From contig JAJZET010000269.1 in the NCBI GenBank assembly GCA_021805685.1, forward strand, positions 1 to 39,313: a DNA stretch of 39,313 bases, in the 5' to 3' direction. The position numbers and the translations under genes were made by a program. The stretch's first letter is position 1, and every line of letters starts with the position of its first letter. The DNA is from Pseudomonadota bacterium. Its GTDB lineage: Bacteria > Pseudomonadota > Gammaproteobacteria > Xanthomonadales > Rhodanobacteraceae. Below, piece after piece: positions 1 through 39,313 of this stretch. The notes beneath the pieces were generated by a model. It worked only from the letters and a program-made list of their open reading frames with translations. It was not told the DNA's origin and did not search any database.

Positions 1-17
1 ACCCTTACACTGCATGG

Positions 18-1410
<1,393 letters not shown>

Positions 1411-1421
<11 letters not shown>

Positions 1422-2763
1422 GCATTCCGCCCAGCGCGCCGGGCGCATGCCGCGCTTCGAGCGGCGTGTGCTGCTCGGCAGCCTGCTGGTGGCCACGCCG
1501 GGCTTGCTCGTCGCCCTCGTGCTGGCCCAGGCTGCGTGGGATGCGTCGATACGCTGGGGCTGCATCGTTGGCGCCGTCGTCGCCACGCTGCTACTCGCCC
1601 GTTGGCAGTACCGGCGCGTGGTGTTTCCGCTCTACACCTTGTCGGGCCTGCTGGAGGCGCTGCGCCAGGGCGACTACAGTCTGCGCGGCGTGCAGGGCGG
1701 GGTGCTCGGCGACGCGATCTACGACATCAACGCGTTGGCCGAACGCCTGCAGCGCGAGCGGCTGGAATTCGAGGAATCCTCCTACTTGCTCGGCAAGACG
1801 CTGGCCGCGCTGGACAGTGCGGTATTCGTGTTCGACGAGCAGCAGCGGCTGCGCCTGCTCAATCCCGCCGCGCAACGCCTGCTCGATGCGGAACGCCATC
1901 GCCTGTTTGGGCTGAGTGCGGCGGAACTTGGCCTGGCGCCGCTGCTGGAAGGGCCGGCCGCGCGCCTGATGACCCACGTCTTCCCGGGGCGCAGCGGGCG
2001 CTTCGAGATCCGCCATGCGGCGCTGCGCAGCGGTGGACGTGGCGGCCGTTTGCTGGTGGTCAACGACGTGGGTCGCGTGCTGCGCGAGGAGGAGCGTGCG
2101 GCGTGGCAGCGCCTGCTGCGCGTGCTGGGCCACGAGGTCAACAACTCGCTGGCGCCGATCCAGTCGATGGCCGGCACGCTGGCCACGCTGGTCGCGCGCG
2201 ACCCGCTGCCGGAGGACTGGCGCGAGGATTTCCGCGGCGGGCTGGAGCTGATCGGCCATCGCGCCGAGGCGCTCGGGCGCTTTCTTTCCAGCTACAGCAG
2301 GCTGGCGCGCTTGCCGCCGCCGCAACCGCGCGCGGTGGAGCTTTCGGCGTTGCTGGCCAAGCTGGCGAAGCTGGAACAACGCCTGCCCGTCACCGTGCAA
2401 GCCGGCGAACCGTTGACGGTGTTGGCCGACCCCGACCAGCTCGAACAGGCGCTGATCAATTTGCTGCGCAATGCCGTCGAAGCCGCGCTGCCGGAGGGCG
2501 GCGTGCGCCTGCGCTGGCGGCGTGACGGCGAGCGCGCGGTGATCGAAGTGGAAGACGACGGTCCTGGCCCGCCGCCCAGCGACAACCTGTTCGTGCCGTT
2601 CTTCACCACCAAGCCCGGCGGCTCCGGCATCGGCCTCGCGCTGGCGCGGCAGATCGCCGAGGCGCACGAGGGCGGCGTGGCCCTGCTGGCGCGCGAGGAT
2701 GCGCACGGCGCGTTGGCGCGGCTGTGGCTGCCGAGCCGAGCCGCGGCGGAGGCGAAGGGATAG
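1411..2763 (+). CDS. Membrane sensor histidine kinase, NtrY-like
   Basis: Sensor kinase of 450 residues and partner of the preceding NtrC-type regulator. The ATG at 1411 lies inside the last codons of the regulator, the usual arrangement for translational coupling; an open frame extends further upstream but only within the regulator. Two hydrophobic segments near residues 18-55 are followed by a HAMP-like region, a PAS-like domain (about 120-230), a histidine-kinase core with HEVNNSLAPI carrying the phospho-acceptor histidine, and an ATPase domain with N-box LLRNAVEAA and G-boxes DDGPG and GGSGIGLALA. The short periplasmic loop suggests that the signal is sensed in the membrane or by the PAS domain. 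The HEVNN motif is typical of NtrY-type kinases that act with sigma-54 activators. Confidence 0.9.
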
Positions 2764-2772
2764 GTCCTGCGT

Positions 2773-4641
<1,869 letters not shown>

Positions 4642-4828
4642 CGCGCCATTCTAGCCGGCGGCGGCCCTGGCCGAATGCCCGCCTTGACTGGCGTGGCTGA
4701 ACAATCTCTTCTGGAACATATATTTAACGAAATTATTTCAAGTCTTGCCTATGGAATTTGGCGCGGCCTTGGGGTATGGTCGCGCCGGGGCAGGGCATCG
4801 TTTTGTAATCTGTTTGCGAGGAATCGGG

Positions 4829-5980
4829 GTGGCCATCGAATCGACGTGGCTGGGGCGGATGCTGTTTCGCATGCGCACGGTACTGGCGCTGGCGCTTTTG
4901 TGCGGCCTCGGCAGCTTTGCCTGCGCGGCGCATGCCGGCTACGCGGCCATCGTCGTGGACGGCAATACCGGCCAGATCATCGAACAGGTCAACGCCGACC
5001 AGCGCGACTATCCCGCCTCGCTCACCAAGATGATGACGCTCTACATCGCCTTCCAGCAGTTGAAGAGCGGCAAGTTGAGCTTCGACCAGCAGCTGCCGGT
5101 ATCCGCATGGGCGGCGAGCCGGCCGCCCACCAAGCTGGGGCTGCGCCCCGGTTCGACCATTGCGGTGCAGGACTGCATCCTCGGCATGGTCACCAAGTCG
5201 GCCAACGACGCCGCCAGCGTGATGGCCGAGGGCATCGGCGGCAGCGAGAGCCGCTTCGCCGAGATGATGAACGCGCAGGCCGCGTTGCTTGGCATGAGCC
5301 ACACCCACTTCGCCAACGCTTCCGGCCTGCCCGACCCGAACAACGTCTCCACCGCGCACGACCTGGTGAAGCTGGCGATGGCGCTGTACCGCGATTTCCC
5401 GCAGTACGCGCACTTCTTCGCCACGCAGGAGTTCGTGTTCCACGGCCACATCGTGCGCGGGCACAACAACTTGATGTACCGCTATCCGGGCATGGATGGC
5501 CTGAAGACCGGATTCACCGACGCCTCCGGTTTCAACCTCGCCTCCACCGCCGTGCGCGACGGCCAGCGCCTGTTCGCCGTGGTGCTGGGCAGCCGCACCG
5601 CCTATGTGCGCGACCGCCTGATGGCGCGCCTGCTGGATGACGGCTTCGACGGTCGTCCCACTCCGCCGATCCTGGTGGCGCAGGCCGCTGGCGTGCGTCC
5701 AGGCAGTCGCGCCGCACGCCTGCTCGAAGCGATCTCGCCGATCCAGACCGCCGAGGCGGATACCCTGCCGGCTTCGCAGCGACGCGCGACGCCGGTACGC
5801 AAGACGCGGCACGGCAAGCCAACGACCGTGGCCAGCCGCGGATGCGTGGCACGCAAGGGAAGCACTTGCCGTCGGGTCGCCAAGCGGCGCGCACACCATG
5901 CGGAGACGCACCTGGCGAAGCGTCGTGAATCGGCCAAGAAGCCGGTGGTAGTCGCCTCGCGCCGCGAATCGGACGGTTAG
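4829..5980 (+). CDS. D-alanyl-D-alanine carboxypeptidase (peptidase S11) with basic tail
   Basis: Periplasmic penicillin-binding carboxypeptidase that trims the terminal D-Ala from peptidoglycan stem peptides. The GTG at 4829 is chosen because a GAGGA ribosome binding site lies about 6 bases upstream; an in-frame TTG at 4745 has none. The result is 383 residues with a signal peptide (hydrophobic core RTVLALALLCGLGSFACAAHA). The three active-site motifs are present: SLTK at 64-67, SAN near 124 and KTG near 226. After the catalytic domain (to about residue 285) the usual PBP5 beta domain and amphipathic anchor are missing. Instead there is a tail of about 95 residues, very rich in Arg, Lys and His and containing two cysteines, whose role is unknown. 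It could bind anionic cell-wall or lipid A groups (inference). Confidence 0.9.
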   Translation: MAIESTWLGRMLFRMRTVLALALLCGLGSFACAAHAGYAAIVVDGNTGQIIEQVNADQRDYPASLTKMMTLYIAFQQLKSGKLSFDQQLPVSAWAASRPPTKLGLRPGSTIAVQDCILGMVTKSANDAASVMAEGIGGSESRFAEMMNAQAALLGMSHTHFANASGLPDPNNVSTAHDLVKLAMALYRDFPQYAHFFATQEFVFHGHIVRGHNNLMYRYPGMDGLKTGFTDASGFNLASTAVRDGQRLFAVVLGSRTAYVRDRLMARLLDDGFDGRPTPPILVAQAAGVRPGSRAARLLEAISPIQTAEADTLPASQRRATPVRKTRHGKPTTVASRGCVARKGSTCRRVAKRRAHHAETHLAKRRESAKKPVVVASRRESDG

Positions 5981-6027
5981 CCGCCACGCCCAACTAGGCT
6001 ATCCTGCGCCCCTGCAGCGCGTGGCGG
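5981..6027. repeat. Inverted repeat between carboxypeptidase and kinase genes
   Basis: CCGCCACGC at 5981-5989 and its perfect complement GCGTGGCGG at 6019-6027 enclose a 29-base loop. The arrangement directly follows the carboxypeptidase stop codon and precedes the kinase start by about 36 bases. No T-run follows, so it is a weak candidate for a terminator or mRNA structure. Confidence 0.35.
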
Positions 6028-6063
6028 CACGGTGTGCGCGCGTGCCAACGCACAGGGGCCTCC

Positions 6064-8937
6064 ATGACCGGTCATTTGACCGACCGTTATCTGCTCGCCA
6101 AGCGCATCGCCATGGGTGTGCTGGAGACCGTCGCGTCCAGGCGCGACGCCGCGATCGACCGCGAATGCGGCGGTGACGAAGCGCTGGCGCGCGAAGTGCG
6201 CTGGATGATCGCCGCGATCGAAAGCAGCCACACCGCCACGCTGCCGTTGGCGCCGGGCGATACGGTGGACCTCAGTGGCCTCGATGCGCAGGCCAACGCG
6301 CCGCGTCGCTACCGCCTCGTGCGCCGGCTCGGCGAAGGCGGCATGGGCGTGGTCTACCTTGCCGAGCGCGAGGATGGCGGCTTCGTGCAGCAGGTGGCGC
6401 TGAAGGTGCTTGGCGCCGGGGCGGTCGGATCACCCACGTTGCAGGAGCGTTTCGCGCGCGAGCGGCAATTGCTGGCACGGCTGGAGCACCCCGGCATCGC
6501 GCGCCTGCTCGACGGCGGCATGCTGGCCGACGGCCAGCCCTTCCTGGCGATGGAATACGTCGAGGGCGAGCGCATCGACGCGTGGTGCGAGCGACACGGG
6601 CTGGACCTGCGCCAACGCGCGCAGCTGCTTCTCAAGGTCTGCGCCGCGGTGGAGTATGCGCACCGCAACCTGGTAATCCACCGCGACCTGAAGCCCGCCA
6701 ACATTCTGGTCGATGCGCGGGGCGAGCCCAAGTTGCTGGACTTCGGCATCGCCCGGCTGATCGACGAGGAGGCGGTGGAGGGCACGCTCACCGTCACCGG
6801 CCAGCGCGCGCTCACGCTGGCCTACGCCAGCCCGGAGCAGATCGAGCAGCAGCCGTTGACCACCGCGGTGGACGTCTACGGGCTCGGCATGGTGCTCTAC
6901 CAGCTGATGGCGGGACAACGGCCATGGCAGCACATCACCACGCCGCACCAGCTCAGCCACGCCATCGTCGCCGGCGAGGTCGTGCCGCCCAGCCGCAGTG
7001 CGCGGACGGGCGACGCACTGCGTCACGCCGTTCCCGCCGACATCGACGCCATCGCGCTGAAGGCGCTGCGCCGCAAGGCCGGCGAGCGCTACGCCAGCGT
7101 GGACGCGCTTGCCGCCGACTTGCGCAGGTGGCTGGCGCAGCGTCCCGTGCTGGCGCGGCGCGGCCAGCGCCTGTACCGTGCGCGCCGCTTCCTGCAGCGC
7201 AACCGCTGGCCGCTGACCGCCGCCGCCGCACTGCTGCTCAGCGTGCTGGCCGGCCTGGCCACGTCGCTCTATTCGCTGCACCAGACGCGTGTGCAGCAAC
7301 GGCTGGCCGAGCAGCGGCTGCTGCAGCTGCAGCGGATGGTGCAGTTCCAGCAGTCGATGTACGACAGCGTGGACATCGACGCGATGGGACATGCCGTGGT
7401 CGCCGCGACCCGGCGCCAAGTCGCCGCGTCGCTCGCCTCGGCGCCAGGGGCGGTGGTGGACGATGCGCTGGGCAAGGCCTTCGCCAGCGTGCAGGCCACC
7501 GACATCGCACGCGCGGCGATGGACGATTACGTGATCGGCCATACGCTCGACGGCCTCGACCGTGCCTTTGCCGATGCGCCCCTGCTCGATGCCGACCTGC
7601 GCCAGTCGCTGGCGCGTGCGCTGCTTGGCATCGGCAGCTACGCGCATGCCGCCGCCGAGTTGCGCAAGGTGCTGGCGGTGCGCGCCAGGCTGCTGCCTGC
7701 CGGCGACCGCGGTCAGCTTTCGGTACGCGTGGACCTGGCGCAGGCGCTGGAGAAGCAGGGGCACACGGCGGCCGCGGCCGCCATGTACGCCCAGGCCGAA
7801 AAGCTGGCGCGGCTCGAGCCGCCCACCGACGCCCTGCGCGTGGCCGCCGAATCCGGCGTGGCGCGCATGCTGGTGGCGCAGGGACACCTGCGGCAGGCAT
7901 TGCAGCAGCAGGACGCGTTGTACGCCGCGCTGAAACCGCGCGTCCCCGCCACCAATCACGGCCTGATGCGATTGCAGCGCGACCTGGTAATGACCTTGAT
8001 CGGACTCGGCCAGCGCGATCGCGCGCTGCAGCTGGCCGGGCCGCTGGTGGCGCTGGACCAGCGCGCGCTGGGCGCGCAGAACCCGCAGACGTTGGACACC
8101 ATGCTGGTGCAGGCCAGGCTGCTGCATTATCGCTACGAATACGAGCGCTCGCTCGCACTCGCCCGCCAGGTGGCCGCCGTCCGCACCCAGCGCCTGGGCG
8201 CGGATCACCCCGATACCTTGGCCGCCGCCTTCATGGTGGCGACGGACGAGGTGTACCTGGCGCAGGATCCCAAGGCGCTTGCCGCAGCCGGCGCGGACCT
8301 GCAACGCGTGATCGACGCGCGTCGCCGCGTGTTGGGCGTCGACCATCCCGACACCATCGCCGCCGAAACGGTGATGGTGCGGCTGCTGGCCAAGCAGGGC
8401 AGCCATGCCAAGGCTGCGGCCGAACGGCGCGCCTACTACGCGCAGGCGATCGCCTTGGAACGGCAGATCCTCGCGGCCCACGAACGCCAGCTCGGCGCCG
8501 ACCATCCCAAGACCCTGATGGCGCTGGGCAGCCTGGCCAGCCTGCTGGACGAGGCCGGCCAGTACGGGCCGGCGTTGGCCGAGGCCAAGCAGTGCCTGGC
8601 CGGCCAGCTGCGCGTGCTGGGGCCGCAGCACCCGATGATCTCCGCCACCCGCACCCTGATCGGCGACATCGAGGACGACGCCCACCAGTGGCAGGCCGCG
8701 CGAGACGCCTACCGGCAGGCGCTGGATCAACGCGAGCAATTGCTGGGCTTGCGCGATGCGCACACCATCGAAAGCGCCTCGCGCCTGTACTCCGTGCTGA
8801 TGGAGTTGCACGACACCGGTGCGGCCGCCAAGGTGCGCCAGCGCTACATGGACCCGGTGATCGCGATGGATCCGAAGACGCTCAACGCCGCCATGCGCAG
8901 CGTCCGCGACGAGGCGATCCGCATGCTGGGATCGTAG
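6064..8937 (+). CDS. Membrane Ser/Thr protein kinase with TPR-like C-terminal region
   Basis: Protein of 957 residues. The kinase domain runs from about 83 to 365, with glycine loop GEGGMGVVY (90-98), invariant lysine in VALKVL (K114), catalytic HRDLKPAN (D208) and DFG at 226-228, so the kinase should be active. An N-terminal stretch of about 80 residues resembles that of planctomycete/Xanthomonad-type kinases. One membrane segment lies at about 381-404, placing the long C-terminal half outside the cytoplasm. That half contains repeated TPR-like units with recurrent LGADHP, LGVDHP or LGPQHP turns, suggesting a protein- or peptide-binding sensor. The ATG at 6064 is preferred over an in-frame codon at 6034. 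Kinases of this type often sit beside an ECF sigma factor, but none is visible here. Substrates are unknown. Confidence 0.9.
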   Translation: MTGHLTDRYLLAKRIAMGVLETVASRRDAAIDRECGGDEALAREVRWMIAAIESSHTATLPLAPGDTVDLSGLDAQANAPRRYRLVRRLGEGGMGVVYLAEREDGGFVQQVALKVLGAGAVGSPTLQERFARERQLLARLEHPGIARLLDGGMLADGQPFLAMEYVEGERIDAWCERHGLDLRQRAQLLLKVCAAVEYAHRNLVIHRDLKPANILVDARGEPKLLDFGIARLIDEEAVEGTLTVTGQRALTLAYASPEQIEQQPLTTAVDVYGLGMVLYQLMAGQRPWQHITTPHQLSHAIVAGEVVPPSRSARTGDALRHAVPADIDAIALKALRRKAGERYASVDALAADLRRWLAQRPVLARRGQRLYRARRFLQRNRWPLTAAAALLLSVLAGLATSLYSLHQTRVQQRLAEQRLLQLQRMVQFQQSMYDSVDIDAMGHAVVAATRRQVAASLASAPGAVVDDALGKAFASVQATDIARAAMDDYVIGHTLDGLDRAFADAPLLDADLRQSLARALLGIGSYAHAAAELRKVLAVRARLLPAGDRGQLSVRVDLAQALEKQGHTAAAAAMYAQAEKLARLEPPTDALRVAAESGVARMLVAQGHLRQALQQQDALYAALKPRVPATNHGLMRLQRDLVMTLIGLGQRDRALQLAGPLVALDQRALGAQNPQTLDTMLVQARLLHYRYEYERSLALARQVAAVRTQRLGADHPDTLAAAFMVATDEVYLAQDPKALAAAGADLQRVIDARRRVLGVDHPDTIAAETVMVRLLAKQGSHAKAAAERRAYYAQAIALERQILAAHERQLGADHPKTLMALGSLASLLDEAGQYGPALAEAKQCLAGQLRVLGPQHPMISATRTLIGDIEDDAHQWQAARDAYRQALDQREQLLGLRDAHTIESASRLYSVLMELHDTGAAAKVRQRYMDPVIAMDPKTLNAAMRSVRDEAIRMLGS

Positions 8938-8955
8938 CCGCACGGTATCTCCGCA

Positions 8956-8986
8956 CGAAAACGGGCCGCTTGCGCGGCCCGTTTCG
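8956..8986. terminator. Bidirectional intrinsic terminator
   Basis: ACGGGCCGC (8961-8969) pairs perfectly with GCGGCCCGT (8974-8982) around a TTGC loop, and the stem extends through the flanking A/T bases. Short T-rich runs follow on both strands. It lies 18 bases after the kinase stop codon and 45 bases beyond the metK stop codon, so it can serve both convergent genes. Confidence 0.8.
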
Positions 8987-9030
8987 TTCCGCCTTCCGGC
9001 CGCAGGCTGCGGCTGGAGCGAATGGCGGGC

Positions 9031-10230
9031 TTACTTCAGCTTGGCATCCGCGCGCAGCGCCTCGGCCTTGTCGGTCTTCTCCCACGAGAACGCGGTGAAC
9101 TTGCTGCCGTCGGCGGCCTTCACCTCGTAGGGACTGCGGCCGAAGTGGCCGTAGCTGGCGGTCTGCTGGTACATCGGGTGGATCAGGTCGAGCATCTTGA
9201 GGATGCCGTACGGACGCAGGTCGAAGTGCCTGCGGATCAGCTTCTCGATCTTGTCGTCGCTGATCCTGCCGGTGCCAAAGGTGGTCACCGAGATCGAGGT
9301 CGGCTCGGCCACGCCGATGGCGTAGCTCACCTGCACCTCGCAGCGGTCGGCGATGCCGGCGGCCACGATGTTCTTGGCCACGTAGCGCGCGGCGTAGGCG
9401 GCCGAACGGTCCACCTTGGACGGATCCTTGCCGGAGAACGCGCCGCCGCCATGGCGGGCCCAGCCGCCGTAGGTGTCGACGATGATCTTGCGGCCGGTCA
9501 GGCCGCAGTCGCCCACCGGGCCGCCGATGACGAACTTGCCGGTCGGGTTGATATGGAACTTGGTGCCCTTGTGCAGCAGCTTGGCCGGCAGCACCGGCTT
9601 GAGGATCTCCTCGCGCACGGCTTCGATCAGCTCCTTCTGCTTCACGCCCGGGTCGTGCTGGGTGGACAGCACCACGGCGTCGATCGCGGTGGCCACGCCG
9701 TTCTCGTAGCGCAGGGTGACCTGGCTCTTGGCGTCGGGGCGCAGCCACGGCAGCCGCGAGTTCTTCTTCTTGCGGATCTTGGCCTGCTGCTCGACCAGGC
9801 GGTGCGAGTAGTAGATCGCCGCCGGCATGAAGTCCTTGGTCTCGTTGGTGGCGTAGCCGAACATCAGGCCCTGGTCGCCGGCGCCCTGCTCCTCGGGCTT
9901 CTTGCGGTCCACGCCCTGGTTGATGTCGGGCGACTGCTTGCCGATCAGGTTCAGCACGCCGCAGGTGGCGCCGTCGAAGCCGACTTCGCTGGAGTCGTAG
10001 CCGATGTCCAGGATCACCTTGCGGGTGATCGCCTCGAGGTCGATCCAGGCGCTGGTGGTGATTTCGCCGGCGACGATGGCCACGCCGGTCTTCACCATGG
10101 TTTCGCAGGCGACGCGGGCTCGCGGATCCTGCGCGAGGATCGCGTCGAGCACGGCATCGGAAATCTGGTCGGCGACCTTGTCCGGATGGCCTTCGGAGAC
10201 CGATTCGGAAGTGAACAGATGGCTGGACAT
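9031..10230 (-). CDS. metK: S-adenosylmethionine synthase MetK
   Basis: Cytoplasmic enzyme of 399 residues making S-adenosylmethionine from methionine and ATP. It begins [20 protein letters not shown], the standard amino terminus with the GHPDK motif. It also has the [16 protein letters not shown] signature and the active-site loop [19 protein letters not shown]. Length matches the family (about 384-400). The open frame extends much further upstream, but the ATG at 10230 is fixed by homology and is preceded by GAGGA about 12 bases away. The neighbouring metE supplies methionine, so the two enzymes of the methionine-to-SAM route flank the pair of diguanylate cyclases here. Confidence 0.97.
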
Positions 10231-10278
10231 CGCGTTTATATCCTCGTGTACGGATAAAGAGATAAAAGAAAGTGCGGC

Positions 10279-10284
10279 ATCATA
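10279..10284 (-). promoter_or_regulatory. Probable metK -10 element
   Basis: Read on the minus strand, TATGAT (5 of 6 matches to TATAAT) lies about 49 bases before the metK start codon. It predicts a leader of about 40 bases, too short for a SAM riboswitch. The -35 region is poor (ACAACC-like), so the call is tentative. Confidence 0.4.
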
Positions 10285-10357
10285 CCACTCTGTCGCATCG
10301 GGGTTGTACCCCAGCCTGAACCCGGATTTGGGCGGCTGGACGGCTATTTGCCGCGAT

Positions 10358-11716
10358 TCACGCGGCCTCGCAGCGGTTGCGCCCGTTGCTCTTGGCGCGA
10401 TAGAGCGCCTGGTCGGCGCGCTCGAAAACACTGTCCGGCGTGTCGTCCGCGCGCACGGTGGCGATGCCGCACGACAGGGTGATCGGCACCACCTGGTCCT
10501 GGCTGTGGAAGCGCGCCTGGCCGATGCGTATGCGCAGGCGTTCGGCCACCCGCATCGCTTCGCCGGCATCGGCGGCGAGCAGGGCGACGAACTCCTCGCC
10601 GCCGTAGCGGGCGAGGTAGTCGCCGGGACGCAGCGCGGCCTGCAGCTGTTCGGCCACGATGCGCAGCGCGCGGTCGCCGGCGGCGTGGCCCAGCCGGTCG
10701 TTGATGGTCTTGAAGTGGTCGATGTCCAGGATCAGCAGGCTGGTGACGGGCGCGTCGGCCTCGCACAGCAATGCCATGCGTACTTCCAGGGCGCGACGGT
10801 TGGCCAGCCCGGTGAGCGGGTCGGTGTCGGCCAGCTGCAGCTTCTGCTGCAGCGTGGCCTCCATGGTGCGGGTGCTGGATTCCAGCTCGCGGATGCGTTC
10901 GCGCATGCGCGCGGCGTGTTCCCGCCACGCCTGCTCGCGCAGCTGCTCGCGCTCGCGCAGCGCGGCGAGATGGGCGCCGACGGCGGCCAGTCGCGCCTGC
11001 ACGTCGGCCTGCAGGCTGACCAGGTCGGGCGCGGAACGCGCGCGTTCGCCCAGCGCCTGCACTTCGCCGGCCATGCGTTCGCCCAGTTCGCGCCGTGCGG
11101 CGACCACGTCGTTGCGCGATTGGTCGTCCTGGTCGAGATGCACGGTGAGCGCGGACAGTTCGTCGTCCACGTGGCTAAGCAGGCGGCTGGCGCTGCGCTG
11201 GGCTTCCTCCAGTTGCTCAAGCCGGCGCGCTACCAGTGCGGCCAGCGCCTCGCCGTGAACCTGCAGCATGGCGGCGTCGCGGCAACCCACGATGCGTCCG
11301 CGCAGGGCTTCCAGCTCGGGGTCGACGGGATCGCCCAGCGGCAGGCGGTCGAGGATGGCCAGCAACAGGCGGTCCAGCGGCGGCTCCGCCGCGGCGGGCG
11401 GCGCCAGCGCGGGCGCCGGCGCGACCTCCGCCAACGGTGCCGGTACCGGGCGGCTGGCGTCCTCGTCGAGCGTGGCCACGGCGTCGGTCAGGGCATCCAG
11501 CAAGGGCTGGATGCGCTGCTCGTCGAGGGGGTTGCGGGTGGCCATGCGGATACCGCCGAGCACGCCGTCGAGGCTGGCGTTGCGGCCTTCCGCGGCATAA
11601 GTGAGGCGCGACAGCAGGCGCCGCAGCAGGGCGTCCAGCTCGCGCCAGCGGGCCTGCTCGCGTTCAAGCTGCTCCATGGGGTCGGGCAGGGCGGACTCGG
11701 TGCGTTCGGCGTCCAT
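10358..11716 (-). CDS. Soluble diguanylate cyclase (GGDEF) with coiled-coil N-terminus, first of tandem pair
   Basis: Predicted cytoplasmic c-di-GMP synthase of 452 residues. The C-terminal GGDEF domain starts at [13 protein letters not shown] and contains the active-site motif GGEEF. An RPGD sequence five residues before it matches the RxxD product-inhibition site (I-site). No membrane segment is seen; the first 280 residues are largely helical, with an Ala/Pro-rich linker near 90-110 and a likely coiled coil before the cyclase domain. The ATG at 11716 is chosen; a TTG 15 bases upstream also keeps the frame. The gene follows its paralogue by 35 bases on the same strand, so they are probably co-transcribed. 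The stimulus is unknown. Confidence 0.88.
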
Positions 11717-11751
11717 CGTCGATGATCCCAAAGCGGCAGGTTCGGGCTTCT

Positions 11752-13065
11752 TCAGAGCGCCATGCAGCGGTTGCGGCCGGCGCGCTTGGCCTGGTAGAGC
11801 GCGCGGTCGGCGCGATCGAACACGCTTTCCGGCGTATCGTCGGACTGCACGGTGGCGACGCCGCAGGAAAGCGTGAGGCGCACGGGCTGGTCCTGGCTGC
11901 GGAAACGCGTGCGCTCCAGCCGCTCGCGCAGCCGCTCGGCGACGTGCATGGCCTCCTCGGCGCCGGCTTCCAGGATGGCCACGAACTCTTCGCCGCCATA
12001 GCGGGCGAGGAAGTCGCCCGGGCGCAGGGTGGCCTGCAACTGTTCGGCGACGATGCGCAGCGCGCGATCACCGGCGCCGTGGCCGAGACGGTCGTTGATG
12101 TCCTTGAAATGGTCGATGTCCACCATCAGCAGGCTGATCCGGTTCGGCAGCCCATCGCACAGGTGCTGCATGCGCGCTTCCAGTGCGCGGCGGTTGGCGA
12201 GGCCGGTGAGCGCGTCGGTGTCGACCAGATGGCCTTTCGCCGCCAGCATGGTTTCCATGCGCTCGACGTCGTCCTCCAGCTGCCGCACGCGGTGGCGTGA
12301 GCGGTTGAGGCGTTTCTGCCAGTCCTGTTCGCGCGCCAGCTCGCGGTTGCGCGAATCGGCGAGATGGTCGCGGATGATGCTCAGCCGCGTGTTGACGTTG
12401 CGGCGCAGCGTGGCCAGGTCGGATGCGGAGCCGACGCAATCGTCCAGCAGCTGCACCTCCTCGAGCAGGCGTTCGTTGGCCAGGCGGCTGGCTTCGGCGG
12501 CGTCACGGCCGCTGCTTTCGTCCTGTTCGATGTATTCGGCCAGCGTGCCGAGGTGGCAATTGATGTGATGCAGCAACTGGGTCGTGGCCTTGCGCTCCTC
12601 GGCCAGTTTGCGCAGGCGCTCGTTGACCAGGTCGACCAGTGCGCGGCCGTGGTCGCGCAGTGTCCGCAGATGGGTGCAACCGGCGATCTGCTGGCGCAGC
12701 CCGACCAGCTCGGCGGCGGGATCCTCGAGCTGCAGATGGTCGAGCACGATCAGCAGGGGCTCGTTCGCCGCAACCGGCGCCACGGATGGTGATTCGGCAT
12801 GCGCCGCTGGTTCGTCCAGCGTCTTCGCCGCCTTCGCCAGCACGCCGAGCAGGGTGGGGATGCGGTTGTCGCTGCCGGTCTCGCGCATGGCGTTGCGCAA
12901 CTCGCCCAGCGTGGTGTCCAGCACCGGGCCGTGCAGTTCGTCAGGGCCGGCCAGGTGCGCCAGCAGGCTGCGCAGCAGCCCGCCCACGCGCCTCCATTGC
13001 GCCTCCCGCAGCTTGAGCGCGTCGACCTTGTCTTGCGGGCTGGCGGGGGGCGGTGCGGCGTCCAT
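11752..13065 (-). CDS. Soluble diguanylate cyclase (GGDEF), second of tandem pair
   Basis: Paralogue of the downstream cyclase, 437 residues, with the same plan: helical N-terminal half, coiled coil, then a GGDEF domain beginning [13 protein letters not shown] with GGEEF and the inhibitory RPGD motif five residues before it. Near-identical blocks such as [14 protein letters not shown] show that the pair arose by tandem duplication, while the N-terminal halves have diverged much more. The ATG at 13065 gives MDAAPPPASPQDK; further upstream starts would add a low-complexity Arg-rich stretch and are not favoured. No transmembrane segment or recognised ligand-binding domain is seen. It is probably the first gene of a two-gene operon. 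Confidence 0.88.
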   Translation of the reverse strand: MDAAPPPASPQDKVDALKLREAQWRRVGGLLRSLLAHLAGPDELHGPVLDTTLGELRNAMRETGSDNRIPTLLGVLAKAAKTLDEPAAHAESPSVAPVAANEPLLIVLDHLQLEDPAAELVGLRQQIAGCTHLRTLRDHGRALVDLVNERLRKLAEERKATTQLLHHINCHLGTLAEYIEQDESSGRDAAEASRLANERLLEEVQLLDDCVGSASDLATLRRNVNTRLSIIRDHLADSRNRELAREQDWQKRLNRSRHRVRQLEDDVERMETMLAAKGHLVDTDALTGLANRRALEARMQHLCDGLPNRISLLMVDIDHFKDINDRLGHGAGDRALRIVAEQLQATLRPGDFLARYGGEEFVAILEAGAEEAMHVAERLRERLERTRFRSQDQPVRLTLSCGVATVQSDDTPESVFDRADRALYQAKRAGRNRCMAL

Positions 13066-13146
13066 CGGGTGTAGCCATCGGCACAATAGCCGGCATCTTA
13101 AACCGGTTCCGTGTCTTTGCACCGTCATCTCCGGCACCGCGGCAGG

Positions 13147-13175
13147 AGGCAGGGGCGCGTCGATGACGCCCCTGC
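13147..13175. terminator. Stem-loop downstream of metE
   Basis: GGCAGGGG (13147-13154) pairs with CCCCTGCC (13168-13175), with an additional inner CGTC/GACG stem. It lies 22 bases beyond the metE stop codon, between metE and the cyclase pair. There is no T-run on either side, so it may act as an mRNA 3' stabiliser or weak terminator rather than a classical one. Confidence 0.5.
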
Positions 13176-13196
13176 CGGTTCCGGCGTGTGAGGCGC

Positions 13197-15482
13197 TCAG
13201 GCGGCGATGCCGGCGCGCAGCTGGCGGGCACACGCCACCATGCCGCGCAACGCGGGCTCGGTCTCCTTCCAACTGCGGGTTTTCAGGCCGCAATCGGGGT
13301 TCACCCACAACTGTCCGGCATCCAGCACGTCCAGCGCCCTGCGCAGCAGGGCCAGCATTTCATCCTGCGTGGGGACGCATGGCGAATGGATGTCGTACAC
13401 GCCCGGGCCGATGCCGTTGGGGTAGCGGAAGCGCACGAAGGCATCCAGCAGCTGCATGCGCGAGCGGCTGGTCTCGATCGAGATCACGTCGGCATCCATC
13501 GCGGCGACCGCCTCGATGATGTCGTTGAACTCGGAGTAGCACATGTGGGTGTGGATCTGGGTGGCGTCGCGGACGCCGCCGGCCGCGATGCGGAAGCATT
13601 CCACCGCCCACGCCAGGTAGGCCGGCCAGTCGGCGCGGCGCAGCGGCAGGCCTTCGCGCAACGCGGGCTCGTCGATCTGGATGACGCCGATGCCTGCGGC
13701 CTCCAGGTCATGCACCTCGTCGCGCAGCGCCAGCGCGATCTGCCGGCAGACGGTTTCGCGTGGCAGGTCGTCGCGCACGAACGACCACTGCAGCAGGGTG
13801 ACCGGGCCCGTGAGCATGCCCTTCATCGGCCGGGTGGTGAGCGACTGCGCGTAGGTCGACCAACGGACCGTCATCGGTGCGGGCCGCGCCACGTCGCCCC
13901 AGATCACCGGTGGCTTCACGCAGCGCGAGCCGTAGCTCTGCACCCAGCCGTGGCGGGTGAACAGGTAGCCGTCGAGCTGCTCGCCGAAGTACTCCACCAT
14001 GTCGTTGCGCTCGGCTTCGCCGTGCACCAGCACGTCCAGCCCGATGGCTTCCTGGAAGCGCACCACGCGCTCCACCTCGGCTTCCAGCGTCGCCTGGTAG
14101 GCGGCGTCGGACAGCTTGCCGGCGCGATGCGCGGCACGCGCCCGTCGCAGGTCGTCGGTCTGCGGGAACGAGCCGATGGTGGTGGTGGGCAGCGGCGGCA
14201 GCCCCAGCACCTCGGCCTGCAGGATGCGGCGCGTGGCGTAGGCCGAGCGGCGCAACGCAGTCTGCGGGCTGAGCGCGTCGAGCCGCGCGCGCACGGCCGG
14301 GTTCCGCACGCCGGCCTGCTGCGCCTGCCCATCGAGCACCGCCTGCTGCGCGTGCAGCACCGCTTCGGCGGCGGCGTGGCCGGCCAACGCATCCGCATAG
14401 GCGCGCAGCTCCTCCAGCTTCTGCTTCGCGAACGCCATCGAGGCGCGCCGTTCTGGTGGTAGTGCCACTTCGGCGTCGAGGTCGATCGGTACGTGCAGCA
14501 GCGAGCAGGAGGGAGCCAGCCATAGCCGCTCGTCGCCAAGCCGTGCGTGCACCTTGCGCAACAGCGGCAGCAGCTTGTCGGGGCGGCTGCGCCATACGTT
14601 GCGGCCATCCACCGCGCCGGCGCTCAGCACGCGATCGGTCGGCAGGACATCGAGCACGGCGTCCAGCTGGTGCGGCGCGCGGGCCAGGTCCACGTGCAGG
14701 CCATGCACAGGCAGGCCGACGGCCAGCGCAAGATTGTCGCCCAGGGCGCCGAAGTAGCTGGCCAGCAGGATCTGCGGACCGCCCGCCCCGGACAATCCCG
14801 CATAGGCCTTGCGATAGGCGGCGTGGCCGCCGGCGTCCTGGTCGAGCGCGAGGCAGGGCTCGTCCAGCTGGACCCAGTCCGCGCCGGCTTCGGCCAACTG
14901 GCGCAGCAGTCCGGCGTAGGCGGGTAGCAGGGCATCGAGCAGGTCGAGCGGGTTGCTGCCGTCGACACTTTTGGACAGCCGCAGGAAGGAGACCGGCCCC
15001 AGCAGCACCGGTCGCGCGCGATGGCCCAGCGCCTGCGCCTCGCGGAATTCCGCCAACGGCTTGTCGCCGGCCAGGGCGAATCGCTGGCCGGCGTGCAGCT
15101 CCGGCACGAGATAGTGGTAGTTGGTGTCGAACCACTTGGTCATTTCCAGCGCGTGCAGGTCGTGGCCGCCCTCCCGATGGCCGCGGGCCATGGCGAAATA
15201 GCCGTCCAGCTCGCTGCGTTCGAACAGCGGCCGGTAGCGATCCGGTATGGCATCGAACAGCACGGCGGTGTCCAGCACGTGGTCGTACAGGCTGAAATCG
15301 TTGCACGGCACGACATCCGCGCCGGCGTCGCGTGCCAGCCGCCAGTGCCGTGCGCGCAGTTTGCGGGCGGCTTCGTGCAGGGCGTCGACGGGGGCGTTGT
15401 CGCGCCAGTGCGCTTCCAGTGCGCGTTTCAGTTCGCGCTTCAGGCCGATGCGCGGAAAACCCAGGTGGGTAACGAGTGACAT
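13197..15482 (-). CDS. metE: Cobalamin-independent methionine synthase MetE
   Basis: Cytoplasmic zinc enzyme of 761 residues (753 in E. coli) that methylates homocysteine using 5-methyltetrahydropteroyl-triglutamate. The amino terminus (MSLVTHLGFPRIGLKREL) and the C-terminal catalytic half are typical. Zinc ligands are visible in THMCYSEF (His and Cys) and in VNPDCGLKTR (Cys). The duplicated barrel starts near TTTIGSFPQT. The ATG at 15482 follows AGAGGAA by about 7 bases. A cobalamin riboswitch and a promoter lie upstream, so the enzyme should be shut off when B12 is available. This implies that a B12-dependent MetH exists elsewhere in the genome (inference). Confidence 0.97.
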   Translation of the reverse strand: MSLVTHLGFPRIGLKRELKRALEAHWRDNAPVDALHEAARKLRARHWRLARDAGADVVPCNDFSLYDHVLDTAVLFDAIPDRYRPLFERSELDGYFAMARGHREGGHDLHALEMTKWFDTNYHYLVPELHAGQRFALAGDKPLAEFREAQALGHRARPVLLGPVSFLRLSKSVDGSNPLDLLDALLPAYAGLLRQLAEAGADWVQLDEPCLALDQDAGGHAAYRKAYAGLSGAGGPQILLASYFGALGDNLALAVGLPVHGLHVDLARAPHQLDAVLDVLPTDRVLSAGAVDGRNVWRSRPDKLLPLLRKVHARLGDERLWLAPSCSLLHVPIDLDAEVALPPERRASMAFAKQKLEELRAYADALAGHAAAEAVLHAQQAVLDGQAQQAGVRNPAVRARLDALSPQTALRRSAYATRRILQAEVLGLPPLPTTTIGSFPQTDDLRRARAAHRAGKLSDAAYQATLEAEVERVVRFQEAIGLDVLVHGEAERNDMVEYFGEQLDGYLFTRHGWVQSYGSRCVKPPVIWGDVARPAPMTVRWSTYAQSLTTRPMKGMLTGPVTLLQWSFVRDDLPRETVCRQIALALRDEVHDLEAAGIGVIQIDEPALREGLPLRRADWPAYLAWAVECFRIAAGGVRDATQIHTHMCYSEFNDIIEAVAAMDADVISIETSRSRMQLLDAFVRFRYPNGIGPGVYDIHSPCVPTQDEMLALLRRALDVLDAGQLWVNPDCGLKTRSWKETEPALRGMVACARQLRAGIAA

Positions 15483-15653
15483 GGATGATTCCTCTTGCGG
15501 GTAGGGGCAAAGAGGAACGAAGGATGGGCGGCGATTGCCGCGCCGTTGACCTTCGCCCCCGCGGGCGAACCGGCGGCGCGGGCGGGCGAAGCCGACGCAT
15601 GCTCGCAGGGCAGCGCCGGTTCCGGTCCTCCCCGCGGAGGCGCCAGGTCGTGC

Positions 15654-15673
15654 GGAAGCGGCATGCCGCTTCC
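15654..15673 (-). promoter_or_regulatory. Perfect palindrome just after the riboswitch aptamer
   Basis: A 20-base perfect inverted repeat (half-site GGAAGCGGCA) begins 6 bases beyond the conserved CCTGCC end of the aptamer in the metE leader. As RNA it can form a strong stem-loop. No U-run follows, so it is more likely part of the expression platform, or a Rho- or translation-linked structure, than an intrinsic terminator. The remaining leader of about 170 bases to the start codon is GC-rich and can fold further. Confidence 0.5.
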
Positions 15674-15679
15674 GGCCGG

Positions 15680-15840
15680 GGCAGGTATTCGGGCTCGTGG
15701 ACGAAACGCCTGGCCTACTGTCCGTCGCTTCCCGGGTTTCCTGGCCCAGTGCTGGTGACGGAGGTCGTTTCCACATACCGCTGCGGGGCAGCGCCGGATT
15801 CGCACCGGCTTCCCTTGAGTCATCTCCATATTCGCATGAA
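15680..15840 (-). ncRNA. Cobalamin (B12) riboswitch in the metE leader
   Basis: On the minus strand the leader carries the conserved elements of the adenosylcobalamin aptamer in order: AAGGGAAGCCGGTGCGAATC, then CCGCAGCGGTA, then the B12-box-like CACTGGGCC followed by CCGGGAAG, and finally GAGCCCGAATACCTGCC at 15680-15696. These match the E. coli btuB leader almost base for base in the core (GGGAA, GTGCGAATC, CGCAGCGGTA, AGCCCGAAGACCTGCC). It controls metE, expected to be repressed by cobalamin. The exact 5' edge of the P1 helix is uncertain by about 15 bases. Confidence 0.93.
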
Positions 15841-15865
15841 GAGATGATTACCCGTGGCGCTGCGC

Positions 15866-15894
15866 AAGTTAGCCCCCCGGACGGCCGCAGTCAA
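15866..15894 (-). promoter_or_regulatory. Probable metE promoter upstream of the riboswitch
   Basis: On the minus strand, TTGACT (15889-15894; 5 of 6 to consensus) is followed after exactly 17 bases by TAACTT (15866-15871; a weaker -10). The predicted start of transcription near 15859 lies about 20 bases before the first conserved riboswitch element, as expected for a riboswitch-led transcript. Confidence 0.55.
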
Positions 15895-16055
15895 CGCGAA
15901 ATCCTGCTGCGCGGGTCGCCGCCGCTGCCGTCCGCCGCGCTGCGGTTCCGCCGCCATGCCCCGGCCCGCGCTGTCACGCTGCTGCAGCGGCAGCGCAACG
16001 TCGTCGTCCCGGTGGCCGCGCAATCTTGCGACGGGCCAAGCCGAGGATCGTCGTC

Positions 16056-17765
16056 ATGCAAGCGATCGAGCAGCGTCTGCAACAGCGCTATCCGCACTGG
16101 TTCCGTGGCAGCCGCGGGCGGGTGGCCGTGCCGCTGCTGCACGGCCTGGCGCGCTGGTCGGGGTTCGAGGGCATCGACGCCTTCTGCGCCGAGCACGGCC
16201 ACCTGCGCGGCTTTGCCTTCGTCGAGGCCGCCCTGCGCCACCTCGAGCTGCGCTACGAGATCGATGCGGCCGCGCTGGCGCGCATCCCCGCGAGCGGTCC
16301 CTTGCTGATCGTCGCCAACCATCCCTCCGGCGCGCTCGACGCCCTGGCCTTGCTCGACGCGGTGGGGCGGGTGCGGCGCGATGTGCGCATCGTCGCCAAC
16401 GAGGTGCTGGCGCTGGTCGAGCCGCTGGCGGAACTGCTGCTGCCGGTGCGCGTGTTCGGCGGGCCGGCTGGTGCAGCCAGCGTGCGCCGGGTCGAGCGCG
16501 CGTTGCACGAGGGGCAGTGCGTGATCGTGTTCCCGGCCGGCGAAGTCTCGCGGCTGGGCCTGCGCGGCCTGCGCGATACCCGCTGGCGCCCCGGTTTCCT
16601 GCGCTTCGCGCGTCGCACGGCGGCACCGGTGATGCCGGTCCGCATCGAGGCACGCAACTCGGCTTTGTTCTACGGGATATCGGCGGTGTGCCGCCCGGCG
16701 TCGACGGCGCTGCTGGCACGGGAGATGTTCGCCCGCCGGCAGCGGCCGGTACGCCTGCACGTGGGCGAGCCGATGCGCGTCGCAGACGGCGAGCGCGAGG
16801 ACGCTGCGCTCCGGCGCATCCGCCGGGCGCTGTACGCCATCGGTCGGAAGGGCGCGATGCCCGTTGCGATGCATCCGGCGCCGCTGGCGCCGCCGATCGA
16901 CGCGGCTGTGCTGGCGGCGACGATGGCGGCCACCGAATTGCTTGGCACCACCAGCGACGGCAAGCAGATCAGGCTGGCGCGCCGTGCCGGCGGTTCGCCG
17001 CTGCTGCAGGAGATCGGCCGGCTGCGCGAGTTGACCTTCCGCGAGGTGGGCGAGGGCACCGGCCGCAGCCGCGACCTCGATGCCTACGATGCGTGCTACG
17101 ACCACATCCTGGTCTGGGATGCGCAGGCCGGTCGCATTGCCGGCGCCTATCGGGTGATGCGCGGCGCCGAGGCGCTGGCGCGCACCGGCCTGGCCGGCCT
17201 GTACACGTCCTCGCTGTTCCGCTATGCGGACGAGGCGATCCCGCGGCTGGCGGCCGGGCTGGAGCTCGGGCGCAGTTTCGTGGTGCCGGACTACTGGGGC
17301 AGCCGCAGCCTCGACTATCTGTGGCAGGGCATCGGCGCCTACCTGCAGCGCTACCCCGGAGTGCGCTACCTCTACGGCGCGGTGTCGATCAGCGCCGCGC
17401 TGCCGCGCGACGCCAGCGAGCAGGTGGTGGCCTACTACCAGCGCTTCTACGGCAGCGATCAGGCCTTGGCCAGCGCCCGCCGGCCGTTCGCCCTCGGGGC
17501 GCCGGCACTGACCTTCGACGGCCTCGACATCGATGCCGCCTTCGACGCGATGAAAGCCGCACTCGCCCGGCTCGGCGCCTCGGTGCCGATGCTCTACAAG
17601 CAGTACACCGAGCTGTGCGAACCCGGCGGCACACGCTTCCTCGCCTTCGGCGTCGATCCGGACTTCAGCGGCTCCATCGACGGCCTGATCGAGGTGGACC
17701 TGGCGCAGCTGCGGCCACGCAAGCGCCAGCGCTACCTGCAGCGGCAGCACGGAGCGGTGGCGTGA
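16056..17765 (+). CDS. olsF: Bifunctional ornithine-lipid synthase, OlsF-like (PlsC + GNAT acyltransferase fusion)
   Basis: Predicted membrane-associated protein of 569 residues with two acyltransferase parts. Residues about 60-260 are PlsC/OlsA-like: VANHPSGALDA (near 86-96) is the acyltransferase box, and VFPAGEVSR is the second conserved block. Residues about 290-560 are OlsB-like, with the family signature LELGRSFVVPDYW near 400 followed by LWQGIGAYL and YLYGAVSIS. In OlsF enzymes, known from Serratia and Flavobacterium, the C-terminal part acylates ornithine to lyso-ornithine lipid and the N-terminal part adds the second acyl chain. The ATG at 16056 has GAGGA 9 bases upstream. The next gene overlaps by four bases. 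The substrate amino acid is inferred from the family, not shown by the sequence. Confidence 0.8.
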   Translation: MQAIEQRLQQRYPHWFRGSRGRVAVPLLHGLARWSGFEGIDAFCAEHGHLRGFAFVEAALRHLELRYEIDAAALARIPASGPLLIVANHPSGALDALALLDAVGRVRRDVRIVANEVLALVEPLAELLLPVRVFGGPAGAASVRRVERALHEGQCVIVFPAGEVSRLGLRGLRDTRWRPGFLRFARRTAAPVMPVRIEARNSALFYGISAVCRPASTALLAREMFARRQRPVRLHVGEPMRVADGEREDAALRRIRRALYAIGRKGAMPVAMHPAPLAPPIDAAVLAATMAATELLGTTSDGKQIRLARRAGGSPLLQEIGRLRELTFREVGEGTGRSRDLDAYDACYDHILVWDAQAGRIAGAYRVMRGAEALARTGLAGLYTSSLFRYADEAIPRLAAGLELGRSFVVPDYWGSRSLDYLWQGIGAYLQRYPGVRYLYGAVSISAALPRDASEQVVAYYQRFYGSDQALASARRPFALGAPALTFDGLDIDAAFDAMKAALARLGASVPMLYKQYTELCEPGGTRFLAFGVDPDFSGSIDGLIEVDLAQLRPRKRQRYLQRQHGAVA

Positions 17766-18589
17766 AGCGCGGCGTCGCGACCGCGCAGCGGCCATGGAAC
17801 GCGGTGTTCATTTCCGACGTGCACCTGGGCACGCGGCATTGCCACGCGGCGGAGCTGGCGGACTTCCTCGACGGCCTGCGCTGCCGGCAGCTGTACCTGG
17901 TGGGCGACATCGTCGACCTGTGGTGGATGATGCAGCGCCGCTCACAGTGGAGCGGCGCACACACGCGGGTGATCGAGGCGCTGCACGCCCTGCATGCGCG
18001 CGGCACGGAAATCATTTACGTGCCGGGCAACCACGACCGCCCGCTGCGCCGCGTGTGCGGCCTGATGCTGCCCGGCATGCGGGTGCGACGCCGCGTGGTG
18101 CACGTCACCGCCGACGGCCGCCGCCTGCTGGTCACGCATGGCGACGACTTCGACAACGTCACCCAGTTCGGCGGTTTGCAGGAGCGACTGGGCGACTGGA
18201 TCTACTACCGCATCCTCAGCTGCAACCGTTGGCTCAACCTCGTGCGCCGCCGACTCGGCCTGCGCTACTGGTCGCTGTCCGCCTTCGTCAAGCAGCGCAG
18301 CGGCGCCGCCGAGCGCTACATCGAACGCTTCGTGCAGGCGGGGCTGGACGACGCGGCGCGGCGCCGGCTCGACGGCATCGTCTGCGGCCACATCCACCGC
18401 GCCGCGCTGATCGAACGGAACGGCCTGATCTACGCCAACGACGGCGACTGGGTGGAAAGCCTCACCGTGCTGACCGAGGACACGGACGGCGCCCTGCGCC
18501 TGCTCGGCCATCGCGGCGAGGTGCTGGCCGAACTGCCGCCGCGGTTGCGCCTGACGATAGTGGAAATGCCGCGGGAACTGGCGGCCTGA
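17762..18589 (+). CDS. LpxH-like metallophosphoesterase (UDP-2,3-diacylglucosamine diphosphatase family)
   Basis: Calcineurin-like phosphoesterase of 275 residues. Metal-binding motifs appear in order: SDVHLG, GDIVD, GNHD, THGDDFD and GHIHRA. The family (COG2908) includes LpxH, which removes UMP from UDP-diacylglucosamine in lipid A synthesis. This member may instead be a paralogue acting on a related lipid or nucleotide. The GTG start at 17762 overlaps the olsF stop codon as GTGA, so translation is almost certainly coupled to the ornithine-lipid synthase. That context supports a membrane-lipid role. The frame stays open far upstream inside olsF, but those starts are rejected. The gene converges with dusB, leaving 22 bases between stop codons. 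Confidence 0.82.
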   Translation: MKRGVATAQRPWNAVFISDVHLGTRHCHAAELADFLDGLRCRQLYLVGDIVDLWWMMQRRSQWSGAHTRVIEALHALHARGTEIIYVPGNHDRPLRRVCGLMLPGMRVRRRVVHVTADGRRLLVTHGDDFDNVTQFGGLQERLGDWIYYRILSCNRWLNLVRRRLGLRYWSLSAFVKQRSGAAERYIERFVQAGLDDAARRRLDGIVCGHIHRAALIERNGLIYANDGDWVESLTVLTEDTDGALRLLGHRGEVLAELPPRLRLTIVEMPRELAA

Positions 18590-18611
18590 AGCACGGCGCT
18601 CGCCAGCCTGC

Positions 18612-19598
18612 TCAGGCTGCCATGCGCTCGCCCGCCGCCAGCGCCTCGAAGTAATCACGGACCAGCCGCAACTGCTCCTGCGCGCTTTCGGCGCGGTTCG
18701 CCACCTGTCGGAACGCGGCGTTCTCGGGCCGGTCCTTGGCATACCAGCCCAGGTGCTTGCGCGCGATGCGCACGCCGGCCTGTTCGCCGTAGAAGGCGTA
18801 GAGATGTTCCAGGTGGCCGAGCAGGATCGTGGCGACTTGATCCGGTGTCGGCTCGGGCAGCCGTTCGCCAGTGGCGAGGTAGTGGGCGATCTCGCGGAAG
18901 ATCCACGGCCGGCCCTGGGCGCCGCGGCCGATCATCAGCGCGTCCGCGCCGGTGGCGGCCAGCACGTGGCTGGCCTGTTGCGGCGTGGTCACGTCGCCGT
19001 TGGCGAACACCGGGATGCGCACGCTGGCCTTCACCGCGGCGATGGTTTCGTACTCGGCCTCGCCCTCGTACTTGTCGGCGCGGGTGCGGCCGTGCACGGC
19101 CAGCGCGGCGATGCCGGCATCCTCGGCGATTCGCGCGATGCTCAGAGCGTTCCTGTTCTGGCGGTCCCAGCCGGTGCGGATCTTCAGCGTCACCGGCACC
19201 TCGACCGCATCGACCACGGCCTGGCAGATGCGCGCCACCAGCGGCTCGTCCTGCAGCAGGGCGGAGCCCGACCAGACATTGCACACTTTCTTGGCCGGGC
19301 AGCCCATGTTGATGTCGACGATCTGGGCGCCGTTGGCCACGTTGAAGCGCGCAGCCTCGGCCAGCATGGCCGGGTCGTAGCCGGCGATCTGCACGCTCAC
19401 CGGCTCGGGCTCGCCCTGGTGATCCATGCGGCGCAGCGACTTGCGCGTGTGCCACAGGCGCGGGTCGGCGGTGGTCATCTCGGACACGGCCAGCCCCGCG
19501 CCCAGTCGCTTGCACAGCAGGCGGAACGGCTTGTCGGTGACGCCGGCCATGGGGGCCAGCGCCAGCGGCGGGTCGATGCGGTAGGGGCCGATCTGCAT
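18612..19598 (-). CDS. dusB: tRNA-dihydrouridine synthase DusB
   Basis: FMN-dependent enzyme of 328 residues reducing uridine to dihydrouridine in the tRNA D-loop. It has the amino-terminal LALAPMAGVTDKPFR, the catalytic cysteine in INMGCPAKKV (near residue 100), LKIRTGWD, VHGRTR and the FMN phosphate-binding DALMIGRGAQGRPW. It aligns with E. coli DusB over its whole length (321 residues). In enterics dusB is followed by fis; here it is not, since its 3' neighbour is the convergent LpxH-like gene. It is divergent from the TPR-GGDEF gene with about 54 bases between start codons. Confidence 0.95.
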   Translation of the reverse strand: MQIGPYRIDPPLALAPMAGVTDKPFRLLCKRLGAGLAVSEMTTADPRLWHTRKSLRRMDHQGEPEPVSVQIAGYDPAMLAEAARFNVANGAQIVDINMGCPAKKVCNVWSGSALLQDEPLVARICQAVVDAVEVPVTLKIRTGWDRQNRNALSIARIAEDAGIAALAVHGRTRADKYEGEAEYETIAAVKASVRIPVFANGDVTTPQQASHVLAATGADALMIGRGAQGRPWIFREIAHYLATGERLPEPTPDQVATILLGHLEHLYAFYGEQAGVRIARKHLGWYAKDRPENAAFRQVANRAESAQEQLRLVRDYFEALAAGERMAA

Positions 19599-19652
19599 TG
19601 GCCCATTGTAAGGCCCGTGCCCGATCCATTCGTGAAAAGCTATGATCGGCCG

Positions 19653-21452
19653 ATGGACGGGGGCGTGTTCCGGATGCGGCGAAGGATCTGGTTAGGCGTA
19701 TTGCTGGCGCTGGTGGCGATGCCCGCCAGCGCGGCGCACATGAACGCCTGGCGCGAACGCGCGGTGTCCGACCCGCACGGCCTGATCGCCGTGGTACGCC
19801 ACCGGCTCGACCAGGCCGGCGCGGCGTTGCCGCCTGCGCAGGAGCGCGAAATGCTGTGGGGCATGGGCACCGCGGCGATCAACAGCAACGACGATGCCGC
19901 GCTGGCCGAGGCCACCCTGCGACTGGACAGCCTGGCCACGGTGGACCACGACCCGGTGGCCGCCGCCGCCGCGGGTTTCCTGCGCGCCCGCCACGATATC
20001 GCGAACAACCTCGGCGACGGCCTCGGCGAGGCGCTGAAGGCGGCCGAGCAGGTGCTGGGCGATACCGATCCAAGCACCGTGGCCTGGGCGCGTTTCCAGC
20101 TCTGCGATGCATACACGCTGGACGAGAAGCCGGCCAAGGCGCTGCCGCTGTGTCGGCAGGCGCTGGCCGAGTACCGGGCGCTGGGCGACGAATTCGGCAT
20201 GGGCGATGCCGAGAACGACATCGGCCTAGCGCTGGCCACGCAGGACAGCGTCGACGCGGCGGCCACGGCCTACGAGCAGGCGCGCCGGTACTACGCCAAG
20301 GCCAAGGCGCCGCAACTGGTGGTGATGGTGGGCGACAACCTGTCGCAGATGTACCTGAAGCAGGGCCATCCACGCGAAGCGCTGGCACTGTCGCGGACGT
20401 CGTTGAAGCAGGAGCTGGCCGCCGGGCGCATCAGCGACTCGCTGGATTCCAGTACCGACATCGCGCGCGCCGAGGCCGCGCTGGGCATGCACCGCGAAGC
20501 CTATGCGGACATGCGCGAAGCGGTGGCGCGGGCGCGCAAGGCCGGCATCAATGGCCAGCTGACCGACATGCTGCGGGTGGAGAGCCGGATGGCCGAGCAG
20601 GCCGGCGACCTGCGCCAGGCGCTGGCCGACGAACGCGAGGCCAGCAAGCTCGACCGCGCCACCGACACGCCGGCTTCCCGCGCCATCGAGGCCGAACTGG
20701 CGCAACGCTACGCGGTGCGCGAAAAGGAATTGCGCATCACCGAGCTGGAGCGTGCCAACGAACTGAAGGACCTTCAGCTCAAGGCTGCGAAAGCCGAAGC
20801 CGAGCGCCGGCGCGAACAGCAACGGCGCCAGCGGCTGGTGAACACGACGATCGCACTGCTGGTGGTGGCGCTGCTGCTGATCGTCGGCCTGCTCGTGTTG
20901 CTGCTGCGCGCGCAGCGCAGGCATGCGGCCGAATTGCTGGCGCTTGCCCTGCGCGATCCGCTCACCGGCATCGCGAACCGCCGTGCGTTCCAGCAGCACG
21001 CCAACGACCTGCTGGTGCGCCAGGGCGATCCGCATGCCGTGCAGCATGTGTTGCTGATCATCGACATCGACCACTTCAAGCACATCAACGATAGCGCCGG
21101 CCATCTGCAGGGCGACCGCGTGCTGCGTCTGCTCACCGATTACCTGGGCGGTGCCGTCGATCCGCCGGGATTCGTGGCGCGCATCGGCGGCGAGGAATTC
21201 GCCGTGCTGTGCCCGCGCATCGGCCTGCAGGCGGGCGTGCGGTTGGCCGAAGCCTTGCGCGAGGGGGTGGCCAAGTTGCGCCTGCCCGACGACCTGCCGG
21301 TGGAACGCCTCACCATCAGCGTCGGCGTGGCGCCGTTCGACGGCGTGCGTTGCCACGACCTGTCGAGCTGGATGCGCGCCGCGGACATCGCGCTGTACGC
21401 TGCCAAGAGCGGCGGCCGCGACCAGGTGCAGGCCAGCAAGCTGGCGGGCTGA
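19653..21452 (+). CDS. Membrane diguanylate cyclase with periplasmic TPR sensor
   Basis: Protein of 599 residues. A signal peptide (MRRRIWLGVLLALVAMPASA; the ATG at 19674 is an alternative start) is followed by TPR-like repeats over about 60-330, a coiled coil near 350-390, and a membrane segment at about 395-420 (TTIALLVVALLLIVGLLVLLL). A cytoplasmic GGDEF domain begins DPLTGIANRRAF and has active-site motif GGEEF near 511. The position of the RxxD inhibition site reads DPPG, so feedback control by c-di-GMP is probably missing. The plan resembles MalT/TPR-type sensor cyclases that read periplasmic peptides or proteins. It ends one base short of the convergent permease gene. Confidence 0.88.
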   Translation: MDGGVFRMRRRIWLGVLLALVAMPASAAHMNAWRERAVSDPHGLIAVVRHRLDQAGAALPPAQEREMLWGMGTAAINSNDDAALAEATLRLDSLATVDHDPVAAAAAGFLRARHDIANNLGDGLGEALKAAEQVLGDTDPSTVAWARFQLCDAYTLDEKPAKALPLCRQALAEYRALGDEFGMGDAENDIGLALATQDSVDAAATAYEQARRYYAKAKAPQLVVMVGDNLSQMYLKQGHPREALALSRTSLKQELAAGRISDSLDSSTDIARAEAALGMHREAYADMREAVARARKAGINGQLTDMLRVESRMAEQAGDLRQALADEREASKLDRATDTPASRAIEAELAQRYAVREKELRITELERANELKDLQLKAAKAEAERRREQQRRQRLVNTTIALLVVALLLIVGLLVLLLRAQRRHAAELLALALRDPLTGIANRRAFQQHANDLLVRQGDPHAVQHVLLIIDIDHFKHINDSAGHLQGDRVLRLLTDYLGGAVDPPGFVARIGGEEFAVLCPRIGLQAGVRLAEALREGVAKLRLPDDLPVERLTISVGVAPFDGVRCHDLSSWMRAADIALYAAKSGGRDQVQASKLAG

Positions 21453-21453
21453 T

Positions 21454-22737
21454 TCAGTGCGTGGGCACGGCGCGGGCCGCCGCCGGATCGTGCCGGTGCC
21501 TGAACAGCGGCACGAAAAGCACGGCCATCACCAGCGCGTAGCCGGCGAAGGCCAGCCAGATGCCGCGCCAGTCCTTGCAGATCAGCACGGCGTCGTTGCA
21601 CGTGTGGTTGGTGAAAAAGCGGTCGATCACGAAGCCGGCGGCCAGGCTGCCCAGCACCGCGCCCACGCCGTTGGTCATCAGCATGAACAGGCCCTGCGCG
21701 CTGGCGCGGATCTTCGGATCCGCCTGGCTTTCGACGAACAGTTGACCGGAGATGTTGAAGAAGTCGAAGGCCATGCCGTAGACGATGCACGACAGCACGA
21801 TCATCCACAGCCCGCCGAGCGGATCCGGGTTGCCGAACGCGAACAGGCCGAAGCGCAGCACCCAGGCCAGCATGCTCATCGTCATCACGGCCTTGATGCC
21901 GAAGCGTTTCAGGAAGAACGGGATGGTGAGGATGAACAGCGTTTCCGATACCTGCGAGATCGAGACGATGATGGTGGAGTACTTCACTGTCAGCAGGTTG
22001 GCGTAGGCCGGTACCTTGACGAAGTCGCTGAGGAAGGCGTCGCCGTAGGCGTTGGTGAGTTGCAGCGCCGCGCCCAGCAGCATGGTGAAGACGAAGAACA
22101 CCGCCATGTTGCGGTTCTTGAACAGCACGAACGAAGTGAGGCCGAGGCGGTCGGTCAGGCTGCGGTTGTTCGCAGCAACCAGCTTCGGCGGGCACTTGGG
22201 CAAGGTGAAGGCATATAGGCCCAACACCAGTGAAGCCGCTGCGGCGACCTCGAACTGCGTGGCGGAAGCCTTGAAACCGAACAGGCTGGTGGTCCACGTG
22301 CCGGCAATGAAGCCCACCGTGCCCCACACGCGGATCGGCGGGTAGGTGGTCACCACGTCCATACCCTCCCGCTTCAGCGCGTTGAACGCCACCGCGATGG
22401 AGAGCGAGATGGTGGGCATGTAGAAGCACATGTACAGCAGCACCACCCAGAACATCTGCTCCGGATCGCCCGCATGCGGTATCGCCAACAGCACCGCCGC
22501 GCCAAGGACATGGAACAGGCCGTGCAGGCGCTCCGCGTTGACCCACTTGTCCGCCACGATGCCGGCCAGCGAAGGCATGAACAGCGAGGCGATGCCCATG
22601 GTCGAGAAGATCGCGCCGAAGCTGGTGCCCGACCAGTGCAGGGTCTGGAACCACCACGTGCCGATGGTCAGCAGCCACGCGCCCCAGATGTAGTACTGGA
22701 AAAAATTCAGGACGACGAGGCGCTGCTTGAGGCTCAT
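21454..22737 (-). CDS. Nucleoside:H+ symporter family permease (NupG/XapB-like MFS)
   Basis: Inner-membrane transporter of 427 residues with about 12 hydrophobic segments in two halves. The start MSLKQRLVVLNFFQYYIWGA, the GTSFGAIFSTMGIASLFMPSL segment and LGSLAAGFVIDRFF resemble NupG/XapB-type nucleoside symporters (NupG has 418 residues). The cytoplasmic central loop after about residue 195 separates the halves. A Cys-containing external loop (HTCNDAVLICKDW) lies before the last helix and is not seen in E. coli NupG. The ATG at 22737 fits family length; an upstream in-frame codon would add a charged leader. Nucleosides are the likely substrate by family, but sugar or peptide substrates cannot be excluded. 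Confidence 0.8.
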   Translation of the reverse strand: MSLKQRLVVLNFFQYYIWGAWLLTIGTWWFQTLHWSGTSFGAIFSTMGIASLFMPSLAGIVADKWVNAERLHGLFHVLGAAVLLAIPHAGDPEQMFWVVLLYMCFYMPTISLSIAVAFNALKREGMDVVTTYPPIRVWGTVGFIAGTWTTSLFGFKASATQFEVAAAASLVLGLYAFTLPKCPPKLVAANNRSLTDRLGLTSFVLFKNRNMAVFFVFTMLLGAALQLTNAYGDAFLSDFVKVPAYANLLTVKYSTIIVSISQVSETLFILTIPFFLKRFGIKAVMTMSMLAWVLRFGLFAFGNPDPLGGLWMIVLSCIVYGMAFDFFNISGQLFVESQADPKIRASAQGLFMLMTNGVGAVLGSLAAGFVIDRFFTNHTCNDAVLICKDWRGIWLAFAGYALVMAVLFVPLFRHRHDPAAARAVPTH

Positions 22738-22872
22738 GGATCGGTTTCCCCTAGGCCGGGACGGTGCCGAGGCCATGTGCAAGGTGTGGTGGCGAGGCAG
22801 GTTAGAGGAAGCCGCAGCCGTGCGGCAAGGCATGCCCCGCTACACTGCGGGCACCTCGAAAGGAGCCGGTGC

Positions 22873-23502
22873 ATGAGCCTTTTCCTCACCATCGCCGTCG
22901 TGCACCTGATTGCACTGATGAGCCCGGGCCCGGATTTCTTCTACGTGTCGCAGACGGCGGTAAGCCACTCGCGTCGCGAGGCGCTGGCCGGCGTGGTGGG
23001 CATCGCACTCGGCGTGGCGGTGTGGGCGGCATTCGCCTTGCTCGGCCTGCAACTGCTGCTGCACCGGTTGGCGTGGCTGGAGCGCGCGATCGCCGTGTGC
23101 GGCGGCGTCTACCTGTGCTGGATGGGCCTGAAGATGCTGCGCGGCGCTCTGGCCTCGCCCGCCGGCGATACCGCGGTGCGGGTGGTACGCCTGGTCAACG
23201 GACCCTGGCATGCGCTGCGCAACGGCCTGTTCACCAATCTGGCCAACCCCAAGGCGGTGGTGTACTTCGGCAGCATCTTCTCCGCCTTCGTGGGTGACCG
23301 GCTCGGCGCCGGCGCGCGCTGGGGCCTGTGGCTGATGGTGGTGGCCGAAACACTGCTGTGGTTCGCGCTGGTGGCCAGCGTGTTCGCGCTGCCGGCGATG
23401 CGTCGCGGCTACCTGCGCCTGAGTCGCTGGATCGACGGCTGCGCCGGCGCCGTATTCATGCTGTTCGGGCTGCATCTGGTCTTCGCGCGTCGCGTGGCCT
23501 GA
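22873..23502 (+). CDS. LysE/RhtB family amino-acid exporter
   Basis: Inner-membrane protein of 209 residues with about six hydrophobic segments. The N-terminal MSPGPDFFYVSQTA matches the family signature, and NGLFTNLANPKAVVYFGSIF is the conserved central block. Family members such as RhtB, RhtC and ArgO export homoserine, threonine or basic amino acids; RhtC is the closest by general appearance. An AGGAG ribosome binding site lies 8 bases before the ATG. It is divergent from the nucleoside permease gene, with 135 bases between start codons. The exported compound cannot be read from the sequence. Confidence 0.9.
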   Translation: MSLFLTIAVVHLIALMSPGPDFFYVSQTAVSHSRREALAGVVGIALGVAVWAAFALLGLQLLLHRLAWLERAIAVCGGVYLCWMGLKMLRGALASPAGDTAVRVVRLVNGPWHALRNGLFTNLANPKAVVYFGSIFSAFVGDRLGAGARWGLWLMVVAETLLWFALVASVFALPAMRRGYLRLSRWIDGCAGAVFMLFGLHLVFARRVA

Positions 23503-23858
23503 GCCCGGCGCCGGGCCGTCGCAGGCCTCGTTCCGGCCAGGCGCTCACGCGGATGGCGGTAGGCATGCCGGCAAGGTCGATCCATCAGGCCGGGGATCGC
23601 GGTCGGCGGACGTGACGCCGGCCGGCATCGGGGGCAACGGCAGAAGCCGGGCGGACAAGGCCCGGGCCGCCTGCGGAACACCCGTCCGATTGGGCGGGTC
23701 GTCAGCCCGTGCCGTTCCGGGACGGGCTCGCATGCCCCGGTTTCGGCGGTCATCCCGGCATCCCCTCCTGCCCGTCTCCGCGGCGGGCACCCGAAAGCCC
23801 TGGTGACCTCGGTCCCCAGCCTTACCGTGGCCAGAAATGTTCGTGACGCATCCCTGAA
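23503..23858. other. Non-coding region upstream of the cytochrome-porin gene
   Basis: No convincing gene. The stretch is very GC-rich, with short palindromes such as CCCGGCGCCGGG just after the exporter stop codon (possible terminator stem without T-run) and AGCCCGT/ACGGGCT near 23710-23735. Open frames here are Arg/Pro-rich and look like by-products of composition. Confidence 0.5.
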
Positions 23859-23872
23859 TTGACCGCGGTCAA
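23859..23872 (+). promoter_or_regulatory. FNR/Dnr-type operator upstream of cyc2-like gene
   Basis: TTGACCGCGGTCAA is a perfect 14-base inverted repeat of the TTGAC-N4-GTCAA form bound by CRP/FNR-family regulators such as NNR/Dnr/Anr. Its centre is 76 bases before the start codon. A -10-like TACCAT at 23894-23899 puts the predicted transcription start near 23907, so the site sits at about -41.5, the class II activation position. The same motif occurs upstream of the azurin gene. Confidence 0.75.
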
Positions 23873-23941
23873 GGGCGCCGGAAGCGATCGGACTACCATT
23901 GCCGCACAAATTCTTAACGACAATGGATGGAGACCACCCAC

Positions 23942-25321
23942 ATGTTCGCCATGACGAAGCATCACCCTTCAGGAGAAGGGAGAAACATCTCCTGGTTGCA
24001 CAAGCTCGCCATCGCGGCGGGCCTGCTGCTCGCACCCACCCTGGTGCTGGCCGTGCCGGCGTATGCGCGGCAGACGCATCAGCCCTGCGCCGCCTGCCAC
24101 GTCGGCGGCTTCGGCCCCGAACTGACGCCGTTCGGGCGGGAGTTCAAGATCAACGGCTACACCATGAGCGTTGGCAGCGACACCAAGGTGCCGCTGTCGG
24201 CGATGCTGGTCGAGTCGTTCACGCAAACGGCCAAGGCACAGACAGCGCCACCGGCCAATGGTTTCGGAACCAACAACAACCTCGAGTTGCAGCAGGCGTC
24301 GGTGTTCCTGGCCGGTCGGCTGAACGATCACATGGGCACCTTCGTCCAGGCGACCTATTCGGAAAACGGCGGCCTGCTCGGCTGGGACAACGCCGACGTG
24401 CGCTATGCCAGCCCGTTCAGCCATGGTGACCACAGCGGTACCTGGGGTATTTCGGTCAACAACAACCCCACGGTCAGCGATGTCTTCAATTCGGCGCCGG
24501 CCTGGATCTACCCCTACATGGGTCCCGACCTTGCCCCCGGCGCACCGGCAGCGCCGATGCTGTTCGGCGGCCTCGGTGGCCAGTCGATCGGCGCCACGGC
24601 CTACGTCCAGCTTGATGGCAAGCTTTACCTCGAGGCGGGCGGTTACCGGTCGCTCTCGGTGGCCTGGTCGTACCGTGTCAACGGCCCGTATGACGGCAAG
24701 CTCTCCGGAGTGGCTCCGTATGCCCGTGCCGCCTACACCTGGCAGGTGCCGCACGGCAACCTGACGCTGGGCGGGTTCCTGCTGGACATGAAGCGCGGCG
24801 CAGTCGGCAGCGATCTGAACGGCAACGTCATTCCGTTGGCCGGCCCGACCGACAACTACAACGACGTAGGGTTGTCGGGTGACTACCAGTTCTTCAAGGG
24901 CGACCACATCGTCACGGTCAGCGGCCTGTACGTCCACGAGAGCCAGACGCTCAACAACACCTACGGTGGTGGCGGCTCGTCCAACCTGCACGACAACCTG
25001 GACTCGTTCAATCTCAAGGGCAGCTACTGGTTCCGCAACACGTACGGCTTCACCCTGGGCCAGTTCATCAACAACGGGAGCAACGACCTGACGCTGTACG
25101 GCAACAACGGGTCGCCGAACACCCAGGGCGGCACGCTGGAGTTCGACTACAACCCGTTCGGCAAGGCCACCTCCTGGATGCAGCCGTACGCCAACGTCCG
25201 CTTCGGGCTGCAATACACCTACTACACCAAGTTCAGCGGTCTCGTTCACAACGTGGATGGCGCCGGACGCAACGCCAGCGACAACAACACCTTGTATGCG
25301 TACATCTGGCTGGCGATCTGA
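23942..25321 (+). CDS. cyc2: Cyc2-like fused monoheme cytochrome c-porin (outer membrane)
   Basis: Protein of 459 residues. The ATG at 23942 has GGAG 9 bases upstream; an in-frame ATG at 23927 is the alternative. A signal peptide (hydrophobic core about 22-40) ends near AYARQ. Immediately after comes one heme-binding CAACH at 49-53, then PELTPFGREFKINGYTM. This ARQT...CxxCH...LxxFGRxFKxxGY pattern is the hallmark of Cyc2, the outer-membrane Fe(II)-oxidising cytochrome-porin of Acidithiobacillus and neutrophilic iron oxidisers. The remaining 380 residues alternate polar and aromatic residues with Gly/Asn-rich turns, as expected for a beta-barrel ending in YAYIWLAI; length fits Cyc2 (about 400-490). 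The electron donor is not proven by sequence; Fe(II) is the family precedent. The gene stands alone, with its own operator and terminator. Confidence 0.78.
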   Translation: MFAMTKHHPSGEGRNISWLHKLAIAAGLLLAPTLVLAVPAYARQTHQPCAACHVGGFGPELTPFGREFKINGYTMSVGSDTKVPLSAMLVESFTQTAKAQTAPPANGFGTNNNLELQQASVFLAGRLNDHMGTFVQATYSENGGLLGWDNADVRYASPFSHGDHSGTWGISVNNNPTVSDVFNSAPAWIYPYMGPDLAPGAPAAPMLFGGLGGQSIGATAYVQLDGKLYLEAGGYRSLSVAWSYRVNGPYDGKLSGVAPYARAAYTWQVPHGNLTLGGFLLDMKRGAVGSDLNGNVIPLAGPTDNYNDVGLSGDYQFFKGDHIVTVSGLYVHESQTLNNTYGGGGSSNLHDNLDSFNLKGSYWFRNTYGFTLGQFINNGSNDLTLYGNNGSPNTQGGTLEFDYNPFGKATSWMQPYANVRFGLQYTYYTKFSGLVHNVDGAGRNASDNNTLYAYIWLAI

Positions 25322-25355
25322 GCAACAATCTGCAAACACTTGGATGAGCGATTGC

Positions 25356-25380
25356 GGGGGCCGGTCGATGACCGGCCCCC
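25356..25380 (+). terminator. Intrinsic terminator of the cyc2-like gene
   Basis: An 11-base-pair perfect stem (GGGGGCCGGTC / GACCGGCCCCC) with a GAT loop starts 35 bases after the stop codon and is followed by GTTTGCTTTC. It isolates the cyc2-like gene from the region downstream. Confidence 0.85.
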
Positions 25381-25383
25381 GTT

Positions 25384-25849
25384 TGCTTTCCGGGCATTTC
25401 ATTCCAGGCATCCGGGCTACGACCGCGCTGCCAGGGGGCACCTGGGTTGATCGGTGCCGGTCACATGCAAGGCATCCGCCGAAGCGGTCCCGCATGGCAG
25501 GGTCGAAGTCCAGCAGAACCCCGCGTCCGCCCCGGCAACCGGGGCAAGGCACCGACGCCGATCGCAGCCCCGGAAGGACCATCATTGCCATGGCCTGCTG
25601 CGCGTCAGGTCCTGTCGCCCGGGTCCGCGGTTTGCGGGTACGCGGCACTGGGGCGCGGACTCATGCAGCGCCTGCCGTATCGCATCCATGAGCCCCTGGC
25701 GATCACGGGTCTGACCCACCACGCGTGCCGCCCTTCATGGCCGATGCCCCGTGCTCCTGGCGACGCTTGCGCACCATCGATGGCAACGTACGGCCCAGTC
25801 ATCCACGGCTGCGGCTCGGGTCTGCCGTCCTTGCGGGTGACCTGGGCGG
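25384..25849. other. Region without recognisable gene
   Basis: Several overlapping open frames exist on both strands, but all are Arg/Pro/Cys-rich, have no ribosome binding site and show no recognised motif. Nothing is annotated here. Confidence 0.5.
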
Positions 25850-26455
25850 CTGGCCTGACCGGTCGGGTGGCGCACCCCAGTGCCCGCGCCCTGATTCCCG
25901 TGGCACCATGCCACGACGCACCCACGTGCCGCGTCGTGGTAGTCCAGCCGCATGGCGCCGAGCCGCGATACATCCGCCCCGTGGGCCAGTCGTGAGCGGC
26001 TGCGTCCAATGCGTCAATCGGATTTGCCGTCGTGGAGCGCTGGTTCGCCACGTCTCCGCCAGCGCGCACCAGCGCCGCGGCATGGTCGGAACAGGCGCCG
26101 CGGCAAGCATCGTCGACGATCCATCGCGCGGCCGGCGGGCGCAGGCCGACCACCCACGCCACGGCATGATCCGCACGCCTGTGCTTCGATCACACGGAAT
26201 GCGCGAAGGACATCTTCAGCAGCCACGGCGAAGTGCGGCGGCGTGCGCATCCGGTCATTCGGTCTGCACGGGCTGGCTGGGCGGTCGCATCGCTGCGTCG
26301 GCGCCCGGCATCCAGCCCGGCGGGCTTCCGCGGCGGGGGCGTCGCAGGCACGGCGACGGTTGCCGCGTCGCCGATGGTCCGTGCTGCTGCGTGGCGCTGG
26401 CGATGCGGTCGCAGCGGACCGCCATCGCCATGGCCGGTCTGGCGCGGATCGACGT
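25850..26455 (-). pseudogene. Possible decayed universal stress protein (UspA-like) gene
   Basis: Read on the minus strand, fragments in different frames resemble parts of a UspA domain in the right order. There is an N-terminal piece TSIRARPAMAMAVRCDRIAS (like TDxSxRADRAlxxAvxLA). A middle piece AAALVRAGGDVANQ...NPIDALDAAAHDW follows (like alpha3-beta4 of UspA). After a frame change comes HGADVSRLGAMRLDYHDAARG (like the HGADLIVLGxxG nucleotide loop). At least two frameshifts are needed, so any such gene is dead. Universal stress proteins often belong to FNR/Anr regulons, which suits the neighbourhood. The similarity is judged by eye only and could be chance. Confidence 0.3.
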
Positions 26456-26469
26456 GTAAATCGCGGGAG

Positions 26470-26505
26470 CAAAACGCAAGAGACGCCATCGTGGATGGCG
26501 TCTCT
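26470..26505 (-). terminator. Intrinsic terminator of the azurin gene
   Basis: On the minus strand a 12-base-pair perfect stem (AGAGACGCCATC / GATGGCGTCTCT, 26479-26505) with a 3-base loop is followed by TGCGTTTTGC. It lies about 80 bases beyond the azurin stop codon. Confidence 0.82.
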
Positions 26506-26583
26506 GGGTAGCGGGTCCGGAGGCCTTGCGCTGTGTGCGGCTTGCTTGGCCTGCGGCTCCGGTCTGGCTGGTGCGGATTCCTG

Positions 26584-27030
26584 CTATTTCAGCTCGATCG
26601 TGCCGTGCATCAGCGATGCGTGGCCCGGGCAGGTGCAGAAGAAGGCGTAGGGGACGCCGGGCTTGAGCGCCGAGACCTTGAACGTGGTGGAGGCTTGCTC
26701 ACCGCCGCCGATCAGCTTGGTGTAGGCGACCACGGCGGCATCGTTCGGCTTCACGTAGTCATGATCGATGCCGGCGGTGGCGCCGTCGCTGATGACGGCC
26801 TGCTCATCGGCGGCCGGGGCGATCACCACGTTGTGACCCATGACGGAGCGCGGCATGCTGCCCACGTTCTTCAACGTCACGGTGAACTTGCCGCAGGCCT
26901 TCGGGATCGTGATGGTCGACTTGTCGAAGCGCAGGGCGTCGTTGCCGGTGACGGTGGTCGAGCAGGTGGCGGCCCAGGTCGGGGCGGCGGCGAGGCCAAG
27001 CAGCAGCAGGGCGAAAATTTTCAGTTTCAT
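26584..27030 (-). CDS. azu: Azurin (type 1 blue copper protein)
   Basis: Periplasmic one-electron carrier of 148 residues with a 20-residue signal peptide (cleavage after PTWA). The mature 128 residues number exactly like Pseudomonas azurin: disulfide C3-C26 and copper ligands H46 (in VMGHN), C112, H117 and M121 (in FCTCPGHASLMHG). Position 114, normally Phe, is Cys, giving Cys-Thr-Cys at the copper site. A GGAG ribosome binding site lies 7 bases before the ATG. An FNR/Dnr-type box sits upstream and a terminator downstream, so it is a single-gene unit. Azurins feed electrons to nitrite reductase, cytochrome peroxidase or terminal oxidases. The nearby cyc2-like gene with the same operator type suggests that it may carry electrons inward from the outer membrane (inference). 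Confidence 0.95.
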   Translation of the reverse strand: MKLKIFALLLLGLAAAPTWAATCSTTVTGNDALRFDKSTITIPKACGKFTVTLKNVGSMPRSVMGHNVVIAPAADEQAVISDGATAGIDHDYVKPNDAAVVAYTKLIGGGEQASTTFKVSALKPGVPYAFFCTCPGHASLMHGTIELK

Positions 27031-27067
27031 GGGGCTTCTCCGGATGAAGTGTCAGGGGACGATGCAA

Positions 27068-27108
27068 AGGCTACGCTGCTGCCCAATTCGTCCATTGACC
27101 TGAGTCAA
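27068..27108 (-). promoter_or_regulatory. FNR/Dnr-type operator and -10 of the azurin gene
   Basis: TTGACTCAGGTCAA as read on the minus strand (27095-27108) is a TTGAC-N4-GTCAA inverted repeat. Its centre is about 72 bases before the azurin start codon. A -10-like TAGCCT at 27068-27073 predicts a start of transcription near 27060, again placing the operator at about -41.5. The spacing and half-sites match those of the cyc2-like gene. Confidence 0.78.
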
Positions 27109-27116
27109 TTTCGGTC

Positions 27117-27565
27117 AGCGCGGCATCGCGCATACCTAGGCTGGCGCGATGTGTCTGCAGGTATGCCAGCAGTGGCCGTGGCGCTGCGACGGTGGCCTGC
27201 GAAACCGAAAGAGGCTGCGTTTCCGATGGGCCGAAATGCCTTGATGGCGCGCTTCGTGCGGCATGCCGCGGTGTCGGGATGCGCCAATTTCTTGCGTGCA
27301 TCCCTGCTTGTGGCCGTGCTTCAGCGATGCCCGGGTCCGGCGAACAGGGGCGGCGCCAGGGATAGGCTGCGGCAATCCGCCACAAGCGCCGCGCAGTACG
27401 TCTGCGCCGATGGGCACCGTTCTAAGGCACGCACCGCACTGCCGCTTGCGGGGTGATTGCCGTAGTTCCTATGCGGGTCGACCAGCGGGCCGGCGCATCG
27501 ATCATCGAAGGGCGTCGGCGGCATGCGCTCGATGCGGCACGCGCAACGGCGCGCAGGCGGTTTCC
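27117..27565. other. Region without recognisable gene
   Basis: This stretch lies between the azurin operator and the glycosylase-family gene. Open frames on both strands lack ribosome binding sites and recognised motifs. Nothing is supported here. Confidence 0.5.
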
Positions 27566-28174
27566 CTAGTGCAGGGCTTCGACGACAAGCCGGCGCAGTT
27601 CCGGCAGCAGCTCCGCCTCGAACCACGGATTGCGCTTCAGCCAGAGCCGGTTGCGCGGGCTGGGGTGCGGCAGCGGCAGCACGCCGTGGGCCAGGTGCGC
27701 GCGCCACGCCAGCACGGTGTCGGTGAGCGTGCGGCCGCGCCGCTCGTCGAGCAGTCCAGCTTGCGCGTACTGACCGATCGCCAGCGTCAGTCGTACCTGC
27801 GTGAGGCGCGGCAGCAGGCGCGGATGCCAGGCCGGCTCGCATTCGTGGCGCGGCGGCAGGTCGCCGCCCTTGCCGGTACCGGGAAAGCAGAAACCCATCG
27901 GCACGATGGCGATCTGCTCGGCGTCGTAGAACGTGGCCCTGTCCACGCCCAGCCAGTCGCGCAGCCGGTCGCCGCTCGCATCGTTGAACGGGATGCCGGT
28001 GTCGTGCACCTTGCGCCCGGGCGCCTGGCTCACGATCAGCAGCCGCGATCGCGGCGACGCCTGCAGCACCGGGCGGGGCCCCAGCGGCAGGTGCGCCGAG
28101 CACAGGCGGCAGGCGCGGACTTCGGCAAGCAGCGCCTCGAACGTACCGGCGCCATGATGGGAGCGGACAGTCAC
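27566..28174 (-). CDS. Uracil-DNA glycosylase family protein
   Basis: Predicted 202-residue protein of the uracil-DNA glycosylase superfamily (COG1573-like), which excises uracil or related bases from DNA. An N-terminal CRLCSAHLPLGPRPVL carries two cysteines. The first active-site motif is VSQAPGRKVHDTGIPFND, a central GFCFPGTGKGGDLPPRHEC block follows, and the second motif is LPHPSPRN. The cysteine pattern could hold an iron-sulfur cluster, but this is not certain. The GTG start at 28174 overlaps the stop codon of the upstream lipoprotein gene as GTGA, implying translational coupling. A longer open frame upstream runs inside that neighbour and is rejected. Confidence 0.82.
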   Translation of the reverse strand: MTVRSHHGAGTFEALLAEVRACRLCSAHLPLGPRPVLQASPRSRLLIVSQAPGRKVHDTGIPFNDASGDRLRDWLGVDRATFYDAEQIAIVPMGFCFPGTGKGGDLPPRHECEPAWHPRLLPRLTQVRLTLAIGQYAQAGLLDERRGRTLTDTVLAWRAHLAHGVLPLPHPSPRNRLWLKRNPWFEAELLPELRRLVVEALH

Positions 28175-28983
28175 GGCGTGGCGGCGGCATCCGGCAACGC
28201 GGGCGGTACGGATGCGGCGGCCAGGCGTCGTCGCACTACCAGGAACCAGATCGCGCCGAGCGGGATGGATGCGCCCAATATCCATGGACCATAAGGCTGG
28301 GCCACCGCCGATGCGCCTAACAACTGCACGCTGAGCGACTGGAACGCGAAGTGCCCGCTGCTCCAATCGAAACGCAGGGTAGTCACGCCGACCAGGGTGA
28401 ACAGCGCCCATAGCCATTTGCGCCGGACCATCCGCGTGCGCAGGCAAAGCACGAAAGCGTAGAGGCACAACGCCGCATCGGCGGTAACCCACAGCAGCAT
28501 CAACCAGTGCGCGGCGTCCTTGCCCTTGAGGGTGAACGCATTGCGAGTTTCCAGGGATTCGGCCATGCGCTCAGCATGCAAGCCTACAATCGTCCAAGTG
28601 CTGCCCTTCTTCGCGAGCACGACATTGGCAACCACCCATGCGTCGTGGAACTGGTACTCGTAGGTGAGGTTGAGCGTGCTGGAGGGGGCGCCTCGGATCA
28701 GGCGGGTGTTTTCGTAAAAGCCCACGGTCTTTACGGAAACAGGTTGGCCGGCAGGGAAGACCGCGGCGACTTCGTGCAGTTTTGCAGTGACTTCGGGCGT
28801 CCTGTACCGAGGGTCGAGCTGCGACTCGATGGGCGCCATTTCGCCCCGGCGCAGTTGCTCGATGATGGACTTGGCCGCGGCGGATCCGACCTTCGGTTCC
28901 AGCTTTTCGATCAGCGACTGCTGGCTGCAAGCGCCCAGCGCGAAGCACAACGTGGCCAGGACGCAGAACAGAGCGCGTTTCAT
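28171..28983 (-). CDS. Predicted membrane-anchored lipoprotein of unknown function
   Basis: Protein of 270 residues that I do not assign to a named family. The start MKRALFCVLATLCFALGACS is a lipoprotein signal with the lipobox LGAC, so the mature protein should be lipidated at its first Cys. Residues about 25-160 form a soluble periplasmic domain (KVGSAAAKSIIEQLRRGEM, then beta-strand-rich VKTVGFYENTRLI). Residues about 160-260 contain three or four hydrophobic segments, with RTRMVRRKW as a cytoplasmic loop. A lipoprotein anchor followed by several membrane helices is an uncommon combination. GGGGAA precedes the ATG at 28983. The stop codon overlaps the glycosylase-family gene by four bases. 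Confidence 0.78.
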   Translation of the reverse strand: MKRALFCVLATLCFALGACSQQSLIEKLEPKVGSAAAKSIIEQLRRGEMAPIESQLDPRYRTPEVTAKLHEVAAVFPAGQPVSVKTVGFYENTRLIRGAPSSTLNLTYEYQFHDAWVVANVVLAKKGSTWTIVGLHAERMAESLETRNAFTLKGKDAAHWLMLLWVTADAALCLYAFVLCLRTRMVRRKWLWALFTLVGVTTLRFDWSSGHFAFQSLSVQLLGASAVAQPYGPWILGASIPLGAIWFLVVRRRLAAASVPPALPDAAATP

Positions 28984-29015
28984 GGGTTCCCCTTGGACCG
29001 TCGCATGACGAGCGG

Positions 29016-30389
29016 CTACGGTAACAGCTTGCCTGGATTGAGGATGCCGTCGGGGTCGAACGCGGCTTTCACGCCGCGCATCAATTGCAGCGTTTCGCCG
29101 GACAGCGCCAGCGGCATGAACGCACGCTTGGCGATGCCGATGCCGTGCTCGCCGGACAGCGTGCCGTCCAGCGCGATGACCAGCGCGAACAGTTCGCCCA
29201 GCGCGGCATGCGCGCGTGCGCGTTCGGCCTCGTCGCGCGGCAGCAGGTTCACGTGCAGGTTGCCGTTGCCGGCGTGGCCGAAGCTGACGATGGGCAGGTC
29301 GTGCTTCGCCGCCAACCGCTTCACCCCGTCCACCAGCTCGGGCAGGCGGCTCACCGGCACCACCACGTCCTCGTTGACCTTGTGCGGCGACAGCTTGCGC
29401 TGTGCGGGCGACAGCGCCTTGCGCGCGCTCCACAGCGCCTGCGTCTCCGCCGCGGTCCCGGCCACGCGCAGCTCGACCAGCCCGTCGCCGCGGGCGGCGC
29501 GCGCCACCGCCTCGGCGGCGGCGGGCAGGGCATCGGTTTCGCCGTCCACTTCGATCATCAGCAGCGCGCCGGCGTCCGGCACGCCGGCGTCGGGCGCGTA
29601 GTCGCGCGCGAGCTTCAGCGCCACGTCGTCGATGAACTCCAGCGCGCAAGGCGTGACCGGCTGCGCCATGATCCGCGCCACCGCGTGCGCCGCGGCGCCC
29701 ACATCCGTATAGGTGGCACGCAGCGTGCGCACGGCGGACGGTTTCGGCGTGAGCTTGAGCGTGGCCTCGGTGATCAGCGCCAGCGTGCCCTCGGAGCCGA
29801 TCAGCAGGCGGGTGAGGTCGTAGCCGGTGGCGCCCTTGCTGGTGTAGGTGCCGCAACGGAAGCTTTCGCCGCTGCCGGCCACCGCGCGCAGGCCCAGCGT
29901 GTTCTCGCGCGGGCTGCCGTATTTCACCGTGCGCGGCCCGGCCGAGTTGCAGGCGAGGTTGCCGCCGATGCTGCACCAGGGCGCGGAAGAGGGGTCGGGC
30001 GGCCAGAAGAAGCCGTGTGGCGCCAGCGCCTTCTGCAACTCGTCGTTGAGCACGCCGGGCTCCACCACCGCGAGGCGGTTGTCCGGGTCGATGCGCAGGA
30101 TGCGGTTCATCCGCTCGAAACTCGCCACCACGCCACCGTCCACCGGCACCGTGGCGCCGGTGGTGTTGCTGCCGCGCCCGCGCGCCACCAACGGCACCCG
30201 ATGCGCGCGGCAGGCGCGCACCAGCGCCTCGACCTGTGCATGCTCGGTAGGAAACACCACCGCATCCGGCAGCGCGTTGAGCCGCGAGTTGTCGTAGGCG
30301 TAGGCAAGGCGCTCGGCTTCAGCCGTCGAGAGTGCCTCAGGCGGGAAGGTTTCTTGCAGCAGGTTCAGCAGAGCGGGTGGGAGTGGCAT
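29016..30389 (-). CDS. FAD-linked oxidase, GlcD / D-lactate dehydrogenase type
   Basis: Flavoprotein of 457 residues that oxidises a 2-hydroxy acid such as D-lactate or glycolate. The PCMH-type FAD-binding domain covers about 40-215: VPLVARGRGSNTTGATVP, GGNLACNSAGPRTVKYGSPR and the later GATGYDLTRLLIGSEGTL. The C-terminal FAD-oxidase domain contains GHAGNGNLHVNLLPRDE and the closing LSGEHGIGIAKRAFM. There are no GlcE/GlcF or Fe-S subunits beside it, which favours a stand-alone D-lactate dehydrogenase over the multi-subunit glycolate oxidase. The gene is 32 bases upstream of the lipoprotein gene on the same strand and may be co-transcribed with it. Confidence 0.87.
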   Translation of the reverse strand: MPLPPALLNLLQETFPPEALSTAEAERLAYAYDNSRLNALPDAVVFPTEHAQVEALVRACRAHRVPLVARGRGSNTTGATVPVDGGVVASFERMNRILRIDPDNRLAVVEPGVLNDELQKALAPHGFFWPPDPSSAPWCSIGGNLACNSAGPRTVKYGSPRENTLGLRAVAGSGESFRCGTYTSKGATGYDLTRLLIGSEGTLALITEATLKLTPKPSAVRTLRATYTDVGAAAHAVARIMAQPVTPCALEFIDDVALKLARDYAPDAGVPDAGALLMIEVDGETDALPAAAEAVARAARGDGLVELRVAGTAAETQALWSARKALSPAQRKLSPHKVNEDVVVPVSRLPELVDGVKRLAAKHDLPIVSFGHAGNGNLHVNLLPRDEAERARAHAALGELFALVIALDGTLSGEHGIGIAKRAFMPLALSGETLQLMRGVKAAFDPDGILNPGKLLP

Positions 30390-30446
30390 TCCGCAAGTCT
30401 ACCGGTGTACCGGCGACACGGCCGCTGCACGTCCTGAGCCAGGGAG

Positions 30447-30474
30447 CAAAAAAATCCCCTCGCGTGGAGGGGAT
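30447..30474 (-). terminator. Intrinsic terminator of the small membrane-peptide gene
   Basis: On the minus strand the stem ATCCCCTC / GAGGGGAT encloses a 5-base loop and is followed by seven T residues. It lies about 113 bases downstream of the 39-residue ORF and upstream of the flavoprotein gene, which therefore needs its own promoter. Confidence 0.88.
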
Positions 30475-30586
30475 CGAAGGAACCACACGCATGGAGGAAA
30501 AGGGAAGGTCGGCCGCTTGCTAGCCCCCGCGGCCGGCGCGCTTCCGTGCGCGCTGGCCGCATTCAGGCCGTCCGCGGGATAAGGTG

Positions 30587-30706
30587 TCAGTACAGCCCTA
30601 CCAGCAGGCCGAGCAGCAAGGCGCCGAGCGCCAGCGTCACCCGCAGCGGTTCGAAACTGCGCAGTTCGGCATTGGGGTCGCGGTCGGCAGCTTCGTTGCG
30701 GGTCAT
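30587..30706 (-). CDS. Small single-span membrane peptide (39 residues)
   Basis: A short open frame encodes MTRNEAADRDPNAELRSFEP followed by one strongly hydrophobic segment ([19 protein letters not shown]) to its last residue. The charged, polar head and Leu/Gly-rich tail look like a real tail-anchored membrane peptide rather than random sequence. The classical terminator at 30447-30474 on the same strand has no other gene to serve, which independently supports a transcript here. The ribosome binding site is weak (GGATG about 5 bases upstream). The gene is divergent from the PdsR-like regulator. The function is unknown. Confidence 0.62.
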   Translation of the reverse strand: MTRNEAADRDPNAELRSFEPLRVTLALGALLLGLLVGLY

Positions 30707-30892
30707 GGCGGCATCCGGGGGAGCGATGGGTCCATCTCACGCCGTGGCGCGGTCGCGCTGGCGGCGAGGTCGAGGCCGGCTGCTGACGGCTTATGGCAAA
30801 ACGCGGGCAGCGGGAGCATGTGGCTTGCGCCATCTGCGCGCGCATAGCACGCTGCGCGCCATTGCATCGCGCCATCCAACAGGGAGCCGCCC

Positions 30893-31582
30893 ATGGGCCG
30901 CAGCATCGCCATCGTCGAAGATGAACCATTGATCCGCGCCAACTACGTCGAGGCGCTCAACCGCTTTGGCTACGACACCCGCGGTTATGGCTCGCGGCAG
31001 GACGCGTCCAACGCGTTCGCGATCAAGCTGCCGGAACTGGTAATCATCGACATCGGCCTCGGCGACGAACCGGAAGGCGGTTTCGACCTGTGCCGCGAGC
31101 TGCGCGCGAAGTCCGCCACGCTGCCGATCATCTTCCTGACCGCGCGCGATTCGGATTTCGATGTGATCTCCGGCCTGCGCCTCGGCGCGGACGATTACCT
31201 CAGCAAGGACACCAGCCTGCACCAGCTTGCTGCACGTATCGCCGCGCTGTTCCGGCGCATCGAGTCGCTGAAGGCGCCGGCGACCAGCGAGACGGTGATC
31301 GAGCACGGCCCGCTGAAGATGGAATCCGAGCGCATGCGCATCACCTGGGACGGTGTGGAGGTGCCGCTTACCGTCACCGAGTTCTGGATGGTGCATACGC
31401 TGATCCGCTTCCCGGGCCACGTGAAGAACCGCGACCAGCTGATGCGCGAGGCGGAGCTGGTGGTTGACGACGCCACCATCACCTCGCACATCAAGCGCAT
31501 CCGCAAGAAGTTCATCGCGGTGGCGCCGGAATTCGACGCCATCGAGACGGTGCATGGCGTGGGTTATCGGTGGAAGCCGTGA
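30893..31582 (+). CDS. pdsR: OmpR-family response regulator, PdsR type (proteobacterial dedicated sortase system)
   Basis: DNA-binding response regulator of 229 residues. The receiver domain covers 1-120 with acidic pocket VEDE, phospho-acceptor D53 in VIIDIGLGD and FLTARDSDFDVISGLRLGADDYLSKD. A winged-helix domain covers about 130-229 (LTVTEFWMVHTLIRFPGHVK, ITSHIKRIRKKF, VHGVGYRW). The long ARDSDFDVISGLRLGADDYL and EFWMVH stretches are characteristic of the PdsR family, named for its pairing with a variant sortase in other proteobacteria. No sortase or LPXTG protein is seen here. AGGGAG lies 7 bases before the ATG. Its stop codon overlaps the next gene as GTGA, and the cognate kinase is the gene after that. 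Confidence 0.82.
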   Translation: MGRSIAIVEDEPLIRANYVEALNRFGYDTRGYGSRQDASNAFAIKLPELVIIDIGLGDEPEGGFDLCRELRAKSATLPIIFLTARDSDFDVISGLRLGADDYLSKDTSLHQLAARIAALFRRIESLKAPATSETVIEHGPLKMESERMRITWDGVEVPLTVTEFWMVHTLIRFPGHVKNRDQLMREAELVVDDATITSHIKRIRKKFIAVAPEFDAIETVHGVGYRWKP

Positions 31583-32151
31583 ACGTGCGCCGCTTGCTGG
31601 CCCTGACCCTGTCCGTTGTCTGCACGTGTGCGATGGCCGCGCAAGCCAGCGACGACATGCTGGCCCACGGCGTGCGCGACGGTGATGCGCCTGCGTGGGC
31701 CATCGCGGTGGCGAGTCCGCCGGGCTGGACGCGCGATTGCTGCACCTACGCCAAGGCCATCGGCGTCGATGCCGTGCTCTACCAGGGCGAGTGGACGGGC
31801 AAGCCCGAGCGGGTGATGGTGCTCAACACCTGGCCGCGCAAGCTGGCGACGCTGGCCGACGAAGTGGCGGCCGATCGCAAGCAATACCTGCAGCGAGATC
31901 CCAAGGGCCACGCCACCGATATCCACATCGGCAATCCGCACATGCCCTGTGCGGGGGTGCTGTACCAGGGCAGCGACCGCATCGATGACGCGGTGGTGTT
32001 CTGCGACCCCGGCAAGGAAAGCGGCATCCGCCTGAGCTGGTCGATGAGCTTCGCCGATGGCGATGTCGAGCAGCGGGCGTTGCTTGAGGCTTTCATGCAG
32101 GTGGCGACCGACGCGCGCTACGAGCGCTACGTCGAGGCAACGAAGCGTTGA
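31579..32151 (+). CDS. Periplasmic protein encoded between PdsR-like regulator and PdsS-like kinase
   Basis: Predicted exported protein of 190 residues, not recognised by family. The GTG at 31579 overlaps the regulator stop codon; a GTG at 31570 would also be in frame. A signal peptide (MNVRRLLALTLSVVCTCAMA) precedes a mature part with paired cysteines (RDCCTYAKAIG, MPCAGVLY, VVFCDPG) that could form disulfides, and a central His-containing DIHIGNPHMPC. Its position inside a tightly packed regulator-protein-kinase operon suggests that it works with the kinase's large periplasmic sensor domain, for example as a ligand-presenting or accessory protein (inference). Confidence 0.8.
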   Translation: MNVRRLLALTLSVVCTCAMAAQASDDMLAHGVRDGDAPAWAIAVASPPGWTRDCCTYAKAIGVDAVLYQGEWTGKPERVMVLNTWPRKLATLADEVAADRKQYLQRDPKGHATDIHIGNPHMPCAGVLYQGSDRIDDAVVFCDPGKESGIRLSWSMSFADGDVEQRALLEAFMQVATDARYERYVEATKR

Positions 32152-32158
32152 AGACGGG

Positions 32159-34186
32159 ATGAGCCTTCGCCGCAAGCTTCTGCTCGTCGCGTTGTGCACG
32201 CTGGCGCTGCCGGTGGCCGGTTGGTTGTACGTGCGGCAAATGGAGGTGCTGCTGCGCGAAGGGCAGGCGCAGGCACTGATCGCTTCGGCGCGCGCGGTGG
32301 CACGCAGCCTGGTGGTGACGCATGCGCCGCTGCCGCAGGGTGACGCGGCATGGTACGTGGAACGGGCGGTCGATCCGATCACCGTGGACGGTTACGGCGA
32401 CGACTGGGCGCCGCTGACGCCGTGGAGCCAGTCGTTCGGCGTGCGCGGCCAGCTACTGCTGGCCGAGGACGCGAGCGGGCTCTATCTCTACGCCCAGGTG
32501 CGCGACACCCGGCGCACCCGTGCCGACACGATGGATGGCATGAGCGCACTGGCCGCCGACCATCTCAATCTCGCGCTGACCAACGCGGCCGGTACCCAGC
32601 GTTATCTTCTGGAAAGCGACGCGCCGGGTGCGATCACCGCCAGTGCGCTGGGAGCGCCGGTGGCCGGCTTGCCCGTGGAGTTCCCCGCGCAATGGCAGGA
32701 GGACGGCAGCGGCTTCCGGGTCGAGTTGCGCCTGCCGGTTGACCTGGCCCTGCAGGCGCTGGGCATCGGCGCGTACGTGGCGACGGACGGCGGCGACCGC
32801 ATGGCGCTGCAGACCCGGCCGCTGCTGGACTATTCGGCCGCGCTCTCCGGCGAGCTCGCCAACCTCGCGCCGGATCGCACGCAGGCGCGCGTGTTGTCGC
32901 CGCAAGGGTGGTTGCTGGCGCGCAGCGGCAAGTTGACCACCGCATCCGGTGCAGCGGATCAGCCAGGCTGGTTCGCCTCGCTGATCTACCGCTCGCTGCT
33001 GGCGACACGTCTGGAAAACGCCAACCTGTGGGCGCAGGAGGTGCCGAAGCTGGATACCCCGGAGGTGTTGCATGCGCGCGCCGGCCAGCCGGTGAGCGTG
33101 TGGCGCAGCGGCGAGGAGCGCGGCAGCGTAGTGCTCTCCGCGGCGGTGCCCATCGAGCGGGACGGCAAGGTGCTTGGCGTGCTGTTGCTGGAGCAGGCCA
33201 GTCGCGCCGTGCCGTTGCTGGCGAACCGTGCACTGTTCGGCTTGCTGCTGACCAGCTTCGGCGTGCTGCTGGTTGCCGGCGCGATCCTGTTGCTGTTCGC
33301 CACGCGCCTCAGCCTGCGCCTGGGACGCCTGCGCAACGCCGCCGAGCTTGCACAATTGTCGGATGGACGCCTGGACGGTTCGTTGGAGCGGGGACGCTTC
33401 CCGATGACCGGCGATCCGGACGAGATCGGCGACCTCGCCCGCAGCTTCGAAAAGCTGTTCGAGGCCGTCGGCGGCTACACCGACTACCTGCGCACGCTGG
33501 CCTCCAAGCTGTCGCACGAGCTCAATACGCCGCTGGCGATCGTGAAGTCCTCGCTGGACAACCTCGAGCACATCCTGTTGGAGCAGGCCGACCTGCCGCC
33601 GGACGCCCAGCCCTACCTGGCGCGTGCGCGCGATGGCGTGGCGCGGCTGGGCGCGCTGGTGCGCGCAATGAGCGAGGCCAGCCGCATGGAGCGCGCGATC
33701 GCCGCCGCCGAGCCGGAGGACGTAGACCTGCGCGAGGTGGTGCGTGGCTGCGCGGCGGCCTACCGTCCGCTGGCCGGGGCGCGCCGGCTGGAATGCGTGC
33801 TGCCGGATACGCCGCTGCGGCTGCACTGCGCGCCCGAACCGATCGCGCAGGCGCTGGACAAGCTGTTCGACAACGCGCTCTCCTTCACCCCGCCCGACGG
33901 CTGGTTGCGCCTGTCGCTGCATGCCATCGATGGCGGCGCCGAGATCGAGCTGGCCAACCAGGGGCCGCCGCTGCCCGCGGCGATGCATGGCCGGCTGTTC
34001 GATTCGCTGGTGAGCCTGCGCGACAAGGCCACCCCCGGGGATGCGCCGCATCTCGGCCTGGGCCTCTACGTAGTGCGGTTGGTGGCCGAGCGCCACGGCG
34101 GCATCGCCAGTGCGCGCAACCTCGACGACGGCAGCGGCGTGGCCTTCTGTCTGCGCCTGCATGGGATGCCGCGGCAGCGGTTGTAG
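32159..34186 (+). CDS. pdsS: Sensor histidine kinase, PdsS type, with large CBM9-like periplasmic domain
   Basis: Membrane kinase of 675 residues. The first membrane segment is at about 5-25. A periplasmic domain of about 320 residues follows, including a stretch (DPITVDGYGDDW ... LLLAEDASGLYLYAQVRDT) that resembles the beta-sandwich of carbohydrate-binding module 9 and related sensors. The second membrane segment lies near 358-382, followed by a HAMP domain, a HisKA domain with LSHELNTPL (H near 453) and an ATPase domain with LFDNALSFTPP and LGLGLYVVRLVAERHGG. Length and plan match PdsS, the kinase of the proteobacterial dedicated sortase system. ATG 32159 is 7 bases after the preceding stop. 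The CBM9-like domain hints at glycan sensing (inference). Confidence 0.82.
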   Translation: MSLRRKLLLVALCTLALPVAGWLYVRQMEVLLREGQAQALIASARAVARSLVVTHAPLPQGDAAWYVERAVDPITVDGYGDDWAPLTPWSQSFGVRGQLLLAEDASGLYLYAQVRDTRRTRADTMDGMSALAADHLNLALTNAAGTQRYLLESDAPGAITASALGAPVAGLPVEFPAQWQEDGSGFRVELRLPVDLALQALGIGAYVATDGGDRMALQTRPLLDYSAALSGELANLAPDRTQARVLSPQGWLLARSGKLTTASGAADQPGWFASLIYRSLLATRLENANLWAQEVPKLDTPEVLHARAGQPVSVWRSGEERGSVVLSAAVPIERDGKVLGVLLLEQASRAVPLLANRALFGLLLTSFGVLLVAGAILLLFATRLSLRLGRLRNAAELAQLSDGRLDGSLERGRFPMTGDPDEIGDLARSFEKLFEAVGGYTDYLRTLASKLSHELNTPLAIVKSSLDNLEHILLEQADLPPDAQPYLARARDGVARLGALVRAMSEASRMERAIAAAEPEDVDLREVVRGCAAAYRPLAGARRLECVLPDTPLRLHCAPEPIAQALDKLFDNALSFTPPDGWLRLSLHAIDGGAEIELANQGPPLPAAMHGRLFDSLVSLRDKATPGDAPHLGLGLYVVRLVAERHGGIASARNLDDGSGVAFCLRLHGMPRQRL

Positions 34187-34190
34187 CCGC

Positions 34191-34213
34191 TCCGGGATGG
34201 ACGTCCATCCGGA
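34191..34213. repeat. Palindrome between kinase gene and trpE
   Basis: GATGGACGTCCATC is a perfect 14-base inverted repeat, extended by imperfect TCCGG/CGGA arms, starting 4 bases after the kinase stop codon and ending 55 bases before trpE. It may form a transcript-end hairpin or an operator; no T-run follows. Confidence 0.45.
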
Positions 34214-34268
34214 AATCCGCGCCGCCCTGCTATCGTGTACGGCCTACCTCCCATGAAATGGTCCATCC

Positions 34269-35744
34269 GTGATCTCCCGTAGCGACTTCGACGCGCTGGC
34301 TGCGCAAGGCCACACCCGCATCCCGCTGGTGCGCGAGGTGTTTTCCGACCTCGATACGCCGTTGTCGGTGTACCTGAAGCTGGCCGACGGCCCTTACACC
34401 TTCCTGTTCGAGTCGGTCGAGGGTGGCGCCACCTGGGGGCGCTATTCGATCATCGGCCTGCCGGCCAGGCGCGTGTACCGCCTGCGTGGACACGAGATGG
34501 AAGTGGAAGATTCGGGCGAGATCACCGAGCGCCGCCATCTGGACGATCCGCTCGCCGAGATCGAGAAACTCCGTCAGCAGTACGACGTGCCGCGCCTGCC
34601 GCAATTGCCCGCGTTCAGCGGCGGCCTGGTCGGCTACTTCGGTTTTGAGACCATCGGCTACATCGAGCCACGGCTGGCGCAGTGGAACCGCGCCGACGAG
34701 CTTGGCACGCCCGACGTGCTGCTGATGTTGGCCGAGGAAGTCGCCGTATTCGACAACCTCAAGGGTCGTCTGTACCTGATCGTGCATGCCGATCCCGCGC
34801 AGCCGCAGGCCTACGCCAACGCCCAGCGACGGCTCGACGCACTGGTCTACCGGTTGCGCCAGGGCGGCGCCTCCTATCCGCAGCTGGCCCAGTCGGTCGC
34901 GTTGGACGAGGGCGACTTCAAGTCCTCCTTCACCAAGGCCGAGTTCGAGGCGATGGTGGAGAAGGCCAAGGAGTACATCCGCGCCGGTGACATCTTCCAG
35001 GTGGTGCCATCGCAGCGACTGAGCGTGGGCTTCAACGCGCGGCCGGTGGACGTGTACCGCGCGCTGCGCGCGCTGAACCCTTCGCCGTACATGTACTTCG
35101 TCGATCTCGGCGATACCCAGATCGTGGGTTCCTCGCCGGAGATCCTGGCGCGGCTGAAGGACGGCAAGGTGCTGGTGCGACCGCTGGCCGGCACGCGCAA
35201 GCGCGGCACCACCGAGGCAGAGGACAAGGTGCTGGAGGCGGAGCTGCTGGCCGACCCGAAGGAGCGCGCCGAGCACGTGATGCTGATCGACCTGGGCCGC
35301 AACGACATCGGCCGTATCAGCGAGACCGGCACGGTCGAGGTCAGCGAGTCGTTCGTGATCGAGCGCTACTCGCACGTGATGCACATCGTCTCGCAGGTGC
35401 AGGGTACGGCGAAGCCCGGCCTCAGCTACATGGACGTGCTCAAGGCCACCTTCCCGGCCGGCACGCTCAGCGGCGCGCCGAAGATCCGCGCGCTGGAGAT
35501 CATCCAGGAGCTGGAGCCGTACAAGCGCAACATCTACGCCGGCGCGATCGGCTGGATTGGCTGGTGGGGCGACGCCGACACCGCGATCGCGATCCGCACC
35601 GCGGTGATCCAGGACGGCCGCCTGCATGTGCAGGCCGGCGCCGGCATCGTCTACGACTCCGATCCCGCCGCCGAGTGGGAGGAGACGATGAACAAGGGGC
35701 GTGCGCTGTTCCGCGCGGTGGCGCAGGCGGCGAAGGGCTTGTAA
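34269..35744 (+). CDS. trpE: Anthranilate synthase component I TrpE
   Basis: Cytoplasmic enzyme of 491 residues converting chorismate to anthranilate with ammonia or with the TrpG glutaminase subunit, the first step of tryptophan synthesis. The amino-terminal domain has the feedback-site motif LFESVEGGATWGRYSIIG. The catalytic domain has AGDIFQVVPSQRL, RPLAGTRKRG, ELLADPKERAEHVMLIDLGRN and TFPAGTLSGAPKIRA, and ends with YAGAIGWIGWWGD and QAGAGIVYDSDPAAEWEE. The start is a GTG with a weak ribosome binding site. In Xanthomonads trpG, trpD and trpC follow trpE; here the downstream sequence instead runs into a LysR remnant and an island, so the usual 3' neighbours are absent within this window. 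Confidence 0.96.
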   Translation: MISRSDFDALAAQGHTRIPLVREVFSDLDTPLSVYLKLADGPYTFLFESVEGGATWGRYSIIGLPARRVYRLRGHEMEVEDSGEITERRHLDDPLAEIEKLRQQYDVPRLPQLPAFSGGLVGYFGFETIGYIEPRLAQWNRADELGTPDVLLMLAEEVAVFDNLKGRLYLIVHADPAQPQAYANAQRRLDALVYRLRQGGASYPQLAQSVALDEGDFKSSFTKAEFEAMVEKAKEYIRAGDIFQVVPSQRLSVGFNARPVDVYRALRALNPSPYMYFVDLGDTQIVGSSPEILARLKDGKVLVRPLAGTRKRGTTEAEDKVLEAELLADPKERAEHVMLIDLGRNDIGRISETGTVEVSESFVIERYSHVMHIVSQVQGTAKPGLSYMDVLKATFPAGTLSGAPKIRALEIIQELEPYKRNIYAGAIGWIGWWGDADTAIAIRTAVIQDGRLHVQAGAGIVYDSDPAAEWEETMNKGRALFRAVAQAAKGL

Positions 35745-35858
35745 GCGTCCCATTCCTATCCGGCCGAGGTGGATATGGGGGCTGCATCAGGCAAGTACCA
35801 ATGGATACCTGTCCGTCCTCTGAGGCTCAGTCGCGGGCCTGTTCGGATTGTGAGTGAA

Positions 35859-36167
35859 TCATTGCCCTGCGGCCTGCCAGCGAAGCCAGTCGATCACAGC
35901 AGCCACCTCAGTGCGTGGCCGCGCATTGAGGTGCAGGGTCCAGTAGGCTGGTCCAAGTGGCACCTCCAGGGTGCCAAACGGGCGAAGCAGGGCGCCAGTT
36001 GTGAGCTCGTCAGCGACCAGCCGATGACGCGCTAGCGCTACGCCTTGCCCAAGCTGCGCCGCTCTGAGTACCAAGTCGGACGATGCGTACCGGGCGCCTC
36101 TCTGCAGGGAAAGATCCGCTGGCCCGTGCGAACGGCGCCATAGCTCCCACGTCGCGTCGGATGACAT
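35859..36167 (-). pseudogene. C-terminal remnant of a LysR-type regulator (GcvA-like)
   Basis: About 100 residues matching only the last third of the substrate-binding domain of LysR regulators: a WELWRRSHGPADL strand, ASSDLVLRAAQLGQGVALARHRLVADELTTG, RPFGT and the final DWLRWQA. A complete LysR protein has about 300 residues with an N-terminal helix-turn-helix, which is missing. Upstream of residue Met-Ser-Ser the frame stays open but loses all family resemblance (Arg/Pro-rich), and the following gene begins at 36161 on the other strand. The gene was therefore probably cut by insertion of foreign DNA near 36150-36170. The fragment should have no DNA-binding function. Confidence 0.68.
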
Positions 36168-37198
36168 TTCAACGCGGTCGCGCGTACGAGGCGGTGCTCG
36201 CTTCGAGCGCGCGAGTTCAGGCGCATGTCGACTCGCTGTTGTTGGGAGCGTTTCGAAAGCGCGGCGCCACTGATGCCGACTATCAGTCGTGCAAGGACGG
36301 GATGCCCGATGGTATCTCGGCGATGATGGTCTACGGACTTGGTCTACTCGGCGACAATTGCGCTTCCGCTACGAGAGAGTTGGTCGGGCAGCTGGATGCA
36401 TCGGATCGGTACCTGTGCGAGTTGTGGGATTCCAGTGTCGCGGAAGCTATGCCCAGACTTTGGCGCGACCCCAATCTGGGTCCTGCCTATTTCGCTCCGC
36501 TCGCTGTGTCAGGGTTCCGTCGCCAGCGCTCTGCGCTGTTGGGCGAAGAGCGAGATCTACTCGAGCTCGTATTGACTCGGCGCGCGCATATGGCGCTGTC
36601 GCTCTTGGCGGCGATTGACCATGAGTTGGGTCGCTGGAACACCGAAGTGACTGGTTCTGATTCGATGGGGCGGCTTCCTCGGTTTGCCGTTCTTCTCGCG
36701 AGGCCTGATCCGGTAGCCCGTGTGCGCTGGCGGCCCAAGGATCCCATCGCGCGCCTGGTGGATTTTGTCGGCTCGGCCGGATACCTGGCCCGAAATGGTC
36801 ACTGGCCCGAAGCAACGCCAACGATCGCCGAAATGGGCATGCGTGTTGAGCTTTCGAGGTCCGTCGTCGGCGACGGATCCCGCTTCATCCAAGCGTTGAG
36901 GAGTGGGAAGCATTCGATGACGCGTCGGGCATTCCAGACACTGGTTTACTCCCAGTTCTGGACGCCCGACACGTCCCCCGATGCCCTCGACGTTGCAGCC
37001 GACTTGGCTGAGCCGTATCTGGTGGCGGCCCACTTCTTAACCCTCCTCATGCCCGACCATTCGGTGACCAAGGGCCACTTGGATCGCGCGGGCTGGCGTG
37101 AGGCCTATCTGGAATGGTGGGCGCGCCACGCTGATAGCTACTGCCCGGCGAGGCCAAGCGACGATGCGGCCCCGCCGGACTGGTTGCTGGACCCTTGA
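36161..37198 (+). CDS. Unrecognised 345-residue protein at the island edge
   Basis: I do not recognise a family. The ATG at 36161 is preferred; a longer frame from 36083 would run through the LysR remnant. The protein appears soluble, with no signal peptide or clear membrane segment, and is mostly helical with alternating charged and hydrophobic blocks. Trp-rich segments occur near the end (GWREAYLEWWARHAD, PPDWLLDP). Codon use is less GC-biased than in the genes before 35.7 kb, supporting transfer. It is followed by a small Gly-rich gene on the other strand and a hipBA operon, so a mobile or defence-related context is possible (inference only). Confidence 0.72.
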   Translation: MTFQRGRAYEAVLASSARVQAHVDSLLLGAFRKRGATDADYQSCKDGMPDGISAMMVYGLGLLGDNCASATRELVGQLDASDRYLCELWDSSVAEAMPRLWRDPNLGPAYFAPLAVSGFRRQRSALLGEERDLLELVLTRRAHMALSLLAAIDHELGRWNTEVTGSDSMGRLPRFAVLLARPDPVARVRWRPKDPIARLVDFVGSAGYLARNGHWPEATPTIAEMGMRVELSRSVVGDGSRFIQALRSGKHSMTRRAFQTLVYSQFWTPDTSPDALDVAADLAEPYLVAAHFLTLLMPDHSVTKGHLDRAGWREAYLEWWARHADSYCPARPSDDAAPPDWLLDP

Positions 37199-37199
37199 G

Positions 37200-37382
37200 C
37201 TAGCGGCCTCGGGTCGGGCCGGTGCTCCTATTTCCGCCCGATTTCATACCGTGATTGCCCGAGGGCCACCCCGCCCGGGCATTGCCGGGGCCGCGACCGC
37301 GGCTACCAGCTGGTGCGGTCTTGCCGCCCGCCCCGGGGCCTGCCGACCGGCCGCTACCTGATCCGTTGCTTCCCTTTGCCAT
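37200..37382 (-). CDS. Small Gly/Ser-rich basic protein with WPS motif
   Basis: Sixty residues beginning MAKGSNGSGSGRSAG and containing AGWPSGNHGMKSGGNR. The low-complexity Gly/Ser/Arg composition with a single WPS followed by SGG-N-R resembles, from memory, short annotated proteins of unknown function found on integrative elements and prophages of Pseudomonas and Xanthomonadales. No folded domain is evident. A weak purine-rich site (GAGAAG) lies upstream of the ATG. It ends one base after the stop of the convergent 345-residue gene and is divergent from hipBA. Because compositional bias alone can produce such frames, confidence is moderate. Confidence 0.45.
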   Translation of the reverse strand: MAKGSNGSGSGRSAGPGAGGKTAPAGSRGRGPGNARAGWPSGNHGMKSGGNRSTGPTRGR

Positions 37383-37538
37383 CTCATCTTCTCGTCATCG
37401 CCCCGATTGGGCACCGTGAGGTTGCGCCTCAAAGGCGCTGGGATAAGCCCGTTTTTTGCACTGACACGAACGCTGCGCGCCCTCCAGGGGCCGAGGTACT
37501 GGCGGTACGCAATCGCGCCGCCCTTTTGCGCCGCAGGA
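37383..37538. other. Intergenic region between the small Gly-rich gene and hipBA
   Basis: No gene is evident. It holds one short stem-loop, GCGCCT-CAA-AGGCGC at 37425-37439, followed about 11 bases later by a run of T residues (GTTTTTTGC), which could weakly terminate rightward transcription before the hipBA promoter. Confidence 0.4.
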
Positions 37539-37602
37539 TTGCAAATTTGACCTTTAGATCAAATAATAGGCCTTGGAACCGAAATATTGACGTATATATC
37601 AA
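37539..37602 (+). promoter_or_regulatory. hipBA promoter with two operator-like palindromes
   Basis: In an AT-rich patch, two repeats of the form TTGAC-N6-ATCAA occur: TTGACCTTTAGATCAA (37547-37562) and TTGACGTATATATCAA (37587-37602). Their centres are 40 bases apart, about four DNA turns, so they face the same side of the helix. A plausible promoter is TTGCAA (37539-37544), a 17-base spacer and AATAAT (37562-37567), which places the first repeat between -35 and -10. The second repeat ends one base before the hipB ATG. This fits cooperative autorepression by HipB, as known for hip operons. Confidence 0.6.
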
Positions 37603-37603
37603 A

Positions 37604-37861
37604 ATGCAAACCGTGCTGGAACTTGGCGAAGCTGTAGCCACTAAGCGGCGTGCCCTGGGCTTGAAGCAGGGCGACGTCGCCTTGCGTGCTGGCATTCCCC
37701 AGGAAACCTTGTCCCGCTTCGAACGGGGCAAGTTGGCTGAGCTTGGTTCGCGGAAGTTACTGGCGGTGCTTGCCGCCCTTGGGATGGAGCTTCAGTTCGT
37801 GGAGTTGGGATCATCCGGTTCATTGGATGAGCTGCGCCGTGAGCGCGGGGGGCAAGCATGA
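37604..37861 (+). CDS. hipB: HipB-type antitoxin / repressor
   Basis: Xre-family helix-turn-helix protein of 85 residues: the helix-turn-helix is at about 10-55 (LGEAVATKRRALGLKQGDVA, ETLSRFERGKL). The tail (LAALGMELQFVEL) forms the short beta-strand used for dimerisation in HipB proteins. It should neutralise the HipA kinase encoded next and repress the shared promoter. The ATG at 37604 directly follows the second operator-like palindrome; there is little ribosome binding site, so expression may be low or leaderless-like. Its stop codon overlaps hipA as ATGA. Confidence 0.88.
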   Translation: MQTVLELGEAVATKRRALGLKQGDVALRAGIPQETLSRFERGKLAELGSRKLLAVLAALGMELQFVELGSSGSLDELRRERGGQA

Positions 37862-39186
37862 GACTGGCCGTGCATGTACTCGGTCGCGAAGTTGCCACGC
37901 TGGAAGCGGTCGGTGACTTCAAGAGCACCATGACGTATCACGATGGTGTCGCCACAGACGACTTCGTGTCACTGACCATGCGCGTGCGACGTGCCCCTTG
38001 GGTCTGGGACGATGTGCTGCACCCCATCTTCCAGATGAATCTTCCAGAGGGGTACCTGCTCCAAGTGCTACAGGAGCAGTTCGGCCCCCATATCGGCGCC
38101 AGCCCCATGGCCCTGCTGTCGGTGATCGGCCGGAACATGATCGGGCGTGTCCAGGTGGCCCCAGCTGGCGCGAGGCTGGATGAGCCCGCCACTCCAGTGG
38201 ACGTCGCAGCCCTGCTACAGGGCGACAACTCAGAGGAAGCCTTTGCGGAACTGGTGCGTCGACACGCGGCCAGTGGTGTATCGGGCGTGGTGCCAAAGTT
38301 CCTTGACGATGCGGCCGAACATGTCCAGCTCGGACCGCACAAGAAGGTCACCTTGCTCACTCACAGGCACATCATCAAGGGCTCTTCGCAGCGACTGCCC
38401 TTCGTTGCCTTGAACGAGCACCTGTGCATGCAGGTCGTGCGCCAGGTCATGCCTGCCGCGGTAACGGAGGTTTCTCACGACGGCCAGGCACTCGTGGTTC
38501 ATCGTTTCGACGTGGACGAACATGGAACTCGCCACTGGGGTATGGAAGACTTCTGCGCATTGCTTGGCCTGCGCCCGGCAGCCAAATACGAAACCACCTG
38601 GGAGCGCATCGCCAAGGCCGTGCGCGATCACGTACCGGCAGCGAACCGCGCGGACGTGTTCCGCCAGATGGCGAGCTCGCTGCTGCTTAGCTACGCCGTG
38701 CGCAATTCCGACTGCCATGCCAAGAACCTGGCGCTGCTCTATACCCGTCACGACGATGTGCACTTGGCACCCGCTTACGACATGATCACCACGGCCGCCT
38801 ATCCCGATTACGTGAAGAATCCCCCGGGCATCTCTTTCATGGGCAAAAAGACCTGGAGCCCAGGCAAAAGCCTGCAAACCTTCATCGCCGCCACCTTCGG
38901 TCTGCCGCCACGCGAGCAGGCCGGCATCGTTGAGCGGATCGGGGATGCCATGGCCGACGTCGGCCCTCAGGTCCGCAGAGCGATGGCCGAGCGCCCCGGA
39001 TTCACGGAAATTGGCAAGCGCATGCTGCGCGCCTGGCAGGAAGGCCTTGAAGGACTCCGCGACAAGCGGGTCTATGCCTTGGGCGGCATGGTCTGGGGTG
39101 AGGCGTACAGCGGGTTTTCCGAACCAGAGCCTGTCAAGACGAAGCACCTAGTCATCGGTCGCTCTGATCTGCTGGGAAGACACTAA
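37858..39186 (+). CDS. hipA: HipA-type Ser/Thr kinase toxin
   Basis: Protein kinase-fold toxin of 442 residues; relatives phosphorylate aminoacyl-tRNA synthetases (GltX in E. coli), causing growth arrest and persistence. The N-terminal subdomain (1-120) includes FQMNLPEGYLLQ. The Gly-rich loop reads SGVSGVVPK at 139-147. The ATP-binding Lys is in HRHIIK (K174), the catalytic block RNSDCHAKNLAL lies at 282-293, and the metal-binding APAYDM at 304-309. In E. coli the loop is SVAGAQEK with the regulatory phospho-serine first. Here that position is Gly140, while Ser142 is present, so the inactivating phosphorylation may differ. It overlaps hipB by four bases. The target is unknown. Confidence 0.9.
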   Translation: MRLAVHVLGREVATLEAVGDFKSTMTYHDGVATDDFVSLTMRVRRAPWVWDDVLHPIFQMNLPEGYLLQVLQEQFGPHIGASPMALLSVIGRNMIGRVQVAPAGARLDEPATPVDVAALLQGDNSEEAFAELVRRHAASGVSGVVPKFLDDAAEHVQLGPHKKVTLLTHRHIIKGSSQRLPFVALNEHLCMQVVRQVMPAAVTEVSHDGQALVVHRFDVDEHGTRHWGMEDFCALLGLRPAAKYETTWERIAKAVRDHVPAANRADVFRQMASSLLLSYAVRNSDCHAKNLALLYTRHDDVHLAPAYDMITTAAYPDYVKNPPGISFMGKKTWSPGKSLQTFIAATFGLPPREQAGIVERIGDAMADVGPQVRRAMAERPGFTEIGKRMLRAWQEGLEGLRDKRVYALGGMVWGEAYSGFSEPEPVKTKHLVIGRSDLLGRH

Positions 39187-39313
39187 CAGGCTGTTGAGAA
39201 GCAGGGTTTCGCACTGCCTTTGATAGACACGATCTATGGCATGGCGGCCACTGCGATAGCGATGGAGTGTAATTTTCCGCCCTGCGGACGCACGTCTCCT
39301 GTCGTCGCTCACG
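39187..39313. other. Window end downstream of hipA
   Basis: No gene is identified. The sequence right after the hipA stop codon (AACAGGCTGTTGAG) contains the short palindrome AACAG-G-CTGTT and looks loosely like an insertion-sequence end, but only about 125 bases are available and no transposase can be seen. Confidence 0.25.

Follow-up and report, generated by a model that had tools for sequence, protein, structure and literature searches.

A conserved FNR/ANR-type box ahead of cyc2 in Rhodanobacter and its relatives suggests low-oxygen control of a Cyc2-like outer-membrane cytochrome

Homologues of the outer-membrane cytochrome Cyc2 were found in Rhodanobacter of the enrichment culture KS (He et al. 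2016, via PMC5566968), and homologues from Rhodanobacteraceae have been placed beside the Cyc2 of Acidithiobacillus ferrooxidans (PMC10654088), which belongs to Cluster 2 (PMC8406198). A Cyc2-like protein is reported in Rhodanobacter together with the inability of an isolate from culture KS to oxidise Fe(II) independently (PMC11366258), and the Rhodanobacter of this culture has been proposed to be a mixotrophic or chemolithoheterotrophic Fe(II) oxidiser (PMC12622760). Characterised Cyc2 proteins oxidise Fe(II), and their expected architecture is a 16-stranded outer-membrane barrel fused to a cytochrome (PMC8406198). Cyc2-like genes also occur in many bacteria that are not known to oxidise iron, perhaps for other functions, and their role is left open in PMC5566968 and PMC8406198. 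Since Rhodanobacter and Rhodanobacteraceae homologues are on record (PMC5566968, PMC10654088), the gene described here is not itself new; it encodes a known kind of protein in a known host genus. What the present analysis adds is a conserved box of the low-oxygen type before cyc2 and a neighbouring azurin gene with the same kind of box. No published report of FNR/ANR control of cyc2 was found among open-licence papers.

The gene lies in a window of 39,313 nucleotides, i.e., the whole stretch of DNA that was analysed, from a genome of 3.07 Mb (294 contigs, 87.2% complete) that holds a single match to the window protein. The host, which the initial annotation had placed in Rhodanobacteraceae, is a Rhodanobacter; a 99% identical gene is found on the Rhodanobacter MAG contig DAIDKO010000064.1. 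The cyc2-like gene is a single open frame closed by a stop codon (Table 1), and an alternative in-frame ATG at 23927 would extend the product to 464 residues. The layout claimed by the initial annotation was located in this one protein, from a leader and ARQT through one CAACH and LTPFGREFKINGY to a beta-rich remainder. The hydrophobic leader, judged by eye, ends in LHKLAIAAGLLLAPTLVLA and is followed by A37-V-P-A-Y-A-R-Q-T45; a second CxxCH is absent from the protein.

Table 1. Coordinates of the cyc2-like gene, the azurin gene and their candidate promoter elements in the window
Feature	Position	Strand	Details and basis
FNR/ANR-type palindrome TTGACCGCGGTCAA, starts 83 bp before cyc2 ATG	23859..23872	.	
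-10-like hexamer TACCAT, 21 bp after cyc2 box	23894..23899	+	by eye
cyc2-like gene, outer-membrane monoheme cytochrome fused to predicted beta-barrel	23942..25321	+	459 aa; homologues
AVPAYARQT, Cyc2 signature with Y replacing F	24050..24076	+	motif definition PMC8406198
CAACH, only heme c attachment site	24086..24100	+	residues 49-53
PEL...LTPFGREFKINGY segment, links cytochrome part to barrel	24116..24160	+	PEL 59-61, LTPFGREFKINGY 61-73
Beta-rich part, predicted outer-membrane barrel of ~16-17 strands, low confidence	24161..25318	+	
Azurin gene, tail to tail with cyc2	26584..27030	-	148 aa with leader; Copper-bind; TIGR02695; PDB azurins
-10-like hexamer TAGCCT, 21 bp after azurin box	27068..27073	-	by eye
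FNR/ANR-type palindrome upstream of azurin	27095..27108	.	

Cyc2 is described in PMC8406198 by a length of at least 365 residues, a signal peptide, exactly one CXXCH, the signature AXPXFAR[Q/K][T/Y] just upstream of it and a PXL motif 4 amino acids downstream. The window protein has 459 residues, a leader and a single heme site. Its PXL is PEL, with five residues between H53 and P59, and P59 and L61 are invariant. In the signature, Y stands for F and all other fixed positions fit; a literal screen as in PMC8406198 would drop the protein. Six other sequences of the group to which it belongs (clade A, see below) have F at this position, and a Cyc2 recognised by its operon (L171, with ARQL) likewise breaks the literal signature, which is therefore not an absolute test. 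The protein sequence had no match in Pfam, NCBIfam or the PDB, so that its identification as Cyc2 rests on homologues. Two PDB matches of the family profile (E up to 10), one at E 0.021 over 32 leader and heme-proximal positions and one at E 0.6, were discarded. Across an alignment of 22 sequences Q44, C49, C52, H53, P59, L61, T62, G65, F68, K69, G72 and Y73 are invariant. Together with the protein's conservation across genera, this speaks against a chance arrangement. An ordinary porin with a vestigial heme site might go unmatched by Pfam and NCBIfam profiles in the same way, but the CxxCH is invariant and its surroundings are strongly conserved across the same alignment, in which much of the barrel is divergent, and we regard this reading as extremely unlikely.

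The Cyc2 assignment of the initial annotation is supported by a tree of 68 rows from a careful search, in which L019 (N-masked start) and L031 (split gene) were left out. The window protein falls into clade A, 15 rows that group together (support 96/97) and comprise the window, Rhodanobacter records, genomes of the same family and L017, whose record is labelled Proteobacteria; its nearest relatives in the tree are uncharacterised proteins. Clade A is part of a 53-row side (support 100/99) that also contains the Cyc2 of L171, recognised as such by an operon with COX1, COX2 and a rusticyanin-type gene (E 1e-39; 137.2 bits, below the family cut-off of 146.7). The remaining 15 rows show CHFxxFP by letter in 8 cases and close variants in most others; we take this side to be the neutrophile type, Cluster 1-like. 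The motif (apart from its Y in place of F), the profile matches over the full length and the position in the tree together support membership of the window protein in the Cyc2 family.

The description of the C-terminal part as beta-barrel-like stood only in part: it is beta-rich and has outer-membrane folds as its nearest neighbours, while the models reached low confidence. AlphaFold gave a mean pLDDT of 26.2 with 5 close sequences and of 40.2 for the mature part with one distant sequence (pTM 0.40; 17 strands of at least 6 residues). Among the 50 Foldseek matches listed, classed by reading, nearly all were outer-membrane proteins or complexes, two amine oxidases apart, with TM of at most 0.44. 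Hydrophobic alternation, averaged over the 68 rows, yielded 22 peaks at a threshold of 2.0, versus a mean of 13.2 and a largest value of 20 in 300 shuffles; at 1.5 there were 25 versus a largest shuffled value of 28, at 2.5 there were 13 versus 13, and for clade A alone the signal was not clear. These models are consistent with a barrel topology, which we infer for the window protein. The C-terminal parts of the Cyc2 proteins compared in PMC5566968 are described there as lacking significant sequence homology. At profile level, homology between the two tree sides is visible: their barrels match by hhalign (97.1%, E 5e-11, 306 columns; 53 rows versus 11 of the 15 CHFxxFP-side rows, four having been left out), with 0.2% for a reversed control. 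Profile comparison with Porin_O_P (16 porins) gave 1.0% for the main 53-row side and 30.9% for the CHFxxFP side, and the likeness to OprO/P described by Keffer et al. was thus not reproduced for the window's side of the tree.

Conserved across genera, the protein has homologues in 19 of 61 genomes searched (its own and 60 relatives). Clade A is present in 13 genomes, namely 7/15 of the genus, where it is patchy, and 6/22 others of the family. Five distant matches within the family (32-35% identity) form clade B, and one weak match lies outside the family. In all five clade-B loci (L033-L037) the cyc2-like gene is followed by genes for a monoheme cytochrome c, a protein unmatched in Pfam and an ECF-type sigma factor; this neighbour set was defined by clustering, and Pfam was applied to L033. 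In the class as a whole the family profile matched 66 of 369 genomes (own included), one group at full length and another mainly in the cytochrome segment. Nine plasmid records hold relatives with 31-42% identity, including Acidiphilium, Caballeronia, Polymorphobacter and one that is labelled Acidithiobacillus ferrooxidans. The Cyc2-like matches of an A. ferrooxidans plasmid (CP084173.1) and of Acidiphilium pACRY03 (NC_009469.1) are equal in identity, E-value and score, owing either to a shared plasmid or to a mislabelled record. Phage origin of cyc2 was rejected, as no phage record matches. One viral contig (L090, IMGVR_UViG_3300029955_001365) carries a distant Cyc2-like gene that runs off the contig end, possibly host flank or a misclassification; a pattern scan of viral contigs for further homologues returned a single stretch, which has no frame of 250 codons.

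The palindrome TTGAY-N4-RTCAA (TTGA-N6-TCAA core) occurs at only two sites in the window, ahead of cyc2 and ahead of azurin, whereas 100 shuffles gave a mean of 0.01-0.03 sites and none with two. A distance of 21 bp, as seen between each box and its -10-like hexamer, is also that of class II FNR promoters. A TANNNT hexamer 21-22 bp past the box is clear, by eye, in 6 of the 14 boxed loci (the window, L016, L017, L019, L023 and L032) and weaker elsewhere. Within the 400 nt scanned upstream of cyc2, a perfect box is present at 14/17 clade-A loci, or at 12/15 when L016, a near-copy of the window locus, and L029, near-identical to L028, are set aside. It is absent over the same distance from L018 and L020, which are close sisters, from the split gene L031 and from all 5 clade-B loci. 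The inner bases of the box, even the C/T and A/G positions, vary among clade-A loci. Counted within 300 nt of the signature and without L016, the half-site TTGA was found in 12/16 clade-A loci (the box of L023, included in the 14/17, lies just beyond this distance) versus 6/51 others (0/5 in clade B, 6/46 in the rest), and each of the 255 alternative half-sites built in the same way in at most 1/16 of clade A. At L031 (G022:C2:578231-579519), the locus without a perfect box in which cyc2 is split into two overlapping frames, the genome is also the only one of the 13 with clade A that has a RuBisCO match. The 6/46 are distant Cyc2 genes from other families of the class (L133, L134, L135, L140, L142 and L145) with the box within 300 nt upstream.

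Genome-wide, 16 box sites were found versus 3 for a reversed control pattern. They lie near hemN, an OmpW-family gene (the family to which we take OprG to belong), a BON/CBS/stress-protein cluster, phaC and others. At least one is inside a coding frame (L089), which indicates that the box is also present by chance or in further roles. Four of the 16 boxes fall within 5 kb on one contig (G000:C137; L084) with a Crp/Fnr-type regulator nearby, and the frames around them show, by eye, BON, CBS, universal-stress and Nramp-type likeness. Core Anr targets in Pseudomonas include hemN, azu and oprG (PMC6588701). Three Crp/Fnr-type regulators over the cut-off are encoded in the genome, one with an FNR-type C-x2-C-x5-C, a second without this motif but with a similar helix, and a third that is CRP-like by eye. 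The two features that would be expected of an FNR/ANR-regulated promoter, a palindrome conserved upstream of the gene and an FNR-type regulator encoded in the same genome, are thus both present. On these sequence features, a low-oxygen regulator of the FNR/ANR type, acting at the candidate palindrome, most likely drives transcription of cyc2, and we infer promoter activity at this box.

Azurin is identified by TIGR02695 (equivalog, 165 bits versus a cut-off of 105.1) and Pfam Copper-bind. Its gene is separated from cyc2 by a gap of 1.26 kb (25322-26583) with no recognised gene inside. The earlier view that cyc2 stands alone therefore needs qualification: a rus operon is missing, but azurin lies tail to tail at this distance, and both genes have an FNR/ANR-type palindrome. 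The sister contig L016 also has azurin downstream of cyc2, tail to tail and 2.5 kb away; there the stretch between the two genes (L016:7221-9677) is ~1.2 kb longer than in the window and holds a 439-codon frame. Upstream of cyc2 are a LysE-type gene and a nucleoside-transporter gene, and positions 37313-39186 of the window hold an HTH protein and a HipA-like kinase as a HipBA-type toxin-antitoxin pair; neighbour-gene models at the loci follow a rough, uncurated rule of G+C by codon position. A full rus operon at the window locus was rejected, as a Pfam search with 30 frames of the window showed no cox, cytochrome c or rusticyanin family; Cup has no Pfam family. No other CxxCH protein occurs among 16 frames picked from the 15-34 kb part of the window, and rusticyanin had no match in the own genome.

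Comparison of 37 family genomes gave no significant co-occurrence with clade-A cyc2 for azurin (5/13 clade-A genomes versus 7/24 others, p 0.72), NirK (8/13 versus 8/24, p 0.16), NarG (5/13 versus 4/24, p 0.23) or RuBisCO (1/13 versus 2/24, p 1.0). Azurin as a general Cyc2 partner was rejected on these counts. Among 20 azurin loci, the azurin box was confined to those of the own genome, its sister and a single genome that lacks cyc2; the link with azurin is restricted to the window species and its sister. As no partner is significantly associated and the azurin box occurs in few genomes, the conserved feature of clade-A cyc2 is the regulatory box and not a fixed partner. In the own genome RuBisCO and NarG gave no match and NirK none over the cut-off, although at 87% completeness such absences are not conclusive. 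The results for NarG and NirK led us to reject a link to denitrification in this genome, and a nitrate-based assay would for the same reasons suit the strain poorly. Of its two COX1 genes, one is in two pieces and the other, CcoN-like by eye, encodes a cbb3-like oxidase subunit.

It is tempting to propose that the gene encodes a Cyc2-type electron gate that is turned on when oxygen is low and passes electrons from Fe(II) inward in heterotrophs most of which lack RuBisCO, and we give this proposal about an even chance. Against it weigh the Y in the signature, the clade-A and clade-B loci that have no perfect box, the lack of a conserved azurin partner, the low confidence of the structure models and the KS isolate that could not oxidise Fe(II) independently (PMC11366258). 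The protein would consist of a short N-terminal monoheme cytochrome c and a beta-barrel, with the heme part probably forming a plug on the periplasmic side. An FNR/ANR-type regulator acting at the palindrome 83 bp upstream would drive cyc2, and at low oxygen Cyc2 would pass single electrons across the outer membrane to periplasmic carriers. The donor would most probably be dissolved Fe(II). A different extracellular donor under the same low-oxygen control, such as Mn(II), reduced humics, an electrode or a partner cell, would agree with the occurrence of Cyc2 homologues in organisms not known as iron oxidisers (PMC5566968, PMC8406198), but no feature of the locus points to one, and we consider it clearly unlikely. 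In the proposed Fe(II) gate, the azurin encoded next door, with its box of the same kind, would be the likely first acceptor in the window species, and electrons could move on to a high-affinity oxidase; relatives could also pass them to cytochrome c peroxidase or to enzymes of denitrification. The host being a heterotroph in whose genome no RuBisCO was found, the gain would be auxiliary energy or protection rather than autotrophy.

The direction of electron flow could also be the opposite, with Cyc2 serving under anoxia as an electron outlet to an extracellular acceptor, much like an FNR/ANR-controlled respiratory gene. The low-oxygen type box at cyc2 would suit such an outlet, as would a genome in which neither NarG nor NirK was detected as above, but that genome is 87% complete and the search for nitrate and nitrite reductases covered NarG and NirK. 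Characterised Cyc2 proteins are moreover Fe(II) oxidases, and the potential of Cyc2 PV-1, 208 mV, is high for reducing Fe(III) minerals (PMC8406198), which makes outward flow very unlikely in our view. Protection is a further use to be weighed: the gate might drain Fe(II) electrons to cytochrome c peroxidase (and azurin) and thereby remove both peroxide and Fe(II) where oxic and anoxic zones meet. A di-heme protein adjoins cyc2 as the next gene on the same strand in L018 (9473-10516) and L020 (9419-10462) and tail to tail in L030 (6525-7637). The L018 protein is CCP_MauG by Pfam, those of L020 and L030 belong to its blastp cluster, and in L030 cyc2 and the di-heme gene each have an FNR/ANR-type box (the latter at 6438-6451). 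ccpR is among the Anr-controlled genes of P. aeruginosa (PMC6588701), and the scarcity of RuBisCO in clade-A genomes also fits a protective role. The adjacency, however, is confined to 3/17 clade-A loci, two of them the close sisters, and is not seen in the window; protection as the main function is rather unlikely. We retain inward transfer of electrons from Fe(II) as auxiliary supply as our preferred reading.

A broader hypothesis, to which we give somewhat less than an even chance, is that the FNR/ANR low-oxygen regulon of Rhodanobacteraceae includes Cyc2 as a permanent member, next to genes such as hemN, azurin and cytochrome c peroxidase. Cyc2 would act as an anaerobically induced gate of heterotrophs, with Fe(II) as auxiliary donor or with electron export, and not in lithoautotrophy; other lineages might have arrived at the same control convergently or by shared descent. 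The box suggests when and why bacteria that are not specialists might use Cyc2. Conserved in a partly culturable family, it supplies a concrete condition and a candidate regulator, and it shifts the expected role of Cyc2 from iron autotrophy to an auxiliary, oxygen-controlled supply of electrons. This is also relevant to the debate on what Rhodanobacter does in nitrate-reducing, iron-oxidising enrichments, and with the azurin gene boxed in the same way a vague functional guess becomes a testable one.

Among known systems, the Cyc2 of rus operons (Acidithiobacillus/Acidiferrobacter/Acidihalobacter type, PMC10654088) shares with the window protein the single CxxCH after AxPx[FY]ARQ, a similar length and full-length homology, and the window protein lies on the tree side of the operon Cyc2 L171. 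The two differ in surroundings: the rus arrangement (cyc2, then cyc1, cup, coxBACD and rusticyanin) does not occur at the window locus, which lacks the cyc1-cox-rusticyanin operon and has an opposite-strand azurin and a low-oxygen type box instead. Cyc2 proteins with a CHFxxFP-type heme region have a homologous barrel (97.1%) and the N-terminal motif, but form the separate 15-row tree side (support 100/99). The fixed operon of clade B, with its small monoheme cytochrome c and ECF-sigma-like gene, likewise differs from the window locus. By description, the Cyc2 of Rhodanobacter from culture KS (He et al. 2016, Huang et al. 2021) agrees in genus and protein family (PMC5566968, PMC11366258, PMC12622760), whereas the portions of these publications that treat it mention neither a promoter box nor an azurin link. 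The Anr regulon of Pseudomonas resembles the present genome in that hemN, azu and an OmpW-family/OprG-type gene are boxed, and differs in that the relevant part of PMC6588701 does not name cyc2 as a target; in most clade-A loci, the box stands ahead of cyc2 itself.
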